A stretch of DNA of 64,000 nucleotides from Candidatus Bathyarchaeia archaeon. Lineage in GTDB: Archaea > Thermoproteota > Bathyarchaeia > Bathyarchaeales > Bathycorpusculaceae. Every line of letters begins with the position of its first letter. The first letter of the stretch is position 1. Shown here one piece after another: positions 1 to 64,000 of this stretch. The stretch spans positions 1 through 64,000 of the forward strand of contig JASEET010000006.1 in NCBI GenBank assembly GCA_030019335.1. The letters run 5' to 3'. The notes beneath the pieces were generated by a model. The model did no database searches and was not told the DNA's origin. It saw only the letters and a program-made list of their open reading frames with translations. The translations under genes and the position numbers were made by a program.

Positions 1-2
1 AC

Positions 3-335
3 TACATTTTGCTACATCCCGTTGCGGTCGCTGGTTAGGTTGGCATGGTTATTACTATGCTTAACTTGTTACCTGCTGCGATGCTTGACGGCGGTCATGT
101 AGCCCGATCCCTAGTTGGTGAAAAAACAAGAAGCATCCTAACTTTTTTGTCAATATTATTATTAATTGTATCAGGTTTTTGGCCGATGGCCATTTTTGTG
201 CTTTTCATATCCACGTATAGGCATCCCGGTCCATTAGATGATGTTTCTAGTCTATCTACAGGCAGAAAGCTTTTGACGATTGCTGTGATAGGGATTTTTG
301 TTCTTTGTTCGGTTCCGTTTTTCCCAACTTTCTAG
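3..335 (+). pseudogene. C-terminal part of an M50 site-2 protease, with in-frame TAG
   Basis: The reading frame is open from the window edge and encodes the C-terminal half of a membrane zinc protease of the M50/site-2 protease family, which cleaves transmembrane substrates. It shows the family's NLLP...LDGGHV signature (third zinc ligand Asp in LDGG), followed by hydrophobic segments. At 36-38 a TAG interrupts the frame just before VGMVITMLNLLP, where family members usually have Trp (AGW-G). This is one base from TGG. The first ATG after the stop is at 45, but a protein starting there would lack the HExxH half. TAG serves as an ordinary stop for other genes here, so a nonsense mutation or sequence error is likelier than recoding. 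The N-terminus lies outside the window. Confidence 0.7.
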
Positions 336-455
336 ATTGGGTTTTGTATTCGTGTTGGATGAGTGAACAATAAAATTTAAAGTATTGCGATATAAGATAT
401 TTTAGAGAACCCCACAAACGTATTTAGAAATGCCCCCTTTGAAAGGTAATTCACA

Positions 456-674
456 ATGAGAGGAGCGTTGATCTTAATAGCTTTCTTCTTATTATTCGCA
501 TCAGCATCGCTGCTAATTCCTTCCCCGATGTTTCCAGGCAACTTTTTCTGTGCACTAATTGGAGAGACAATAAGTGAATATGCTGGATATTTAAGTGCGG
601 TTTTTAATGGCGTTTTTTACAGTACCATTTTATGGTTAGTTTTTATTGTTATAAGTAAGAGACTTGAAGAATAA
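456..674 (+). CDS. small two-helix membrane protein, unknown function
   Basis: A 72-residue hydrophobic protein. It has a first transmembrane stretch at residues 4-22 (LILIAFFLLFASASLL) and a second at about 50-67, ending in a short charged tail KRLEE. An AAAGGT sequence lies about 10 bases before the ATG. No motif points to a function. It sits alone between the protease fragment and a convergent zinc-ribbon gene. The balanced composition and plausible ribosome binding site support a real gene, but it could be lineage-specific. Confidence 0.5.
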   Translation: MRGALILIAFFLLFASASLLIPSPMFPGNFFCALIGETISEYAGYLSAVFNGVFYSTILWLVFIVISKRLEE

Positions 675-693
675 AAGTAGCTTACTCACTGCT

Positions 694-945
694 TCAGCTT
701 TCTTTCGGTTGTGATAAAAAGCCTATTAGTCTAATTTTGCTTCTACAATTGTTGCACATTAAAATTAGCTCTGCCAGCTCATCATTTTTAACTTTCGTTT
801 CAACGATAGTGTAGGTTTCTTCTGTTTCGTCGTCTGGAGATATTATGACTCCACATTTTGGACATGGAAAAGCTCCGTCTCCATCAATTGTTGTCAAATC
901 AATCGTATATGTCATGTCTTTTTTAACAGCGGGTTTTTTCATCAT
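694..945 (-). CDS. small zinc-ribbon protein
   Basis: An 83-residue protein with two CxxC knuckles, CPKC at residues 28-31 and CNNC at 64-67, which together would bind one zinc ion. The acidic stretch between them (DDETEE) and the predicted beta strands fit a zinc-ribbon fold. Such small archaeal ribbons are often transcription- or translation-associated, but nothing here fixes the role. The start is ambiguous: two adjacent ATGs at the listed end, or Met11. It is transcribed toward the small membrane-protein gene. Confidence 0.6.
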   Translation of the reverse strand: MMKKPAVKKDMTYTIDLTTIDGDGAFPCPKCGVIISPDDETEETYTIVETKVKNDELAELILMCNNCRSKIRLIGFLSQPKES

Positions 946-1048
946 TTAAAGGTCCCTCTTCATCTAGGTTTCAACGATTTTTCAAGGTTAGCCAAGAATG
1001 TAATTAACAATTATGAAGCACTAATCTGGATTACAGCTACACATAAAG

Positions 1049-2029
1049 TTATGGAGAATAAACACCAGCAACCTTAGGGAATGGCACAGCATCCCAAATG
1101 TTTTCAAGTCCACAAATAAACCTCGTTAGCCTCTCGACACCTATTCCAAAACCAGCTGAAGGTGGAACTCCGGCTTTTAACATATCCAAATACCATCCAT
1201 ACTCAGAAATGTCTTCTCCACTTATGCGCATTCGCTCGACAACTTCGGCGTATCGATGTTCCCTTTCACCTCCAGAAATTGATTCACCGAACCCCTCAGG
1301 ATAGATGAGGTCGAAATCCTTCAAGATTTCAGAATTGTCTTCATGTTCCATGTAATAAAAACATCTGGCCGTGGTTGGAAAATCCGTTACCCAAAACGGC
1401 TCATTATGGACCTTAGACAAGGCTTCTTCCGCCCCCCAAGGAATTTCTAAGCCATACTTTACATGTATTCCCAAGTTTTCCAGAATTTCAAGCGCCTCCT
1501 TGTATGTGTACTTCTTGAAGGGTCTCCTAGGAACTTTCAAATCTCTTTTCTGCTCTTTCAATTCTCTCCTACACTTCCGCTTTATTTTTGTAGTTACGTG
1601 GCAAAGCATTCTTTCTCCAAGCTCCATTACATCCTTGTAGGTAGCGTAAGCTACTTCAAGGTCTATCTGTCTGAATTCCGTTAAATGACGACGCGTCTTA
1701 ACAGTTTCTAACGGCTCCAACCTAACATTTGGTGAAAGCGCGAAGATTTTAGGAAGAGAAATAATCATCATTTGCTTGTAAAGTATCATGCTGCTCATAA
1801 CCTTAAAACGGGCACCATAATAATCAATTGAAACTTGCTTTGCGCCTCGAATTCCAGGGTCAGTTACAGGCCCAATAATAGGCGCAAGAATCTCAACAAA
1901 TCCCTCTCCCTTAAGGAAAGCCCTAATTTCAGAAACTATCTCATCCTGAATCCTTAAAACACGAACAGTTTCTACGCTTCTCAACGCTAAGTATCGCCTC
2001 TTCAAGGCTTCAAATTTATCGTAGCTCAT
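1049..2029 (-). CDS. archaeal asparagine synthetase (AsnRS/AspRS catalytic-domain homologue)
   Basis: A 326-residue class II aminoacyl-tRNA-synthetase-like catalytic core with no anticodon-binding domain. Motif 2 is visible in HLTEFRQIDLE and motif 3 in GIGVERLTRF near residue 296. The length and single-domain form match the archaeal asparagine synthetase described in Pyrococcus, which makes Asn from Asp with ammonia and ATP and is derived from AspRS/AsnRS. The ATG at 2029 gives a natural N-terminus. A full AsnRS or AspRS would be about 430 residues and begin with an OB fold, which is absent. The gene is divergent from the Lrp regulator downstream. The assignment is by family resemblance; the substrate is inferred. 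Confidence 0.75.
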   Translation of the reverse strand: MSYDKFEALKRRYLALRSVETVRVLRIQDEIVSEIRAFLKGEGFVEILAPIIGPVTDPGIRGAKQVSIDYYGARFKVMSSMILYKQMMIISLPKIFALSPNVRLEPLETVKTRRHLTEFRQIDLEVAYATYKDVMELGERMLCHVTTKIKRKCRRELKEQKRDLKVPRRPFKKYTYKEALEILENLGIHVKYGLEIPWGAEEALSKVHNEPFWVTDFPTTARCFYYMEHEDNSEILKDFDLIYPEGFGESISGGEREHRYAEVVERMRISGEDISEYGWYLDMLKAGVPPSAGFGIGVERLTRFICGLENIWDAVPFPKVAGVYSP

Positions 2030-2101
2030 AGACGAATAAAAACACTGTTCTCATAATAAACTTTTTATGAAATATTCTGTATTTTTAGCAAAAAGCTAAT
2101 C

Positions 2102-2110
2102 TTTTATATA
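2102..2110 (+). promoter_or_regulatory. TATA box of the Lrp gene, likely leaderless transcript
   Basis: TTTTATATA at this position is a typical archaeal TATA element. Transcription would start about 25 bases downstream, essentially at the ATG at 2134. That favours 2134 over the upstream ATG at 2110, which overlaps the TATA box, and suggests a leaderless mRNA. Confidence 0.55.
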
Positions 2111-2133
2111 TGAATTTATGTAAAAATTACAAT

Positions 2134-2640
2134 ATGGACTCCAAATTAGACGAAAAGGATTTGGCTATACTGACCTTGCTACAGAAGAATTGCAGGATGA
2201 CGGCTAGAGAATTTGCTCAAAAAATTGATTCGCCTATAACAACGGTGTTTGCAAAAATGAAGAGAATGGAGCAGCAGAAAATAATAAAGGAGTACAAAGC
2301 CATTCTAGACCCGAAGAAACTGAACTTTGGCGCAACAGCCTTCATTTTAGCCTCCTTTTCCTACAGAGACGGGGAAGCACCACTCTCGCAGAGGGTTATA
2401 GCAGAACATATCGCAAAATTTCCAGAAGTTCAAGAAGTCCACATTATATCTGGAGACTGGGACATCTTAATTAAGGTTAAGGAAAAGGATGTTGATGCCA
2501 TTGGAAAATTTGTGATAGACAAGCTAAGAACAGTTAAGGGCGTAGAGAAAACATTAACATGCATGGTTTTCGACACCACGAAAGAAACAACCGAAATAAC
2601 CTTGCCATTAAACAAACAGTTACTAAGGAAAATTCAGTAA
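2134..2640 (+). CDS. Lrp/AsnC family transcriptional regulator
   Basis: A 168-residue regulator with an N-terminal winged helix-turn-helix (LDEKDLAILTLLQKN... TTVFAKMKRMEQQ) and a C-terminal RAM ligand-binding domain (VHIISGDWDILIKVKEKD). Lrp proteins bind DNA as dimers or octamers and usually sense amino acids. It is divergent from the asparagine-synthetase-like gene, so that gene is a plausible target. I chose the ATG at 2134 because the upstream in-frame ATG lies inside the TATA box. Confidence 0.85.
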   Translation: MDSKLDEKDLAILTLLQKNCRMTAREFAQKIDSPITTVFAKMKRMEQQKIIKEYKAILDPKKLNFGATAFILASFSYRDGEAPLSQRVIAEHIAKFPEVQEVHIISGDWDILIKVKEKDVDAIGKFVIDKLRTVKGVEKTLTCMVFDTTKETTEITLPLNKQLLRKIQ

Positions 2641-2697
2641 AAGTTATGAGTTTGTAGGAGCGAATTAGAAACTAATGCGTTAAGAAGCGTATAAACC

Positions 2698-4059
2698 TTG
2701 GAGAAATTCGATGTAATAGTAGTTGGTGCGGGGACAGCAGGCTGCTTAGCTGCAAAAACAACAGCCGAGGCTGGCTTAAAAGTCTGCCTAATCGAGAGAA
2801 AGAGAAGAGAAGAGATTGGAGAAAAAATTTGTGGAGATGCTCTAGGAGAACATCACCTAAAAACGGTGGGTCTCGAAAAGCCTCAAGGCGGTGAGCTGGA
2901 AAAAAGAATCGAAGGTGTTAAAATTTATTCGCCGGATTTGAAAACAGTTTTCACCATTGAATATGAGGATTACGTTGGTTACTTGCTGAATAGACGCCTT
3001 TTTGGACAATGGCTGCTGAAAAAAGCCCTTGATAAAGGCGCAGTCCTTTTGGATTCAACACAGTGTTTAGAGCCGATAATTGAAAAAAATTTTGTAGCCG
3101 GGGTTTTAGCTAAAAGCGTGAAAACAGGCGAAAACATCCGGTTAAAAGCAAAAGTTGTTGTGGACGCTAGCGGTTTTCTGGCAGTGGTTAGGCGAAAGCT
3201 TCCTAAGGAAATGGGAATAGAAAACGAAGTTGCAAACGAGGATGTTGAAGCCTGTTATCGGGAAATCAGGCAGCTTAAACAAGAAACTGAAAAAACGAAG
3301 TACTGCGAAATGTATCTGAATCAAAAGGTAACTCCCGGAGGCTACACATGGATTTTCTATAAGGGCGGAGCAAAAGTTAATGCTGGTTTAGGAGTTTGTA
3401 TGCGTGGTAAGTTCCCAAACCCCAAAAACCAATTCTACAAATACATTTTAACTAAGCCGCTTTTTGAGGGTTCTCTACTTCTAAATGGGGGCGCGTGGTA
3501 TGATCCAACACGCAGACCTTTGGACAACATGGTTGGGAATGGAGTTGCAATCCTCGGCGACGCAGCATGTCTAGTAAACCCAATCCACGGCGGCGGTATA
3601 GGGCCATCAATGCTAAGCGGTTATCTCGCTGGAAAAACGATAGTTGAGGCTTTGGAAAAAGGTGATGTCGGCCAAAAATCTCTGTGGCCCTACAACCGTA
3701 AGTATATGGAGATGTATGGAACAAAGCAGGCTGGACTAGATGTTTTCCGTATGCTTCTTCTGACAAGCCGCAACGAAGACCTAAATTACGGAATGAAATA
3801 CAGACTTCTGACAGAAGAAGACGTTCTAAAAGCCAGTCTAGGCAAAGAATTCCATTTAACAATAACTGACACAGCCAAACGAGTTCTTCGAGGATTGAAA
3901 AGAATATGGGTTCTAAACAAGCTGCGGCTCACAGTTAACCTAATGCGGCAAGTCAAGGCTCACTACAAAAACTACCCTGAGAATCCAGAGGATTTCGAAA
4001 AGTGGAAGATGAAAACAGAGGCTTTATTCAACGAGGCTCGGTCAAAACTTATAGAGTGA
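2698..4059 (+). CDS. geranylgeranyl reductase family flavoprotein
   Basis: A 453-residue FAD-dependent oxidoreductase. It shows the Rossmann dinucleotide-binding GxGxxG at residues 10-15 (GAGTAG), ERK at the end of strand 2, the family's ICGDALGEHH segment and the second FAD motif GDAACLVNPIHGGGI. Archaeal members saturate the isoprenoid chains of membrane lipids (digeranylgeranylglycerophospholipid reductase). Paralogues reduce other prenyl groups, so the exact substrate is uncertain. The start is TTG at 2698, placed directly before the first beta strand. Its 3' end overlaps the upstream in-frame extension of dph6 but not the chosen dph6 start. Confidence 0.8.
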   Translation: MEKFDVIVVGAGTAGCLAAKTTAEAGLKVCLIERKRREEIGEKICGDALGEHHLKTVGLEKPQGGELEKRIEGVKIYSPDLKTVFTIEYEDYVGYLLNRRLFGQWLLKKALDKGAVLLDSTQCLEPIIEKNFVAGVLAKSVKTGENIRLKAKVVVDASGFLAVVRRKLPKEMGIENEVANEDVEACYREIRQLKQETEKTKYCEMYLNQKVTPGGYTWIFYKGGAKVNAGLGVCMRGKFPNPKNQFYKYILTKPLFEGSLLLNGGAWYDPTRRPLDNMVGNGVAILGDAACLVNPIHGGGIGPSMLSGYLAGKTIVEALEKGDVGQKSLWPYNRKYMEMYGTKQAGLDVFRMLLLTSRNEDLNYGMKYRLLTEEDVLKASLGKEFHLTITDTAKRVLRGLKRIWVLNKLRLTVNLMRQVKAHYKNYPENPEDFEKWKMKTEALFNEARSKLIE

Positions 4060-4073
4060 GCAAGTGTAGGATT

Positions 4074-4745
4074 ATGCGTGTTGTAGTTTTAGCCACAGGC
4101 GGGAAGGATTCCGCTCTAGCGCTACACCACGTCATAAACAAAGGGTACGAAGTAAAGTATTTAGCAAGCATGATTCCACTAAGGGAAGACAGCTGGATGT
4201 TCCATTACCCAAACATACGCCTAGTCGACCTATTCGCGGAAGCTGTTGAAATTCCACTTGTAAAGGCTGAAACACTCGGAATTAAAGAAAAAGAGGTTGA
4301 AGACCTCAAACGCTTAATTGAAAGGCTTGATGTGGATGCCGTAGTTTCTGGAGCAATAGCCTCGAACTATCAAAAAACAAAGATAGAAAAAATCTGCAAA
4401 CAGTTAAAGCTGAAGTGTATAACGCCCCTTTGGCATGAAAATCCTCTAGGCATTTTAAAGGAGATTTTAGACCTTAAATTTGAGGTGATTATAACTGGAG
4501 TTTATGCATATGGTTTCAGTAGTGAATGGCTTGGAAGGAAAATTGACGAGGACGCTGTTGAAGCTTTAATGGAACTGAACAGGCAGTATAGTGTTTCACT
4601 TGTTGGTGAAGGAGGAGAATACGAGACTCTGGTGCTTGATGCACCATTCTTTAAAAAAAGAATAAAAATTATTGAAGCTGAAAAAGTTTGGGAAAACCAA
4701 AGCGGCTATTTTCTGGTCACTAAAGCGAAACTTGAAAACAAATAG
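4074..4745 (+). CDS. dph6: diphthine--ammonia ligase (Dph6)
   Basis: A 223-residue PP-loop ATPase that carries out the last step of diphthamide synthesis on elongation factor 2, amidating diphthine with ammonium and ATP. The PP-loop is TGGKDSA at residues 8-14. The diagnostic C-terminal block GEGGEYETLVLDAPFF is present. The ATG at 4074 places the PP-loop right at the N-terminus, as in the family; an upstream in-frame ATG at 4002 would overlap the reductase gene and add unrelated residues. It lies 14 bases after the reductase stop and is probably co-transcribed. Confidence 0.88.
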   Translation: MRVVVLATGGKDSALALHHVINKGYEVKYLASMIPLREDSWMFHYPNIRLVDLFAEAVEIPLVKAETLGIKEKEVEDLKRLIERLDVDAVVSGAIASNYQKTKIEKICKQLKLKCITPLWHENPLGILKEILDLKFEVIITGVYAYGFSSEWLGRKIDEDAVEALMELNRQYSVSLVGEGGEYETLVLDAPFFKKRIKIIEAEKVWENQSGYFLVTKAKLENK

Positions 4746-4862
4746 AATATTACTTGAGTGCTGGAAAATTTTTCCGTTACTATTCGCGCACTAAACAACC
4801 TCAATCCTAATTAACGGAAAACGGTTATTGATTAGATACTTTACGGAGACGGAGGCATAACT

Positions 4863-5321
4863 ATGTTGGCAGAAATAGATGCGAAAATAAGGAAGGCGAA
4901 AAAGGCATTTAAGCAACTTGGTTATATTGCAGAGGATGTTTCAGCAAAAGAATTCCACGATTATATGACTGGGGAGATATTCTCTGAGGATAAAACCACT
5001 TTACGTGATGTTCTTGATAGTGAATTCTTGGCGATACATGAACTGGTGGAAATTAGTGAACTTAAGAAAATGGGGAGAACTATCAACAAACGAGTAATCG
5101 TGGGATCACCTAAGACCATGATTTATGAGGCGCATTTTACGGCAATGGAGCTTGAGCTTAACTACGCGTTACTTAAGAAAGATTATCCTTGGATTAGAAC
5201 GAGGCTAGAGAGACACAAGACAAGTGTTTTGGAAGATGACCCACATCTTCCAGAGGAACTGAGACCTCGAGGTAAGGCAATACTTGAAAGATTTAAGAAG
5301 ATGATAACAGAATCTACCTGA
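4863..5321 (+). CDS. conserved hypothetical helical protein
   Basis: A 152-residue soluble, charged and largely helical protein. GGAGG lies about 8 bases before the ATG, giving a well-defined start. It contains an HELVE motif near residue 60, two conserved-looking stretches (EAHFTAMELELNYALLKKDYPW) split by charged residues, and a Pro/Arg-rich HLPEELRPRG near the C-terminus. HELVE recalls metal-binding helices, but no second ligand set is obvious, so I assign no enzyme function. It ends 18 bases before the next gene. Confidence 0.6.
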   Translation: MLAEIDAKIRKAKKAFKQLGYIAEDVSAKEFHDYMTGEIFSEDKTTLRDVLDSEFLAIHELVEISELKKMGRTINKRVIVGSPKTMIYEAHFTAMELELNYALLKKDYPWIRTRLERHKTSVLEDDPHLPEELRPRGKAILERFKKMITEST

Positions 5322-5339
5322 CAGCCTAGGTAGCGGGTT

Positions 5340-6272
5340 GTGATTGATTCTGGTGATTTTGTTCGGAGGGGTAGGGGCGGTGTGTTTAAGGCGTGTGTGG
5401 GAGCTGCTTTGACGATAGATAAGCTGGATAGGTTTGAGGCGGCTTATTTTGATCCTCTTGAAAAGTTATGTAAAAGGCATGGTCTTGAAAGGAAGAGGAT
5501 GGTTTATAAGTCGTATGATATTCTTTCGTCGTTGCAGTTTAAGGATGGTTTGATTTTTCTTAACGAATTATTTGATGGTCTTGCTGACAGGTTTGTGAGT
5601 GTTGATTTCTATTATTCTTATTTATTTACGGATAAGGTGCCGGTGGTGAAGTTGTATGGGGTTGATAAGAGTGGTGTTGAAGAGATGAAGCCTGTGGAGT
5701 TTATGAACAAGCTTAGTCCGAGTTATCCTCATTGTTGTGCTTGGAAATATGTGAATGATTATCCTGATGTGGATGTGAGTTTTCATTTGGATCATTTTGA
5801 GGGTGAGGTTACGTTGGGTTGGGAGCTTATTAAGGATAGGGATGTGAATGTTTATCTTGCTGGTGATGAGATGTATCCTTGTTTGGCGATGGCTGATGTT
5901 GCTGTGGAGCTTTTAGATCGTAGGTTGTATCAGGCTAAGGCTTCTCTTTTTCCGAAGCATATTGTATCTTGTTTTAAGGAGTTGAAGGGCCGTCTTCACA
6001 TAAGTTATTTGGGACAGAAATACTTGAGGTATATAACGCCTATAAAGAAGCAGAAGATAGATACTCTTCCGAAGCTTAAGCGTCCGTTGATTTTTGTTTT
6101 GAAGGAGTATCCTCCTGGTTTTAGGGAGGAAAGTCAAATGGTTCGTGCTTCTCCTTTGTGGAATCGTATATGTGATTTTGCGTATCAAAAAAGAGGGACT
6201 GTGAAGTTTGTTGATCCAAATTCAAAGGAGGATCGTCGCTTGCTTTTGACTGGGGGATTGCGTTGTGTTTAG
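5340..6272 (+). CDS. hypothetical protein, GT-rich codon usage
   Basis: A 310-residue protein starting at GTG 5340. It begins with MIDSGDF and contains scattered Asp residues, an HLDHFEGE segment, and DEMYPCLAMADVAVELLDRRLY in the middle. That layout is loosely reminiscent of DUF3800/RNase H-like proteins (YxDxSG start, ADxxA helix), but it is too weak to call. Codons are strikingly T- and G-ending (GAT, GTT, GGT) compared with the neighbours, which may indicate recent transfer. The next 500 bases have no gene. Confidence 0.55.
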   Translation: MIDSGDFVRRGRGGVFKACVGAALTIDKLDRFEAAYFDPLEKLCKRHGLERKRMVYKSYDILSSLQFKDGLIFLNELFDGLADRFVSVDFYYSYLFTDKVPVVKLYGVDKSGVEEMKPVEFMNKLSPSYPHCCAWKYVNDYPDVDVSFHLDHFEGEVTLGWELIKDRDVNVYLAGDEMYPCLAMADVAVELLDRRLYQAKASLFPKHIVSCFKELKGRLHISYLGQKYLRYITPIKKQKIDTLPKLKRPLIFVLKEYPPGFREESQMVRASPLWNRICDFAYQKRGTVKFVDPNSKEDRRLLLTGGLRCV

Positions 6273-6770
6273 GGGAGAAGGGTAGAATGGTTGCTAAGTA
6301 TTTGCAGAATCTTGGAATAGACATTGAAGTTGTTATGGCTTCAGAATTGTTGCCGAAAAAGAAATAGATGTTAAATATTTAACCACTGTGCGGATGGGTG
6401 TACCCTCTGGTCCGAGAGTACACCCGCAAAATAATAGGTGAAGCATATCTTATTTAAGAGTTATGGAATTTTAATCAGTCTTTTATGCAAGTAAGTTATC
6501 TTGAATTAGTCTTTGATCGCTTCTAACACTCTTCCATAGACATGTCTCCCGCAAACCTTTTTCTCCTATATGGAGCGCTAGGTTCGGTTCAACCCGCCAC
6601 CAAATGGAGATCATAAAAATTCCGTCTTTTATGTGTCAGATATTTGGAGCTATTCACGTTGATAATTTATGTGTGATCGATAAGTAAGAGGGAAAGCTCG
6701 ATTTTAGACTAACGCCCAATTTTTAACACCGCAAAATGCGCAAGGAAAAAAGCAAGCAGCAAAGAAATGG
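6273..6770. other. intergenic region with a strong hairpin at 6396-6425
   Basis: I see no convincing gene in this stretch. The main structure is a hairpin at 6396-6425. The 5' arm GGGTGTA(CC)CTCT pairs with AGAGTACACCC across the loop GGTCCG, giving 11 pairs with a 2-base bulge. TGCGG and CGCA at the edges could extend the stem. No T-run follows, so it is not a classical terminator. Confidence 0.5.
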
Positions 6771-7088
6771 TTACAGTGCTTCATTTTGCTTCGCTTTGAG
6801 TCTTAGAACGGTTTCGATGAAAGGCGATTTGGATCGGTGTTTTAACTTGAAACACGGTTCCATTTTTTGCAGTATTGATTTCTCAATTGACTTTGCTCCA
6901 TCCTCTCCAAAGAGTGAGGTTATTGCCTTGCAAAAAGTTTCTGGCTTTTCAGGAATTTCAGTTTTCTTCAGCTGAAAATTCCTTTCTAGATAAAAGTATA
7001 TAACATGTTTTACACTCTCGCCAAATACTTGTAAGCCCTCATCTATGCATTGAATAATTTTTTCGTTAACTTTTGATGCTGCAGCCAT
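6771..7088 (-). CDS. NitrOD5-like small archaeal protein
   Basis: A 105-residue protein resembling the archaeal NitrOD5 output-domain family. It has an N-terminal helix with a GLQVFGESVKHVIYFYLER pattern, the IPEKPETF(x)KAITSLFGEDGAKSIEKSIL block typical of the family, and a basic C-terminus. Family members occur singly or fused to sensory modules in TACK archaea; their biochemical role is not established. The start is ATG at 7088. It is an isolated gene facing the intergenic hairpin region. Confidence 0.6.
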   Translation of the reverse strand: MAAASKVNEKIIQCIDEGLQVFGESVKHVIYFYLERNFQLKKTEIPEKPETFCKAITSLFGEDGAKSIEKSILQKMEPCFKLKHRSKSPFIETVLRLKAKQNEAL

Positions 7089-7336
7089 ATGATCATCTGT
7101 CTATTTTTTCAATGATGGTTATGCAAAATATTGTTTTTAAAAGAGTCAACCAGACTGCAGCCCCGCTAGACGTAGGTTCCCATTCACACAACCATGAGTT
7201 ATGTCTTGGGATGATATTTAAAATAATTAAGGAGATGTCGGAATCCGAGTTGAGAATTGACGAAGAATCTTCTATATTTCTCTTTCATAAGGTAAATTAG
7301 ATAGAATGTGATTTTTTAGTTTGTAGTGGTAGTGGA

Positions 7337-7495
7337 ATGCCGAAGAAAGCAATCATTGTAATTTTTCTCGTTGAGGAAAGTTATGAAAAGTCAAATAGAG
7401 AGATTGAGAAGGAGATATTTGAGGAGCTTTTAAAGGGCTTGCCCAAGATTCCCTGGTATAAAAAAGTTGAGAAGGTTACTGTTACTGAAGTCTAG
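7337..7495 (+). CDS. small 52-residue acidic protein
   Basis: An ATG-initiated 52-residue reading frame. It starts MPKKAIIVIFLVEESYEK, continues with an amphipathic helix (IEKEIFEELLKGL) and ends with a strand-like KKVEKVTVTEV. The beta-helix-beta pattern and codon structure look genuine. No clear Shine-Dalgarno is visible. It is convergent with the PadR gene that begins its stop region 9 bases further on. The function is unknown. Confidence 0.5.
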   Translation: MPKKAIIVIFLVEESYEKSNREIEKEIFEELLKGLPKIPWYKKVEKVTVTEV

Positions 7496-7503
7496 AGTGT
7501 GCT

Positions 7504-7836
7504 TTATTTTGCTTGTAAAAGCCTGTCCATAAAATTTTGAATCGGGTCATTTGCGTTTTGGATAACTTTGAGGGTTTCCTTCCCCTTGTCGGTTAGCGTG
7601 TATATCCTCTTTCTGCTGGTCCTCTTGCCTTTTATTAATCCGTCTCTTTCCATAGAGTATAAGAGAGAGTAAATCGTGCCCGAACTAATCAAGAAATTGA
7701 ATTTTTTATAGATATATGCGATTACGTCGTAACCGCTCATGTCGTTGTTCCTTAGCCTTGCCATGACTAACACGTCCATGAAGTTTTTCAACAACCTCTC
7801 ATACATGCTCTTCAAGATTTCTGTTTCCAAATCCAC
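7504..7836 (-). CDS. PadR-family transcriptional regulator
   Basis: A 110-residue winged-helix regulator of the PadR family. It shows GYDVIAYIYKKFNFLISSGTIYSLLYSMERDGLI, the recognition helix and wing of this family, followed by a dimerisation helix. PadR proteins are ligand-responsive repressors. It is one of three PadR-type proteins near the gas-vesicle locus, but its own targets cannot be read from the sequence. The upstream 490 bases carry no gene and would contain its promoter. Confidence 0.8.
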   Translation of the reverse strand: MDLETEILKSMYERLLKNFMDVLVMARLRNNDMSGYDVIAYIYKKFNFLISSGTIYSLLYSMERDGLIKGKRTSRKRIYTLTDKGKETLKVIQNANDPIQNFMDRLLQAK

Positions 7837-8329
7837 ACCCGAACCAGATATTTTAACTCATGAGAAAATAACGGTTTTGGTTGAATCGGATTCCGAACGT
7901 GAAATTAAACGTTTAGACATTATCTAGGGGCAACGCAAAAGGAGAATGTAATAGTCGGCTTTGCTTTGGGTGATTGGTTTGTTGGTTACATTGACCTTTC
8001 CATGTGCAGATTACGCATCTAGTTTTAGGTTCAGACATGTTTTCCTTGGTAATTATTTTTTAAACTCGCATTCGCCTTCGAACCGGCAGAAAATGCGCTT
8101 GCTTTTAACACGAATCGTTTGGGTTTTCATCTGTGCTTGCCCTCTTAATTTATCGATTGTTTTCGATTTCAGCCGTTTCCCTATAAGGATTCTGATGATG
8201 TTCGACTTAGAATCTGAGTTCATCATAGCTCTTAATTACTTCTTTTATAGTAACAGATATCGACACAAAAAGGTGAATAAGTGATTCCATGAGCATGTTT
8301 CAACTTTTCTGTGAAGGAGGGATTTGCTT
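7837..8329. other. gene-free spacer between two PadR genes
   Basis: Nothing with convincing coding character is seen on either strand. The region is AT-rich and must hold the promoter of the minus-strand PadR gene and that of the plus-strand PadR gene. I found no strong hairpin or repeat. Confidence 0.4.
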
Positions 8330-8677
8330 TTGGTGAAATGGGAGTTGCTTGAAGAGCGGATTGTTGCAAGGCATGTTAAGACTTTTTTAGACATTGTGGT
8401 CTTGGCGATGTTGAACGGCAAACCCATGTACGGCTACAAGCTTATCGCGGCTGTTCACAAGGAATTCGGGGTTTTGCTCAGCCCGGGTTCCCTCTATCCC
8501 CTTCTTCACTCGTTGGAGGATAATAAATTGATAGACTCACGTTTTCAGGGGGGAAAAATAGTTTACGCAGTGACTACTAATGGAAAGAAAAAGTTCCAAA
8601 ATGTATTCACGGCGTATAAAACGGCGATTCGAAAGATGGAGAATTTTATAAAACTTCATGGAGAAGCTTCTTCTTAG
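8330..8677 (+). CDS. PadR-family transcriptional regulator
   Basis: A PadR winged-helix protein of about 115 residues, with the hallmark GYKLIAAVHKEFGVLLSPGSLYPLLHSLED, almost identical in pattern to the C-terminal domain of the MEDS-PadR regulator inside the gvp cluster. AAGGAGG at 8314-8320 favours initiation at TTG 8330 or GTG 8333; an in-frame TTG at 8324 is too close. It is convergent with the last gene of the gas-vesicle operon, ending 26 bases from it, so it may respond to or modulate that cluster (inference). Confidence 0.8.
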   Translation: MVKWELLEERIVARHVKTFLDIVVLAMLNGKPMYGYKLIAAVHKEFGVLLSPGSLYPLLHSLEDNKLIDSRFQGGKIVYAVTTNGKKKFQNVFTAYKTAIRKMENFIKLHGEASS

Positions 8678-8703
8678 GTTATGTAGGCATCCAAATAAGC
8701 GTT

Positions 8704-9300
8704 CTATTGAGTGGAAGGTAGAGCTTCCACAATCCTATGGATTTCGTCTATTCCTTCTTCAATCCTTCTTTTCAACTCTCTTACATCTACGGTACGAAGC
8801 ATCTCTACATCACTGTCTGACCTATCATTTTCAAGCAAAAGAAGAAGGGTATCCTCTATCTCCTTCAGATACTTCTTCCTTTGGATAGTTAGACCTTTGA
8901 TTTTGTCCAGGGGTGCCTCAAACAGGATCTTAGCTGGTTTTTTCCGGAACAAGAAGAGCCTTTTGTTTGTGAGGTAAAGATATCCGGGTCTCCAGACGCC
9001 GGGAAGAGACGTATCGCGATAATAGTGCGAAGCAAATGTCTTGAGGATGATTTCTTCGTTCTCATCCAATGGTGGTTCTTCTTCGCTGTTTTCTAGGGCA
9101 TACCTTCTAATTTTTTCGTCCCATGCTTCCATCATCCCGTAGTCTAGCATGGTTTTCATGCCGGCGATTGCAGCCTTCAAGTTGACGCCGATTAAGGGTA
9201 TCCCGGAAACCGAGATGATGAGGTCTGCTTGGAGTATTACTCCTTTGACTAGTATTCTGTCAACAAGGTCTACGAGTGCGCTGTTTCTTGTGGGCTCCAA
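8704..9300 (-). CDS. GvpA/J-type gas vesicle protein fused to a GRAM/PH-like domain
   Basis: A 198-residue two-domain protein. Residues about 6-58 are a GvpA/J/M-type gas-vesicle domain (LVDLVDRILVKGVILQADLI... GIPLIGVNLKAAIAG). Residues about 80-180 resemble a GRAM/bacterial-PH domain, best seen in GYLYLTNKRLFLF followed by APLDKIKGLTI, and end in a helix. GvpJ/M-type proteins help nucleate the vesicle; GRAM domains often bind lipid or protein surfaces. The fusion suggests a vesicle component that contacts a membrane or acts as an adaptor (inference). It starts at TTG 9300, 2 bases after the Hsp70 stop, as the last gene of the operon. Confidence 0.75.
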   Translation of the reverse strand: MEPTRNSALVDLVDRILVKGVILQADLIISVSGIPLIGVNLKAAIAGMKTMLDYGMMEAWDEKIRRYALENSEEEPPLDENEEIILKTFASHYYRDTSLPGVWRPGYLYLTNKRLFLFRKKPAKILFEAPLDKIKGLTIQRKKYLKEIEDTLLLLLENDRSDSDVEMLRTVDVRELKRRIEEGIDEIHRIVEALPSTQ

Positions 9301-9302
9301 CT

Positions 9303-11231
9303 CTATCTTTCCCCATGGTCGGCCTCTAGCAAGGTTATCATTTCCTTGAGTTTATTCATCTCTTTTCCCACATCTTTGTGTGGTACCTCTTTAAGCCTTT
9401 TGACCGCTTCCTCAAACTTCCTTCTCTCTTCGCTGGACACTTCATCACCCAGCTTCTTCTTCATTGAGGACACTAATGTCTTCGCTTGACTTACCTTCTT
9501 TACCTTCGTAGTCACCCCTTTCACAAGCTCCAACAGCTCATCTGTACACCCTTTAATTTTCTGGAGGTTGCCGCTATCCAATGCTGTCTTCAGTTTCTCT
9601 AAGATTTCTTCAAGTTCCCTTTTTTCCACTTCAGAGATTTTTCTGCCTATCTCTCCTATCGATTTCTCCGTTGCATAGATCACAGCCTCTGCCCGGTTAC
9701 GAATTTCGATAATTTCCTTTTTCCTTTCGTCCACTTCGTCAAACTTGGTTGCTTCGATAATCATTCTTGTGATCTCCTCCTCTGACAGCTCCGTTGGCTT
9801 CGTTATTTTGATCGCTTCTTTTTTCCCCGTTTCCAGAATCTCGGCGGAGACGTTTAGTATGCCATCGGCGTCGATCTTGAAGGTAACTTCGACCTCCTGC
9901 TCGTATCTGGGTGCGGAGGGGATGCCGTCTAGCTTGAATAAGCCCAGGGATATGTTGTCCTTCGCCATCTCCCTTTCTCCCTGTAGAACGTGGATCATCA
10001 TCGATGTCTGGTCTTCTTCTTCTGTTGCAAAGATCATGTTTTCTTCCGTTGGGATGGTACTGTTTCTCTTGATCAATCTCGTAAATACTCCGCCTGAAGT
10101 CTCGACACCTAACGAGAGGGGAGTGACATCCAGCAAAAGCATATCCCTTATCTCACCTTTCAGAACGCTGGCTTGAATGGAGGCGCCTACAGCGACGATC
10201 CCCATTGGATCTATGCCCTCTTCGGGTTCCAATCCCGAGAAGAAATCTTTGAAGTATCTTCTAATAACCGGCATCCTAGTCGGCCCGCCTACGAAAACAA
10301 GTTTGTCTATATCTTGAGGTTCTAGCCCTGCGTCTTTCAAAGCCTGTTCTAAGGGGTATCCCAGTCTATCGAGTTCTGGTCTTATGAGCTCCTCAAGTTT
10401 GTCTCGGGTTAGAACGGTATGTGGGTTGATCTTAGACCCGTCTATGTTGAGCTGAGTCTTTATAGTTGTTGAACGTTTGCTAGAGAGTTGGATCTTTGCC
10501 ATTTCCCCAGCGTCTCTGAGCTTGTTCAAGTTTTTTTTGTCGTCTCTTAAGTTAATGCCGTATTTTTCCTCAATTTCGTCGACAAGATAATCTAGGATTA
10601 TGTCGTCCATGTCTTTGCCGCCTAGATGGGTGTCTCCGCTTGTGGATATGACTTTGAAGATGCCGTTGTTCATCTGCAGGATGGTTACGTCGAAGGTTCC
10701 TGCGCCCAAGTCTAGCACTGCTATCTTTAGGTTTTTTCTGATCTTGTCTAAACCATAGGCTAGTGAGGCGGCAGTCGGTTCGCTGACGATTCTCAAGACT
10801 TCAAGCTCCGCTATTTCTCCTGCCTTTTTTGTGGCGTTTCTTTGGTTGTTGTTGAAGTACGCTGGCGCCGAGATCACGGCTTTGTCTATCTTCTCTCCTA
10901 GGTAGGTTTCTGCGTCCCTTTTTATCTTCTTTATTATCAGGGCGGAAATCTCTTGGGGGGTATACTTGTAACCGTCTATCTCTATGGTGTAATTCGTGCC
11001 CATTTTCCTTTTAATCCATCTTACCGTCCTATCTGGGTGGACATAGGCGTAATCCTTTGCATTCTTTCCTACAATTATTTCGCCGTCTTCTTTAAACGCT
11101 ACAATGGAGGGAAACATTTTTCCGTAGGGGGTTGGCCCTTCAGGCGCTGGAACAAGCCTTATTTTTCCGTCTTTCATCACGGCTCCGGCGGAGTTGGTGG
11201 TTCCAAGATCAATTCCTATTGTTCGTCCCAT
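9303..11231 (-). CDS. dnaK: Hsp70 chaperone (DnaK)
   Basis: A full-length 642-residue Hsp70. The nucleotide-binding domain carries GIDLGTTNS near residue 5, the phosphate-2 motif LDLGAGTFDVTIL near 173 and GGPTRMP near 315. A substrate-binding domain follows (DVTPLSLGVETSGG) with a helical lid. ATP-driven Hsp70s in archaea are mostly of bacterial origin and normally sit with dnaJ and grpE. Here there is no separate dnaJ or grpE; the adjacent gene is a GvpF/L protein with a C-terminal J-domain. That context implies a dedicated role in gas-vesicle protein folding (inference). GGGAG lies just upstream of the ATG. The C-terminus ends EADHGER, with no EEVD tail. Confidence 0.95.
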   Translation of the reverse strand: MGRTIGIDLGTTNSAGAVMKDGKIRLVPAPEGPTPYGKMFPSIVAFKEDGEIIVGKNAKDYAYVHPDRTVRWIKRKMGTNYTIEIDGYKYTPQEISALIIKKIKRDAETYLGEKIDKAVISAPAYFNNNQRNATKKAGEIAELEVLRIVSEPTAASLAYGLDKIRKNLKIAVLDLGAGTFDVTILQMNNGIFKVISTSGDTHLGGKDMDDIILDYLVDEIEEKYGINLRDDKKNLNKLRDAGEMAKIQLSSKRSTTIKTQLNIDGSKINPHTVLTRDKLEELIRPELDRLGYPLEQALKDAGLEPQDIDKLVFVGGPTRMPVIRRYFKDFFSGLEPEEGIDPMGIVAVGASIQASVLKGEIRDMLLLDVTPLSLGVETSGGVFTRLIKRNSTIPTEENMIFATEEEDQTSMMIHVLQGEREMAKDNISLGLFKLDGIPSAPRYEQEVEVTFKIDADGILNVSAEILETGKKEAIKITKPTELSEEEITRMIIEATKFDEVDERKKEIIEIRNRAEAVIYATEKSIGEIGRKISEVEKRELEEILEKLKTALDSGNLQKIKGCTDELLELVKGVTTKVKKVSQAKTLVSSMKKKLGDEVSSEERRKFEEAVKRLKEVPHKDVGKEMNKLKEMITLLEADHGER

Positions 11232-11254
11232 TGCGATCTCCCTTTTGGAGAGGC

Positions 11255-12241
11255 TCAGCCGGTTTTTTCTTGTATTAGAAGGGTTTCCTCGACTTTTGAT
11301 TTCTCGAGGGAGCAGAGGTAATGCTCGCAGTACTTCGTCAACACTTCATGCGCGTTCTTTATTTTCTTGAACTTCTCTTCGGCGAAGGGGTCATCGGGAT
11401 GAAGGTCTGGGTGATGTTTTCGCGCAAGGTGATCGTATGCAGAGTTTATTTCGGACATGCTTACCTCTTGGCCTAGCTCCAGAGTTTTTCTCGCGTCATC
11501 TATGGTCTTAGAATCCATCTTCTTTATCTCGATCTCGGTGAAATTGTATGGTGGCAAGGGGCTGACGACGAGGATCATGAGTTTTTTATCGTATTCTTTC
11601 TCCAGTTCATCTGTTTTGTCGTAAAATTTCTGTTCTTGTTCTTTGTCTACCAGAAAAGAAGCGTTCATTATTGTGTCTTGATTTGTGATTTTGTTTTCTT
11701 TGAACCCGCTTGACAGATCTCCTAGGACGCTATGTATGTTCTTTAGGTATTCGTTTTTTCTTTCGTCTAAGGCTGACTTAACTTTTCTTCCTAGCTCTAT
11801 TTTGAGTGACTGATCAGCGGTCTTCTTCGCTTCCGTGGCCAATGTCCGGATTTCTTCGTATTCTCCTAAGATATCAGCGAGAATTCTTTTGTCCCATGAA
11901 ATTTTGACGTTGATCTGCAGTTTGTTGCTTATTTTCTCCAGCGTGTTCTTGAACTTCATTCGACCTTGCTTGAGGATGTTTTTTATCTCCGCTTCGTTCT
12001 TAGCTATAACTCCGAAACCCATAGGGATGATCGTGTTAGTCTCCATAATTTTTCGCAGGGTCTTCTCATGGGTCACGGCTTCTTCTACTTCGACCTTGTA
12101 GTTTGCGGGGATGTCACTAACCACTGCGCCGATGCCCTCATGTTGAAGGGTGTATACCTCGCTGTTGCCTACTCCAATGTTCCCGAAGCTTTCTCTCTTC
12201 TCCGTTTCTATTATCCCGTACAGGTATCTTCCTGTTCCCAT
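11255..12241 (-). CDS. gvpF: GvpF/L gas vesicle protein with C-terminal J-domain
   Basis: A 328-residue fusion. The first 240 residues are a GvpF/L domain: RYLYGIIE at the start, the internal THEKTLRKIMETNTIIPMGFG block, and SPLPPYNFTEI near its end. Residues about 245-305 form a J-domain with helix II, the HPD tripeptide at 277-279 (KHHPDLHPDD) and helix III (EEKFKKIKNAHEVL). J-domains stimulate Hsp70 ATPase, and the Hsp70 gene starts 23 bases downstream. This fits a co-chaperone that recruits Hsp70 to gas-vesicle subunits. GvpF/L proteins are known assembly factors that bind GvpA. The start is ATG 12241, abutting the stop of the preceding gvpF/L gene. Confidence 0.9.
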   Translation of the reverse strand: MGTGRYLYGIIETEKRESFGNIGVGNSEVYTLQHEGIGAVVSDIPANYKVEVEEAVTHEKTLRKIMETNTIIPMGFGVIAKNEAEIKNILKQGRMKFKNTLEKISNKLQINVKISWDKRILADILGEYEEIRTLATEAKKTADQSLKIELGRKVKSALDERKNEYLKNIHSVLGDLSSGFKENKITNQDTIMNASFLVDKEQEQKFYDKTDELEKEYDKKLMILVVSPLPPYNFTEIEIKKMDSKTIDDARKTLELGQEVSMSEINSAYDHLARKHHPDLHPDDPFAEEKFKKIKNAHEVLTKYCEHYLCSLEKSKVEETLLIQEKTG

Positions 12242-13132
12242 CTATTTCACCTTCTCACCCTTTGATCTTCCGATCTCTCCTACAAAGGAATAAGGCGGCC
12301 AAGGTCCAGTGAATCTGACAGCAAAACCTTCTCTCTTGTTGACCTCTCCCAGCATGTTTCCTAAGTTTTGAATCTTGTCTTTGTGCGCGAGGCAGGCGAG
12401 ATTCAGGATCATCCGCTTGCCCTTCCATTTTTCGGGCACTTCTTTTCTTGTGGAGTCAAGCTTTACGTCGTCGACAAGTTTCTTAATCTGATTGTACAGG
12501 TTCTTAGCGTGCTTATCTGCTAACACCTTTCTTTCAAGCTCTAGCTTTCGTTCCAACTTCTTCTGGAGTAAGTAAGCTGCTCCTTTAGGCTTGTTTTCTA
12601 TCTCCTTTTTCAGTCTCTGGATCTCTTCTTTTTCTTCCGGCGCCTTTTCAACAAAATCATTCTCGACGAATACCTGAACTCCGTACTCTGCCTTTCCTTC
12701 AAGCTTTTCTAACATGGTCTTAAGTTGACGATATTCTCCACGGAGCCACTGCTTAACCGTTTCATCGTCTCCCTTGAAAATGGTGTCAAAAGTTAGAGGA
12801 ATTACCGTGCCAAATTCCTTAGTAGCCAAGTCAATCACATATTGGTGCGTCAAAATCCACTCCCCTGCTTTTTCCTTGTCTTCCGTTTTGTAGGGTTTCG
12901 CCTCGCAACGGTGGACGACCGCGCCTATGTCATTGATGGGCACAGTGTAGACGTGGCTGTCTTCGATTCCCATATGACCAAAATCCGTCTCTTCGCCGTT
13001 GCTAACTATGCAGTAAAGGTATCTTCCTTCTGCGTGACTATTGTCTGACCTCAGTTTTTTCCATCTCCCGTTCCCATCTTTCCGGATTAGCCATAACGTC
13101 GATGGCTTCTTCCACCAATTTGTCAAGATCAC
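12242..13132 (-). CDS. gvpL: GvpF/L family gas vesicle protein
   Basis: A GvpF/L protein with the conserved GRYLYCIVSN start, WILTHQYVIDLATKEFGTVIPLTF, a central charged coiled coil (residues about 180-220) and the terminal GPWPPYSFVGEI. The start is problematic. The domain begins around residue 35, but the only in-frame canonical start codons are GTG 13132 and TTG 13126, both deep inside gvpK, giving about 95 bases of overlap and a 30-residue tail unlike the family. A non-canonical start near 13040 just after the gvpK stop, or coupling to gvpK, is possible. The start is therefore uncertain, though the domain is secure. Confidence 0.88.
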   Translation of the reverse strand: MILTNWWKKPSTLWLIRKDGNGRWKKLRSDNSHAEGRYLYCIVSNGEETDFGHMGIEDSHVYTVPINDIGAVVHRCEAKPYKTEDKEKAGEWILTHQYVIDLATKEFGTVIPLTFDTIFKGDDETVKQWLRGEYRQLKTMLEKLEGKAEYGVQVFVENDFVEKAPEEKEEIQRLKKEIENKPKGAAYLLQKKLERKLELERKVLADKHAKNLYNQIKKLVDDVKLDSTRKEVPEKWKGKRMILNLACLAHKDKIQNLGNMLGEVNKREGFAVRFTGPWPPYSFVGEIGRSKGEKVK

Positions 13133-13367
13133 TCCGCACAGATCTGACTAGGTCTTCGATGCCGTTTTCCTCTTTTATGTGCTTAAGCGCTGCGTCGAGT
13201 TCCATCAGCCCCTTTCCTAACCTTTCGATTTCCTCATCCTTCAGTCTCCCAGATTCCATCCTTCGTATCGCTTCTCTTTCAAGCACCTCTTGTATAACCT
13301 CAACCAGAGCCACAACTAGTCCAAGGAGCCCAGACTTCAAGTTGTCTTCATCGATTTCTATTGGCAT
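13038..13367 (-). CDS. gvpK: gas vesicle protein GvpK
   Basis: A 109-residue GvpK. It has the family's N-terminal DNLKSGLLGLVVALVEVIQEVLEREAIRRMESG block, followed by LxxxEIERLGKGLMELDAALKHIKEENG, with a charged tail. GvpK is one of the near-universal gas-vesicle genes, required for assembly but not a major shell component. It starts at ATG 13367, 6 bases after the Hsp20 stop. Its 3' third overlaps the upstream extension of the following gvpF/L gene. Confidence 0.92.
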   Translation of the reverse strand: MPIEIDEDNLKSGLLGLVVALVEVIQEVLEREAIRRMESGRLKDEEIERLGKGLMELDAALKHIKEENGIEDLVRSVRSDLDKLVEEAIDVMANPERWEREMEKTEVRQ

Positions 13368-13373
13368 GTTTTC

Positions 13374-13904
13374 TCATTCCACCTTGTTCAGTTGAACTTC
13401 TAAAACGCCGTTGTTGAAGGTTTTTCTCACCCTCTTTTCGACGGTGCAAAATAGCGGAACCTCTTTGTAGTATTCCTTTCCGGATATTATGAGAAAATTG
13501 TCTTTCACTTCGACTTCGACGTTTTCCTCTTGTGGAGGTAGAGAGGCTATAACCCTTAAAACGTTCTTCTCGTCTATAATGTCTAGTAATTTATCATTGT
13601 ATGTACTGTTGGTCATTTCTTCCTTTAACCACCAATTGAACACGATTTTTTCGCCAGTTAACGAATCGATTTTGGAGCGTTCAAACGTGATAATGGGCTC
13701 TCCTATGACCTCTCGTGCTTTTGGGTTTATGACCTCTCTGATTCTGATCAGCACTTCCATGTCTGAGGAGGCACAAATCAGATCCGATAGCTCCCTGATT
13801 CGTGCATGCCGTTCTCTTAAAAGGTATGTTATGATTCGTCTGCTCTTCTCATCTACCGACCTTATAAGGGAAATCATCTTCCCCGTCTTCTCTGAAACAA
13901 TCAA
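13374..13904 (-). CDS. Hsp20-domain protein with long helical N-terminal domain (GvpH-like)
   Basis: A 176-residue protein. Residues about 105-176 are an alpha-crystallin-type domain (NVEVEVKDNFLIISGKEYYKEVPL, then NGVLEVQLNK), as in GvpH, the small-heat-shock protein of haloarchaeal gas-vesicle clusters. The first 100 residues are atypical. They look like helices with a possible winged-helix character (RRIITYLLRERHARIRELSDLI) and an ITFERSKIDSLTGE segment, and I do not recognise them. It lies between gvpK and a zinc-ribbon gvpJ with 0-6 base gaps, so it is co-transcribed. The role is probably holding vesicle subunits soluble, possibly with a regulatory or binding N-domain. Confidence 0.75.
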   Translation of the reverse strand: MIVSEKTGKMISLIRSVDEKSRRIITYLLRERHARIRELSDLICASSDMEVLIRIREVINPKAREVIGEPIITFERSKIDSLTGEKIVFNWWLKEEMTNSTYNDKLLDIIDEKNVLRVIASLPPQEENVEVEVKDNFLIISGKEYYKEVPLFCTVEKRVRKTFNNGVLEVQLNKVE

Positions 13905-14288
13905 CTATTGGACCTCCACCTTTGCACCGACCTTTCTCTCCTTCATTTTCTTCGCTTTTGCGCTCTCCCATCCGCACCAAGGGCATGCAATGTTTAGTAG
14001 CTCCTCTCTGTCAACTCGTTTGCCGCATTGTGGACACTCCTCTTTTTCTATCATGGCTTCTTTCCATGCCGCCGTGTTTAGGTTGGTTCCTGATGGGAAC
14101 TCTAGTCCGTATCCTGCTGCTGTCTCGAAAGAAGCTAGGGCGGCTCTTATTTTGATTCCAAGCAGTTCAACGCCGGCAACGTCAACGGTGATGTCTGCAT
14201 TGATTACTAACCCTTTGTCTAGAATCTTATCTATGGCGCCCGCAAGGCCTGAGTCTTCTTTTTCAGGTTTCAATGTTGTGCTTTCCAT
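13905..14288 (-). CDS. gvpJ: GvpA/J-type protein with C-terminal zinc ribbon (second copy)
   Basis: A 127-residue protein. Residues 13-65 are a GvpA/J domain (LAGAIDKILDKGLVINADITVDVAGVELLGI). After a linker with an FPSGTNL motif there is a zinc ribbon with Cys85/Cys88 (CPQC) and Cys102/Cys105 (CPWC). ATG 14288 is chosen over an in-frame upstream start that would overlap the previous gene; GGGAT precedes it. The paired CxxC module is shared with the adjacent gene. In GvpJ-type proteins the small domain joins GvpA at the vesicle tip; a zinc ribbon would add a stable binding surface (inference). Confidence 0.82.
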   Translation of the reverse strand: MESTTLKPEKEDSGLAGAIDKILDKGLVINADITVDVAGVELLGIKIRAALASFETAAGYGLEFPSGTNLNTAAWKEAMIEKEECPQCGKRVDREELLNIACPWCGWESAKAKKMKERKVGAKVEVQ

Positions 14289-14292
14289 CGTT

Positions 14293-14622
14293 TTATCCCT
14301 CTTTTGGTTGGTAGTTCCATCCGCACCAAGGGCACCCATATTTCTTGAGATTTTCTCGTATGGACTTCATGCCGCAAACCGGACACAGTTCTATCGTTGC
14401 CACATCTCGCCATCCCGGCGCGTCAAAATCTGTCCCTTCAGGAAAGTCTAAACCTATCTCCGCTGCTGTTTTGAAAGAACTAAGGATGATGCGGGCTTTT
14501 GTCTTTAGAAGATTCATGCTGCTAAGGTCGATTCTGACGCTTGCATCGATTGCCACTCCTTTGTCTAGGATTCTGTCGAGCAGTTCCTTCAAGCCCGTTT
14601 CTTCTGGCCTTAATATCACCAT
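14293..14622 (-). CDS. gvpJ: GvpA/J-type protein with C-terminal zinc ribbon (first copy)
   Basis: A 109-residue paralogue of the next gene. Its GvpA/J domain is at residues 10-60 ([23 protein letters not shown]), followed by FPEGTDFDAPGW. The zinc ribbon has Cys80/Cys83 (CPVC) and Cys97/Cys100 (CPWC). The two genes are tandem, 4 bases apart, and clearly duplicated, but their N-termini diverge, which suggests distinct partners. It overlaps the stop of the upstream gene by 7 bases. The zinc-ribbon extension is not part of the standard GvpJ description I know. Confidence 0.82.
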   Translation of the reverse strand: MVILRPEETGLKELLDRILDKGVAIDASVRIDLSSMNLLKTKARIILSSFKTAAEIGLDFPEGTDFDAPGWRDVATIELCPVCGMKSIRENLKKYGCPWCGWNYQPKEG

Positions 14623-14966
14623 CCGTGAGACCTCCCTTGCGTTTTAACACTTTCTTTCTCAGCTTTCTTCGTTTCCTCAGCTCTTTCTCGAATCTTTTTC
14701 AGCCCCGAGATTCCCATATGGCTAAATGTCCGTAATGTTGCTGAGCCTACTCCGATCAGGGTCCCAGCAGGTCCTGCTGTAGCGGATCCGAGCAGAACCT
14801 CTCCGGTTGCATCAACGTCTATGGGTGGGGTTGCATAATGAAGCCTCTTTATCCCCTTCCTCCTCGGAATAGGATGTTTGCAAAACTGAGGTCTCTTTAT
14901 TATGTTGCTTTTTTGAGGTTTGATTATGCGTTTCGTTTGTTTCAGTTTTTTGCATTTACGGTTCAA
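14616..14966 (-). CDS. hypothetical basic protein of the gvp operon
   Basis: A 116-residue protein starting at TTG 14966, with AGGAGGT positioned about 8 bases upstream. The first 45 residues are very basic (KKLKQTKRIIKPQK). A short Gly/Ala-rich segment follows (GSATAGPAGTLIGVGSATLR), perhaps a hydrophobic hairpin, then a charged helix. I do not recognise a family. Translational overlap with the first zinc-ribbon gvpJ and the position between gvpG and gvpJ argue for a role in vesicle formation. Confidence 0.6.
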   Translation of the reverse strand: MNRKCKKLKQTKRIIKPQKSNIIKRPQFCKHPIPRRKGIKRLHYATPPIDVDATGEVLLGSATAGPAGTLIGVGSATLRTFSHMGISGLKKIRERAEETKKAEKESVKTQGRSHGW

Positions 14967-14988
14967 GCTTACCTACCTCCTTCTGAAG

Positions 14989-15288
14989 CTAGCCCAGTAT
15001 GTTTATCCTATGGTTGAGGGTCGTTCTGTTTATTCGATTATTCATTCGCAGTTTGTGGTTTAGTTCCCCGTTTCTTCTCTCGTATTCCTCCTTTGTTATT
15101 TCACCTAGCTCGTAGAGCAGCCTGTTCTCCTTTATTCTGTTGTTAATCTTTTGTTGAGTTTCCTCTTCCCTTATCTCTTCAACGTAATCTCTAATTGTTT
15201 CCATTAGCCAGATCATGTCAAAGGGCGGAATGGAGATACCGAGCATTCGCAGAAAAATGTCGTCTATAAAGAAGGGCATTCGTTTCAC
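14989..15288 (-). CDS. gvpG: gas vesicle protein GvpG
   Basis: A 99-residue protein with the GvpG layout: a short hydrophobic N-terminus (FFIDDIFLRMLGISIPPF), then a charged helix containing LYELGEITKEEYERRNGEL, the family's most conserved block. GvpG is a small assembly factor usually adjacent to gvpF/L, as here; its ATG abuts the stop of a gvpF/L gene. The C-terminus is unusually rich in Asn and Arg (NNRINRTTLNHRIN). Confidence 0.85.
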   Translation of the reverse strand: MKRMPFFIDDIFLRMLGISIPPFDMIWLMETIRDYVEEIREEETQQKINNRIKENRLLYELGEITKEEYERRNGELNHKLRMNNRINRTTLNHRINILG

Positions 15289-16677
15289 CTATTTTTTGGT
15301 GACTTCTATACCTTCTGTCCCAATTTTTATGTAAACAAAATTGTAGGGTGCCCAAGGTCCGCTATACAGAAGTTTTAGCATTGGGTATTTTCCCTGCAGT
15401 TTCATCACTTTGTCTGAAAAAGAATCAATGTCTTCTTTGTTGACTAGAAATGATGCGTTTAGAATCAGCCTGTCGCTGAATAGGTCTCCCGTGACTGCTT
15501 GCTTTGCCTTGGCGTTTAGTGATGCTAAGATGTCTGACACGCATTCCTTTCTTTTTTTGGGGTCGACAAAAACGATGTCCTTGTTTAGAAGGATTTTTGC
15601 TCCGAGTTCAACCATATTGTCCACTAGATTTAGGGATTCTCTTGTCGGGTTGTAGGCTTTTGTCAGTAAACGCTTTAGGATTCTTTCGTTTTTTATTGTG
15701 GTACCGAATTCTACTGGTACGACTGTGTGCTCTTCCATCACTTGCCTTAACACTTTTTCATGCCTTCTTGTGTTGTCCTCTGTGAGTTCGTAATCCTTCA
15801 TGGGGGAATCGCTAACTACCGCTGCAACGTCTCTATAAGGAATAGTGTAGACCTCACTGTTGTTCAATCCTATGTTTCCAAAACTCTTTTCCTTGCTAAA
15901 TGGTATCACACAGTAAAAATACTTAGGCTCTTCCTTTCTTCTCTTTCTCTTTTCCTCAGCCTTTCTTGAGGCATCCAACCTTGCTTTTTCCACAAGCTCT
16001 CTAATCCCGAATGAGAGCTCGATTGCTTTCCCGTAGTCTGCCAAGTCAAAGCTTTTCTCTGCGTCTGTCAGCATTTCATCTATTTTCTTCGTTATTTCTG
16101 GAACATACAGAGAGAGCTTTGTTTTGTCCTCGGCTTCTTCTACTGCCGTTTTTACGCTGCCTATTGCATCCTTCGCTTCCTCTCGTCTTTCCTCTTCTAA
16201 CCTTTTTTCCAGCAAGAGTTTCTCTTCGATTCTTCTTTCTCTTTCCTCTTCTTCAGCCCGTTTCCTTTCTTCAACTCTCTTGGAGGCTTCTAGTCTCGCT
16301 TTCTCCACCAGTTCTTTAATCTCAAATGAAAGCTTCACTGCTCTCTCATAGTCCGCGGAGCGAAGGCTCTCATCTGCATCCGCGAGCATCTTGCTTATTT
16401 CCGTCATTATCTCAGGAACATATACCAAGGCTTCTGTCTCTTTCTCGACCTCCCTTACAGCCGTTTTTGCGCTTTCTATACCATCCCTTGCTTTTTCCCG
16501 TCTTTCCTCCTCTAACCTTGCTTTCTCTAGTTGTTCTTCAATTCTTCTTCTCCGTGCCACCAGTTCGGTCCATTTTCTCAGCCTTTTTGCCCGTGCTTTT
16601 TCTCTCTGTCTCTTAAACCGTTCATCTCGTTCTTTCAATCTCTTTTTTCTAAGCTCCACATATTTTTTCCTAGTCAT
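15289..16677 (-). CDS. gvpF: GvpF/L protein with duplicated coiled-coil N-terminal region
   Basis: A 462-residue protein, about twice the family's usual length. Residues 1-60 are an Arg/Lys-rich coiled coil. Residues about 60-140 and 166-245 are two copies of an 80-residue helical unit, each with KTAVxExE, YVPEI, ML(A/T)DA(D/E), ADY.(R/K)A(V/I).LSF and ELVEKARL.AS. Residues about 251-462 are a complete GvpF/L domain starting KYFYCVIPF and ending SGPWAPYNFVYIKIG. The helical duplication may act as a spacer or oligomeriser linking the GvpF/L domain to a partner (inference). ATG 16677 directly follows the regulator gene. Confidence 0.88.
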   Translation of the reverse strand: MTRKKYVELRKKRLKERDERFKRQREKARAKRLRKWTELVARRRRIEEQLEKARLEEERREKARDGIESAKTAVREVEKETEALVYVPEIMTEISKMLADADESLRSADYERAVKLSFEIKELVEKARLEASKRVEERKRAEEEERERRIEEKLLLEKRLEEERREEAKDAIGSVKTAVEEAEDKTKLSLYVPEITKKIDEMLTDAEKSFDLADYGKAIELSFGIRELVEKARLDASRKAEEKRKRRKEEPKYFYCVIPFSKEKSFGNIGLNNSEVYTIPYRDVAAVVSDSPMKDYELTEDNTRRHEKVLRQVMEEHTVVPVEFGTTIKNERILKRLLTKAYNPTRESLNLVDNMVELGAKILLNKDIVFVDPKKRKECVSDILASLNAKAKQAVTGDLFSDRLILNASFLVNKEDIDSFSDKVMKLQGKYPMLKLLYSGPWAPYNFVYIKIGTEGIEVTKK

Positions 16678-17511
16678 CTAACTACCTCCCTCAATTGTTG
16701 GTTTATGCTGTAGGTAGCGATTCAAGAGTCTGCGCGCTTGAATGTGTTCATCAACTAGATGTCTTATTCTCAGTTCCGCGTCTTTAGCCGGGACGTATGT
16801 CTTTGCCTTGCCATATTTCTCGGACATTAACAATCCTTTTTCTTCCAGTGAATGGAGCAGGGGATAAATCGTTCCTGGGCTTAGTAACACGTTAAATTCA
16901 AGATGTATGGTCCCTATAATGTCAGTTCCACACATTGGTTTCCTTTGGATGAGGGTGAGAATTATGGTCTCTAGATTGTCTTTCACGATTTTTTTGAGGG
17001 AGTCATCTGATAACTTGGATCTGTCGAATAAGTCTCCTGACAGAACCGTTAGGTCGGTGGTTGTGAGTTGAAGGTGGTTGTGATGGGTTGTCAGTTGTTT
17101 GATCATGTCGGGATTAAGCTTAGAAACGTCATAGGTGCATAAGCAGTTTATGGAGTGTTTTTTGCTCAGTTCAATTATGTAGTTCTCTCTTTCTTCAATT
17201 TCAGCGTCTTCCTGATTGAGTATTGATCCAGCGTCTATGATGATTCGTAGTTTACTATTTTTTTCGTTTTCGAGATTTCTGATCTCCTCTGGTTTGATAA
17301 TTCTTAACTCAACATTCATGGAGTTAAATTTTTGAATCAGGGATGCGGGGTCGTCTGCAGTTACATAAACTGCCTTTTCATCGCTTCCTATAGAAGCTAA
17401 AAATGCTCTTTGGATCGTGTGTTTGTTCACCTTTGAAGTGTACAGGTGGAGAGTGTGATTTAGGCCTTTAACATTCGCGTTAGACTGTGACTGCGAATTG
17501 AGTGAGTTCAT
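16678..17511 (-). CDS. MEDS-PadR transcriptional regulator of the gvp cluster
   Basis: A 277-residue two-domain regulator. Residues about 18-160 look like the MEDS/DcmR sensor fold (HLYTSKVNKHTIQRAFLASIG, then AVYVTADDP, RIIIDAG, CLCTYDVSKL and THHNHLQL). Residues about 175-275 are a PadR winged helix (FNVLLSPGTIYPLLHSLEEKGLL). MEDS domains are KaiC-like sensors found in methanogens and methylotrophs. Its position inside the gvp operon makes it the prime candidate to control the shared promoter elements at 20400, 21482 and 23011, but no direct proof of binding can be read here. The start is ATG 17511. Confidence 0.78.
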   Translation of the reverse strand: MNSLNSQSQSNANVKGLNHTLHLYTSKVNKHTIQRAFLASIGSDEKAVYVTADDPASLIQKFNSMNVELRIIKPEEIRNLENEKNSKLRIIIDAGSILNQEDAEIEERENYIIELSKKHSINCLCTYDVSKLNPDMIKQLTTHHNHLQLTTTDLTVLSGDLFDRSKLSDDSLKKIVKDNLETIILTLIQRKPMCGTDIIGTIHLEFNVLLSPGTIYPLLHSLEEKGLLMSEKYGKAKTYVPAKDAELRIRHLVDEHIQARRLLNRYLQHKPTIEGGS

Positions 17512-17604
17512 TTCCCCTTACCCTTTTAACTAAAGTAGTCATTTTAGATTGACCTTTGTTTGGAAAAAATAAAAAAAGGTGTTTATAACTGCCTTTTCAG
17601 AGTT

Positions 17605-17796
17605 TTAGGCTCGCTTGCTTCTCTGTATTGCCCATTTTCTCTCCGCAGCTTTCCTGCTCGCGTTGATCCTCATTGCCGACTTTTTCTTTCGCAGCTCCAT
17701 TTTTCCTATGAGGCATCGTAGCTTTGTAGCTGACTTTTGCTGTTTTTGCTGTGACCTCCATAGCTTGTAGTCCATTTTATTCTCAAACATTGCCAC
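17605..17796 (-). CDS. small basic protein of the gvp cluster
   Basis: A 63-residue Lys/Arg-rich protein (KWAIQRSKRA at the C-terminus, KMELRKKKSAMRINASRKA in the middle). GGAGGTGA at 17802-17809 supports initiation at GTG 17796; ATG 17790 is the alternative. No family is recognised. It is one of six small, highly charged gene products in this cluster, which may bind the vesicle surface or nucleic acid. Confidence 0.5.
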   Translation of the reverse strand: MAMFENKMDYKLWRSQQKQQKSATKLRCLIGKMELRKKKSAMRINASRKAAERKWAIQRSKRA

Positions 17797-17823
17797 TTAT
17801 CTCACCTCCATTTTCGCCGATGA

Positions 17824-18081
17824 CTACCCATACCATTCTTTTTCAAATTTTTCCATTCGTCTTTCTATTTCCTTTATCCCCGCGGTCATCGTTGCTTCCT
17901 TCTCTTGAATTCCCGCTGTCATCTCTGCGGCACCCAGTTCTATCGCCTTGGCCTTCTCTTGGATACCCTTTTGTATCTCGCGTATTGCGTGTTCTTTGCG
18001 TTCCGTCATCTCTTTTATTCCCTTTTGTATCTCTTTTATCGCATGTTCTTTGCGCTCGGTATATTCTCTGACTGATGGCAT
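17824..18081 (-). CDS. short 18-residue-repeat helical protein, GvpC-like candidate
   Basis: An 85-residue, strongly helical protein in which an 18-residue unit recurs. Residues 8-25 and 26-43 are near identical (TERKEHAI(K/R)EIQKGI), and residues 44-61 are a diverged third copy ending AGIQEK. It ends EKEWYG, similar to the KNFYG end of the larger repeat protein encoded at 22139. Its ATG 18081 has a Shine-Dalgarno (GGAGG) upstream. Tandem amphipathic repeats at this period fit a rod lying along the vesicle, as GvpC does with 33-residue repeats in cyanobacteria. The function is inferred. Confidence 0.6.
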   Translation of the reverse strand: MPSVREYTERKEHAIKEIQKGIKEMTERKEHAIREIQKGIQEKAKAIELGAAEMTAGIQEKEATMTAGIKEIERRMEKFEKEWYG

Positions 18082-18097
18082 GTTCAGTTCCTCCTTC

Positions 18098-18424
18098 TTA
18101 CTTGTATCTTCTCGCCCATGCATCGAATTTGGCCTTTCTTCTGTCCCATTTTCCCCGCCACCTCAGCTCCCTGCCTATCTTTTTTCTCTCCAGTGCGTCC
18201 ACACCAGTTACCGTTTCACCTCGCTTCCTTGCTCCTTCTACTCTTTTAAGCGCCTTCTCTCGTTGCTCCAAGATTCGTTTGTTTTGAATTTTGGCCCTCT
18301 TCTCTTCTATTCTTCGCCTTTGCCCCACCCCGCTTCTGCACCTTGTTTGCGCCCTGATTCTTTCCGTCTGCTTCTTGAGCCTCTCTTTCTGCTTGAACAA
18401 TCTATCTGCGTATTTCAACGACAT
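18098..18424 (-). CDS. hypothetical basic coiled-coil protein of the gvp cluster
   Basis: A 108-residue protein with about a third Lys/Arg, a helical first half (LFKQKERLKKQTERIRAQ) and an Arg/Trp-rich C-terminus (RELRWRGKWDRRKAKFDAWARRYK). A single Cys occurs in TRCRSG. I recognise no family. It is placed between two other small charged genes with 16-18 base gaps, consistent with co-transcription with gvpO and gvpN. Confidence 0.5.
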   Translation of the reverse strand: MSLKYADRLFKQKERLKKQTERIRAQTRCRSGVGQRRRIEEKRAKIQNKRILEQREKALKRVEGARKRGETVTGVDALERKKIGRELRWRGKWDRRKAKFDAWARRYK

Positions 18425-18441
18425 TTTTCGCTGGCCTCCAT

Positions 18442-18654
18442 TTACTCACCACATGCGTATCCTAGTCTTTCGGCGTACTTCTTAACGTCCTCTTGGAACT
18501 TCTCGTTGTATTCTTTTGTTTCCTTTCTGATTTCTTTGATGCGGTTTGCGATTTCCTCGCGTAACTTATGAGGATCGCGTTTCCTTTCGGGCCTTCCTTC
18601 CAGGAAGCGAAAATGCCTATCTAGGCTTCTTCGCCACCAGCTTCTTTTTCCCAT
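18442..18654 (-). CDS. hypothetical small charged protein of the gvp cluster
   Basis: A 70-residue protein starting at ATG 18654, with GAGGAT just upstream. A longer in-frame start would overlap gvpO. It begins MGKRSWWRRSLDRHF and continues as a charged amphipathic helix (LREEIANRIKEIRKETKEYNEKF). It ends GYACGE. No family is recognised. Its position 8 bases after gvpO suggests that it is translated as part of the vesicle operon. Confidence 0.5.
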   Translation of the reverse strand: MGKRSWWRRSLDRHFRFLEGRPERKRDPHKLREEIANRIKEIRKETKEYNEKFQEDVKKYAERLGYACGE

Positions 18655-18662
18655 TACTATCC

Positions 18663-18965
18663 TCAGCCAGTTACTACCCACTCTTCTTCTGGGGGCATCA
18701 TTCTGTCGGATCGCTTCCTGATCATCATCTGTTTCCACCCGATTAATTCGCCGTTTTTGTCGAGTCTGATTTCGTATCTTCCTAGCAGGTCCTGCGTGTC
18801 TGGTACCGCCTTTCTCTCTAGTGCTTCAACCGTAACTTTCCATTCTTCCTCTTTTTGTTCGACGCCTATGACGGTCTCTGGCTCTTTGGATATGTACTTC
18901 TTCGCTATGGCAAGTGCTAGGTCAGTGACCTTTTCCACTGATGCCTTAGGCTTTTCTGCTGCCAT
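18663..18965 (-). CDS. gvpO: gas vesicle protein GvpO
   Basis: A 100-residue GvpO. Its diagnostic core is WKVTVEALERKAVPDTQDLLGRYEIRLDKNGELIGW, with the family's VPDT...LxxYE and D.(N/D)GEL.GW motifs. GvpO is found in gas-vesicle clusters of archaea and actinobacteria and is needed for vesicle formation, possibly at the regulatory level. It lies between a hypothetical gene and the small charged genes downstream of gvpN. Confidence 0.9.
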   Translation of the reverse strand: MAAEKPKASVEKVTDLALAIAKKYISKEPETVIGVEQKEEEWKVTVEALERKAVPDTQDLLGRYEIRLDKNGELIGWKQMMIRKRSDRMMPPEEEWVVTG

Positions 18966-18977
18966 TTCTCATCCCTC

Positions 18978-19361
18978 CTACGGAACATAAATAGAGCCTG
19001 AATCGCCGACTTTTATGGCGGCCACTTGTATACCTTTCCACTTCTTTACTCCTTCTCTTAGGTTGTATTCATCTACCTTGTCGGTTATTTTGTAGTGTTT
19101 GAGAAAACTGGCGAGCCTTTGCCGCCTTACGCGGCTACCGTCTTTGCTCACGGTGTTTACGTTGAAGGTTCCGTCTGGTTTTAGGCAGAAGTAGAAGGTT
19201 TCCTTTATTGTGCTTCCATCCTGGGCTCTCAGGGTGATGACAAGGGCGTCTGTGTCGTTGAACTTGAGTCCCCTTGGCTTCCTGCTCCAGAGGTCGGAGA
19301 TTTTGTGGATCTTGGCGTCTTGAATCATGGCGTTGATTGTTTCCAACTTAGGCATCTCCAT
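18978..19361 (-). CDS. hypothetical protein overlapping gvpN
   Basis: A 127-residue protein, mostly beta (LKFNDTDALVITLRAQDGSTIKETFYFCL and GTFNVNTVS), followed by a helical segment (RLASFLKHYKITDKVDEYNL) and KKWKGIQVAAI. It overlaps the gvpN stop by 14 bases, suggesting translational coupling. The fold hints at a small OB- or barrel-like protein, but I can give no family. A coupled gene between gvpN and gvpO probably serves vesicle assembly. Confidence 0.55.
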   Translation of the reverse strand: MEMPKLETINAMIQDAKIHKISDLWSRKPRGLKFNDTDALVITLRAQDGSTIKETFYFCLKPDGTFNVNTVSKDGSRVRRQRLASFLKHYKITDKVDEYNLREGVKKWKGIQVAAIKVGDSGSIYVP

Positions 19362-20373
19362 AGGTTTCGCTGAGTACTGCTTTTACGAGGTCGCTTTTCT
19401 TGAAGAGTTCTTTTGGTTCTCCTATTTTTGTTGCGAGGACATCCATGTATATCTGTTCAAGGTCTTCCTTCGAATAGCCGTCCATTACTCTTAACCCTTG
19501 GCAGATCATTATTTCTGCCCTCGTACCGGGTTTATGGGGTTCGGGCAATTTTTCTCTGAGTGTTCTTACGACCTTCACCACGTTTTTCGCTTCAGAGAGC
19601 GAGATGCCTGTGTGTGCCTGAACGATTTTTACTTCGGTGTCGAAGTCGTAGTAGTCCATGTAGATGTCTACCATTCTGTCGAGTAGGGCGTCTTGTGGTC
19701 TGTGTACTCCTGCGTATTCTATGGAGTTGCTTGTGAATATTACGTTGAAGTCTGGATGGACTTTGATGTATCTTTCTTCTCCGAAGAAAGTTGGGAGTTC
19801 AAGGATACGTTCCTCCAGCACCGACAGAAGGACGTTGTTTGCTTCAGGCTTGGCTCTGGAGAACTCGTTGTAAACCAGTGTGTAACCGTATTTGCACGCG
19901 AGCGTTAATGGATTGTCAACCCAGGTGAATTTTGTTCTGTCTTTCGCTAACATGACGTTGTGAATGAACCTGTCCCTCACGCTCTCGGCTTCCATCTCTG
20001 AGTATCCTCCGATCAGGTCCGTTGTAGTCAATTGTTCGTCGCCGTTTATCCACACCGTGGGTCTTCCCATCTCTTTTGCCACTTGTAACGCTAGTGTTGT
20101 TTTCCCGCAACCTGTTGGTCCTACTACGTGGGGAGGGTATCCAACTTTTATCCACAGTTTGACTCTGTCCTTTAGCCTTCTAACCTGTTCTGTCTCGACA
20201 AAATTTTCAATGGTTGGCACCAAAAATTCTGCTTCGACGCGTTCTATTGATAACTCAGTAGAACTTGTCTCCCGTTCTAGCCTTGAAAGTTTTTCTTCCA
20301 TCGTATCGTGAATTCTCTTTCCTCTCACTACTCTTGTATGTGTAGGCTCATATCTCCTCCGCATCAACATCAC
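19348..20373 (-). CDS. gvpN: gas vesicle AAA+ ATPase GvpN
   Basis: A 341-residue MoxR-like AAA+ ATPase of the GvpN type. Walker A is GPTGCGKTT at residues 85-93, Walker B region YTLVYNEFSRAKPE, sensor-1 region FNVIFTSNSIEYAGVHRPQDALLDR. GvpN drives a late step of gas-vesicle elongation. The start is uncertain among GTG 20373, ATG 20370 and ATG 20364; I keep the longest. The first 45 residues are a basic, polar extension. It is the first gene after promoter element A and leads the long operon reaching to 8704. Confidence 0.92.
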   Translation of the reverse strand: MMLMRRRYEPTHTRVVRGKRIHDTMEEKLSRLERETSSTELSIERVEAEFLVPTIENFVETEQVRRLKDRVKLWIKVGYPPHVVGPTGCGKTTLALQVAKEMGRPTVWINGDEQLTTTDLIGGYSEMEAESVRDRFIHNVMLAKDRTKFTWVDNPLTLACKYGYTLVYNEFSRAKPEANNVLLSVLEERILELPTFFGEERYIKVHPDFNVIFTSNSIEYAGVHRPQDALLDRMVDIYMDYYDFDTEVKIVQAHTGISLSEAKNVVKVVRTLREKLPEPHKPGTRAEIMICQGLRVMDGYSKEDLEQIYMDVLATKIGEPKELFKKSDLVKAVLSETYGDA

Positions 20374-20399
20374 TCTCTTCTTGAGATGCTGTGAATTGT

Positions 20400-20455
20400 T
20401 TACTTAAGTAATATTCAAAAAGCTGATACCAATTTTGTGTCGAAAACTGAAAACA
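20400..20455 (-). promoter_or_regulatory. gvp promoter element A (before gvpN)
   Basis: On the minus strand this reads GTTTTCAGTTTTCGACAC, an 18-base middle, TTTTTGAATATTACTTAAGTAA, then the gvpN leader. The two blocks TTTTCGA and TTTTTGAATATT start 25 bases apart and recur at identical spacing in elements B (21482) and C (23011). TTAAGTAA is the likely TATA box, about 37 bases before the gvpN start. Confidence 0.65.
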
Positions 20456-20460
20456 GTTGG

Positions 20461-20973
20461 CTATTCATCTTGGTTATTCGATTTCAGTTTTTCCCCTTGA
20501 GCCAGTGAATCATCCAAGGCTTTGACCATGCTTTGGTAGCCAGGCTTTGACCATACACCCCTTTTCAGTCCCATTTTCTCCCAAAACCCTACGGCCTCTT
20601 CATATGAAATTACAGTGACCTTATTTATTCCTCTCCTTTTTGCGTAACTCTCGATCCACTGGTAGATTTCTCTTCCATACCCCTTCTTTCTAAACGGTGT
20701 GTACACTTCTAAGAAATCTATGTTTAGCTCTTTCTTGTTTCGAAGATTAAGCCTTACATAGCCTACTGCGCGCATGCTATCCCCCTTAGGTTTGAAGTAT
20801 ATTGTGTCATCGTGTTGTTCGTATTCAACCGCTTGTAGCCGCTTGGAAGTAATCTCATACCTATGCGAAATAGTTGCGCCCGCGTGTGGGGGTGTGCGGC
20901 GAACAGTTTTTTTCGCTCTCTGTTGTGGAAGCCTTTCTGACTCTAGCAGCAAACCTAGGGGTTTACGAGGCAT
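20461..20973 (-). CDS. GNAT family acetyltransferase in the gvp locus
   Basis: A 170-residue protein. Residues about 60-150 are a GNAT acetyltransferase fold with the acetyl-CoA loop FRKKGYGREIYQWIESYAKR and the C-terminal EEAVGFWEKMGLKRG. The first 55 residues are basic and disordered. It is the last gene of the unit starting at element B and overlaps no other gene. It could acetylate a vesicle protein's N-terminus or a lysine, or be unrelated cargo; the sequence does not say which. Confidence 0.78.
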   Translation of the reverse strand: MPRKPLGLLLESERLPQQRAKKTVRRTPPHAGATISHRYEITSKRLQAVEYEQHDDTIYFKPKGDSMRAVGYVRLNLRNKKELNIDFLEVYTPFRKKGYGREIYQWIESYAKRRGINKVTVISYEEAVGFWEKMGLKRGVWSKPGYQSMVKALDDSLAQGEKLKSNNQDE

Positions 20974-20976
20974 TTT

Positions 20977-21138
20977 TCACCGCTTGCGCCAGTCGCACAG
21001 AACGTAATTCTCATTTTTATTGTAAACGTATTTCCATCTGCATGTAAAACATGAATGGTACACGTTGACTTCCTTTTTTTTCTTGGGACATTGACAAACA
21101 GGGCCTTCGTCAGTTTCTTTAGCTGGAATGTGTCGCAT
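20977..21138 (-). CDS. 53-residue Cys-rich protein
   Basis: An ATG-initiated 53-residue reading frame between the two flanking genes, ending 3 bases before the GNAT start. It begins MRHIPAKETDEGPVCQCPKK and has five Cys: CQC, CFTC and a final C in YVLCDW. The Cys pattern and the aromatic RWKYVY segment look like a small zinc-binding knuckle. Another frame here encodes a longer but compositionally poorer protein (20955-21173), which I reject. Confidence 0.5.
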   Translation of the reverse strand: MRHIPAKETDEGPVCQCPKKKKEVNVYHSCFTCRWKYVYNKNENYVLCDWRKR

Positions 21139-21153
21139 TTTATCAGACTCAGG

Positions 21154-21381
21154 TTAAGGTGTCTTACTGACACCTAACGCTCTTTCAACCGCTACTTTCC
21201 CTGTCTTTGGATACATGCACCATAGCTTGACTACTTTCCGGCCTTCTTTTGTTATTCTTTCAGGTGAAATATATACGTGTGAGGGCAAGTTACTACGTAT
21301 TGCCCCTATCATTTTCTTGTACACGCTGTAGTCCAATTCAACGACTACCTTTCCTCTGGCTTTCATCTCTCTTGTAACCAT
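21154..21381 (-). CDS. hypothetical protein, first gene after promoter element B
   Basis: A 75-residue protein with alternating strands (KVVVELDYSVYKKMIGAI, HVYISPERITKEGRKVVKLWCMYP) and a C-terminal helix (VAVERALGVSK). No family is recognised. It begins about 100 bases downstream of promoter element B and is followed by the Cys-rich gene and the GNAT gene, so these three look like one transcription unit. Confidence 0.5.
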   Translation of the reverse strand: MVTREMKARGKVVVELDYSVYKKMIGAIRSNLPSHVYISPERITKEGRKVVKLWCMYPKTGKVAVERALGVSKTP

Positions 21382-21481
21382 TTTTTATTACCCCAGTTTC
21401 TTTGCCAACTTTCGCCTTACAGTTAGAGGTAAATGACGACATGCTAACCTCACTCATCTCGATTTATCTACAGCCCGGTTC

Positions 21482-21591
21482 GTAAATAAGTAATATTCAA
21501 AAAGCCGATACGAAACTTGTATCGAAAACTGAAAACCCACGTAGGGCAACAGAAAATTCCAAATTAACTATGTATCGAAATTTGAAAAGAA
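21482..21591 (-). promoter_or_regulatory. gvp promoter element B with upstream second motif
   Basis: The core 21482-21536 on the minus strand carries GTTTTCAGTTTTCGATAC, then 18 bases after TTTTCGA the block TTTTTGAATATTACTTA, matching A and C at the same spacing. GATAC...GTATC forms an inverted repeat inside it. A further copy of the motif, TTTTCAAATTTCGATACATA, lies upstream at 21570-21591. It drives the unit starting at 21381. Confidence 0.65.
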
Positions 21592-21671
21592 CAATTCATA
21601 TAGAACAGTTTCGCAACGTACCTAAGACGGACAACACGGAACAGCGTGAAGTACGGAGAGAGCTAGGTTCT

Positions 21672-21836
21672 TCATTCGGCTAAGATCTTTATGCCTTCCC
21701 TTCGACGGTATTTCATCCACATCATGCGAACCATCCGTGGTCGAAAAGCAAGGGAAAGGTGCTGTGTCATCTCTCTAAGTCGCCTTAGCCATCTTACCTG
21801 TTTGTCTCTCTCTACGTTTTTGGTTTGAGGTCGCAT
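21672..21836 (-). CDS. 54-residue basic protein of the gvp locus
   Basis: A 54-residue frame with a strong GGAGGTG about 20 bases upstream of its ATG (21836). It is very rich in Arg and Met (VRWLRRLREMTQHLSL, RMVRMMWMKYRRREG). It has no recognised domain. It lies at the end of the unit that begins with gvpA, and the basic, amphipathic composition is shared with the other small cluster genes. Confidence 0.45.
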   Translation of the reverse strand: MRPQTKNVERDKQVRWLRRLREMTQHLSLAFRPRMVRMMWMKYRRREGIKILAE

Positions 21837-21882
21837 ACTGACCAGTTTTTTTCACCTCCTTTGTCCGGTTGTTAATCCTTTT

Positions 21883-22038
21883 TTAGGTTTTGGTTCTTAG
21901 TTTCTGCTTGTATTTCTCTACACCTTCACGAAACTCTTTCCTTTTCTTTTCTGTTTCTGCCCACATTTTCTTGCGGAACGCTTCTCTCTCCAATTCTATT
22001 TTCCGTATCTCAGCTTTCATTTTTTCAGTTGAAACCAT
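21883..22038 (-). CDS. 51-residue charged helix protein of the gvp locus
   Basis: A 51-residue, almost purely helical and charged protein: MVSTEKMKAEIRKIELERE continuing to EKYKQKLRTKT. No Cys, no hydrophobic core. It sits 100 bases after the large 18-residue-repeat gene in the gvpA unit. An extended charged helix could cap or bundle with the repeat protein, but this is speculative. Confidence 0.5.
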   Translation of the reverse strand: MVSTEKMKAEIRKIELEREAFRKKMWAETEKKRKEFREGVEKYKQKLRTKT

Positions 22039-22138
22039 TTGTTAAACTAGCTCCAATGTTAGCCCAATTATTACAGGTTAAATAAAAAAAGAGTGGAGGA
22101 AAATGTAGGACTGTTGTTTATGTCCCAGTGGTTGTCGC

Positions 22139-22690
22139 TTATCCGTAGAAATTCTTTATGTACGCTTTGTTTTCATTCATCTGCTCTCGGACGCCTGATT
22201 GAATAGCGGCAACCGCTTCTTGGTTTTCTCTAATCTGCTCTTCGACAGGCGGCTGGAAATTCTTGACGTACTCTTGGTTTTCATTCATCTGCTCTCTAAT
22301 ACCAGACTGCATAGCAGCAATAGCTTCCTGGTTTTCTTTCATCTGTGCTGCAATGCCTGACTGTAGAGCGGCGACAGCTTGTTGGTTTTCGTTCATTTGT
22401 TCTCTAATATTTGACTGCATAGCAGCGACAGCTTCCTTGTTTTCCTTCATCTGCTTTGGGAACTCCGCCTGTATGGCGCGAGCGCCTGAATAGACCTTGG
22501 GAGCAGCTTTTTGAATTGCTGCTATTTTGCCTTTAACGGTCTTGGGACTTACTCTTTTTGGTATTTCTTTCACTGGCACGGCGGCCCTTCGCACGGGCTT
22601 CGCTTCTGGTACTTTTTTCACTGGCGTAACCACTGCTTCAACAGGCTTCTCCTCCGCTACTTCTTCCGCTTTAACTTCTTCTTCAGACAT
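22139..22690 (-). CDS. 18-residue-repeat protein, probable GvpC analogue
   Basis: A 183-residue protein directly downstream of gvpA. Residues 1-60 are an Ala/Pro/Lys/Glu/Val-rich linker. Residues 78-183 are six tandem 18-residue repeats (the last truncated), consensus xEQMxENQEAVAAMQSGI, with Gln/Asn at fixed positions. It ends KNFYG. Each unit would be five helical turns, giving a continuous amphipathic rod. In cyanobacteria the shell-reinforcing GvpC also follows gvpA and consists of tandem helical repeats (33 residues each), so a GvpC-like role fits position and architecture. There is no clear sequence homology. ATG 22690 follows a GGGGATG. Confidence 0.72.
   Translation of the reverse strand: MSEEEVKAEEVAEEKPVEAVVTPVKKVPEAKPVRRAAVPVKEIPKRVSPKTVKGKIAAIQKAAPKVYSGARAIQAEFPKQMKENKEAVAAMQSNIREQMNENQQAVAALQSGIAAQMKENQEAIAAMQSGIREQMNENQEYVKNFQPPVEEQIRENQEAVAAIQSGVREQMNENKAYIKNFYG
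22142..22459 (-). repeat. six tandem 54-bp coding repeats
   Basis: The DNA of the repeat protein repeats every 54 bases, in frame, with copies beginning at residues 78, 96, 114, 132, 150 and 168 of the protein. Copies 4 and 6 carry YVKNF/YIKNF in place of AVAAM. This is a coding repeat, not a CRISPR or satellite. Confidence 0.8.
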
Positions 22691-22728
22691 TTTTGCTCAT
22701 CCCCAGAGAGGGCCGCATCTCATCTGCG

Positions 22729-22950
22729 CTAAGCCGCGGGCACGCCTATTGCCGCTTGCTCTATCTTCGTGATCTCCTCAGCGTAGTGCAGGAAGGTATC
22801 CACTGACGCAACTACCACTCTCGCCTCGATGGTTAAGAGTTCAATGCCAACCAAAGAAACTCTAGCCCACAGATCAACGACGATTCCCTTGTCAAGTATC
22901 CTGTCAAGAACTTCAGCCAAGCTCGAAACGTCTGGACTTTGTGTTACCAA
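22729..22950 (-). CDS. gvpA: major gas vesicle shell protein GvpA
   Basis: A 73-residue GvpA, closely matching the canonical shell protein: [40 protein letters not shown] and TFLHYAEEI. GvpA forms the ribbed, gas-permeable, water-excluding wall. The start is TTG 22950, with GAGG 8 bases upstream; an in-frame GTG at 22959 lies inside that ribosome-binding site and is rejected. It is the first gene of the unit driven by promoter element C, followed by the repeat protein. Confidence 0.95.
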
Positions 22951-23010
22951 TCTTATCACCTCTCAAATTTTTCTTATTTTTAGTTCAACGCATGAATTGT
23001 GACATCTTAT

Positions 23011-23106
23011 TATTTAAGAAATATTCAAAACGATGAAACAGCCCTCGTATCGAAAACCGATATATAAAACACGTTACAATTCACAGCATATTTCAAATTT
23101 TGAAAC
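23011..23106 (-). promoter_or_regulatory. gvp promoter element C (before gvpA) and upstream motif
   Basis: On the minus strand ATATCGGTTTTCGATAC is followed, 18 bases after TTTTCGA, by GTTTTGAATATTTCTTAAATAA, matching elements A and B base for base in the conserved blocks and spacing. TTAAATAA is the likely TATA box for gvpA. An additional near-palindrome, TTTCAAAATTTGAAA on the minus strand (23089-23106), resembles the upstream motif of element B. Confidence 0.65.
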
Positions 23107-23196
23107 AAAGCCTATGCAACCTTTTTGCCATCTCTAAACTCGGTATCACGCGCGTGTAACCTAAAAAATGTTGAGTGCGAAGGAGAGGGCGGCTCA

Positions 23197-23760
23197 GTGT
23201 GGTTGATCTGTCAAGCAGCTCTTGGAAGAGGAAAAAATAAGCTCTTAGTTAGAGGCGTCAAGGGAGCTCAATGGGTTTTCTGTTCCGCCATCAAAGACAT
23301 AAAAAGAGACAGAGTCAGCATAAAAAAATGCCAGAGATGTCCACACTTCGTCCGCTTTGAACAAACCTATATTCCCGAAACACGTTCAACAAAGAGAACA
23401 TTCTTCTTAGGAGCAAACGCATCAAAGGCTGCCTTCCACGTTGCGAGACTACACCACAGATCGAGGATTACTTATCCACACGCTGCATTATTTCCTCATA
23501 TACCAAGCTTGATGAGGGAAAGGGAACCACTCGTCGAAGTCTTTGAAGAAGAAGACCACCTAACAGTTCTAGCAGAACTTCCTGGCATAGATGAGAAAGA
23601 CATAAAGATAAAAGCAGACGAAGACGCTCTAACAATAACTGCAGATACACCAAAGAAAAAATACCTAGAAAAAGTCCAGCTACCAACCCCAATCAGAAAA
23701 GACAAAATCAAATTCACCTACAAAAACAACATCCTACAAGTAAGACTAGAAAAACTATAA
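23197..23760 (+). CDS. Hsp20-domain protein with Cys-containing N-terminal region
   Basis: A protein of about 187 residues, divergent from gvpA. The C-terminal 90 residues are an alpha-crystallin domain (REPLVEVFEEEDHLTVLAELPGI, then DALTITADT and NNILQVRLEK), very like the GvpH-type protein at 29125. The N-terminal part has Cys residues (LICQAA, FCSAI, CQRCPHF) that may bind zinc. The start is uncertain: GTG 23197 has AAGGAG 11 bases upstream, while TTG 23125 would lengthen the protein by 24 residues. It is probably a vesicle-linked small heat-shock protein. Confidence 0.75.
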   Translation: MWLICQAALGRGKNKLLVRGVKGAQWVFCSAIKDIKRDRVSIKKCQRCPHFVRFEQTYIPETRSTKRTFFLGANASKAAFHVARLHHRSRITYPHAALFPHIPSLMREREPLVEVFEEEDHLTVLAELPGIDEKDIKIKADEDALTITADTPKKKYLEKVQLPTPIRKDKIKFTYKNNILQVRLEKL

Positions 23761-23946
23761 ACTACAAGAACTTTCCGACCGAGTTATGGGGCTAATTAAA
23801 GTCAACAAAATTCGAATGATCAATAATATTTATAATAATCCTAGTTAGATGAACAAGAACCTATTACCGTGTTAAAGAATGAATGATTTCGAGATAGGCA
23901 GAGTAGGCCCCAAGAGCACATGCTTATTTCAATGCTTGAGCCTTTC

Positions 23947-24561
23947 TTACGCAGAGCGCCGCTGTGTTAGGAACTGTTTTATAAGCTCCGTCAAAGCGTC
24001 AACAGCCCTCGTGAGCTCCCTCCTAGTCTCAGCAGACTCCCTCTGCAACGTCTCAAGAACCTGAGTCAACTTCTCAGATATCTCACCATACCTTTCAGCA
24101 AGCATCTGGAAGTTTTTATCGGTTCTCTCAGCAAAGTTCCGGAACTCCTCCCTATAATCCCTGAACTCTTCCCTGTAATCTCTAAACTCGCCAACAAACC
24201 CTCTAAACTCTCTCCTATAATCCCTGAACTCCTTCTCCATGGAGCCGAAACCCTCTTGGAGCTCCTCGGCTAAAGAACCAAAGTTAACATTGAAAAACTT
24301 CATTTTTGGATTCACCTTCGCAACCTTAACCTCAAAATCCTTGATGACAACAGCCCGCGGAGGCTCCCTAATCCTTTCCAAGAACTGTCTAACCAGCGCC
24401 TCATCACCTTGAACAAAAACACTTACGGATCCATCCTTCTCGTTCCGCACGTAGCCATCCACTCCAAGCTCTTGAGCATTCTCTAAAACGAAACGCCTAT
24501 AGCCAATCCTCTGAACCCTGCCGGACACCTTCACCTTATAGGCCTTTTCCGACATACTCAT
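23947..24561 (-). CDS. acylphosphatase domain fused to a long coiled coil
   Basis: A 204-residue protein. Residues 5-92 are an acylphosphatase fold: VKVSGRVQRIGYRRFV with the catalytic Arg-containing loop, then DGYVRNEKDGSVSVFVQG with the catalytic Asn. From residue 105 a heptad-rich stretch repeats FRDYREEFR-type units, then a C-terminal coiled coil (LERE/LTRAVDALTEL). Acylphosphatases hydrolyse carboxyl-phosphate bonds. Fusion to an extended coiled coil is odd and may localise or oligomerise the enzyme. It is convergent with the Hsp20 gene at the end of the gvp locus. Confidence 0.75.
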   Translation of the reverse strand: MSMSEKAYKVKVSGRVQRIGYRRFVLENAQELGVDGYVRNEKDGSVSVFVQGDEALVRQFLERIREPPRAVVIKDFEVKVAKVNPKMKFFNVNFGSLAEELQEGFGSMEKEFRDYRREFRGFVGEFRDYREEFRDYREEFRNFAERTDKNFQMLAERYGEISEKLTQVLETLQRESAETRRELTRAVDALTELIKQFLTQRRSA

Positions 24562-24962
24562 TACGCACGCTCTAATTACTCCTCACTCTTACTATTTAAA
24601 ACATACAGACTATTAAATGAAGATCACTATGACCATGCGTGTTGGACAACGCTTGCTAAAACACAGAGCAAGCCGAGCGCACCGCGTTCTTTGGCGTTGA
24701 GGGTATAGTGTGTGTTCCACTTCTGCTTAAGCTCCTGTTAACTCAATAAATAGGTTTACCCTCCTTAAGCATCTATGCTTGAGCGAGGTGTCTGCCTCAT
24801 TTACGGCGACGACATCCACATATCAGCACGTTTTTAGGCTTCTGCTACATCTAAAGCCAGTTTTATCTTATTTAAAATGTCTGTGTCCTTTTAAAGAGGA
24901 TTGCAAAGTCGTAGTCGCTTTCTCCTTCAGCCGTTCTAAGGTGGGGTAGGCCTTGCCAAGAG
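24562..24962. other. intergenic region with a possible nucleotidyltransferase remnant
   Basis: No intact gene is seen. On the minus strand at about 24893-24955 a short frame reads TAEGESDYDFAILFKRTQTF and then stops. GESDYDFAIL is the kind of motif found in minimal (MNT) nucleotidyltransferases, so this may be a decayed toxin-antitoxin gene. The rest looks non-coding. Confidence 0.3.
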
Positions 24963-25205
24963 GTGAGGAAAGCCAATGACGTACGAAAAAGTCTATTTGT
25001 GAAATACTTGGGAGACTCACCCTACATAAGGGTATTAGACTACTTCATAGCCAATGACGTTTACGACTGCTCATTACAAGGTGTGGCAGACGGAACAGAA
25101 CTATCAAGAAACACGGTGCGTAAGGTGATAAAAGAAATGCTAGAACTTAAGATCGTAAAGCCAACAAGAAATGTGGGCAAGGCGAAGATGTTTCAAAACA
25201 ATTAA
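24963..25205 (+). CDS. short winged-helix DNA-binding protein
   Basis: An 80-residue protein starting at GTG 24963. It contains a winged helix-turn-helix (YIRVLDYFIANDVYDCSLQGV, then LSRNTVRKVIKEMLELKIVKP) and stops just after the wing (GKAKMFQNN). Archaeal relatives usually continue with another 20-30 residues, so this copy may be 3'-truncated. Its target is unknown; it is isolated between the remnant and the convergent ArsR gene. Confidence 0.6.
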   Translation: MRKANDVRKSLFVKYLGDSPYIRVLDYFIANDVYDCSLQGVADGTELSRNTVRKVIKEMLELKIVKPTRNVGKAKMFQNN

Positions 25206-25261
25206 CAGTATGATCGTGAGACTAAATTCTAAGATGCCATTGGGAACATGTAAGAACATGG

Positions 25262-25888
25262 CTAATGTTTGCTACTCGGTAACAAGCCAGACACAAGCTG
25301 GTTTATTGTCCTCGTTAACCTACGAAGCCCCAATTCTATATCACCTCTAGAAACGTGTAATATGATCTGTGAAGCCTCTTTCCTCAGCGACGCGATTCTA
25401 CGACAGTTTTCACAGCTCCAATTCCCCCCATCGTAATCTTCACATGATAAAAGAACATCCGCCATCTCCGACAATTTCTGGGCCTTAGCTACCTTCAAGG
25501 CCGCATCCTCAGCCCTATTGATTTCCTCTGTTAACTGCTTCATCACTTTTTCCATCTCCAAATACCTCGGACAACTCATCTTTTGAGGACGCCTAGCAAC
25601 TCTGAAATCCTTCGGGTTAATGGCTATTTCTATGCCCACAGAATCGCAAATCTTATAGTATTTTCTCGCCGCACCTAACGAACTCTTTCTCCAGAAGCTC
25701 TCTATTAGACCCGCCCTTTCAAGAATGCTGAGGTGCTTGAGAATGGCTGGTTGCGTCACGTCCAGCTTTTTAGCTATTTGAGAGATGTAGTGAGGCTCCT
25801 TGGAGAGAAGGGTAAGTATCTTCCTTCTGTTTTCATTCCCAACAATTTGGAGAACTTTGTCCATTGACTTCATATGTGTGCACTTCAC
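25262..25888 (-). CDS. ArsR-family regulator divergent from cdc48
   Basis: A 208-residue protein with an N-terminal ArsR-type winged helix (ENRRKILTLLSKEPHYISQIAKKLDVTQPAILKHL) and a C-terminal helical region with a CEDYDGGNWSCENCRR Cys cluster. Its promoter shares a palindrome with the divergent AAA+ gene. In Pyrococcus the ArsR-like repressor Phr controls its own gene, an AAA+ ATPase and Hsp20, so this arrangement suggests an analogous heat-shock switch (inference). The start may be GTG 25888 or ATG 25873. Confidence 0.8.
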   Translation of the reverse strand: MKCTHMKSMDKVLQIVGNENRRKILTLLSKEPHYISQIAKKLDVTQPAILKHLSILERAGLIESFWRKSSLGAARKYYKICDSVGIEIAINPKDFRVARRPQKMSCPRYLEMEKVMKQLTEEINRAEDAALKVAKAQKLSEMADVLLSCEDYDGGNWSCENCRRIASLRKEASQIILHVSRGDIELGLRRLTRTINQLVSGLLPSSKH

Positions 25889-25904
25889 AAATACAGTTAC
25901 TACA

Positions 25905-25924
25905 AAAAGGTTTATATACCTTTT
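25905..25924. promoter_or_regulatory. palindromic divergent promoter/operator
   Basis: AAAAGGT-TTATAT-ACCTTTT is an inverted repeat with 7-base arms around a TATA-like centre, located between the ArsR gene and cdc48. It overlaps the TATA box of the minus-strand gene (TATATAAAC). A symmetrical operator here would let one regulator control both genes. Confidence 0.6.
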
Positions 25925-25969
25925 GTTATAAACTAAAAGTTAGTGACTCTTCATTAAGGATGGACTCAT

Positions 25970-28183
25970 ATGTCAGGCCACACACGAAAAACAAACGTCT
26001 TAACCCTTCGAGTTGCTGAGGCATCCCAAAGAGACTTCGGACGAGGAATAGCCAGAATAGACCCCGAAGACATGAAAAAAATAGGCCTAGAAACCGGCGA
26101 CGTTGTCCAAATCACCGGAAAGAAAAGAGCAGCCGCCAAAGTCATGCCAGCATACCCAGAAAACCGAGGAAAAAGCCTCATCCAAATCGACGGAATAATA
26201 AGAAACAACACATTCACAGGAATCGACGACAACGTCCACATCGAGAAAATCGACGCCAAAAAAGCAGAAAAAGTCGTCCTAGCCCCCATAGAACAAACAC
26301 AACCATGGCTTGGAGACGCTTATGGAAAACACGTCAGGAGACTGTTGGAAGGACTGCCACTTGTTGAAGGAAACCAAGTGAGGCTGAATCTCTTGGGAAC
26401 AAGCATTTCCTTCGTCGTAACCCAACTGGAACCAAAGAGCAGCGCCGTAATAATTTATCCTACAACCGAAATAACCATTCAGAAAAAGGCAATAGAACCC
26501 CGACGAAAAATCGGAGTCACATACGAAGACATCGGCGGACTCAACGAACAGATCCAAAGAATAAGGGAGATGATAGAACTTCCACTGCGACACCCAGAAG
26601 TCTTTGATAGACTAGGCATAGAACCCCCCAAAGGAGTCTTGTTACACGGACCCCCAGGAACCGGAAAAACCCTAATAGCCAAAGCCGTGGCAAACGAAAC
26701 CTTCGCCACCTTCATAAGCCTAAGCGGCGCGGAGATCCACGGCAAATATTACGGAGAATCCGAAGCAAGAGTAAGAGAAATCTTCAACGAGGCTGAGCAA
26801 AACAAGCCGTGCATCATCTTCATCGACGAAATCGATGCCATAGCACCGAAAAGGGAAGAAGTACACGGGGAAGTCGAGAAAAGAGTGGTCTCCCAACTGC
26901 TGGCACTAATGGACGGGTTAGAACCAAGAGGACAGATAATAGTTATCGGAGCCACAAACCGACCCAACGCCCTAGACCCCGCCATTAGAAGAGCAGGAAG
27001 ATTCGACAGAGAAATAGAGATAGGAGTACCAGTTAGGGCAGGAAGGTTTGAAATTCTTCAAATTCACACCCGAGGAATGCCACTAACTGAGGATGTAGAC
27101 CTACAAAAACTCGCTGACCTAACCCACGGATTCACGGGCGCAGACATATCAGAACTATGCAAAGAAGCAGCCATGAAAGCACTGCGAAGAGTTCTACCCG
27201 AAATAGATTTTGAGGCAGACTACATCCCGATAGGAGTACTCAACAAACTCGTAGTAACCATGAATGACTTCCTAGACGCCCTGAGATTTGTAGAACCCTC
27301 AGCCATGAGAGAAGTACTCGTCCAAACACCAAACGTTACATGGAACGACGTAGGAGGACTCGAAGAAGTAAAACAGGCGCTAAGGGAAGCCATTGAATGG
27401 CCACTGAAATATCCTAAGCTGTTCGAAGAAGCTGGAGCAAAACCTCCAAAGGGCATACTGCTCCACGGACCTCCTGGCTCAGGCAAAACCCTCTTAGCCA
27501 AAGCCGTGGCCAACGAAAGTGAAGTAAACTTCATCAACGTTAAAGGTCCAGAACTTATGAGTAAGTTTGTAGGCGAATCAGAGAAGGGAGTAAGAGAAAC
27601 CTTTAAAAGAGCAAAACAAACAGCGCCCTGCATCATATTTTTCGATGAGATCGATGCTCTAGCACCTCGTCGTGGAAGTGGAATCGCGGATTCCCACGTT
27701 TCTGAAAGAGTTATAAGCCAAATTCTCACGGAAATGGACGGTCTCGAGGAACTCCGTGGAGTCGTCGTTCTAGCCGCAACAAACCGAATAGACTTAATTG
27801 ATCCAGCTCTACTAAGAGCCGGAAGATTCGACCAAATTCTCCACGTTCCACCTCCCAATGAAAAGGCAAGATCAGAGATCTTCAAAATCCACACCAAGAA
27901 AAACCCTCTCGCCAAAAACGTTTCTTTACAAAAACTCGCCGCAGAAACTGAGGGATACATGGGATCGGATATAGAGGCAATTTGCAGAGAGGCCACAATG
28001 CTAGCCATTAGAAAATACATAAAGACTAACAGAGAACAAGAAGCAAGTGGAAAATCTCCTAAACTTCAGATAACCATGGAAGATTTTGAACAAGCGATTA
28101 AGAGGGTCAAAGAACACGGAAAGAACCAAAACAAAGCAGGAGAGAGGTTCTATGAAAAATGTAAACATCCAGAAAGACACTGA
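25970..28183 (+). CDS. cdc48: Cdc48/VAT-type AAA+ ATPase
   Basis: A 737-residue protein with the double-psi-barrel N domain ([25 protein letters not shown]), followed by two AAA+ modules. Walker A motifs are GPPGTGKT near residue 227 and GPPGSGKT near 500, with Walker [10 protein letters not shown] and IIFFDEIDA, and SRH arginines in both. Archaeal Cdc48/VAT unfolds proteins for the proteasome or remodels complexes. It overlaps the next gene by 32 bases and heads a unit ending in a GvpH-like Hsp20. An additional paralogue elsewhere in the genome is likely but not visible. Confidence 0.95.
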
Positions 28184-29120
28184 ATCAGTCAAAGAACAGA
28201 TCAACCAAACACTAAAGAAAATCCATAGAAAAATGGTGGAATCATTCAACATCAGTTTCACATACTTTAGAGACATCAAAATAATCAATCAGTCAGAACT
28301 TCTCAAACAACTAACCCAACGCATGCGGAACGACCTCAAAGAAAACGGCATGATATACAGTGACATCCAGTGGAAGCAAGTCTGTGAAATCCTTTCAAAG
28401 AAACAAGTGACAGGATTTTTCGAAAACTTCGCCTTTTACAACCCAAAAGATGAAGTTTTGTACGTAAATGAAAAAATGATAACAAAGTACCCAGAAAAAA
28501 TAATTCCTGTGTGCACTCACGAACTTTCAGAAAAACTTCTCTCCACCTACCTTTCATCACACCTAGAAGCACCTACACAAGCTCTGGTTAAAGCATATAT
28601 TGAAGCCAAAAAGACGAACAATACAAAGAAGTTCCATGAGCTTTTGAACACTTACATAGACATCATTTTCAAGAGCGTTTTCAAGGAAGGGTGCTGCGAG
28701 GCAATAGCGCTTCAAACTTTGCGTAACATGGACTATGAAATAGAAGTGGCATCCTTGGAAAAAGAGTTACAGATAGGGCACTCAAAATGTATAGACCTTC
28801 TCTTTGACATAGATAACGCAAGAAGTGGAAAGAGGATTAAAAAAGATCAAATGCGCCTGCAACATGACAGACGCAGAGTCCAAGCAATAGATGAAGAGAA
28901 ACTGATCAAAGAAGTCCTCAGAGGTTCCCAGATAATTAAAGGTCTCTCATATTACTTGGGCTATCCGCTTGCAACGGCTGTTTTAGAGAAATACGGAATT
29001 AAGGGTGTAAAACTTGCGTTAGAAAAACACCCGCCGCTTAAAGCCCAATATTTTGCCAGTCCACAAGCGTATCTAACTCAGTTAGAAAAACTGGCAACAG
29101 TTATCGAACAAAGGAGGTGA
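28152..29120 (+). CDS. hypothetical protein with HELSE motif, coupled to cdc48
   Basis: A 322-residue protein. ATG 28152 has GGAGAGAGG just upstream and overlaps the cdc48 stop. A longer frame exists upstream but lies inside cdc48. It contains [20 protein letters not shown] near residue 120 and [12 protein letters not shown] about 65 residues later, a spacing reminiscent of zinc metallopeptidases (HExxH then E). The third ligand is absent (HELSE, not HELSH). I therefore describe it as a possible degenerate zincin, not an active protease. It ends 4 bases before the GvpH-like gene. Confidence 0.55.
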
Positions 29121-29124
29121 AAAA

Positions 29125-29883
29125 ATGACGAAAAAAGAAAAAGGGAAAAAAGTCGAAGCAGAAAAAGACCTGGAGGAACTCAGGAAAGAGATTGCACAGA
29201 AAGGAAGAGAAATCGAACAACTGAAAAAAACGGTAGAAGAAATGAGAACACAAATCCAAGGAAAAGAAAAAACTGGCGAAGAAGTAGAGCTAAACAAAAT
29301 ATTCGACGACGTTTCAGAACTGCTCGATGTCGGTTTCAGCATATTCGGCACATCCGGCAAAATCCAAGGTGAAAAATCTAAAGGCAGAGGGCTGTTTGGA
29401 CTAATCAATGATCTAGCCAAGCTCGCAGAAAAGTCTCAGACATACCAAAAAAGAATTAACCTCGGGAAAAAGGGAGTAGTTGACTTCCGTATAAGTTCTC
29501 GTCCGATAAAAGGATCCTACACGACAAAGCCAAAGGGCCGCCTGAAGATAAGCAAGCCTAAGAGTAAAATCCCACCCAAACGTACACATATGCCTCCACC
29601 AACCGCCTCAATAGAGGAAAGGGAGCCGATCGTCGACGTCTTCGAAGAGGAAAACCACGTAAACGTTATGGCAGAGTTGCCCGGCGTTGAAGAAAACGAC
29701 GTAAAACTAAGGATAGAGGACAATCTTCTAACAATAAGCGCCGATACTTCAGAGAAGAAATATTACAAAGAAGTAAAACTTCCAACATCTGTCGAAAAGG
29801 ACTCTGTTGAATCTAAGTACAGGAACGGCGTTCTGGAAGTCAAGCTAAAGAAGGCAAAGGAAACTAGAGAGAAAGATGCATAA
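29125..29883 (+). CDS. gvpH: GvpH-like small heat shock protein
   Basis: A 252-residue protein with an N-terminal coiled coil (residues 10-50), a central Gly/Ser-rich region containing LLDVGFSIFGTSGKIQGE and DFRISSRPIKG (a GvpH-type feature), and a C-terminal alpha-crystallin domain (REPIVDVFEEENHVNVMAELPG, then NLLTISADT and NGVLEVKLKKAK). GvpH of haloarchaea binds GvpF/A complexes. AGGAGGTGAAAAA precedes the ATG. The location in the cdc48 unit, away from gvpN, indicates a second vesicle-related operon. Confidence 0.85.
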   Translation: MTKKEKGKKVEAEKDLEELRKEIAQKGREIEQLKKTVEEMRTQIQGKEKTGEEVELNKIFDDVSELLDVGFSIFGTSGKIQGEKSKGRGLFGLINDLAKLAEKSQTYQKRINLGKKGVVDFRISSRPIKGSYTTKPKGRLKISKPKSKIPPKRTHMPPPTASIEEREPIVDVFEEENHVNVMAELPGVEENDVKLRIEDNLLTISADTSEKKYYKEVKLPTSVEKDSVESKYRNGVLEVKLKKAKETREKDA

Positions 29884-29985
29884 AATAAAGTGCATAGAAC
29901 ATGATACTCTTCATTTCAAAGTCACGGTCGAGCTCAAAACACAAAATTACCAATGCAACAAGCATCAACTTGGGAGGTGACACTG

Positions 29986-30309
29986 TTGAATGATGAAGTA
30001 AAATACGTTCAGCTTGAAAAATTAGAAGACATTATTAAGATGATGTCCGCGTCAATGAGTCCTCCACCGCTCCACCATAAGGAAATAAAAGATGGGCACA
30101 TTTACTTTCTCCCAGCATCCTTGGCGCTAGGAAAGGAAGTCATATACTTTGTTAAGATGAAGGAAAAAGTGGAAGGGAAATACATTGTACTTGACATGGT
30201 TCACGACAAGATTTCCTTCAGCGACGAGCTCAGCACAAAACCAAGCCTAAAACACTTCCAAATCGTGGAAGTCAAAGCGCAGAACATCCTGCCTACGGAC
30301 GTACTTTAA
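29986..30309 (+). CDS. hypothetical protein downstream of gvpH
   Basis: A 107-residue protein starting at TTG 29986, with GGAGG 8 bases upstream; earlier in-frame codons are unlikely. It is a predicted mixed alpha/beta protein: LEKLEDIIKMMSASMSPPPLHH, then HIYFLPASLALGKEVIYFVKM and KYIVLDMVHDKISF. No family is recognised. As the last gene of the cdc48-gvpH group it is a candidate accessory factor. Confidence 0.5.
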   Translation: MNDEVKYVQLEKLEDIIKMMSASMSPPPLHHKEIKDGHIYFLPASLALGKEVIYFVKMKEKVEGKYIVLDMVHDKISFSDELSTKPSLKHFQIVEVKAQNILPTDVL

Positions 30310-30355
30310 CGCCCACACATGACGTTCTACTCTGTTGACAGCCCTTTTTGCCGTT

Positions 30356-30508
30356 TCAGTATCTGACACAAACTTTGCCTCCCAGTTCTTCCACTGCGGC
30401 TTTTAGTTTTTCTATTGCTTGTCTCACTTCATTGTTTACTAGGTCTTGCCAACGTTCAGAACGATGAGGAACTTTCACTTCAATGACACAATAGTACTTC
30501 TTATTCAT
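30356..30508 (-). CDS. 50-residue hypothetical protein
   Basis: A short frame (ATG 30508) encoding MNKKYYCVIEVKVPHRSERW and then a helix (NNEVRQAIEKLKAAVEELGG) ending KVCVRY. The beta-helix-beta layout and clean stop suggest a real small gene. It is convergent with the preceding gene. The function is unknown. Confidence 0.4.
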   Translation of the reverse strand: MNKKYYCVIEVKVPHRSERWQDLVNNEVRQAIEKLKAAVEELGGKVCVRY

Positions 30509-30726
30509 TACACAGTAACTCCGGCGACCTTAGTTTGCAAAAACATTGCAGCAGTATAGTATTTAACATATATGAACCTAAACTATGGATTCTCTATATT
30601 TCAAGGTCTAATTCTGAGTATTTAACTTCTAGGCAACCTTTCCATGTACTTGTTGAAACTTCATTCCTTCTTACAGCAAGATGCTGCTGGTTGCTCGAGA
30701 AAACCAGCAGATTTGCAACTACACTT

Positions 30727-30933
30727 TTAGATCTCTTTATTGCGTGCTTTTTCCTTCACATTCAAAAGTCTCTCAAGTGCTTTCACTTCTTTTCTAAGCA
30801 TAGATACTTCATTTTCTAACTTGTGAGCACTTGCTTCAGCCTTCTCCTTGAGGCTATCTATCTCTGCTAAAAGACCCAATTTTTCTTTCTCTAACTTCTC
30901 AATTTTCTCCCGCAGATTTCTTACTAGTTCCAT
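30727..30933 (-). CDS. small coiled-coil protein next to the ParB-like gene
   Basis: A 68-residue protein, essentially one long coiled coil with heptad Leu (LREKIEKLEKEKLGLLAEIDSL, then LENEVSMLRKEVKALERLL). Its first residues (REKIEKLEKEK) match a segment of the C-terminal half of the ParB-like protein encoded immediately upstream, so it may have arisen by partial duplication and may pair with it. Confidence 0.55.
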   Translation of the reverse strand: MELVRNLREKIEKLEKEKLGLLAEIDSLKEKAEASAHKLENEVSMLRKEVKALERLLNVKEKARNKEI

Positions 30934-30951
30934 AAACTTCTTCTCAGCAGG

Positions 30952-31944
30952 CTACTCTACCCAGTAGCTGTCACCCTCACGATAGATGACGCAAGAATGA
31001 TTGCAGTAGGGACAATTGAAACTTAATGCTTGTGTGAGAAAGCCCTTCTTCTCTAAGAGACTTTCCTTCTCTTTTTCCAACGTTTCAATTTTCTCTCGCA
31101 ATCTTTTCATAGTCTGTATTGATACTTCTTCGAAGACCTCCCCTGTTGCTTTTTTCTCTGCTTCCTCTTCCTCAAAGCGGCTTGTCATCTTCTTAATCTC
31201 TTCAGGCTTTAAGGTCCCCTTACGCATCTTCTTCGCTTTTTCCTTAAGAACTTCAGCAGTCTTCTCGAACTCTTCTGGAGTTTCTAGCTTGGGAACTTTG
31301 GGTGCGATCGCAGGCAATACCTTTTCTGCTGCCTTAATGCGTGCTTCATCGACTCTTGCCTTAAGCTCTCGTTCACGCTTTCGAATTATCTTTCTAGTTT
31401 CAGATACGTTTAGTTTCCTCTCCAGAATTTGATTCATAGTAAGCACTGCTTCTTTGATGTTTCTGCCTATCACGCTTTCTAGTGCTACTATATGGGACAT
31501 GCTGATCTGTTTGGCCCACACGGCTTTCTGGATGTCTTCAGGAAACTTGAATACATTAATATTTGCTAAAACCCAGTGAAAATCAACATTTAGTTGTTTG
31601 CTTATCTCCAACGGCGTCATACCTTCATCTGCAAGCTTCCTGAAATATCGCGCCTCCTCTTCAATTGTGTAGTTTTGGCGAATCTTGTTCAACTTGTACA
31701 CTGACAGCCTTGCCATTGCGTCGTCTGCATCGACCACTCGGACGGGTACACTTTTCCATCCAAGTTCCTTAAGCACTTTCCACCTTCTTTCCCCATCAAT
31801 TAACTCATAAAAATCGCCCTGCTTACGAACCACCAGATCGTTGAGAAGACCGTCTTTCTCTATTTCCTCCTTCAGATGATCCTGGTCGAAGATTAATCTT
31901 GGCTGGTATGGGCTTGGCCGGATTGAATCTATGTCCACTTTCAA
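30952..31944 (-). CDS. ParB-family protein with zinc-finger tail
   Basis: A 330-residue ParB/Spo0J-like protein. The ParB nuclease/CTPase N-domain shows SPYQPRL, DGERRW and RVVDADD, followed by a helix-turn-helix (MTPLEISKQLNVDFHWVLANI). The second half is a Lys/Glu-rich coiled coil ending in NCPYCNHSC, a likely zinc knuckle. ParB proteins organise DNA or partition plasmids. No ParA lies beside it in this window, so a chromosomal or mobile-element role is uncertain. Confidence 0.8.
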   Translation of the reverse strand: MKVDIDSIRPSPYQPRLIFDQDHLKEEIEKDGLLNDLVVRKQGDFYELIDGERRWKVLKELGWKSVPVRVVDADDAMARLSVYKLNKIRQNYTIEEEARYFRKLADEGMTPLEISKQLNVDFHWVLANINVFKFPEDIQKAVWAKQISMSHIVALESVIGRNIKEAVLTMNQILERKLNVSETRKIIRKRERELKARVDEARIKAAEKVLPAIAPKVPKLETPEEFEKTAEVLKEKAKKMRKGTLKPEEIKKMTSRFEEEEAEKKATGEVFEEVSIQTMKRLREKIETLEKEKESLLEKKGFLTQALSFNCPYCNHSCVIYREGDSYWVE

Positions 31945-32286
31945 TCTAATCGTTTTTATTATTTATTTACTCAAATTTTTATTGATTATGGTTTACTTCG
32001 ACTCGGATACTGACATAATAGCGCGCGCCATGTTGAAAAACACAGGGGTAGGTCGTATCGGTTAAATTTTTCACGCAATTAAATAATACTTTCCTGCATA
32101 ACGGTAATACAGAGACGGTGGCAAAATCTTCAGAAAGCGAAAATAAGAAAACCGCTGGAAAAATTAAAAATAGCTGGAAAAGTTTATTTTGTTGCGTGAT
32201 GCTATGAATCAAAGCTGATGGCGGATAAGTGTCCGCTGGGATGTAGCCGTATGAGCTGAACCATAAACTAAAAGCGAGGTGAAAAA

Positions 32287-32865
32287 ATGGCGTATAAATA
32301 CATTGCTGAGGCGTGGGCGAAACCGGAAAAATCCTTCGTAGACGAGCTGATGCGCCAAAGATTAATAGAGTGGCGTAAACAACGGGCAATAGTTCGCGTG
32401 GAAAAACCAACGCGCTTGGACAGAGCGAGAAAACTGGGTTATAAGGCAAAGCAAGGCTTCGTCATCGTTCGTGTCCGTGTTAGAAGAGGCGGATTAAGAA
32501 AGAAGAGGCCGAGGGCTGGAAGAAGACCGAAACGAATGGGTGTCAAAAAGTTTAAGCCTGCTAAAAGCCTAAGATTGATCGGTGAGGAAAGGGCTGCAAA
32601 AAAGTTTCCAAACCTTGAGGCTCTGAACTCCTATTGGGTTGGCGAAGACGGACGTTCAAAATGGTTTGAAGTGGTAATGGTCGACCCTAATCATCCAGCG
32701 ATAAAGGCTGACAAAGACATCAATTGGATATGTCAAAAACAACACCACAGAAGAGTTTTCAGAGGTTTAACAAGCGCAGGCAAAAAAGTTAGAGGCTTAA
32801 GGAGAAAGGGACGTGGAGCAGAGAAGGTTAGACCAAGCAGAAAAGCAGCCAAAGGAGAAAAATAG
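32287..32865 (+). CDS. rpl15e: 50S ribosomal protein L15e
   Basis: A 192-residue ribosomal protein with the family's [20 protein letters not shown] start, [31 protein letters not shown] and a basic C-terminus. L15e is part of the large subunit in archaea and eukaryotes. GAGGTG lies directly upstream of the ATG. It begins a unit with L13e, an exosome-related protein and two RNase P subunits. Confidence 0.96.
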
Positions 32866-32870
32866 CCACT

Positions 32871-33110
32871 ATGACAGCAATCAAGCCAATAGTATTCAAA
32901 AAAGGCGGAAAGCAACGCTATGGAAGAGGCTTCAGCCGCGAAGAACTGAAAAAAACCGGGTTAAGTTTCAAAGAAGCCTTAAAACTTGGTATTCCGGTCG
33001 ATTTTAGGAGAAGAACAATCCACGAAGAAAATATTAATGCTATTAACGGACTTTTGAAAAGTAAGAAGACAACGTCTAAATCTAAGAAAAGAAGAAAATC
33101 TAAAAGCTAA
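32871..33110 (+). CDS. rpl13e: 50S ribosomal protein L13e
   Basis: A 79-residue protein with the L13e signature GFSREELKKTGLSFKEALKLGIPVDFRRRT(I/V)HEEN and a basic tail. L13e is found in many TACK archaea and in eukaryotes, which supports the lineage assignment. The gene starts 5 bases after L15e and is followed closely by the exosome-related gene. Confidence 0.9.
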   Translation: MTAIKPIVFKKGGKQRYGRGFSREELKKTGLSFKEALKLGIPVDFRRRTIHEENINAINGLLKSKKTTSKSKKRRKSKS

Positions 33111-33143
33111 ATCAGCAATAACTCAAAATAGTGTGATGCAATT

Positions 33144-33590
33144 TTGTCTTCTAAAGCCCCAATAGGCTACATTGATATTCGAGTGTTTGCCCATGCAACA
33201 GAGGATGCGGACAAGGTTCTATCCGCAGTACGCACCATACTTCCAACAGAATTAGTTGACAAGGTTGTCTTTAAGAAAACCAGTTTAACTGGACATTATA
33301 AGAATCCAATAATCTTTTTCGAAACAAGAATCAAAGAAAAAGACGCTGTCAAAGCAGTTTTTGAAAAACTGGCTTCAGGTTTAAGCAGCCTAGACAAAGA
33401 ACTCTTAAATAATCAAATTAAACAGCACCTAGATAGAGGAAACCTTTACATCAGACTTGATAAACAAGATGCCTATCTGAATGAACTCAAACTCTGCTCA
33501 ATAGACCCCATACATTTTCGAATACACTTCAAAAAATCTAACCCAGAAGAGATAGTGAATGTTTGCAAGAAATTTGGGATGCTTCCATGA
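33144..33590 (+). CDS. predicted exosome-related RNA-binding protein (COG1325-like)
   Basis: A 148-residue protein with the pattern IGYIDIRVFAHATEDADKVLSAV, GHYKNPIIFFETRI and DKQDAYLNEL typical of a conserved archaeal family of putative exosome-associated RNA-binding proteins. It starts at TTG 33144 and overlaps the rnp3 start by 4 bases. The neighbourhood with L15e, L13e and RNase P subunits supports a role in RNA processing. Confidence 0.78.
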   Translation: MSSKAPIGYIDIRVFAHATEDADKVLSAVRTILPTELVDKVVFKKTSLTGHYKNPIIFFETRIKEKDAVKAVFEKLASGLSSLDKELLNNQIKQHLDRGNLYIRLDKQDAYLNELKLCSIDPIHFRIHFKKSNPEEIVNVCKKFGMLP

Positions 33591-34321
33591 AAAGACTGTA
33601 TGCTGACCTACATTTATGCCCAAATTTAAAGGACTCTGAACAAGTTGTATGCATGACAAGAAAAGCTTCGGAACTTGGATATCACCTAATAGCAATGTCT
33701 CTTCCATCAAACTTTCCCGGAGAAAAAATTCAGCAGCTGCGAAACATCTGTAAAGAAGCCAAAGTGGATTTTGCATCTCGCGTAGACTTAAAGCCTCGAA
33801 CACCCAAAGAGCTGATTAACAGTTTAAGAAAGCTTAGAAGAAGATTTGAGATAATTGCTGTGATGTACGAATCTAAGCATGTTGCAAGACAAGCAGCAAA
33901 AGACCGTCGTGTAGACCTCCTAAATTTTCCCTTAACCAGTTTTCGCAAAAGATTCTTCGACAAAGCAGAAGCCGAACTGGCTTCAAACAGTCTGGCTTCC
34001 TTTGAAATAGACATAAAACCATTACTCACCCTAGAAGGGCCAGCTAGAATTAGACTTTTGTCAAGTTTGAGAAGGGAAGCAGCCATCGCCAAAGCCTTCC
34101 ACGTTCCAATTGTTGTTTCAAGCGGGGCTTCAAATGAGTTGCTTATGCGAAAACCGAGGGAGCCAGCAGCCTTAACATCGCTTTTCGACTTAGATGAGGC
34201 TTCTGCCATAGAAGCAGTTTCAAAAAATCCATTAGCAATCGTTAAAAGAAACAGGGAAAAACTTAGCCCAAACTTTGTTGCTCCTGGGATACGCATAATC
34301 CGGGGAGGAAAAGATTGCTGA
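33587..34321 (+). CDS. rnp3: RNase P protein subunit Rpp30
   Basis: A 244-residue TIM-barrel-like Rpp30/RNP3: YADLHLCPNL at the start, RVDLKPRTPKEL, the internal VDLLNFPLT and the end GIRIIRGGKDC. With Pop5 it forms the subcomplex that activates RNase P RNA. ATG 33587 overlaps the stop of the preceding gene (ATGA), and the upstream in-frame ATG would fall in the other coding region. It overlaps rnp2 by 7 bases. Confidence 0.88.
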   Translation: MKRLYADLHLCPNLKDSEQVVCMTRKASELGYHLIAMSLPSNFPGEKIQQLRNICKEAKVDFASRVDLKPRTPKELINSLRKLRRRFEIIAVMYESKHVARQAAKDRRVDLLNFPLTSFRKRFFDKAEAELASNSLASFEIDIKPLLTLEGPARIRLLSSLRREAAIAKAFHVPIVVSSGASNELLMRKPREPAALTSLFDLDEASAIEAVSKNPLAIVKRNREKLSPNFVAPGIRIIRGGKDC

Positions 34322-34635
34322 AAAGGATGAGACGCCGTTACTTAGCCTTAAAAATAGATTCTAATGAAACGTTTAGCTCAAGGGATTTCATGGATGCTGT
34401 TTGGAATGCCGTTTTAAAGCTTTACGGGGAATACGGTGCAAGTCGGTCTGGCTTGACACTGATTGATTATGATGCTGAAAAAGGATTTGCTGTTATACAT
34501 ACCATGCATACAACGGTTGAAATGGTTCGAGCAGCATTAGCTTCCATAACAAAAATACGGGATAAGCCAGCAGCCATACATGTTCTAACAATTTCGGGAA
34601 CAATAAGGGCTCTTTACAAGAAAATACAACAGTAG
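34315..34635 (+). CDS. rnp2: RNase P protein subunit Pop5
   Basis: A 106-residue Pop5/RNP2 protein with RRRYLALKIDSNETFSSRDFMDAVWNAV, then LTLIDYDAEKGFAVIHTMHTTVEMVRAALA. It starts at TTG 34315 (or ATG 34327) and overlaps the rnp3 stop, an arrangement typical of RNase P gene pairs. The unit then ends. Confidence 0.88.
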   Translation: MLKRMRRRYLALKIDSNETFSSRDFMDAVWNAVLKLYGEYGASRSGLTLIDYDAEKGFAVIHTMHTTVEMVRAALASITKIRDKPAAIHVLTISGTIRALYKKIQQ

Positions 34636-34754
34636 CCTTGTAGAAAGCTTATTTGGTTGTTCTCTACTTATATTTTGGGGGATGATGTAGCCGTCCCAGT
34701 CTGAACTTATGCAGATGAGGAACTCATGACGGACAGACCCCGCAATCTATCCAG

Positions 34755-35453
34755 TTATAAGCGAAAACGTGCTTCTCGGGCCTTTTTCCTTTTCAGTCCG
34801 AAAATTAAGGCTAAACTCAATCCTGCTATGAAGCCTCCAACATGTGCCCAGTAAGCAATACCGCTTGAACCATTGAAGAGCAGTATATCGTACATTCCTA
34901 GGAACCATTGCATGAGAAACCAGAATCCTAGAAATATTATTGCGGGTATGGGCACAATTATTGGCAAGCCGTAAAAAACTAGTGTCAAAATTCTGGCTTT
35001 AGGGTATAAGACAATGTATGCGCCAAGCACTCCTGCAATAGCCCCCGAAGCTCCTACAACAGGCGTCATATATAATTCCGAATTTGTTATGCTGATTATG
35101 TGGGCGAAGCTTGCTGCTAACCCACAAACTATGTAGAAAACCAGATAGCTCATGTGTCCAAAAGCGTCTTCAATGTTGTCTCCAAAAATGTAGAGGTAAA
35201 GCACATTTCCAAATAAGTGGAAAAATCCAGCATGCAAAAACATTGACGTGAAGAGCGTGTAAAGTTTTTCTCCGTAAATAATATCGTTTGGTTTCATTGC
35301 GAATTTTTCGTCTATGTCCCAAGCAAAACGGCTATCTATCAGACCGTAATAAGAGAGCAGCGTCACTAAAAAGACAATTATGTTAACTAGTATCAACATG
35401 CGGTTAACATGTGGTGTAGTTAAAGCCTTATTGAGATCTCTGATTGGAAACAA
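34755..35453 (-). CDS. rhomboid-family intramembrane serine protease
   Basis: A 232-residue membrane protein with the catalytic serine in GASGAIAG (helix 4) and the catalytic His in AYWAHVGGFIAG (helix 6), plus the HLFGNVLYLYIFGDNIEDAFG loop. Six or more transmembrane helices are visible. It cleaves single-pass membrane proteins; the substrate is unknown. The start is at 35453. The C-terminus is basic (KRKKAREARFRL). Confidence 0.88.
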   Translation of the reverse strand: MFPIRDLNKALTTPHVNRMLILVNIIVFLVTLLSYYGLIDSRFAWDIDEKFAMKPNDIIYGEKLYTLFTSMFLHAGFFHLFGNVLYLYIFGDNIEDAFGHMSYLVFYIVCGLAASFAHIISITNSELYMTPVVGASGAIAGVLGAYIVLYPKARILTLVFYGLPIIVPIPAIIFLGFWFLMQWFLGMYDILLFNGSSGIAYWAHVGGFIAGLSLALIFGLKRKKAREARFRL

Positions 35454-35624
35454 ACATCAATCCCGTGAAAAGATAAAATTAACAAGTATTTAATCTTTAA
35501 ATAACGATGAACTAAGAAGCATCTAACGAATAAAGATATTTAAATCCTTAATGAAGTAGGCAATCAATCATTTTGTCACATGTTAAACATTCATCGGGAA
35601 TTGCCACATCCTTCGGACGCTTTT

Positions 35625-35936
35625 TCAAATACCCAAAAAAAAATGCTTACACTTTACATTGTTTTCAAGCTTTGCTGATGTTTTCTCGACATCTTTCATC
35701 GAGATTGGTGCCTTCTTGCGTTCTCTGCTAATTCTTGCCATGCAACGTGGACATGCATAATAAGTCTGCACACATCCACCAGATGAAACTGTTGCTAAAA
35801 TTGGCTTCTGAAATGTTGCTCCGCATTTATTACACACAAAATCAACCTGGTTTTCCCTACAGGAATAACCTTTACTACCCAACTTTGATGAAGCCAAACT
35901 TTTTTGCATTCCCCGCACCCTTTCAACATATGCCAA
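35625..35936 (-). CDS. small zinc-binding protein
   Basis: A 103-residue protein with Cys pairs FVCNKC and ACPRC and a further C at KCKHFFLGI. The CKHF end is frequent in archaeal zinc proteins of unknown function. The start may be residue 1 or Met10. It is isolated near the tRNA-Val gene. The function is unknown. Confidence 0.55.
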   Translation of the reverse strand: MAYVERVRGMQKSLASSKLGSKGYSCRENQVDFVCNKCGATFQKPILATVSSGGCVQTYYACPRCMARISRERKKAPISMKDVEKTSAKLENNVKCKHFFLGI

Positions 35937-35990
35937 ATATTAATATTTAATAAACCTTTTCGAATACACGTTCAACAAAAAGACACATAA

Positions 35991-36084
35991 TGGGCCCGGC
36001 CGGACTTGAACCAGCGATCTCTTCCGCGTGAGGGAAGCGTCCTTTGGCCCTTTGTTTATGGTTAACCAGCTAGACCACGGGCCC
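35991..36084 (-). tRNA. tRNA-Val (CAC) with an 18-nt D-loop intron
   Basis: The minus strand folds as a cloverleaf with acceptor GGGCCCG/CGGGCCC, T-stem GCTGG/CCGGC and anticodon arm CTTCC-CTCACGC-GGAAG (anticodon CAC, Val). The D-loop is 29 nt instead of the usual 8-11. A bulge-helix-bulge fits (GGTT with GGCC, bulges AAC and AAA), giving an intron at 36044-36061 and a mature D-loop AGCTGGTTAAA. CCA is not encoded. Confidence 0.85.
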
Positions 36085-36210
36085 ATTTCATTTTCACTTT
36101 TACATTGCTTTTCGACTCTCATAATCTTTGCTGTAGAATTTGAAATACTTATTTCTACTTCATAAAACCTTTCCGTAACAATCTTGAACAAAGAAGCGGA
36201 GTGGATTAGC

Positions 36211-36336
36211 TTGGAAAGTTTGGAGAACGATAAAGACTTGGAGAAGAAATCGAAAATTGACAAGGTTTTAACAGTTTTGTGCTTTCTGACCTTCGCTTTT
36301 ATTGGCTATTTTCTAGGTCATTATCTGCCATTCTAA
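36211..36336 (+). CDS. small single-pass membrane protein
   Basis: A short frame with a charged N-terminus (MESLENDKDLEKKSKIDKVL) and one transmembrane helix (TVLCFLTFAFIGYFLGHYL). The TTG start at 36211 has GCGGAG about 9 bases upstream; an in-frame TTG at 36184 is an alternative. The clean hydrophobic segment suggests a real product. Confidence 0.4.
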   Translation: MESLENDKDLEKKSKIDKVLTVLCFLTFAFIGYFLGHYLPF

Positions 36337-36784
36337 GTGTTTACCCGTCTTTCACAGCTATATCTTTCACGTCTTTAACCCAAGGATGAAAATTGCATAT
36401 TCTCGGAACCAATCAAGCAATTCTTATCCAATTTTTCGTTTTTTCCTCGATACTTTCATCAACAAGCTCAACCGTTATCATAACCTTTTTCTTCACTTCC
36501 CAACATGAGTATTGAGACTATCTCTTTCCAGTTTTAAGGGATGTCTCCCTTTTGATGTATCTTAAATTAGGATTCAGGATATGATTTTATGAAACAATGT
36601 TTCATAAGATTTTTCTATTCCAACCCCCAAAACTCAACATGGGTGCAAGTTGGGGAAGTTTACATTTTCTCCTTTCTCCCCTCTCCTTGTAATATAGGTG
36701 AGAGAATAGAAAACTTGCACCCTACTTTTTCCAGTAATTAATTCAGAAAACTTTAAAACGATTTCTGCGTCTTTTGAATTGATA
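36337..36784. other. intergenic region with an 11-bp inverted repeat (possible small RNA)
   Basis: No convincing gene is visible. At 36641-36651 GGGTGCAAGTT is complemented perfectly by AACTTGCACCC at 36712-36722, with inner pairing possible (TTTTCT with AGAAAA). The 60-nt loop is C/T-rich, and CTTTTT follows the second arm. This would fold into a stable stem about 100 bases upstream of tRNA-Met. Whether it is transcribed is unknown. Confidence 0.4.
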
Positions 36785-36889
36785 GCCGAGGTAGCTCAGC
36801 CTGGGAGAGCGCCCGACTCATTATGATTTCATTTGAGGGCGAAGCTGAAGACCGGGTTGTCGCCGGTTCAAACCCGGCCCTCGGCACCA
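36785..36889 (+). tRNA. tRNA-Met (CAT) with intron near the anticodon
   Basis: Acceptor GCCGAGG/CCTCGGC, D-arm GCTC...GAGC, T-arm GCCGG/CCGGC and an encoded CCA. The 5' part of the anticodon arm reads CCCGA-CTCAT, giving anticodon CAT; about 28 extra nucleotides then precede CCGGG. The D-arm and anticodon stem resemble elongator tRNA-Met. Splice junctions are not resolved: the 31-39 pair is A-C and no clean 4-bp bulge-helix-bulge emerges. Ile(CAT) cannot be excluded. Confidence 0.75.
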
Positions 36890-36904
36890 TCTATTAACCA
36901 AATT

Positions 36905-38185
36905 CTAAACTAGGAAATAGACCAGCAGTGCTGTTGTGAATGATATTAAAAATGAAGGAATCATGTACTTGTAGACTTTGCCCAGTGAGCATTTGAAATA
37001 GTCTACTGTGAATATGAAACATAGGTGTGTTGGCGCGATCAAATATCCTAGATAAGTGCTAATGTATAGTAGTGCCGCTGTTTTAGATGAAAATGTTAGG
37101 ATTCCAGCTAAAATGGGGGCGCTTATGGAAACTCCTCCTAAAGGTGAGCCTGTGAGAAATCCTAAGACGGCTGGGACAACGGTTAATAGTAAAACGATGT
37201 TGATGATTCCACTCGTTACAAGATTTTTAAAAATTTCGGATATCCCTACTGCTTCTACTATCTTACTTAGCAATAATGCGCCGTAGGCTGCAAATGTTAT
37301 TTCATAAATTTCCCAGTTTTTGAGAGGCTTTACGAAAACTTGTAGACTTGGCTTAGAAATAGCAATCAAAACTGTTAAACCTATGAAAGTTGCCATCAAC
37401 ACGTCGAAGCCCTGTTTGGATAGTTCGAAACCGGCTAAATCTAAATTAGGAGCATCAAATATTACTTTTAGAATCGGAAAGAACCCAACAATTACAACTA
37501 TTGTTGTTAGAATTGGAGAAAAAGCGATGAGAAAACGTTTCGGTTGTGAGTTTAAACTCTTTGAGTCTGGGTTCTCTTTGTTCTTTGGATTAGAAACTTT
37601 CCAAAAACCAATAAGATACCCAACAATTATCATGACGATGACCACTGGAATCTGATGTATAATTATTAAAGGTATAGTTATTTCCGTGAGTGCTGCGGTG
37701 ACTATTAGAAGTTGGCTTATTGGATAAACTGGAAAAATGGTGTGTCTGAACCAAATGTTTACGTAAGCTTTCTTTTCGGGGTTTAATCCGAGTCTTTCAG
37801 CTTCGGAATCCACAAGTGGCGCTGACATTAACGCTCCGCCAGCAACTGGAAGAAATCCTATAACAGCTGGGAGAACGCTTGACACGATTTTGGAATTTTT
37901 GATCAGGTTGCTTAAGCTCTCACTTAAGTCATTAATAACCCTTGTTTCTTTGTAAAGTTGACTCATCAGCATTATTCCAAAGGTTGCAAACACAACTGAA
38001 ATCGTACGCAAATTAACAGATGTTTCATAAATTATTAATGGAATTCTTAGCCAGTAAAGTGAAAGTAAAGCTAAAAGCAAAGCTGTTGCGTTCAAAGTTA
38101 TTCCAAGATTCACGCGCTTATATAGCATTACTCCAAGAAAACAAAAGGAGACAACCAGTGCTGTCAAAGGGTCAACGAATACCAA
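36905..38185 (-). CDS. DUF401-family membrane protein, putative transporter
   Basis: A 426-residue protein with about ten transmembrane helices. It contains GFLPVAGGALMSAPLVD, an AYVNIWFRHTIFPVYP loop and SPLGGVSISAPILAG, typical of the DUF401/anion-permease-like family. It starts at TTG 38185. Substrates for this family are not established; a symporter-like transporter is the best guess. It follows tRNA-Met closely on the opposite strand. Confidence 0.8.
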   Translation of the reverse strand: MVFVDPLTALVVSFCFLGVMLYKRVNLGITLNATALLLALLSLYWLRIPLIIYETSVNLRTISVVFATFGIMLMSQLYKETRVINDLSESLSNLIKNSKIVSSVLPAVIGFLPVAGGALMSAPLVDSEAERLGLNPEKKAYVNIWFRHTIFPVYPISQLLIVTAALTEITIPLIIIHQIPVVIVMIIVGYLIGFWKVSNPKNKENPDSKSLNSQPKRFLIAFSPILTTIVVIVGFFPILKVIFDAPNLDLAGFELSKQGFDVLMATFIGLTVLIAISKPSLQVFVKPLKNWEIYEITFAAYGALLLSKIVEAVGISEIFKNLVTSGIINIVLLLTVVPAVLGFLTGSPLGGVSISAPILAGILTFSSKTAALLYISTYLGYLIAPTHLCFIFTVDYFKCSLGKVYKYMIPSFLISFTTALLVYFLV

Positions 38186-38291
38186 ATGTTACGCTTCCTT
38201 GTAATTATTTACCTTAGAAAAACCAAAATATACAGTCAAACTCTTAACCCTTTTCCTTTCGAATGTAACGAAATGTGGAGAGCAACTTGTC

Positions 38292-38702
38292 ATGAAAAAG
38301 AAAGCTTTCATTTCAGGTCCTATCCAAGGCATGGAAACAGGGCAGTCTTATAGAAATGTTATTCACCAAATCTGTATCCGTTGTGGTTATGAGCCTGTTG
38401 ATCCTTGGCAACGTGAAAAAGTTATTTATAGGGGAACTGAGCCAGGCTGGTGGACAGAGGTTCCAGTGGCTGACTTTATAAGAAGAGACTTGGAAGACAT
38501 TGAAAAATGTGATGTTTTAATTGCTTATTTACCGAGGCTTTCGGCTGGAACATGCATGGAGCTCTTCTACGCCAAGCTTAAAGGAAAGAAAACCATCTGC
38601 ATATGCCAAATTGAGAATCCGAGCCCATGGATTATAGTTCACTCAGACATAATTTTAAAGAGTATTGGGGAGCTTGAAGGTGTGCTTAAACGTGGTTTTT
38701 GA
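38292..38702 (+). CDS. nucleoside 2-deoxyribosyltransferase-like protein
   Basis: A 136-residue protein with KAFISGPIQGMETGQSYR at the start, FIRRDLEDIEKCDVLIAYLPRLSAGTCMELFYAKLKGK in the middle: the fold and catalytic-region pattern of nucleoside 2-deoxyribosyltransferases and related base-processing enzymes. Whether it exchanges bases or hydrolyses nucleotides is uncertain. A GAGAGC sequence lies upstream of the ATG. It is the last intact gene before the tRNA-Gly integration site. Confidence 0.7.
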   Translation: MKKKAFISGPIQGMETGQSYRNVIHQICIRCGYEPVDPWQREKVIYRGTEPGWWTEVPVADFIRRDLEDIEKCDVLIAYLPRLSAGTCMELFYAKLKGKKTICICQIENPSPWIIVHSDIILKSIGELEGVLKRGF

Positions 38703-38848
38703 TGAGTTTTATATCAAGCCTTTAGGAAAAGTATGATTATGAGTTTTCTATTTGCTGTGAAGGCCCACGATAATATCGCGAAACTCTTAGAAAGAATCAA
38801 AAACTTCATCTTTGCTAGTACTTAGTCTTCAGAAAAGGAAATAAGAAT

Positions 38849-39130
38849 CTAAAACAAAAGTTTCATTCTGTGCGGCCGTCGTCTAGTCTGGACTAGGACA
38901 TCAGCCTGCCACGCTGACGACCCGGGTTCAAATCCCGGCGGCCGCACCAGTCTTGGCTGTTGAGACGTGCTTATGCACGTCGATCTACGATTGCTTTGTT
39001 GTTCAGCGCTTTGTAGGCGTTGGATTTCTTGTTCTAAGCATTTTTCACATGCCCTGCTGATGTTTAACCCCAGTTCTCTTGCTGTTTGATGGATTTTTGG
39101 GTCGATGCGTATGGTGACGAGTTTTCTCAT
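38849..39130 (-). CDS. CcdA-like antitoxin
   Basis: A frame of 93 residues whose first 45 residues are CcdA/ribbon-helix-helix-like (MRKLVTIRIDPKIHQTARELG, then ISRACEKCLEQEI). The C-terminal part reads through the tRNA-Gly gene in antisense, producing a meaningless tail after SQQPRLVRPPG. So the antitoxin was probably longer or shorter originally, and its present 3' end is set by the attachment site. No CcdB-like toxin lies next to it. Confidence 0.55.
   Translation of the reverse strand: MRKLVTIRIDPKIHQTARELGLNISRACEKCLEQEIQRLQSAEQQSNRRSTCISTSQQPRLVRPPGFEPGSSAWQADVLVQTRRRPHRMKLLF
38872..38949 (+). tRNA. tRNA-Gly (GCC), intact, integration site
   Basis: Acceptor GCGGCCG/CGGCCGC, T-arm CCGGG/CCCGG and anticodon loop CTGCCAC (anticodon GCC). 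CCA is encoded. The 3' end TCCCGGCGGCCGCACCA (38933-38949) is duplicated exactly at 47281-47297, marking it as the attachment site of the adjacent element. No intron. Confidence 0.95.
38933..38949 (+). repeat. attachment site, tRNA-Gly end copy
   Basis: TCCCGGCGGCCGCACCA within the tRNA-Gly T-arm, acceptor and CCA. It is identical to 47281-47297. The two copies delimit the integrated element. Confidence 0.75.
38964..38981. repeat. perfect hairpin next to the att site
   Basis: GACGTGC-TTAT-GCACGTC is a perfect 7-base stem with a 4-base loop, 15 bases inside the element from the tRNA end. It may be part of a recombinase site or a terminator for the CcdA-like gene. Confidence 0.45.
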
Positions 39131-39363
39131 TTTCTTTTTCCTCTACTGTATTTACAATTGTATTTACAGCTTGTCGCTATAAAAAGTCAACTTAAGTCCA
39201 TGCGTGAATTTCCATCAAAATCGGCCTTGGAGTTCACATGAATGCTGACCAATTCATTAAGCAACGAAAACGCCTCTTTTTTCTAATTGAGACTCAAAAT
39301 ATGGTTGAAATTAATTTTATAGAACTTAGTTTCGTAAGCCAAAGGCATGCATGCACACCAATA

Positions 39364-39777
39364 CTACTTGCGAATGACCATTTTCTCTTTTTCAAATTCG
39401 CTTGCCTCGCTTATTCTTTTAATAAATACTTTAAAACCACCTAATTCACTGGGTATTTCCTGAACGTTAGTCATGTTATCTTCTACATATACAGCAATTC
39501 CAATAATGTAATTACTACTCTCGTTCCGTGCAATTCCCGCTCCTACAACGCCGTCAATGCTCAACAAGTAATCTTCATTTTTAAAGAGTATACCAACTAT
39601 CTTTGTATCCGTTGGTATAAATCCGATAACATTAAAACATACAAATGCAACCAACAATACTACAAAAATTCCAATTATAATCAAAAATTTCTTATTTACT
39701 TTTGTCCCCTCCGTGTAATCACATTCCATGCACTCCGGATGGACCATATCGTTCGCGCGCGCTCCATTCCTTTCCAC
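39364..39777 (-). CDS. membrane-anchored hypothetical protein
   Basis: A protein of up to 137 residues with one transmembrane helix (FLIIIGIFVVLLVAFVCFNVIGF) and an extracellular-type domain (TKIVGILFKNEDYLLSIDGV, GIAVYVEDNMTNVQEIPSEL). A GGAGGGG sequence lies in the frame just before the hydrophobic segment, which suggests the true start is close to the helix, but no canonical start codon is at the right distance. No family is recognised. Confidence 0.45.
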   Translation of the reverse strand: MERNGARANDMVHPECMECDYTEGTKVNKKFLIIIGIFVVLLVAFVCFNVIGFIPTDTKIVGILFKNEDYLLSIDGVVGAGIARNESSNYIIGIAVYVEDNMTNVQEIPSELGGFKVFIKRISEASEFEKEKMVIRK

Positions 39778-39908
39778 TCTTCCGGCACACTAATTAAAGC
39801 CTCAATGAATAATAAAACTTTTCAGTAATATTTTTCTATATGGACCGAGCACAAGACGCATCAATATGTTCCGAATCCTGCAAGGTCAGATGTGTCGAAG
39901 GTAAACAT

Positions 39909-40547
39909 TTAATGAAAGTATATCTGAGCCTCACGTTTCTTGCAAAATAGGTAAACTTTTGTTTGTGTTAGGAAGCTGAGGATGCAGAGCATTTTAGCCA
40001 GTTTCTTGAGCGGTGCTTTGTCGACGCAGTTGTTGAACTTTTCTTTTGGCATGTAGGCTTTGTGGCTGGACCATAAACGTTTGCGGTATATGCCCACTGC
40101 CTTAGAAAGGTCCTTGAGGAGTGTTTTCACTTGACTAACCGATTGAAGAGCCCTCAGCTGGTGCATGTTGTATTTTTCCGAAGAAAGGAAGACCGGGTTA
40201 AAGCCTAACTTTCTCAATTTTTCTACGGCGTCAAGAACCGCTGGGTTTGGCTTGCTTTCAAGGATCTTCTCCATTCCTGCTTTCTTTGCGAAGGGGTTGT
40301 ACTTAGCCATGACGGCGATCATTTCGACGTATGGCTTGTCGACCAGGGGCAGGGTTTCTTTGACGAGTTTGGTGCCGAGGCCTATGGTGCGGTATTTTGG
40401 GTGGACCACCATGTGGGCGATGGTGGTTAAGTCTTGATTCAGCTCTTGGATGGTTAATACCCTGCCGAAGGCCAAATGGTTCACGGTTACCATGGTCACT
40501 AAAGCTTTCATTAAGCATGGATGGAAAAAGGATCCACGCACCAGCAA
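39909..40547 (-). pseudogene. GNAT-domain fragment, 5' truncated
   Basis: The frame encodes a GNAT acetyltransferase core: HMVVHPKYRTIGLGTKLVKE is the acetyl-CoA loop, then VEMIAVMAKYNPFAKKAGM. It continues into a helical C-terminal region (MHQLRALQSVSQVKTLLKDL). The N-terminal part is missing, and the reading frame begins within an overlapping plus-strand gene. In archaea such domains often sit at the end of larger ATPase-acetyltransferase proteins. The broken 5' end marks a rearrangement near 40520. Confidence 0.6.
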
Positions 40548-40686
40548 GATACTAGATCGCTTCTGTGAATGGGGCTACCTAGAGAAACACTACGCTGGCA
40601 AGAGACCAGAATACCAGCTACGCATAACGCCAGAAGAAGCTCGAGAAAAAGGCCTGCTGAAAACCGCAGAGAAGGTTGAAGCCTAA
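40450..40686 (+). CDS. winged-helix-like fragment
   Basis: The frame gives 78 residues. The convincing part is residues 25-78: KKDPRTSKILDRFCEWGYLEKHYAGKR, ITPEEAREKGLL, like the C-terminal half of a small winged helix. The N-terminal 20 residues overlap the GNAT fragment on the other strand and look non-native. It abuts the DUF5131 gene (ATG at the stop). It is probably a 5'-truncated gene. Confidence 0.4.
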   Translation: MVNTLPKAKWFTVTMVTKAFIKHGWKKDPRTSKILDRFCEWGYLEKHYAGKRPEYQLRITPEEAREKGLLKTAEKVEA

Positions 40687-41350
40687 TGAATAGGACAAAG
40701 ATTGAGCGGACAGATTATACTTGGAACCCGATAACAGGCTGTAAGCATGGTTGCTGGTATTGCTACGCCAAGAAACTTACTCAGCGATTCAAGAAGATTT
40801 TTCCTAATGGTTTTGAGCCTACTTTCTATCCAGAACGCTTGAAAGAACCTTGGGAATTGAAGAAACCTTCAAAGATTTCGTGTGTTCTATTGCGGATTTG
40901 TTCGCACCTTGGACACCTATAGTATGGCGCGATGCTGTTTTGGATTCTATCGTAAGATGCCCAGTCAAACACATTTTCCAGCTTTTAACCAAGAACCCTG
41001 AGCGGATCCCAAATATTCATTTTCCAGATAATGTTTGGGTTGGCACGACAGTTACAGGCGAAAACAAATTCCAGCTTGGATTCGACGACACCGTTCATAT
41101 AAACCACATTAAAAAAGTGAAGGCAAAAACAAGGTTTGTTTCTTTTGAGCCTCTGCTTGGAAGAATAAAGCCAGACCTAAAGGGGATTCAATGGGTCATC
41201 ATCGGCAAGTTAACCGGCTCCAAACGAGTGAAGTTAGATCCGCTTTGGGTTGATGTAATCTTCGGCGAAGCACAAGCATTAGATATCCCAGTGTTCATGA
41301 AGAACAACCTTGGCTTCGAAAATCCCATTCAAGAATTTCCTATGGAATAA
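40686..41350 (+). pseudogene. DUF5131/Gp37-Gp68 family protein, single frameshift
   Basis: The start encodes TDYTWNPITGCKHGCWYCYAK, the radical-SAM-like Cys cluster of this phage-associated family, and RLKEPWELKKPSKI. The frame then breaks at the T-run at 40876-40878. In the next frame the sequence continues FVCSIADLFAPWTP, HIFQLLTKNPERI, SFEPLLG and VIIGKLTG. Restoring one T joins them perfectly. Either an assembly error or a real lesion explains it. The function of the family is unknown; association with phages is established. Confidence 0.75.
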
Positions 41351-41484
41351 TCTTCTATTGCCTCGGCGCCCCTCAAAGGTAAAAAATGGTACAAAGTAAA
41401 ATTTTACTCTAGTAAGGTGCGGTCTCGACTATCCCCATTCTCAAGCATATTAATGCTGGCAACTATCCTGCCAAGATCGCTAGG

Positions 41485-42233
41485 ATGTTAGGACTAAGCA
41501 AACAACATGTCCACTACTACATTAAGAAGATGCGTGAAGCCGGGTTAATCAAGCGATCTAAGATAAAATGGCCGGCTTTCTACTCGCTTACGCCGAGAGG
41601 TAAAAAACTTCTCACTAGATATGAGAGGGTGGCGCCTGGGTTTTTGTTTCGTCTGCATAACGTGGTGTTTAAGTATGCGTTGAAAGGGCTTGCCGCAGGT
41701 CCAGCTAGCTGGACTAAAATCAGGAAGCGTAATTGGACTGCTGAGTATGGGAAAGAGTTGGGGGTTCGGGTTGAGAAGACTAGTCGCAGCGTTCTTGTTT
41801 ACTGTGATGTTGTTGAGGGTTACAATCCTGATGAGCTTCGCGTTTAGCGAAGGATCAGGCGGATCGGGTGGCTGCTACTCTCAGGCTTAAGTATGGTTGG
41901 CAGCTTGGTGAGGGGAAGCAGTGTCGTAAAGCTCATTTTGGCGTTTACGATCCTGTCGCAGCCTTAGTTTCTAAATATGGTCAGATCAGCGATGACATAG
42001 CTAACATTGACCAAAGTGAGACGTATGGCGAGATCGATTGGTTAACACCAGAAGCCGCTAAAAACTATCTCCTGATGCCTGGGTATGTACGTAGCATTCT
42101 AGCCGCGCTAAACGAGTTTGCCCAGGGAATGCGCGATCACCGAGCTCTGATCTCTGAGATTCAAGTTATGGCGAAGGAAACTCGAGAGCTCGTTGAGGAG
42201 TTAAGGCGTCAAAACAAAAGAGGTGATAGTTAA
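41485..42233 (+). pseudogene. winged-helix element protein, split by a frameshift
   Basis: The first part (41485-41847) has a winged helix (LGLSKQHVHYYIKKMREAGLIKR), GKKLLTRYE and ends NPDELRV. Adding one T in the T-run at 41843-41845 continues into LAKDQADRVAATLRLKYGWQL, PEAAKNYLLMPGYV and a C-terminal helix (41868-42233). The true N-terminus may extend upstream of 41485 (KHINAGNYPAKIARM reads in frame), but no canonical start is available. It is an element-type DNA-binding protein. Confidence 0.65.
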
Positions 42234-42436
42234 TGCTTACATTCAAACAGAAGTTGATCACGCACAAAGCTCAAAATGGGGTTCTTTTTTCTCTCATTTT
42301 TGGGAAGATTTCAGTAAAATAAGTTTGTTTTCGTCTTCCTTGAGACAGCATGTTTTAGATGTTGTTTTACCTAGGGCATACAGTACCTCTTTTGTGAGTT
42401 TTGGATGTTACGCGCAACAATTTGGTGCATTTTGTG

Positions 42437-42613
42437 ATGGAAACTTCTAAAAAACCAGCACGAAAAGAGTCTCAAGCCGCTAAAAAACGTCGTTCTCAAG
42501 TTGATAAAGTAGGTCGGCGAAAGTGGATTATTCAATTGCTTCATCGTTTAGACGGGAAAATTGATCGGATTGACCGTAGGACCCGTTTCTTAGCAGCTGG
42601 TTTACGTGAATAG
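42437..42613 (+). CDS. small basic protein of the element
   Basis: A frame of 58 residues from ATG 42437: METSKKPARKESQAAKKRRS, then QVDKVGRRKWIIQLLHRLDGKI and RRTRFLAAGL. Very basic, with a short amphipathic helix. It is followed 28 bases later by a winged-helix gene, as expected for paired element regulators. The function is unknown. Confidence 0.4.
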   Translation: METSKKPARKESQAAKKRRSQVDKVGRRKWIIQLLHRLDGKIDRIDRRTRFLAAGLRE

Positions 42614-42640
42614 CTAAACCTTAGCTCTGATTATGTCACC

Positions 42641-42907
42641 ATGATTGCGTGTGAGGATGAGTTAGACGTGAAGATCCTGTGGGCTCTTCAGGGTGTTGGC
42701 ATGTCCACTACGGAGTTAGCGAAAGAGCTAGATATAGATCGTTGGACCGCGTTGCGCAGGATCCAACGAATGAATAAGCGTTTTCATCACGAACTCAATA
42801 GGCCTATCGCAGAGAAACGTGGATATAACTGGGTTTTAACAGGGTCCATACGAAGGATATGGGGCACCACGGCTGAAGAAATAGAAACTGAAGAGGAAGA
42901 GTTTTAA
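42641..42907 (+). CDS. winged-helix transcription regulator of the element
   Basis: An 88-residue protein with a helix-turn-helix (ELDVKILWALQGVGMSTTELAKELDIDRWTALRRIQRM) followed by an acidic tail (TEEEEF). The compact form matches small archaeal plasmid or virus regulators. ATG 42641. No target is identifiable. Confidence 0.6.
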   Translation: MIACEDELDVKILWALQGVGMSTTELAKELDIDRWTALRRIQRMNKRFHHELNRPIAEKRGYNWVLTGSIRRIWGTTAEEIETEEEEF

Positions 42908-43061
42908 TTAGTCGGTGAAGTGACCGCGTGGTTAGATAGAGCCGAGTATAGGTTTCATAAAAAAGTGCCGGGCTAGATGTATATCCCGGTTTAATTCTTC
43001 GTATCAGTTTGCTGTGATTTGAGAAACTTGGAAATATTTTGTTTGGGCATAAAGCTGAGTT

Positions 43062-44300
43062 ATGTTTCTCTTTCGTTTGATGTTGTTTTCCTTGGCGTCC
43101 GTGATGGTGGTTTATCTCCTTCGGCATTATGTTTTCACGGCAATTGCGTTGTGTTTTGGGAGGAGTTCTGATAATATATTGGAGGGTGATTGTAAACCGG
43201 TTGTTTCGGTTGTCATCCCAGCTCGAGACGAGGAGAGGGTTGTTGGTCGGCTTCTTCGTAGGATTACCGAGTTTACATATCCTAAGGAAAAGCTACGTGT
43301 TGTCGTGGTTGAGGATGGTTCTACTGACGATACGGGGAAGATTTTTGATGAGTTTGCAGAGCGGTATAGCTTCATTAAGGTGTTGCATCGACAGAGAAGT
43401 GAGGCAAAGGGAAAGCCAGTTGCGTTGAATGAAGCGCTGAGACATGTTGCGGGCGAATTTGTCTATTTCTTTGATGCTGATTATGTTCCAGAACGGAATA
43501 TTCTGGAAAAGTTGAACTCTGCCTTTTTGGATCCTAATGTTGGAGCGGTTCAGGGAAGAATCAAGGTTTTGAATGAGGGTAAGCTGGTTTCTAGGGTTGT
43601 TTCTTTGGAGCGTATTGGTGGCTACAGGGTTGATCAGTTGGCGCGGGATATTCTTGGGCTTATTCCTCAATTTGGCGGGACGGTTGGTGGAGTGCGGTGT
43701 AGCTTGCTTCAATTGTTGGGTGGATTTGACGCGAACATACTTGCCGAGGACACTGACCTAACCTTTCGGGTTTATCTGGCTGGGTTTAAAATTCGGTATG
43801 TCTTAAGCGCCGAGTCCTATGAAGAAGCCGTGGAAGGTTGGCGACACTATTGGCGTCAACGGTATCGTTGGTCCAGAGGTCATATGCAGTGCGCCTTTAA
43901 ACATTTATGGCCGCTGATAAAAAGCAGGAATTTGACGTTAAGGGAAAAGTTGGATGGTTTTCTCCTCTTAAACGTCTATTTCGTTCCTGTTCTTGTTGGT
44001 TTTGGCTGGTTGCTCGGTGCCTTAAGCTTTCTTCTTGGTTATGGTTTATGGGCTGGCTACACGGCTTTGCTCGTCACGTTGATATACCTGGCTTCGGGAA
44101 ATATCGCTCCCCTTTCTGAAGTGATTGTTGGGGCAATTTTAGATAAGCGCGCACGATTGTGTCGATACATTCCCTTCCTGCTATTCGCTTTCTTTCTTAA
44201 TGTACTCATTTGCACCAAAGCCCTCATTGACCTTCTCATTGCAAAAATATGTGGAAGACCATCTGCCAAATGGGATAAAACCGTGCATAAAGGAATGTAA
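43062..44300 (+). CDS. family 2 glycosyltransferase, membrane processive type
   Basis: A 412-residue membrane GT2. N-terminal transmembrane segment (residues 4-25), then VSVVIPARDEE, VVEDGSTDDTG (D1), FFDADY (D2), AEDTDLTFR (D3) and QRYRWSRGHMQ (QxxRW) motifs, with four or more C-terminal transmembrane helices. This is the BcsA/hyaluronan-synthase type, which polymerises and exports a polysaccharide, or transfers sugars to lipids. It is intact inside the otherwise decayed element, so it may be a beneficial cargo gene. Confidence 0.88.
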   Translation: MFLFRLMLFSLASVMVVYLLRHYVFTAIALCFGRSSDNILEGDCKPVVSVVIPARDEERVVGRLLRRITEFTYPKEKLRVVVVEDGSTDDTGKIFDEFAERYSFIKVLHRQRSEAKGKPVALNEALRHVAGEFVYFFDADYVPERNILEKLNSAFLDPNVGAVQGRIKVLNEGKLVSRVVSLERIGGYRVDQLARDILGLIPQFGGTVGGVRCSLLQLLGGFDANILAEDTDLTFRVYLAGFKIRYVLSAESYEEAVEGWRHYWRQRYRWSRGHMQCAFKHLWPLIKSRNLTLREKLDGFLLLNVYFVPVLVGFGWLLGALSFLLGYGLWAGYTALLVTLIYLASGNIAPLSEVIVGAILDKRARLCRYIPFLLFAFFLNVLICTKALIDLLIAKICGRPSAKWDKTVHKGM

Positions 44301-44357
44301 AGTTTAGTTTGATAGTAAAATAGCGGGGGTTAGATCGTGCCGCGCGCAATTATAGAA

Positions 44358-44388
44358 TCTCTTAACCTAAACCATAAGGGTTAAGAGA
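44358..44388. repeat. 10-bp inverted repeat before a short frame
   Basis: TCTCTTAACC and GGTTAAGAGA are perfectly complementary around an 11-base loop, with the second arm touching the ATG at 44388. It could be an operator or a transcription terminator of the glycosyltransferase. Confidence 0.5.
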
Positions 44389-44639
44389 TGGACGGAGCTT
44401 ACGTTAGGGTGGTTAAGGGTATGGGTGAGAAGGCTGAACACTACTCGAATTTTATGCGGAAGTACTTTAAAGAAGCTGAAGCGTTCTTGACTAACCTACA
44501 TACAAAGAGAAGTTTTCAAATCGAGAGAGGACAATTCATAGTTTCCATGAGTTCATTCGTCTTATCCCAAGAAAAACATAACAACTCGCAGAATAAATCA
44601 TCCAACTACTTGCAACGAATAGAGCCCAGCCAACTTTGA
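44388..44639 (+). CDS. hypothetical protein after the inverted repeat
   Basis: An 83-residue frame (MDGAYVRVVKGMGEKAEHYS, then FMRKYFKEAEAFLTNLH) with a low-complexity C-terminus rich in Ser, Asn and Gln. No family is recognised and no ribosome-binding site is obvious, so it may be non-coding. Confidence 0.25.
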   Translation: MDGAYVRVVKGMGEKAEHYSNFMRKYFKEAEAFLTNLHTKRSFQIERGQFIVSMSSFVLSQEKHNNSQNKSSNYLQRIEPSQL

Positions 44640-44917
44640 GGTTGAACTATTCACTTAGTAACTAACGGAGGTGAAATGGACAACATTATAAGATAAGAGT
44701 AAACCTTTAACGCTTAGTTTCCTCGCTCCCACACGCTATGGATTATTTTCGTTTCGTGTATTTTTCTGTGATGAGAAGCTCTTAAGAAGCTGGCTCTGAG
44801 TGTATTTATGCTACATATTTTGACTTCATCAAATCTATATGGCTTCGGTAAATCAAGATTTAAACATCGAAACATCAAAGATGAGATAAAATTGCCACTA
44901 TTAAAAAGGTTCTTGAC

Positions 44918-45130
44918 GTGCTTCAGGCAAATCTCAGAGGGAGAAAAAGGAAAAAAGAGCCCCACGTTAAACCAATAGAGAAGGATAAAGATCCTTCGGG
45001 GTGTCCTCACCATTTTGGATACTTGGCGAACCGTCCCAAAAATGATCCTGTCCCCCAAGAATGCCTAACTTGCCCAAAAATATTGGAATGCATGCGCACG
45101 AGCTTTGAAGAAGTTGAGGTTAAGCCCTGA
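44918..45130 (+). CDS. small zinc-binding protein of unknown function
   Basis: A 70-residue protein with GCPHHFGYLANRPKNDPVPQECLTCPKILEC, a Cys/His arrangement typical of a widespread small archaeal family. It starts at GTG 44918; the reading frame continues upstream (IKKVLDV) without a canonical start. The acidic tail is VEVKP. It is probably genuine; the role is unknown. Confidence 0.55.
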   Translation: MLQANLRGRKRKKEPHVKPIEKDKDPSGCPHHFGYLANRPKNDPVPQECLTCPKILECMRTSFEEVEVKP

Positions 45131-45197
45131 AGAGAGGGTTGTATATTTGAAAATATAATAAAGTCTCCAACACCACACGCGCTTTAATTTTTAAATA

Positions 45198-45229
45198 AAT
45201 TTGAACCCTAAAACCAATTAATTTAAAAA
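45198..45229 (+). repeat. 32-bp direct repeat, copy 1
   Basis: AATTTGAACCCTAAAACCAA plus TTAATTTAAAAA, matching 46883-46914 at 30 of 32 positions. The two copies flank the PIN, membrane and retropepsin genes. It contains AATTAATT, which is self-complementary. Confidence 0.6.
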
Positions 45230-45338
45230 TTAAAAGCGAGGGCGCGATGATAGGATTTGCGTGTATAGCGGATAATGCTGACTTGTCTAAGTTTTTTAAT
45301 CTTGTAACTTAAATAGTGTTGGAGTGGTGTGACGAGGT

Positions 45339-45839
45339 GTGAGTGTGTCAGAGGTTCTTAAGGTTTACTTGGACCTAGACGTTTTGAGTTATATGGCTGG
45401 GATTCCGAAGGATGAGTTGTGGAAGGTTCCCGTAGCTAGGCGTGTAGTGGACTTGGCTAAGAATGGCGAGATTGTGATTGTGATGTCTATGGCTGCCGTT
45501 GAAACCTCGTTTTCTAGGGCGCGTTTGCCAAAAGAAAGGCGAAGACGTTATCTATGTTTATTAACCGAATGCCTGGAAAGCGTGCCTTATTAAGTTGTGG
45601 AACCAAAACCTGAAAAGATCGAGGAGCTGGCGGACCTCTATTTTAAGGTGGCTGGTGTCGGCAAATATGAAAACGCCATACACATCGCTGTTTCCGTTTT
45701 GTTAGAAGTTGATTGCTTCCTCACATTGGATGAGGAGCACATTCTAAAAGAAAGCGTTAAGAGAAAAGTTCAAATTCTAAATGCTGAAAGAGGCCTAAAG
45801 ACGCCTATTTTTCTAAAGTCGGAAGAATTTAAGCCTTGA
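45339..45839 (+). pseudogene. PIN-domain nuclease interrupted by a stop codon
   Basis: One frame, GTG 45339 to 45839, with a single TAA at 45591-45593. The first part holds the PIN Asp (YLDLDVLSYMAGIP) and Glu (VETSFSRARLP). The second part has AIHIAVSVLLEVDCFLTLDEEH with the second Asp set. Removing the stop gives a complete PIN toxin or RNase. It is inactivated by a point change or a base error. PIN genes are usually toxin halves of TA pairs; the antitoxin is not seen beside it. Confidence 0.75.
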
Positions 45840-45972
45840 GAGCTTTTGCCCTTCTTTTATGATATTGTTGCAGTGCCTGCAGTAGCTCCTCTTTAGAAGC
45901 CGCCTCAATCGCTGTGTTAATCTCACTCCAAGTCTCTGCCTTCAAGGGTTTAACGATGGTTTTCTTACCCAA
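45829..45972 (-). CDS. 47-residue hypothetical protein, possible antitoxin
   Basis: A short frame from TTG 45972: MGKKTIVKPLKAETWSEINT, then a helical AIEAASKEELLQALQQYHKRRAKALKA. It is convergent with and slightly overlaps the PIN gene end. Size and composition fit a small antitoxin, but this is a guess. Confidence 0.35.
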   Translation of the reverse strand: MGKKTIVKPLKAETWSEINTAIEAASKEELLQALQQYHKRRAKALKA

Positions 45973-46061
45973 ATCTTAACCCTTCATAAAATAGAAAATT
46001 AACTCTTATTAACATATAGCCTGAGGAAATGTTGCTGGATGGTTCGAGGCGAATCTTAGAC

Positions 46062-46313
46062 TTAGGTTTGTTCGGAGATTGGTTCAGTATATTTTAAGTA
46101 TCTCCATATGAATCCGAAGAAGGATAAGGCAAAGCTTGCCATCATGAAATTGTCTAGGGTAAACCAGCTGGGGAGATTTCTGTCCACCGGCCAGTCTCCG
46201 GACCATGTTTGGGTTATGTGAATAACCAATATTCCGTATCCTACAATAATTAGGCCGTAGATGATCAAAGCCTCAGCAATTGAAATGAACAGTTTGCGAA
46301 CATTAATTCTCAT
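46062..46313 (-). CDS. small two-helix membrane protein
   Basis: A protein of 83 residues from ATG 46313, with GGGGAT upstream. Two transmembrane segments: LIIYGLIIVGYGILVIHIT and MMASFALSFFGFIW. A polar loop (GDWPVDRNLPSW) lies between them. No family is recognised. Confidence 0.5.
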   Translation of the reverse strand: MRINVRKLFISIAEALIIYGLIIVGYGILVIHITQTWSGDWPVDRNLPSWFTLDNFMMASFALSFFGFIWRYLKYTEPISEQT

Positions 46314-46470
46314 GTTCCTATCCCCTTTGGCTTTCACATTTTAATCTGAAAGACATGTTAATTGTATAATTCTACTTATGGAAATTATAGTTTTTCCAAA
46401 TGGGGTAATCATTACTGAGTAACGCTAAAGATATAAGTTGTGCTTTGGCATTTTAGGTTGAAGCTGGTGG

Positions 46471-46833
46471 TTGAGCCTGGGCTACACTTATGTGGATCTG
46501 GTCGTCAGAGGTAGGGTTTCGAGGGATGTTAGAGCCTTAGTGGATACTGGTTCGGCTTACATGGTTTTGGATTCTAAGACTATTTCTGAGGTTGGGCTTC
46601 ATGAAACGCCTTTTGAAGTGGAGTTGACTCTTGCGGACAGGAGGAAGGCTAAGGCAAGGCTTTATTTGGCTGAGGTGGAGGCTGAGGGTAGGACGGGGCC
46701 CGTTTTTGTAGCGGAGTTGGATGTGCCCACGCCTATACTTGGAACATACGCTCTTGAAACCTTGGGTTTAAAGCCAAATCCGGTTACTGGTAAGCTGGAG
46801 GTTGTGGGACCAGAAGGAGGATACCTGCTCTAA
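46471..46833 (+). CDS. retropepsin-like aspartic protease
   Basis: A 120-residue protein with the catalytic VDTGSAYMVL motif (Asp-Thr-Gly) near residue 26 and a later ILGTYALETLGL, the psi-loop region of clan AA proteases. One active site per chain means it dimerises. It starts at TTG 46471. Prokaryotic members act in regulation or spore protein processing; here the role is unknown, likely element-linked. Confidence 0.75.
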   Translation: MSLGYTYVDLVVRGRVSRDVRALVDTGSAYMVLDSKTISEVGLHETPFEVELTLADRRKAKARLYLAEVEAEGRTGPVFVAELDVPTPILGTYALETLGLKPNPVTGKLEVVGPEGGYLL

Positions 46834-46882
46834 CCCTGAAAAGGGAAATGGCCAGAAACGAGAGTTAACACAATTTTAAGCG

Positions 46883-46914
46883 AATTTGAACGCCAAAACC
46901 AATTAATTTAAAAA
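46883..46914 (+). repeat. 32-bp direct repeat, copy 2
   Basis: It matches 45198-45229 except at two positions (AACGCC in place of AACCCT). It lies just downstream of the retropepsin gene. Confidence 0.6.
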
Positions 46915-46948
46915 CCTGCGTTGGCTCTCGCTTATTCGGTCATGCGCC

Positions 46949-47250
46949 TTGAAGTTTTCAGAAATCATTGATTCGTTAAATTTTGGGGACCTAATCACAG
47001 TTGAGTGGCTTGACGCCAGTGAAGCTGCTCAGGACTATCCATAAGACCCAAAACACAGATATCAAAAATCGAAGCGTTAAAGGAGATCATCAGGGCATGG
47101 GGCCTAAACCCCGAAGAAATACTCACAACAGAAGCCATGTCCATACCTCACCGAACCATCGTAAGCCCTGAAGAACTCGAGAACAAACAAATAAAGATTC
47201 TATGCAACGCCTTAAAAGCAGAAATGAAGAAAGAGCTAAGACCGACATGA
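46949..47250 (+). pseudogene. decayed gene at the element end
   Basis: Two fragments in different frames. At 46949-47044 a TTG-started stretch reads FSEIIDSLNFGDLITVEWLD and stops. From about 47040 to 47250 another frame reads ISKIEALKEIIRAWGLNPEE, SIPHRTIVSPEELE, ALKAEMKKELRPT. Neither is complete. It probably reflects deletion at the element's right end, just before the att copy. Confidence 0.4.
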
Positions 47251-47280
47251 TAGTACACATTCACCTTCCAGAGAAGTAAG

Positions 47281-47297
47281 TCCCGGCGGCCGCACCA
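47281..47297 (+). repeat. attachment site, distal copy
   Basis: TCCCGGCGGCCGCACCA, identical to the tRNA-Gly 3' end. It is not part of a tRNA here; the sequence upstream does not fold as one. It marks the right boundary of the element. The following 250 bases up to hisS contain no gene. Confidence 0.75.
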
Positions 47298-47556
47298 ACA
47301 AATTTTAAGAAAGAAGTTTGAAACAGGTTTATCGCCTATATGCCTAATTGATGAACATTTGTGGTTTTCTGTGCGAGCTGCTGAGAATAGAATCCTCTAT
47401 GGTTTTTATGTATCACCGTTATTTGGAGCTAAATATGTTCTTTTTGTTAAGTGAAAGCGGAACTTGCTGGGTTTGGTGAGGAAATGTGTAGTCAAGAGTT
47501 TGCCTGGTAAGAAGCAGAGAGAAATTTAGTATGTAAAAAACAGGTTTACGTTTTTT

Positions 47557-48852
47557 TTACAATTTGTTGCCTTTTATCGTTTCTATTATATTTTCAATTT
47601 TCACCGTTTTTTGTTCTCTTTTCCTTAAATTGCGAATCACAACCGCGCCGTTCTTTAGTTCTTTCTCTCCCACAATTATCGCATAGTCTATGTTTCTTCT
47701 GTCAGCATCTTCCAAAGCCTTACTCATCTTCCGCCCCATCACCTCAATCTCAACTGGTATGCCTGCTTCCCTAAGCATCCGCGAAATTTTTAACGCTTCC
47801 CGATTTAGCTCTTCTTTGACGGGAATAATCATAACCCTTTTTTCCTCCTCTATTCTCAGCGAAGTTTTCTGTTTCTGCATTGCCATCATTATCCTATCTA
47901 TTCCATGGGCAACCCCTACTGCTGGTGTAGGTTCGCCTCCAAACAATTCAATAAGCCTATCGTATCTTCCGCCGCCACCCAACGATATATCCATCTCTGG
48001 AACGTACACCTCAAAAATCATTCCAGTATAATATTCAAGTCCCCTTGCAAAGCCAGCCTCAACAATCATATCAATCTTTTCTCCAGTTTCTGAAACAAGT
48101 TTAAGAATCTCGCGAAGATTCCCTACAGCGTCAACAGCCCTTTCATAACCTTCAACCTGCTGCTCCATTGTCTTCAAAATCTGAGAGACTTTACTGCCTT
48201 TTGTTTCCATCAATTTTTTAAGGGTTGCCAAGCACTTAGATGTGCCAGCATCTTCAACAAGCTTAAGAGTAGCCTCATACTGTTTTTTGTCCATTAACTG
48301 CATGATTTCGTTTTGAACTTGTTCTTCTACGTTTTCTTGGCTTAATATCCCCCTCAAAACCCCAACATGCCCAACCTTAAAAACACAATTTTTCAAACCC
48401 ACAGACTTCATCAAACTATTCGTTAACATTATTATTTCAGCATCCCCTTCAGGTTTACTCGAACCCATCAATTCATAATTTGACTGCCAGAACTCTCTGA
48501 AACGTCCCTTCTGGGGTTCGTCGTATCGGTAGAGACTTCCCACACAAAACAACCGCAAAGGCTTGGGTTCATTTCTCAAAGTGGTTGCAACAAGTCTTGC
48601 CACAGAAGCGGTGAACTCGGGCCTCAAAGCAACCTTGCGTCCCCCTAAGTCTTTGAAGGCGTACATTCGGGAACGAACTTCTTCGCCAGCCTTTGCAGCT
48701 AAAAGTTCATATGATTCTACAACCGGCGTTATTATCTCCTTGTATCCATAAAGTTGAGCTACTCTCCTAGCTTTGCCTTCAATGTATTTCATCATTTTAG
48801 CTCCTTCGGGCAGAAAATCCCTCATTCCACGAGCTGTTCTAAAAATAGTCAT
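47557..48852 (-). CDS. hisS: histidyl-tRNA synthetase
   Basis: A 431-residue class II synthetase. Motif 1 region RGMRDFLPEGA, motif 2 FRPEFTASVARL/FREFWQSNYE, HisA block GLEYYTGMIFEVY and motif 3 TPAVGVAHGIDRIMMA are all present, followed by the anticodon-binding domain. It charges tRNA-His. ATG 48852. It borders the element's right end and is followed by endA on the same strand. Confidence 0.95.
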   Translation of the reverse strand: MTIFRTARGMRDFLPEGAKMMKYIEGKARRVAQLYGYKEIITPVVESYELLAAKAGEEVRSRMYAFKDLGGRKVALRPEFTASVARLVATTLRNEPKPLRLFCVGSLYRYDEPQKGRFREFWQSNYELMGSSKPEGDAEIIMLTNSLMKSVGLKNCVFKVGHVGVLRGILSQENVEEQVQNEIMQLMDKKQYEATLKLVEDAGTSKCLATLKKLMETKGSKVSQILKTMEQQVEGYERAVDAVGNLREILKLVSETGEKIDMIVEAGFARGLEYYTGMIFEVYVPEMDISLGGGGRYDRLIELFGGEPTPAVGVAHGIDRIMMAMQKQKTSLRIEEEKRVMIIPVKEELNREALKISRMLREAGIPVEIEVMGRKMSKALEDADRRNIDYAIIVGEKELKNGAVVIRNLRKREQKTVKIENIIETIKGNKL

Positions 48853-48865
48853 TTCAAATTCTCCA

Positions 48866-49462
48866 TTACTTTATGGTTAACTGCGAAACTGTATAGTAAA
48901 CTATTTCCCCTCTACGGTTCATCACAGCCAAAATCAACTCTTTCTTAAGACTTTGACACCGCTTCAAAACGTTGGTTAAATCCCCCAGCGTTATCGGTTT
49001 TCCCTCTTGCATGCTCAAAATCAGGTATTTAGCTGTTTCTTTGCCGTATCCTCCACGTTCGTAAACCCGAAAGTCAACGCCTAAACCAAAGCCTTCCCGA
49101 ACAACATAGCCGCGACCTCTTAAATCGCGATACGTTAAATATTTAGCCCAAGCGTTTTCGTCAATGTCCTCATAAAGTTGCAGAAGCTCCTGAAAACTCA
49201 CTTTCTTGCTTTTCTTATCTCTGACCTCAAGCATTCCCTTATCTAAAAGATAGAGTGCTTCATAAACCGTGAGCAAAAGCTCATCGTCTTCGACTACACC
49301 ATATCCCCTTGAAGAAAGTTCATCTATGCTTTGCTTTTTGGAGATTTTTACTCCTTTTTCTACAAGTAAACCTTTAGTTTTAAGTTCTGAACGGACTGCT
49401 ACAGTCCGTTCATTTTTGCCCATGTAAACCCTCACCCAGCATAAAGCTATGCGTTCACTCAT
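48866..49462 (-). CDS. endA: tRNA-splicing endonuclease subunit EndA
   Basis: A 198-residue protein with YLTYRDLRGRGYVVREGFGLGVDFRVYERGG and the C-terminal KKELILAVMNRRGEIVYYTV of EndA. It cleaves tRNA precursors at bulge-helix-bulge sites. The catalytic Tyr (FRVY, residue 134) and Lys (KKE) are present, but the catalytic His usually found between them is not obvious; the aligned stretch reads YGKETAKYL. It may be a structural subunit of a heteromeric enzyme. It overlaps mtnA by 4 bases. ATG 49423 is an alternative start. Confidence 0.85.
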   Translation of the reverse strand: MSERIALCWVRVYMGKNERTVAVRSELKTKGLLVEKGVKISKKQSIDELSSRGYGVVEDDELLLTVYEALYLLDKGMLEVRDKKSKKVSFQELLQLYEDIDENAWAKYLTYRDLRGRGYVVREGFGLGVDFRVYERGGYGKETAKYLILSMQEGKPITLGDLTNVLKRCQSLKKELILAVMNRRGEIVYYTVSQLTIK

Positions 49463-50478
49463 AAATTGGCTTTAAACTTAACAAAATCTTCCTTATATAA
49501 AATGCCGTCTTCACAAATGATGGCTGTCACATATTTTAACGGGGTTACGTCGAAGGCTGGATTTAGAACGTTCGCCCCTTCAGGAGCAATCCTTTGTGAA
49601 CCTACATACATAACTTCTTCTGACGGTCTTTCCTCGATAACAATCTCTGCTGAAGTGTGTGCTAGGTCAAAGGTTGACTTCGGAGCTGCAACATAAAACG
49701 GAATATTATGTCCCTTGGCTAAAACCGCTATAGCATACGTTCCAATCTTGTTAATTACTGCATCCTGAACTATTCTGTCAGCTCCAACTATAACCTTGCT
49801 AACCAGTCGCTTATACATGATGTAACCCACCATGCTATCAGTAATTAATGTGACTGGTATACCATCACGTTTCAGCTCATAAGCCGTCAACCTAGCTCCC
49901 TGCAGTTTCGGCCGCGTCTCAGTTGCAACCACCTTAATCCTTTTCCCTTGCTCCCAAGCAGCCCTTATCACACCCAGAGCAGTGCCATACTCAACAGTAG
50001 CCAAGGCACCAGCATTGCAGTGCGTTAAAATAACATCTCCATCACGAATAAGTTCAGAGCCAAACCTGCCAATTAAATGGTTTGCCGCTGCGTTCTCATC
50101 AGCTATTCTCTGCGCCTCCTCAACAACAAATAAGGCTAAATCTCTGGCGCTTCCAGAAAAACCTCTTACTTTATCCAGAATTCTATCTATCGCCCAAAAA
50201 AGATTAACAGCCGTTGGTCTCGTTTCCTTCAAATTTTCCGCCGCGTTCTCCAACTCATCAATTAGTTCCTCCTTCCTTTCCGATTTTGAGTGATAAGCCG
50301 ATAAAGCCAATGCAAAAGCTGCAGCCGCACCCAAAAGCGGGGCCCCCCTTATCTTCATAGTTTTTATCGCTTCAGTCACATCATCACATGTTTTCAGTTC
50401 CAAAAACACCGTCTCATGTGGAAGTCTCATCTGATCTATTGTTATGACTGTTCCGTCTCGCCATTCTATTGTTCGCAT
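49459..50478 (-). CDS. mtnA: S-methyl-5-thioribose-1-phosphate isomerase (MtnA) or R15P isomerase-like
   Basis: A 339-residue protein of the eIF2B-alpha/MtnA family: RGAPLLGAAAAFALALSA, LTHCNAGALATVEYG (catalytic Cys), VGADRIVQD and PFYVAAPKSTFDL. Archaeal members act in methionine salvage or, in the R15P isomerase branch, in AMP metabolism. The start ATG and family length match MtnA. The substrate is uncertain. Confidence 0.85.
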   Translation of the reverse strand: MRTIEWRDGTVITIDQMRLPHETVFLELKTCDDVTEAIKTMKIRGAPLLGAAAAFALALSAYHSKSERKEELIDELENAAENLKETRPTAVNLFWAIDRILDKVRGFSGSARDLALFVVEEAQRIADENAAANHLIGRFGSELIRDGDVILTHCNAGALATVEYGTALGVIRAAWEQGKRIKVVATETRPKLQGARLTAYELKRDGIPVTLITDSMVGYIMYKRLVSKVIVGADRIVQDAVINKIGTYAIAVLAKGHNIPFYVAAPKSTFDLAHTSAEIVIEERPSEEVMYVGSQRIAPEGANVLNPAFDVTPLKYVTAIICEDGILYKEDFVKFKANL

Positions 50479-50540
50479 ATTTAAGCCTCAGTAAACCGTT
50501 TTATGCACAGCGGTATAAAACTTGTTAAGAGTGAAAGGGC

Positions 50541-51248
50541 GTGAAACGGGAAAGCCTAAGGACTCTCGTTGAAAATTTCGGAAAGAGATATTCTGAAATT
50601 TTAGGCATAAATCTAACAGATGGAAGGGACGAGGAGATTTTCAAATGGTTTTTAGCATCCATACTTTTCGGTGCGCCGATAACAGAAACTTCAGTCATAA
50701 AAACCTACAAATGCTTCCAAAAACATGGTGTCTTAACCCCTAAAAGAATCCTTGAAACCGGATGGGATAGGCTAGTTGAAATCCTTGATGAGGGAAGCTA
50801 CACACGCTACGATTTCAAAACCGCGGACAAACTTTTAGAAGTCATGCGAAACCTCATAGAAAAATACAACGGAAGTCTTAACATCCTCCACGACAAAGCC
50901 TCTGATGCTAAAGATTTGGAAAAAAGGTTAAAGGATTTAGGGAAAGGCATAGGCGACGTAACTGTAAGCATTTTCCTAAGAGAACTACGCGACATCTGGA
51001 AAAAAGCCAATCCAAACCCCACAAGTCTAGTTATTCTCGCCGCCAAAAACCTTAAAATAGTAAAGGAAGAAATTGCTGAAGATGCGCTAAAAAAGCTGGA
51101 GAATTTCTGGGCTAAAAACAAGATAACGGGAAAATCCTTCATTAACTTTGAAACAGCCTTACTTAGATTAGGTAAAGACCTCTGTAGAAAGGAAAAATGC
51201 GCTGTCTGTCCATTTAAAAATGACTGCTTAAATCCTAAGGTGCCTTAA
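50541..51248 (+). CDS. HhH-GPD DNA glycosylase with Fe-S cluster
   Basis: A 235-residue endonuclease III-like protein. It has helix-hairpin-helix region LKDLGKGIGDVTVSIFLREL and a C-terminal four-Cys cluster CRKEKCAVCPFKNDC (4Fe-4S type spacing). The FKWFLASIL-type N-terminal helices match the EndoIII fold. It repairs damaged bases; the exact substrate is not identifiable. It overlaps the 3' end of gfcR by 14 bases, convergently. Confidence 0.8.
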   Translation: MKRESLRTLVENFGKRYSEILGINLTDGRDEEIFKWFLASILFGAPITETSVIKTYKCFQKHGVLTPKRILETGWDRLVEILDEGSYTRYDFKTADKLLEVMRNLIEKYNGSLNILHDKASDAKDLEKRLKDLGKGIGDVTVSIFLRELRDIWKKANPNPTSLVILAAKNLKIVKEEIAEDALKKLENFWAKNKITGKSFINFETALLRLGKDLCRKEKCAVCPFKNDCLNPKVP

Positions 51249-51975
51249 CATAAGTTATTACTTCTATTGGGCAACGCTCAGAAAGTTTCAATTTTTTCTT
51301 CCATTCATCTCCAACAGCTATAAGCGAGAAAACTCCTGAAATTTCGGCCTTCGCTTTACGAACCAAGTCAACTAGTGCAGCTTGAGTTTCTCCTGTTTTA
51401 ACCATGTCATCCACAATTAAGACACTGTCCCGCCTTTTAACCGCATCCTTCGGAATATAAAGCGTCATGGTCACTCCCGAATCTTTAAGCGCATAAGTTT
51501 CTTCCAAAAAGGCTTTAACCCCGACTTCTTTGTTTCTTTTTGCTATTACGAGGTTAACTCCAAGGGCGCTAGCAACCATAGTCGCCAAAGGAATCCCATC
51601 AACAGCCGCTGTCAAAACCTTTGTCACACGCTTTCCAGCAAAATTTGCAAGTGCATGGTTAGACGCTTGCTGAAGAATATTAAAATCGCCTATAATCTCA
51701 GTGTTATCAAAATATCCGTCCTCATTAAACCTTATTCTGTTACGAAGCTCCCTTTCCAAACCAACAAGTTTCGTCAACACCTTCCAAAGCTGCTTCGCCC
51801 TCGCAGTATTCGGCAAAACATGGCCTTTCGCGTATCTACTTAAAACAGTTACAGGCAAACCAGTCTTGGAGGACAACTCCCGGTATGTTATGTTTCTCTT
51901 GTACTTTGCAGTTCTAAGCAGTTCAATAGTCATTAACCGAAGTTTTAACTCTTCCGCATGTGTGCTCATAACCAT
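51235..51975 (-). CDS. gfcR: GfcR-type regulator, HTH plus phosphoribosyltransferase
   Basis: A 246-residue protein with an N-terminal helix-turn-helix (KRNITYRELSSKTGLPVTVLSRYAKGHVLP) and a C-terminal orotate-phosphoribosyltransferase-like domain with the PRPP motif SVLIVDDMVKTGETQAALV. In haloarchaea GfcR is a sugar-catabolism activator; in other archaea its function is unclear. The length and domain order match. It starts at ATG 51975. Confidence 0.85.
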   Translation of the reverse strand: MVMSTHAEELKLRLMTIELLRTAKYKRNITYRELSSKTGLPVTVLSRYAKGHVLPNTARAKQLWKVLTKLVGLERELRNRIRFNEDGYFDNTEIIGDFNILQQASNHALANFAGKRVTKVLTAAVDGIPLATMVASALGVNLVIAKRNKEVGVKAFLEETYALKDSGVTMTLYIPKDAVKRRDSVLIVDDMVKTGETQAALVDLVRKAKAEISGVFSLIAVGDEWKKKLKLSERCPIEVITYVKAP

Positions 51976-52066
51976 CCCTTATACATCGATAAGTCAAATA
52001 CCAAAGCGTTAACCATTTATTATTGCTTTAGCAATTTATAATTTCCGCTCGCAAATCGAACACAAG

Positions 52067-52159
52067 TGGCGGGTCCGCGGGGATTTGAACCCCGGATCTC
52101 CGGCTTAGAAGGCCGACGCGCTTTTTGGGACTATGCCATCCAAGCTGCGCCACGGACCC
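52067..52159 (-). tRNA. tRNA-Arg (TCT) with a 15-nt D-loop intron
   Basis: The minus strand has acceptor GGGTCCG/CGGACCC, D-stem GCGC/GCGC, anticodon loop with TCT, T-arm CCGGG..., and encoded CCA. The D-loop is expanded. A bulge-helix-bulge fits (TTGG with CCAA, bulges ATG and AAA), giving an intron at 52123-52137 and a mature D-loop AGCTTGGATA, matching standard tRNA-Arg. Confidence 0.85.
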
Positions 52160-52304
52160 GTAAGATTTCATATAAAATGTTGGATATAGTTTTATCTATT
52201 GCAGTTCCAATTTCCTGAAAAGCCAAAAATGACATATTTCTGTGATAGAAAAATCTTCCTTAAACTTTTTAAATACTAACTATATTTAATTATTTGGAGA
52301 GAGG

Positions 52305-52688
52305 ATGAGTGTGTCTGAGGTTCGAATAGGTGAAATTCCCATCCCTCTGATAAATTATGTGCACCTCATAAGGAATCGCAAGTCGCCATATTATGATATT
52401 GTTCAGTTTCTTTTAAAAGAGATGGAGATGCATTATGAAAAAGTGGGGCAAGGCTCCGAGACTGTTTACACAATTAATCCTAGAATTTTGCAAGAAGAGA
52501 TTGAAAAGAAGATTGAAAGTGAAAAATTGACTACTTTGAATATTTGTCGTTCAATTCTAGCTTTCTTATATGGAAGCAAACTTCATGAAGAGAAAGACTT
52601 CTACGTTACAACAACTAGTGGTGGACGGAGAAACTACCACATTAAGATTAATGCCCACACCTTAAATTTGATGTTAAGATTTGTATGA
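52305..52688 (+). CDS. hypothetical protein
   Basis: A 127-residue protein: IGEIPIPLINYVHLIRNRKSP, a predicted helical middle (ILQEEIEKKIESEKL) and a C-terminal NYHIKINAHTLNLMLRF strand/helix. A GGAGAGAGG lies before the ATG. I see no family. It ends 6 bases from the leuS stop, convergently. Confidence 0.55.
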   Translation: MSVSEVRIGEIPIPLINYVHLIRNRKSPYYDIVQFLLKEMEMHYEKVGQGSETVYTINPRILQEEIEKKIESEKLTTLNICRSILAFLYGSKLHEEKDFYVTTTSGGRRNYHIKINAHTLNLMLRFV

Positions 52689-52694
52689 CTTGTC

Positions 52695-55577
52695 TTACTC
52701 GATGTAAATTGCTGGTCGACATGGCATAGAGGTTACCGCTCTTTGCAGCGGGTCATAGCGTTCTTTGTCTTCTTCGTTATAAATTTTAATCTGTGCTTTG
52801 AATCTCTCTCCTAAAAAGTCCTCTGCATCCTCAATCACCTCTTTTTCGTTAAATGCCTTAATTTTCAACAGGATCTCTCTTCTTTTTTCCGGTATCCCGC
52901 TTACTTCCTTTACCATTTTTGAAGCAAATTTTGCAACTTCCTTAAGATTTCTCTTTAAATCCTCTTCCATAGCCAGTTCTTTCATAAGTTCGTTTAGCTT
53001 TACTTCCCCATACTTTAATTTCTCTAACACTTTAAGGTAAACCTTCCATTTCCATGAGCAAGCTGTGTAATAGCATATTTTTTGAGGGATGATTTTTGTT
53101 GCTTTTAAGATATTTAAAGTGTCTTCAATCACGTCTCTTATCAGATTCTCTTGTTCTTCTGCATGAATATCTATGTGTTCTTCATTTTTTTGCGGCCATT
53201 CTGCAAGCGAGATGAAGCTTTCCTCTTTCATTTCGCTCCATAATTCTTCGCATAGATGTGGTGCAAATGGTGCAAGCAGCTTCAACCACACTTTCAAGGC
53301 TTCTTTCAAGATTTTCGTTTCTATTTTTCCTTTTCTGCGCACATACCAGCGGAAGTCGTTCCAAATTTCGAATAGGGCTATTTCTAGAGCTGTTCTTGTC
53401 TTCATTTGTTCTAGGTTTTCGGTTACTTCTTTTATGCGATGCTGCAGCATGCTCGTTAACCATTTTTCTAGATGCCCGTTTTCTTCTCTCTCCGCGTTTT
53501 CGATTATGTTTTTTGCGAAGTTGTAAAATGATTCAAGTTTCCTTTGCATGTCTTTGGCATTTTCGCTTCTCCAGTCTGGGTCATCCATGCCTTCTGCACC
53601 CAGTAACAATGCACATCTTGTGGCGTCTGCACCATATTCTTTAATGGCGTTTTTCATAGTTACAAAATTTCCTAAATGCCTGTGCATTTGTTGGCCTTCA
53701 ATCATCAGCATGCCGTTTACTCCGATTGCTTTCGGCCAGTGTTCTGGTGGAAACAGTGCCACATGATGGAATATGAAGAATGTTAGGTGGTTTGGGACGA
53801 GTTCTTTCGCTGAGACTCTTAGGTCAACTGAGTACCAATATAAGAATTCCTTTCGCATTTCCCTTAGTATTTCAGCGTTTATCCCTGACTCTGCGGCTGC
53901 TTTTTCTAGGCTTTCTTTTCCGTAGAAAATGTAGTCGAATACTTTTTTTGTTAGCGTCTCCGGTTTTATGTCGTGTTGTCTTATGTGCTTGTTTATAGTG
54001 TAGAATGACATGTAGATTGTGGAGTCGCTTAAGGTTTCGATTATCCACCCTGGGCTCCATGATAGTGGTGTTCCAAGCCCTGTTCTTCTTGTACATGCCC
54101 ACTCTTTCAACCAGTCAATCACCGTTAGAAACCATCGAGTTGCTGTTTCCGGATAAATTTTCATTCTGCTCAATGCTTCTTTCGCTTTTTCCTTCCATTC
54201 CGGGTCTGAATATTTTAAGAACCACTGGTCCTGTAGAACTTTAACTACGCATGGCGTTAGGCATCTGCAAATAACTAGCTGTGGCAAGTTATACATGGAG
54301 TCGGCGATTCCGCGTCTCTCAAAATCCTCTATTAGATTTTCTTTAACTTTCCTAACCATTTTTCCAGCGTAGTCCATGCAGTTTTCTTTTAAGACTCCGC
54401 TGTGGAACTCCTTTTTGTAAATGATTTTAGTCGCCTCTTCAGCCTTCGGGTCATGCTGGTCTTTCACGCCTAATTGTTCCACAATTTCGATGGCTGGATA
54501 TTCGCCAAAACCCTCGACTTTAATCATGGAAATTGGCTTTATGTTTTTCACAGTTTCGGGTTCTATGCCAAACATGTGTAGGCTTTCTGGTTTTTCTTGT
54601 AAGTCTTTTAATGCCAGCCAGTCGTAAGGTGCATGTGCTGGAACGCTGTAAACTACGCCTGTGGCTTGTGCTGGGTCAACAAACCATCCTGGCAAAATTG
54701 GCAATTTTTCTTTTGTGACTGGGCTTTCAAAGGTTTTCCCTATGATTTCTCTGCCTTTCAGCTTTCGCTTTATTTCTACAGTTTTTCCTTGTTCTCTCAG
54801 TTTTTCAGCTGCTTTTCCGCTTATTACCCATACTTCGTTGTCTACTTGTGCTTCCACGTAGGTTGCTTCTGGATGAATCCAAATGTTTGTTACTCCATAA
54901 ATTGTTTCAGGTCGGAATGTCGCTGCTGGCAGATATGTTTCCTCATTTAACTTGAATTTTATCAGGGTATATTCTTCTGGTGTGACACCTTCTCCCTCTT
55001 GGCGGTCATGGTCTCCCGTTGGGCTTTGGCATTTGGGACACCATACGACCGGATGCGTTCCCCTTGTAACGTATCCTTCTGCTCTGAGTTTTTCATATTG
55101 CCATTCAATAAATTTCTGGAAGGCTGGCATAATGGTGTTGAATTCTCTTCTCCAATCAACTGAGAAGCCTGCTCGCTTTGCAGCAATTCTGCTATCGTTT
55201 GTGTAGTAAGTTGCCATATAAATCGGGTCAACGAATTTTTTGAGTTCCTCTTCTGGAACACCGTCCACTTCCCTTAAAACCCTTATGAACGCCTTATCAT
55301 CTTTTGCAACACGTTCGCTTGCTCCTATCAGAGGTTGACCTGTCCAGTGCCATGCCCATGGGAACAAGACATTGTAGCCCTGCATCCGCTTAAATCGTGC
55401 ATATGCATCTATTCGTGAGGCTGTGAACGCATGGCCTACGTGGAGTGGTCCGTTAATGTATGGGTATGGAAAGGTGACGAAGAACTTTTTCTTGTTTGGG
55501 TCTGGGTCTGCCTCGAAAATCCTTGCGTTTTCCCATGCTTTTTGCCATTTTTCTTCGATTTTTCTTAAAAATTCCAT
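52695..55577 (-). CDS. leuS: leucyl-tRNA synthetase with degenerate KMSKS motif
   Basis: A 960-residue archaeal-type LeuRS. HIGH is present as HVGH (PLHVGHAFT), a tRNA-editing domain follows (FRPETIYGVTN, VVYSVPAHAPYDWLAL), then the signature WACTRRTGLGTPL and the anticodon-binding helices. The second ATP signature, normally KMSKS, reads QMHRH: residues 629-637 are QQMHRHLGN where the family has KKMSKSKGN or KMSKSLGN. It may be an impaired paralogue, as the Sulfolobales LeuRS-I, or a functional variant. The start is ATG 55577, and the leuS and alaS genes are adjacent. Confidence 0.92.
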   Translation of the reverse strand: MEFLRKIEEKWQKAWENARIFEADPDPNKKKFFVTFPYPYINGPLHVGHAFTASRIDAYARFKRMQGYNVLFPWAWHWTGQPLIGASERVAKDDKAFIRVLREVDGVPEEELKKFVDPIYMATYYTNDSRIAAKRAGFSVDWRREFNTIMPAFQKFIEWQYEKLRAEGYVTRGTHPVVWCPKCQSPTGDHDRQEGEGVTPEEYTLIKFKLNEETYLPAATFRPETIYGVTNIWIHPEATYVEAQVDNEVWVISGKAAEKLREQGKTVEIKRKLKGREIIGKTFESPVTKEKLPILPGWFVDPAQATGVVYSVPAHAPYDWLALKDLQEKPESLHMFGIEPETVKNIKPISMIKVEGFGEYPAIEIVEQLGVKDQHDPKAEEATKIIYKKEFHSGVLKENCMDYAGKMVRKVKENLIEDFERRGIADSMYNLPQLVICRCLTPCVVKVLQDQWFLKYSDPEWKEKAKEALSRMKIYPETATRWFLTVIDWLKEWACTRRTGLGTPLSWSPGWIIETLSDSTIYMSFYTINKHIRQHDIKPETLTKKVFDYIFYGKESLEKAAAESGINAEILREMRKEFLYWYSVDLRVSAKELVPNHLTFFIFHHVALFPPEHWPKAIGVNGMLMIEGQQMHRHLGNFVTMKNAIKEYGADATRCALLLGAEGMDDPDWRSENAKDMQRKLESFYNFAKNIIENAEREENGHLEKWLTSMLQHRIKEVTENLEQMKTRTALEIALFEIWNDFRWYVRRKGKIETKILKEALKVWLKLLAPFAPHLCEELWSEMKEESFISLAEWPQKNEEHIDIHAEEQENLIRDVIEDTLNILKATKIIPQKICYYTACSWKWKVYLKVLEKLKYGEVKLNELMKELAMEEDLKRNLKEVAKFASKMVKEVSGIPEKRREILLKIKAFNEKEVIEDAEDFLGERFKAQIKIYNEEDKERYDPLQRAVTSMPCRPAIYIE

Positions 55578-55681
55578 GAAAGTTTCTGAACTGGTTTGTT
55601 GGCTATTAAATGTTTTGTTTTTATGGGTTGAGAACGCTGTCCCTCACGTTAAGCACCATAACTACTTATGCGAAACTTACT

Positions 55682-58483
55682 TTATTTCTTTGCTCCAGTT
55701 TCTAACTGTTTCCTCAGCACTTCTTCAGCTTTTTTGACAGCTTCTGGCAGTTTTTCGATTAATGTTCCGCCGCCCTGAGCAAAGTTGGGTTTTCCGCCGC
55801 CCCCGCCACCTATAATTGCAGAGGCTTCTTTGACTACTTCACAGGCGTCTATGCCTTTTTCCATGGCAGTTTTTCCAGCCATAACCATTATCCATGCATT
55901 TTGTCTATCTGCTCCATAAAATATCGTGACGGTTGCGTCGTCTCTTTTGATTATCTCGTTTGCTGTTTGAACCATGCGGTCAACATCAATTGTTTCCTTA
56001 AAGTCGCGCATCACAACTTTTATGCCTTCTATTTCTTTAATTACTTCCATCTTTAGTCCCCTGTCCACTACACCTTCCCGTATCGCTATCTCCTTAACGA
56101 GCTTTCTTTTCTCTGCGAGTGCTTCCTTTAATTCTCTGACGAGTTTCTCTGCTGTTTTATCCAGTTTCTCAATAGGTGCATTCAAGGTTTCTGAAAGTTT
56201 CCAGAGTAATTGCTCGTTTTTTTGCATAGCCTTCAGAGCCGGAATTCCAACAGAATATGTTAGTCTTTCCACGCCGTCTTGAATCCTTTCTGAATGAATT
56301 ATTTTGATAAATCCAATCTCGCCCGTGTTTTTCAAGTGAGTTCCAGCGCATGCCTCAATGTCCCAGTCTCCAATTTTTACAACTCGTATTTCTTTGCCTG
56401 GAACTGCTCCGCCTTGATATAACCTGAAACCATAAAGTTTCTCTGCTTCTCCTCTAGACATCCAAGAGGTTTCTACCAGAATATTTTGTGAAATCACCTT
56501 GTTTGCCAATGTTTCCATTTTATGTATCTCTTCTAAAGTGAGCCTACGGTAGTGAGAAATGTCCAATCTAGAACGTTTAACGCCCTTTTGTGTTCCAAAC
56601 TGCCAAACATGCTGTCCGAGCACGCGCCTTGCGGCACCATTAATTATGTGGGTAGCTGTGTGATTCTTCATGAGGCTGTGGCGCATATTCCAATCAATCA
56701 CTCCTTTGACAGTGTTGCCTTCTCTTGGAACAGTGACATCCTTTATCTTATGGACTATTACTTTGCCAACCTTTTGAACATCGACGACTTCAACTTTTTT
56801 TTCGTTAAAAATCAGATATCCTTTATCTGCTGGTTGTCCACCGCCCTCCGGGTAGAAACATGTTTTGTCAAGAACAACGTATCCGTTGTCTAGTGCTTTA
56901 ACAACTTTTGCCTCGAACTCTTTCATGTATTGGTCTTCATAGTAAAGCGGTTTGGTTTCTGCAAGATTTGAGACTGCTTTTTCAAGCATTTCTTCTGGTT
57001 TTGCCTTTTCCACTTTCTCAAGTGCTTCGTGTCTCTGAGCAATTAAAGCATAGAAGTTTTCCGGAATCTTCACCTTTAAATCTTCTTTTTCGGCGAATTG
57101 CTCAACGATTTCAGGTGGAAGTCCATGCGAATCATATAGCTCAGTTAAAGTTTCCACAGGAATTTCTTGAATATTCTTTGCTCTCAATTCTCCAGCGATT
57201 CGTTTTACCAGTCCTTTGCCTCTTTTTATTGTTTCTCCGAATTTTTCTTCCTCAACTGAAAGAATTTCCATTATTTCGTTTCGCATTTCCTTGAGATGTG
57301 GATAATCTTTAGACCAGAAGTCTATTTGCATCTCCATGATGTCGTAAAGCTTGTCTGGCATGCTCAGCATTTTCAGTAGCCTGTAGATTCTGCGGAAGAG
57401 GAGCCTAGCCAAGTATCCTTCTTGGATGTTTGATGGGACAACGCCTTCTGAAAGTATGAAGCTTAAGCATTTTGTGTGGTCTGCAACCGCGAATACATTT
57501 TCGATTGGAAGCAAAAACTCATCTAACTCGTTTATTTTCATTCCAACGATTTCTGCTATTTTATTTCGAGCTTCAAGTCTGCTTGCTGTTTTATCTAGGC
57601 TTACCAAGCCTGAAACTTCCGCTATTTTCGTCAGTAAATCCTTGTCAATTCTGCCTATCCCAGCCATTTCAAAAATTTCGCCAAGCAGGTTGCAGTAAAT
57701 CGCGTGAAAACAGCTTGGCACACCTTGGGAAAGCCATGAATACCTGTCTATGCCATAACCAGTGTCAACTGTCCGTATCGGCAACTTAACAAATTCGTTG
57801 TTTATGACTTTAAATTGCATGAAAACGAGCGTGGCAACTTCCAATCCTCGTATGATGCATTCAAGGTCTGGACCAGCGTTTCCACCGCCAACCCAGACGT
57901 CTTCCTTGTAGACAACTTCCTCAGAATTAACTCCCAACTCTTTTGTAATAAACTCATGATGGTATTTTACGGTCTGGTCTTTCCAGTAAACTTCCTTGTC
58001 CGGATAATTAAACGCGTGATGCCCACCCATTTCGAATACAGTTAGGTGTCTGCCAAAGGTTGGACCCGTGTTGGCTATGTCCACCATGCGGATGCATGGT
58101 TGAACTATAACAAGTGGATTTGCTGGTGGTGGAGCAATTCCTTCAGTTACGTATGGCTGAAAATCAATTATGCTTGCGTGTGTTAGGTAGATGTCGTCTC
58201 TCCATCTCGCTACTACGGGGTAAGGCTTTATGCGAGTATGTCCATGTTTTTCGAAAAACGATAGAAAAGTCTCCCGCATCTCACGTAGACTGTAGCTTTT
58301 TCTTGTTGGCGGATTATTTATAAAAGTGTAAAAGGCACAGCCTTCTAGAGTTGCTTCCCCACAAATTTCTTGGTCTGGATTTTGCGTCCAGAAGTATTCT
58401 TCGCATTTGGGACACAGTTTTCTAATGTAACCTGCTTCTTTAAAAAATGGAAGACTATACTCCTTCGCTGGAAACCTTTTCAA
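55682..58483 (-). CDS. alaS: alanyl-tRNA synthetase
   Basis: A 933-residue archaeal AlaRS. Catalytic core: RETFLSFFEKHGHTRIKPYP, VVARWRDDIYLTHASI, GPTFGRHLTVFEMGGHHAFN. Editing domain: HTATHIINGAARRVLG and CAGTHLKNTGEIG with the zinc Cys and His. C-terminal Gly-rich end: IIGGGGGGKPNFAQGGG. It charges tRNA-Ala and deacylates mischarged Ser/Gly. The N-terminal extension with a CPKC cluster (CPKCEEYFWT) is typical of archaeal enzymes. Confidence 0.95.
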   Translation of the reverse strand: MKRFPAKEYSLPFFKEAGYIRKLCPKCEEYFWTQNPDQEICGEATLEGCAFYTFINNPPTRKSYSLREMRETFLSFFEKHGHTRIKPYPVVARWRDDIYLTHASIIDFQPYVTEGIAPPPANPLVIVQPCIRMVDIANTGPTFGRHLTVFEMGGHHAFNYPDKEVYWKDQTVKYHHEFITKELGVNSEEVVYKEDVWVGGGNAGPDLECIIRGLEVATLVFMQFKVINNEFVKLPIRTVDTGYGIDRYSWLSQGVPSCFHAIYCNLLGEIFEMAGIGRIDKDLLTKIAEVSGLVSLDKTASRLEARNKIAEIVGMKINELDEFLLPIENVFAVADHTKCLSFILSEGVVPSNIQEGYLARLLFRRIYRLLKMLSMPDKLYDIMEMQIDFWSKDYPHLKEMRNEIMEILSVEEEKFGETIKRGKGLVKRIAGELRAKNIQEIPVETLTELYDSHGLPPEIVEQFAEKEDLKVKIPENFYALIAQRHEALEKVEKAKPEEMLEKAVSNLAETKPLYYEDQYMKEFEAKVVKALDNGYVVLDKTCFYPEGGGQPADKGYLIFNEKKVEVVDVQKVGKVIVHKIKDVTVPREGNTVKGVIDWNMRHSLMKNHTATHIINGAARRVLGQHVWQFGTQKGVKRSRLDISHYRRLTLEEIHKMETLANKVISQNILVETSWMSRGEAEKLYGFRLYQGGAVPGKEIRVVKIGDWDIEACAGTHLKNTGEIGFIKIIHSERIQDGVERLTYSVGIPALKAMQKNEQLLWKLSETLNAPIEKLDKTAEKLVRELKEALAEKRKLVKEIAIREGVVDRGLKMEVIKEIEGIKVVMRDFKETIDVDRMVQTANEIIKRDDATVTIFYGADRQNAWIMVMAGKTAMEKGIDACEVVKEASAIIGGGGGGKPNFAQGGGTLIEKLPEAVKKAEEVLRKQLETGAKK

Positions 58484-58559
58484 TTTTTAAACGCTCCAAC
58501 AAATGTGAAATCTCGTGTTTTCAAAGGATTAATGAGCCACGCACATTTAAACTATTTCA

Positions 58560-58868
58560 CTATCCAAGTTTAAAGCCGAGCACAAAACCGGCAATGAAAC
58601 TTCCCATGAAAGGTAAAAGAGATATAAAGCCGATAAGCCATGTTGCTGCTTGACCAGCAAAGCTAAGCAAACCCTCCAGCGCTTTCCAGAGTTCTGCGTA
58701 GTTTATGCTGATTATCCCACGTGTGCCCAAGTAAAGAAGGAAAGTTATGAATAAACCTATTAAAACAACTATTAACTTGCTTATTTTCTTCATGGCATAT
58801 CCAACTATGAAGCCGCCTATTCCGCCCACGCCTAACTGGTAAACTACTGAGGGTAAAACAGCACTCAT
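58560..58868 (-). CDS. FUN14-family membrane protein
   Basis: A 102-residue protein with three predicted helices, GVGGIGGFIVGYAMKKISK and LLPFMGSFIAGFVLGFKLG, the pattern of the FUN14 family. The ATG at 58868 starts just before this domain; the longer upstream frame is not family-like. Archaeal function is unknown. Confidence 0.75.
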   Translation of the reverse strand: MSAVLPSVVYQLGVGGIGGFIVGYAMKKISKLIVVLIGLFITFLLYLGTRGIISINYAELWKALEGLLSFAGQAATWLIGFISLLPFMGSFIAGFVLGFKLG

Positions 58869-58969
58869 CGAAGCCCTCTCTAAATATGCAACACAAGTTT
58901 GATTTAAATGCATATTGCTCATAAAATACAAGGCACATGACAAGAAGGAGGTGAAAAGCCACGGATGAT

Positions 58970-59209
58970 GTGCTGTGGATATACCTGCTGAACCTTTCAC
59001 TCACCCTAGGCATGTTCATTGTTTTAATTTTCCGAGCGTGGATTGAACTGAAGAATTACCGCATGATGTGGAAGGAGCTGGAATGGAGGCAAACATACCA
59101 AGCTGTTGGGCGCATACTCAAGGTTGAAAAAGACTTGTTTTCAAAAGTCGAAGGTGGAGACGAGTTATATCAACTGTTATGCGAAATGTTCAAGGTTCAC
59201 GGAGACTAA
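58970..59209 (+). CDS. small membrane-anchored hypothetical protein
   Basis: A 79-residue protein: one N-terminal transmembrane helix (LNLSLTLGMFIVLIFRAW), then a helical cytoplasmic part (YRMMWKELEWRQTYQAVG). AAGGAGGTGA lies about 20 bases upstream of the GTG start, farther than usual, so the true start could be non-standard. It ends 3 bases before the convergent tiaS. Confidence 0.5.
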   Translation: MLWIYLLNLSLTLGMFIVLIFRAWIELKNYRMMWKELEWRQTYQAVGRILKVEKDLFSKVEGGDELYQLLCEMFKVHGD

Positions 59210-59212
59210 ACT

Positions 59213-60553
59213 TTAGGGAAAATGCCAACCTTCAATCAACCCTTTAACTCGACTGTGATGTTTCTCCATTCCATAACGCCTAAACGGCTTCGTTAAGTGT
59301 CTCTGAGATCTAGGTGAAGTTATGTAGAGACCTTTTTTCACTTCGCGTTTTACCTTAACCTCCAATTTGCCTAAATTAGTGTATCTTAAACCGCATTTCT
59401 TACATCTAAAACCCTTGTCCTTGCCCATGGACTTTAGCCGCTTGTCACATTTTGGACAAACTGGATTGCGGTAGACAATTTTTGGTGCAGGCTTTAACAA
59501 TCGAATCTTTTCAAGATTTATGGTTAAAGGATGATTTTGCGAAGGTGCACGAACACCACCATAAACTTCCACATAGTCTCCTACAATCAGTTTTCTTGCA
59601 ACGGTGCGAAGGACGCCCGTGGGCTCATAGGCTGCGCAGTCAACCCTTGCACTTTCATCCTTAATTGGAAAAATCACGTGTCGTCTAGGAATAATTTTCG
59701 GATTCGTTACCACAGTTCCTCTGGCAACCACAGGATGATACGGTTTTACCTGAATTAACCCTTCAACTCGTTTCAGATGTCCATCAGTTCCTTGATTTGT
59801 GCGAAAAATAACCCACCTCTCCACAGGCTCGAGAGACTTAACCATTTCAAAAGCCTTCTTAACAATCTCTGGAGTTTCACCTCTGATGCCGAAAAGAATA
59901 GGGTCAGGTCCACGCGGCATAATAAGAACCCTGCCCTTTCCTAAGTCAACATTATTAAACGTGTAAGGTGCCGTTGTCCCATCCATTTCAATAACTGAGG
60001 CTTCATCCACCTTCCTTTTTAAGCCATAATTTTCTGGAACGCGATAGGCAAGAATTTCATACGTGTGGTCTCCTTGAAGAGTTTCGCCAACCGCTGCCAA
60101 ACCGCCGATAATTCCGCGGCACTTTTTGAAACCTACGGCTTCAGCCTTAAACCTCTTCAAAAGAGTCAACGCATCTTCAAGACTTACAATTCCAGTTATT
60201 GTTTTTTTGGCGAATATCTTGGCTTCTTTTGGAATTCTTGCCCTTTTAAAGAAGACTATGCCCGGGTCTGTGCCTTTGAATTCTAAGTCTGCATGTTCCT
60301 CCACAGTACTTGTGACTGTTTCTTTTATTTCTTCTTCAACGTTCTCGTTATACCGTATTCTTACGCATAATGCTCCGTTTCCCCTAGTTTTCCATGGCAC
60401 GTTTGGATTAAGTCTAATCAAGTTTGGGTAGTCAATGAAGTTGGCGCCTAGTTTTTGCAGCTTTTCCACAAGAAGGGCAGCCACGTATGTTGTGCATCCC
60501 TTTCTCGGCGAATCTGTATCATCCAGTCCTACGTGCATTGTTTTAATGGTCAT
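59213..60553 (-). CDS. tiaS: tRNA(Ile2) 2-agmatinylcytidine synthetase TiaS
   Basis: A 446-residue protein with HVGLDDTDSPRKGCTTYVAA, WKTRGNGA, DGTTAPYTFNN and a C-terminal zinc ribbon NPVCPKCDKRLKS...RCKKCGLRYTN. It attaches agmatine to C34 of tRNA-Ile(CAU) so that AUA is read, an archaea-specific reaction. The layout is complete (kinase-like, OB and ribbon domains). It starts at ATG 60553. Confidence 0.92.
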   Translation of the reverse strand: MTIKTMHVGLDDTDSPRKGCTTYVAALLVEKLQKLGANFIDYPNLIRLNPNVPWKTRGNGALCVRIRYNENVEEEIKETVTSTVEEHADLEFKGTDPGIVFFKRARIPKEAKIFAKKTITGIVSLEDALTLLKRFKAEAVGFKKCRGIIGGLAAVGETLQGDHTYEILAYRVPENYGLKRKVDEASVIEMDGTTAPYTFNNVDLGKGRVLIMPRGPDPILFGIRGETPEIVKKAFEMVKSLEPVERWVIFRTNQGTDGHLKRVEGLIQVKPYHPVVARGTVVTNPKIIPRRHVIFPIKDESARVDCAAYEPTGVLRTVARKLIVGDYVEVYGGVRAPSQNHPLTINLEKIRLLKPAPKIVYRNPVCPKCDKRLKSMGKDKGFRCKKCGLRYTNLGKLEVKVKREVKKGLYITSPRSQRHLTKPFRRYGMEKHHSRVKGLIEGWHFP

Positions 60554-60636
60554 TTATGGTAGCCCACTCGCTAAGAATTAGAGATTAGAATGGAGTGTTA
60601 AAAGGTTATTTACGGATAAAAAAGAGGAAATACTTG

Positions 60637-60876
60637 CTATTTTGCCTCTTCCACAACTATCATCGTTAATGTTGACCTAACCTTGTCAAGCCTTCTAATA
60701 CGCCAAGTTACAATTTCCTTGAGCTTATCCATAGATTCCGCTCTAACCCTTGCAATTATGTCATAGACTCCATAAACAGCGAAGGCTTCATCTACCCCTT
60801 CAACTTTCTTCAAATCCTTTAATACGTCTGCTTCTGAACCTATCTCCGTGTTTATCAACACAAACGCCGTTGGCAT
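60637..60876 (-). CDS. stand-alone Lrp/AsnC ligand-binding (RAM) protein
   Basis: A 79-residue RAM domain: AFVLINTEIGSEADVLKDLKKVEGVDEAFAVYGVYDIIARVRAES, without a DNA-binding domain. Such proteins may regulate Lrp-family partners or bind amino acids. GGAGAT lies directly upstream of the ATG. It is monocistronic here. Confidence 0.8.
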   Translation of the reverse strand: MPTAFVLINTEIGSEADVLKDLKKVEGVDEAFAVYGVYDIIARVRAESMDKLKEIVTWRIRRLDKVRSTLTMIVVEEAK

Positions 60877-61081
60877 CTAAATCTCCTCGCTGTAATGTTT
60901 GTCCCCTCTGCATTAAAATATTTTGCTACATTGCTTTTACTTTACAAACATCAATTCGCGAAGCATTCGTATTTAAACTGTTCTTTAATTCATTACTAAA
61001 TCGGAAAGCTCAATAAAATTCAAGCAGCAAACATGGATATCCTTATCTTTTATTTAAATACTGAAAAGGAGACATCTTCGA

Positions 61082-61381
61082 CTAGAAGAAAAATCCTTCG
61101 ATGAACCTTAACAATTGATATCCAAATAATATTGCAACAGAATATGTTGGCCACAAAATTATCGGCCAATTTCCAGGGACGTAGTACCATAGATTCGTAC
61201 ATGTAGCAAAGATTTCCATAAGAAATAAAACAAGTAAACCAGTCAAAGCCAAACAAAACTGTTCTTTAGCTTCCTTTTTATCCCTATAACTTTTCCTGCG
61301 AATTAATAAAATCAGCCATGATGACAGAAAAGCGAAAAATAAAACATACCAATATTGATTAAACTGAAAGACTATATCCAT
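61082..61381 (-). CDS. small three-helix membrane protein
   Basis: A 99-residue protein with three hydrophobic segments: YVLFFAFLSSWLILLI, FCLALTGLLVLFLMEIFATC and WPIILWPTYSVAILFGYQLL, and a Lys-rich loop between the first two. No family is recognised. It is divergent from the NAD(P)HX repair gene. Confidence 0.55.
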   Translation of the reverse strand: MDIVFQFNQYWYVLFFAFLSSWLILLIRRKSYRDKKEAKEQFCLALTGLLVLFLMEIFATCTNLWYYVPGNWPIILWPTYSVAILFGYQLLRFIEGFFF

Positions 61382-61522
61382 ACAAAAAATTATGTTTTTT
61401 ATAACTTAAAAACATAGTCTCCCAGAGAACCTTCGTCTGGAGAAAAAGAAAATAAGCATCCACTTAAAGTTTTCATTGCAAACTTTATCTGTTATTTGGA
61501 ATATTAACTATTAGGTTTAAAC

Positions 61523-63073
61523 ATGTTGGAAAAAAATCGTGTAAAAAATTTTATCACTAGCCGAGAGATGCGAGTTTTAGAGTTTAACGCCGAATACTTC
61601 GGGATTTCTATACTTCAGCTAATGGAAAATGCCGGACACAATGTAGCATTAGAAGTTGCTACAAGGTTTAAACCAGACAAATCCGTTGCGATTTTCTGTG
61701 GTTTAGGTGGAAATGGCGGAGATGGCTTTGTTGCAGCCAGGCACCTGTCTTCCATGGGCTTTAAAGTCACAGTCATCCTCGCCGGAAAGGCTAAGGAAAT
61801 CTCACATAAAGCAGCTTTAGAAAATTGGAAACCTTTACAGTTTTTAAAAGAAAGCATCTCAACTCATGAAGTATACGACAGCTCGCTTATACCAGAAATA
61901 ACCTCGGGAATAGTAATGGACGCGCTACTCGGGACGGGTACGAAAGGAAAGCTGAAACCACCAATTTTGCAGCTTGTTAAAAAAATCAACGCCCTAGATG
62001 CTTTTCGAGTTGCGGTTGACGTGCCAACAGGGATTGACGCGGACACGGGTGAGGTGTTAGGCGAAGCTGTGAAAGCAGACCTGACGATAACCTTTCACAA
62101 AACGAAAAAGGGACTTGAAGACGCAAAGGAATACGTGGGCGAATTAGTTGTAAAAGATATAGGCTTGCCTCAAGAATTCGAGAACCTCGCAGGTCCAGGA
62201 GACGTTTTACTCGTTAGGCAACCGCGTCCATCTGAATCCCATAAAGGCGACTTTGGACGCTTACTAGTTATTGGAGGAAGCGAAACTTTTTCCGGCGCTC
62301 CAGCCTTTGTGGCCCTAGCTGCTTTACGCGCCGGTGTTGACCTTGCTTATGTTGCTGCTCCCGAAAGAACCGCCTATGCCATTTCTTCCATGTCACCCGA
62401 TTTAATTACTATAAAACTTGAGGGTGGACACCTAAATCTAGGCAACCTACCCGCCTTAAAAACATACATGAAAACAGCTAACGCCGTTGTTTTGGGGCCG
62501 GGTCTTGGCTTGCATGTGGAAACTAGAGAAGCGGTTAAAGCTGTAATTGAGGCTGTTGAACGTGCTGGCAAACCATTGCTTTTGGATGCGGACGGCTTAA
62601 AGGCTTTTGCAGAGTTCAAAAGAAAACTAAACGTGCCTCTGGTACTAACGCCTCATGCTGGAGAATACACCATACTAACTGGTACGAAGCTGCCAGAAGA
62701 TTTAACGGAAAGAGTTTCAGAAGTGCAAAAAACAGCCGCAGAGTTAAACGCAGTAATACTGTTGAAAGGACCAGTAGACATAATTTCCAACGGAAAACGC
62801 TTCAAACTCAACTTTACTGGAAACCCAGGCATGACTGTTGGTGGAACAGGAGATGTGCTTTCAGGAATTGTCGGCGCCTTCTTAGCCCAGCAAGTTGACC
62901 CTTTTGAGGCGGCTGTTGCTGGAGCCTTTGTTAATGGTGCTGCTGGAGACTTCGTCTTTGAAGAGAAGGGTTACCACATGGTTTCCACTGATTTGCTGCA
63001 ATGGATTCCAAAAGTTTTAGACGACCCCATGAGCCACTTGAAGGTGCGCAAAAACAGTGCAAAAAAGAGTTAA
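61523..63073 (+). CDS. nnr: bifunctional NAD(P)HX epimerase/dehydratase
   Basis: A 516-residue fusion. N-terminal YjeF_N epimerase (SREMRVLEFNAEYFGISILQ, FCGLGGNGGDGFVAARHL) and C-terminal ADP- or ATP-dependent dehydratase (GPGLGL, PLLLDADGLKAFAE, PLVLTPHAGEYTILTG, GTGDVLSGIVGAFLA). It repairs damaged, hydrated NAD(P)H. The fusion is common in bacteria and archaea. It overlaps the Tsr3 start by 17 bases. Confidence 0.92.
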   Translation: MLEKNRVKNFITSREMRVLEFNAEYFGISILQLMENAGHNVALEVATRFKPDKSVAIFCGLGGNGGDGFVAARHLSSMGFKVTVILAGKAKEISHKAALENWKPLQFLKESISTHEVYDSSLIPEITSGIVMDALLGTGTKGKLKPPILQLVKKINALDAFRVAVDVPTGIDADTGEVLGEAVKADLTITFHKTKKGLEDAKEYVGELVVKDIGLPQEFENLAGPGDVLLVRQPRPSESHKGDFGRLLVIGGSETFSGAPAFVALAALRAGVDLAYVAAPERTAYAISSMSPDLITIKLEGGHLNLGNLPALKTYMKTANAVVLGPGLGLHVETREAVKAVIEAVERAGKPLLLDADGLKAFAEFKRKLNVPLVLTPHAGEYTILTGTKLPEDLTERVSEVQKTAAELNAVILLKGPVDIISNGKRFKLNFTGNPGMTVGGTGDVLSGIVGAFLAQQVDPFEAAVAGAFVNGAAGDFVFEEKGYHMVSTDLLQWIPKVLDDPMSHLKVRKNSAKKS

Positions 63074-63569
63074 AATTGTTGTTTATCATGCTGGACAATG
63101 CGACCCCAAAAAGTGCACAGCCTTAAAGCTTAAACGCCACGGATTAATTCGCATAGTGAATCACATTAGGTTCTTGCCTAAGAGGGCTGTTGTGCTTAAT
63201 CCCTTTTCAGAAATAGCCTTTTCTCCAGCGGATAGGCAACGCATAGAAAATTTTGGATTAGCCGCTTTAGATTGCAGTTGGGAATATGCCCAAAAAGTTT
63301 TGTCAAAACATATGAGAGGAACCGCCCGTTGCCTGCCAGTTTTGGTTGCTGGAAACCCAGTCAACTTTGGCAAACCAACCCAGCTGAGTACCGTTGAGGC
63401 TTTGGCTGGAGCCCTCTACATAGCTGGTTTCAAAGAAGAAGCCGTTGAGCTTTTATCCCTCTTCAAATGGGGACATACTTTTCTCGAGATAAACAAGGAA
63501 AGACTTGAAAGTTATGCAAAGGCAAAAGAGAGATGTGACATTTTAAGATTGCAGGAGGGTTTCATTTAA
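63057..63569 (+). CDS. tsr3: Tsr3-type rRNA aminocarboxypropyltransferase
   Basis: A 170-residue protein with VYHAGQCDPKKCTALKLKRHGL, LDCSWEYAQKVL and LPVLVAGNPVNFGKPTQLSTVEALAGALYIAGF, characteristic of the Tsr3/DUF367 family, which transfers an aminocarboxypropyl group onto small-subunit rRNA (acp3 modification). It starts at GTG 63057 and overlaps the nnr gene. The family assignment is clear; activity on archaeal rRNA is inferred. Confidence 0.88.
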   Translation: MQKRVKIVVYHAGQCDPKKCTALKLKRHGLIRIVNHIRFLPKRAVVLNPFSEIAFSPADRQRIENFGLAALDCSWEYAQKVLSKHMRGTARCLPVLVAGNPVNFGKPTQLSTVEALAGALYIAGFKEEAVELLSLFKWGHTFLEINKERLESYAKAKERCDILRLQEGFI

Positions 63570-63570
63570 T

Positions 63571-64000
63571 ATGAATAGTGTTGAGAACGGAAAAGAGTGT
63601 GAAGCTGTTCTTGCTGCTACTAATCCACTTCTGGGTCGTGGAGTATTTGTTTTTCTCAAGTTGCCAGAATCTTGGAAACTCCTTAAGACATCTATGTCGC
63701 CTGAATGTAATGCTTTGGGAAGGGAGATTGTGGGAGACGGGTTTAGGTGGATAACTTCGGGTTTTATTCACGCCATCCTAGTTGATGAGCAAAAAAATCA
63801 GGCATATCCCCTCTTTCTAGATGTTAAAGAAATTTTTGACAATGAAAAAGCTTTGGAAATTATCCGAAGAAGATTTGATAAACTTGCTAGTGAAGGTGAA
63901 CGCATTGAAATGGAAAAAATACATATTAACGGTCATGAAGCACATTGTGTTACATGGATCAGTCAAAAGAAGATGTTTTTGAAACGGAAAAAAGTTATTC
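63571..64000 (+). CDS. hypothetical protein, cut by the window end
   Basis: The reading frame opens at ATG 63571, one base after the Tsr3 stop, and stays open to 64000 (143 codons visible). It begins MNSVENGKECEAVLAATNPL, then LPESWKLLKTSMSP, GFIHAILVDEQKNQAYPLFL and DKLASEGERIEMEKI. It is mixed alpha/beta with no family I recognise. The adjacent position suggests co-transcription with tsr3. The C-terminus is outside the window. Confidence 0.55.
   Translation, partial: MNSVENGKECEAVLAATNPLLGRGVFVFLKLPESWKLLKTSMSPECNALGREIVGDGFRWITSGFIHAILVDEQKNQAYPLFLDVKEIFDNEKALEIIRRRFDKLASEGERIEMEKIHINGHEAHCVTWISQKKMFLKRKKVI

Follow-up and report, generated by a model that had tools for sequence, protein, structure and literature searches.

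A decayed tailed-virus provirus in a Bathyarchaeia genome, with two ends that probably derive from different tRNA-Gly genes

The window, that is, the whole stretch of 64,000 nucleotides of Bathyarchaeia DNA analysed here, includes an 8-kb element which, judging from its gene fragments, is the relic of a tailed-virus provirus, rather than a provirus as such. The two ends of this relic probably come from two different tRNA-Gly genes, and the 17-base repeat found at its borders probably also marks a chromosome rearrangement. The account as a whole, to which a probability of about 0.7 is assigned, comprises the integration of a tailed virus at tRNA-Gly(TCC), the decay of the provirus, and a rearrangement that would have joined its remains to the tRNA-Gly(GCC) locus.

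The repeat, TCCCGGCGGCCGCACCA, is present exactly at both 38933-38949 and 47281-47297, with none expected under shuffling, and the exact duplication that the earlier note had described is thus real and non-random. The first copy is the 3' end of an intact tRNA-Gly(GCC) gene (38872-38949, plus strand), and a direct repeat equal to the end of a tRNA gene is found at both borders, as in a tRNA-integrated element. Open reading frames of at least 100 aa cover 0.54 of the interval, versus 0.81 and 0.95 of the flanks, and most of 38950-47280 is an integrated element in decay, which bears out the proposal in that note of an immobile, degraded element, integrated at a tRNA gene and bearing an att-type repeat. 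The last 16 bases of the repeat occur at four sites in the genome when up to one mismatch is allowed, all four of them exact: the two copies in the window, the terminus of the tRNA-Gly(TCC) gene of contig C9, and positions 1594-1609 of contig C29. Given that tRNA-Gly genes (GCC, TCC or CCC) terminate in the same 16-mer in many relatives, the identity of the copies does not by itself prove that a single insertion has them as its ends.

The right end of the element has the anatomy of an attachment site. The C-terminal relic of a tyrosine integrase (47023-47250, plus strand), which the earlier note had failed to recognise although it suggested searching 47044-47250 for such remnants, is 76% identical over 70 aa to an intact integrase of 499 aa (PF00589) in the Bathyarchaeote genome G048, and it retains about 75 of the 499 residues, without the catalytic part. 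Its stop codon lies 30 bp from the core, as in G048, and in both cases the gene adjoins one attachment site and is not split by the core. An integrase of the suicidal SSV type was rejected, given that the integrase frame does not include the core and the gene is not divided into N and C parts. The right arm of the site occupies 47248-47280 (plus strand); aligned in reverse complement with the left arm located behind tRNA-Gly(TCC) on C9, it agrees in 20 of 26 columns. A further right arm and core, matching those of the window over 68 bp, are found on contig C29, and this second attR-like site implies at least two integrations of this provirus family in the genome.

The closest intact counterpart of the element is a provirus of approximately 21.1 kb at tRNA-Gly(CCC) in G048 (C1:917.9-939.0 kb), in which the tRNA is followed by 229 bp, a winged-helix gene, an AbiE pair, a terminase fragment, an ABC/GNAT gene, the integrase, and the core (with one mismatch). 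Its winged-helix, ABC/GNAT, and integrase genes are each matched by fragments in the window. This integrase family also occurs on IMG/VR contigs that encode an HK97-type capsid (L267) or a terminase (L264), and both contigs have interior genes in common with the window. These matches, to G048 and to viral contigs with the integrase family and capsid or terminase genes, point to the relic of a tailed-virus provirus. Capsid and terminase genes were sought in the window by Pfam and PHROGs scans, which recognised none, and no structural virus gene survives there; the claim is therefore limited to a relic of such a provirus, these genes being present in the relatives that have the integrase and other genes in common with it.

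Within the interval, all on the plus strand, a DUF5131 gene (phrog_2045), split into two overlapping frames (40686-41350), is followed by the relic of a winged-helix regulator gene (41392-42230), disrupted by stops as well as by a frame break. The latter is 42% and 35% identical to consecutive halves of L267:2435-3385 and 36% identical to its counterpart in G048, where it is the first gene of the provirus; scanning the viral contigs with the window's own winged-helix fragments gave no matches. The viral gene that comes next, of 186 aa in L267, survives as two pieces at 42398-42904, with 39% and 34% identity to L267:3532-4092. An intact family-2 glycosyltransferase (43062-44300) has a paralogous copy on contig C55 (54%), while its best relative reaches 67%. 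A putative PIN gene (45339-45839) is broken by a stop, and a small retropepsin-like aspartyl protease (PF13650) persists as an open frame at 46471-46833. The CcdA-like, DUF5131, and winged-helix assignments of the earlier note are confirmed by these matches and by the antitoxin described below, and only its PIN protein has no Pfam match.

The left end is less orderly. The 5' neighbours of tRNA-Gly(GCC), DUF401 and a deoxyribosyltransferase-like gene, are both ancestral. Behind the tRNA lies a CcdA-type antitoxin fragment (38990-39130, minus strand; PF07362, 36.7 bits, cut-off 22.4), the open frame of which extends into the antisense strand of the tRNA. This is followed by the C-terminal relic of a viral ABC-ATPase/GNAT gene, identified by similarity and domains (39912-40574, minus strand), with 64% identity over 179 aa to L264 and 43% over 174 aa to the G048 provirus. 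The relic is inverted and displaced relative to L264 and G048, where the intact gene comes after the terminase gene, and its presence at 39.9-40.6 kb led to the rejection of an initial view that this side of the interval is plain chromosomal sequence. Between the tRNA and the first viral gene lie 2.4 kb, including the inverted fragment, versus 0.2 kb in G048. No left arm was found behind tRNA-Gly(GCC) by comparison with that of G048 (z=0.4), and the sequence there matched none of the post-GCC sequences of eight relatives.

The evidence for tRNA-Gly(TCC) comes from the right flank, where hisS (47557-48852, minus strand) is separated from the core by a spacer (47298-47556) homologous to that between tRNA-Gly(TCC) and hisS in the sister genome G031 (z=5.6; 0 of 1000 shuffles). 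The spacer includes a dispersed genomic repeat (about 47385-47455), and an 86-bp similarity between the spacer and C29 was rejected as flank homology, given that this repeat is also found on C4 and C11 and in G031. In the closest relatives, G031 and G019, a ZnF gene and an intact tRNA-Gly(TCC) stand directly before hisS, with no element. The uninterrupted locus that the earlier note proposed for comparison thus exists, at the tRNA-Gly(TCC)-hisS site rather than at GCC, and where that note had envisaged, as a refutation, a chance tRNA fragment in relatives without any element, this case is borne out by half: the element is indeed missing, but a whole tRNA-Gly is found at that place.

In the window's own genome, the ZnF gene and tRNA-Gly(TCC) are located on C9, followed immediately by CTCTGGAAGCGAATACG, which is homologous to the left arm of the G048 provirus (z=8.0; 0 of 5000 shuffles), while the same arm yields z values between -0.8 and 0.4 against C29 and against the sequence behind either tRNA-Gly(GCC) or the hisS-side core. 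When the viral contigs were searched for exact occurrences of this arm, two matches were recovered, which lack the tRNA core and were judged to be unrelated. When the tRNA flank of C9 is joined to the spacer of the window, it aligns with the empty site of G031 at a score of 809.5, versus 490.5 for the GCC version. The position of hisS beside TCC in the relatives, the arm behind the TCC gene of C9 and not behind GCC, and the empty-site alignment make it most likely that the second copy (47281-47297, plus strand) is the attR of an element integrated at TCC, and the pairing of tRNA-Gly(GCC) with this copy as attL and attR of one insertion, as originally suggested, is probably wrong. The attL on C9 might belong to the other integration, that of the attR-like site on C29, and a flank exchange exactly at the tRNA ends would leave the hisS spacer alike whichever tRNA preceded it; both points would count against the TCC account.

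The history proposed here would begin with a Bathyarchaeota tailed virus whose classical tyrosine integrase recombined the final ~17 bp of tRNA-Gly genes and whose attP lay about 30 bp past the integrase stop codon. Integration between tRNA-Gly(TCC) and hisS would have left attL behind TCC, now on C9, and attR before hisS, at 47281-47297, and the provirus would then have decayed. A chromosome rearrangement, probably through recombination of one tRNA-Gly gene with another or of two related proviruses, may have parted attL from attR and joined the remains to the tRNA-Gly(GCC) locus, which has the same 3' end, with a breakpoint presumably somewhere between 38950 and about 41390.

A specific form of this explanation is that two proviruses, at TCC and GCC, swapped halves, with the window as one product and C9 and C29 as parts of the other, which is possible, although less probable than the broader account. 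The right arm and core on C29 (the 68-bp match noted above) favour it, as does the homologous inversion known between the related integrated elements TKV2 and TKV3 of Thermococcus kodakarensis (PMC8371274), against which stand the lack of a left arm at GCC, the lack of a link between C29 and C9, and a reciprocal junction that was sought and not found. Searches of the window's genome for the helicase gene that some relatives have between tRNA-Gly(GCC) and the deoxyribosyltransferase gene, and for proC, which lies behind GCC in G019, returned only distant paralogues, so that this junction was not identified, and RsmB, PUA, and proC, the expected reciprocal neighbours, are absent from the right side of contig C73.

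A single element at tRNA-Gly(GCC), with attL at 38933-38949, attR at 47281-47297, a left arm deleted later, and a separate provirus behind the C9 arm, is rather unlikely. The order of tRNA, winged-helix genes, integrase, and core does match that of the intact provirus in G048, the genome has at least two attR-like sites of the family, and in several relatives hisS has a tRNA-Gly(GCC) upstream of it, which means that a GCC gene near hisS could have been retained rather than rejoined. The contrast between the arm scores at GCC (0.4) and at the TCC gene of C9 (8.0), however, argues against classing the element as one intact insertion at GCC, as do the 2.4 kb with an inverted ABC/GNAT fragment before the first viral gene and the TCC, rather than GCC, beside hisS in G031, with a homologous spacer. 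A false join of two loci at the repeat in contig C66 is very improbable: the metagenome assembly is in 73 contigs, and the 55-bp overlap between the end of C9 and C73 indicates that repeats did break contigs, but the shared 17 bp are shorter than the usual assembly words, and the interval contains consistent viral genes instead of a direct tRNA-hisS join. The reading of the second copy as a chance tRNA fragment unconnected with any mobile element, to which the 16-mer common to many tRNA-Gly genes might lend some credence, is refuted, for practical purposes, by the integrase relic that ends 30 bp ahead of it, the arm shared with C29, and the viral gene fragments.

Gene-order comparison across 18 genomes revealed breakpoints at tRNA genes with exchanged flanks, in which tRNA-Gly(TCC) repeatedly gained 3' neighbours that tRNA-Gly(GCC) has elsewhere, with a minimum of six changes of the GCC/TCC 3' flanks on the best tree. 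On this tree, G031, G019, and G000 do not form one clade, which counts against the TCC account, although their grouping is not rejected (p-AU 0.28). It is tentatively suggested from these gene orders that the two tRNA genes swap their 3' chromosomal flanks recurrently in this family, driven by virus integrases that use the common tRNA-Gly 3' end. If so, provirus integration would persistently drive chromosome rearrangement outside the Thermococcales, and with a non-suicidal integrase, and the window would be the fossil of one flank exchange, caught inside a provirus. The textbook appearance of a tRNA with an exact att duplication can mislead, given that tRNA genes with a common 3' end yield identical cores, and two ends bearing such cores need not be partners. 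The data point to tRNA-Gly as both a common virus target and a recurrent point of rearrangement in Bathyarchaeota.

The G048 provirus resembles the window in its integrase family, the 30-bp spacing from stop codon to core, the tRNA-Gly core, and the winged-helix and ABC/GNAT genes, although its integrase is intact and both of its ends lie at one tRNA locus, whereas the window copy is decayed and has no left arm at its tRNA. The tailed proviruses and viruses of the Bathyarchaeia (PMC10848311, PMC11705971) and the IMG/VR contigs L264-L268 have the same kind of tailed-virus genes and tyrosine integrase, and integration at tRNA genes agrees with descriptions of archaeal proviruses, although the window, unlike these viruses, retains neither capsid nor terminase. 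In the classical type II, pNOB8-type archaeal integrases (PMC8371274), the attachment site also lies outside the integrase gene, a likeness judged by anatomy only, with a core of 17 bp in the window versus the 40-50 bp given for that type. The inversions of Thermococcus, established by experiment or resequencing, involve suicidal integrases, whereas the rearrangement proposed here is deduced from gene order only and would involve a classical integrase. In both cases, however, the breakpoints are located at tRNA genes, as in the inversions of IntpTN3 (PMC5495485) and TKV2/TKV3 (PMC8371274), and those of T. nautili include a tRNA-Gly gene pair.

Together with an intact glycosyltransferase gene and small accessory genes, which may or may not belong to it, the interval between the two copies of the 17-bp repeat (38950-47280) appears to be a decayed provirus of a tailed virus, given its gene matches to an intact provirus and two viral contigs. 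The provirus, of approximately 21.1 kb in another Bathyarchaeote (G048), is bounded by a tRNA-Gly(CCC) gene and a core with one mismatch, and serves as the model for the whole element. Its tRNA is followed by the left arm, a winged-helix gene at +229, an AbiE toxin-antitoxin pair, the terminase C-terminus, an ABC-ATPase/GNAT gene, the integrase, and the core. Relics of its winged-helix and ABC-ATPase/GNAT genes are found in the window at 41392-42230 and 39912-40574, respectively. On the viral contig L267, which also carries an HK97-type capsid gene, two consecutive genes after the integrase match 41392-42230 and 42398-42904, while on L264, a viral contig with the same integrase family, the terminase adjoins the ABC/GNAT gene. 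The integrated element proposed at tRNA-Gly in the earlier note is retained as a provirus relic, but its left and right borders are not a matching pair. Relics of tRNA-integrated proviruses are already known, and the points of interest here are this lack of fit and the repeated swapping of flanks between tRNA-Gly genes.

The right end of the interval, where no integrase had been recognized previously, contains a tyrosine integrase remnant of 75 codons (47023-47250), which shares 76% identity over a 70-residue stretch with the 499-aa G048 integrase (Phage_integrase domain). The stop codon lies 30 bp before the core in both. The catalytic part is absent, so the element is immobile, as had been supposed. 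Two more relics of this family occur in the same genome, one ending beside tRNA-Gln on C34 (L129) and the other beside a CCCCGGGCTACC core on C73 (L107), which indicates that the family also uses tRNA-Gln. In G012 (L243, G012:C24, about 98.2-100.1 kb), a different, distant integrase gene lies behind tRNA-Gly(TCC), so at least two element families use this site.

The exact 17-bp duplication at the 3' end of tRNA-Gly(GCC) and at 47281-47297 is borne out, with none expected by chance. The last 16 bases have two further copies in the genome, one on contig C9, where they close tRNA-Gly(TCC), and one at C29:1594-1609. They also terminate tRNA-Gly genes in many relatives, so the repeat is real, but identity alone cannot pair its two copies. 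A short dispersed repeat, ATTTGGAGCTAAATATGTTCTTTTTGTTAA, lies at 47385-47455, with further copies on C4, C11, and C29, and in the sister genome, G031.

In G031 and G019, the closest relatives, a Zn-finger gene and tRNA-Gly(TCC) lie directly before hisS, whereas in the window genome, a Candidatus Bathyarchaeota MAG, this pair sits on C9. There, CTCTGGAAGCGAATACG begins without a gap behind the tRNA, and shows homology to the left arm that immediately follows the G048 tRNA-Gly(CCC) (z=8.0; 0/5000 shuffles). It also forms an imperfect inverted repeat with the arm that precedes the right core of the window (20/26 columns). The shuffle test found no left-arm homology above background at the other candidate sites, including behind tRNA-Gly(GCC). 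The comparison with an uninterrupted locus, suggested in the earlier note, did recover an empty site in G031, but with a TCC tRNA: the C9 tRNA flank and the sequence behind the right core, placed end to end, align to it with a score of 809.5 (622 of 732 aligned bases identical), against 490.5 with the GCC flank in place of the C9 flank. The hisS-side spacer shares homology with that of G031 (z=5.6), but not with the spacer of L202, in which hisS comes after tRNA-Gly(GCC) and a peptidase gene. The most economical explanation is a single provirus integration at tRNA-Gly(TCC), afterwards split at a breakpoint somewhere in the region from 38950 to about 41390.

C29 carries another right arm with its core, which implies that more than one provirus of this integrase family has been integrated in the genome, and the C9 left arm might instead pair with C29, the GCC arm having been lost. 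This pairing seems unlikely. The rival readings overlap in part with the favored one, of which an exchange between two proviruses is itself a form. The end of C9 overlaps C73 by 55 bp, immediately after a further integrase relic, which suggests that the assembly contains repeats or strain variants. On C29 (L038:1560-2470), in the right arm of the attR-like site, the last integrase codons are fused to a DNA-glycosylase frame, followed by an AbrB/PIN pair, a 32-bp tRNA-Gly 3' fragment without CCA, and a P-type ATPase.

An insert of ~200 nt beside the anticodon interrupts tRNA-Gly(TCC) in G019 (C141; L036:17136-17414), and contains a small frame, MVKKLNESMISRIIKLRKSKRSYKQIAKELPVAVSTA, which resembles a helix-turn-helix protein; short inserts are found in the tRNA-Gly(TCC) genes of the window genome, G016, and G029. 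The tRNA-Phe(AAA) called by ARAGORN at 52067-52159, with an unlikely anticodon, probably reflects the miscalling of a tRNA with an intron.

Several relatives share the gene order DUF401, a deoxyribosyltransferase-like gene, tRNA-Gly(GCC), other genes, RsmB, PUA, and hisS. The Zn-finger gene and tRNA-Gly(TCC) form a stable pair in the family, with a variable 3' neighbor: hisS in G031 and G019, rsmH and the deoxyribosyltransferase gene in G016 and G029, rsmH and RsmB in G003, and the G6401 and EF-2 genes in G030. These are the genes that neighbor tRNA-Gly(GCC) elsewhere. With the block scored as GCC or TCC, the best tree of 18 genomes, which has a poorly resolved backbone, requires at least six changes, or five if a single event accounts for both G031 and G019. 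The reciprocal junction of the proposed rearrangement was sought in the window genome, and not found. In Thermococcus, tRNA genes, including a tRNA-Gly pair, are documented inversion breakpoints, as is integrase recombination between them (PMC5495485), and inversion between related integrated elements has been reviewed (PMC8371274); a similar rearrangement at tRNA genes may, by analogy, have taken place here.
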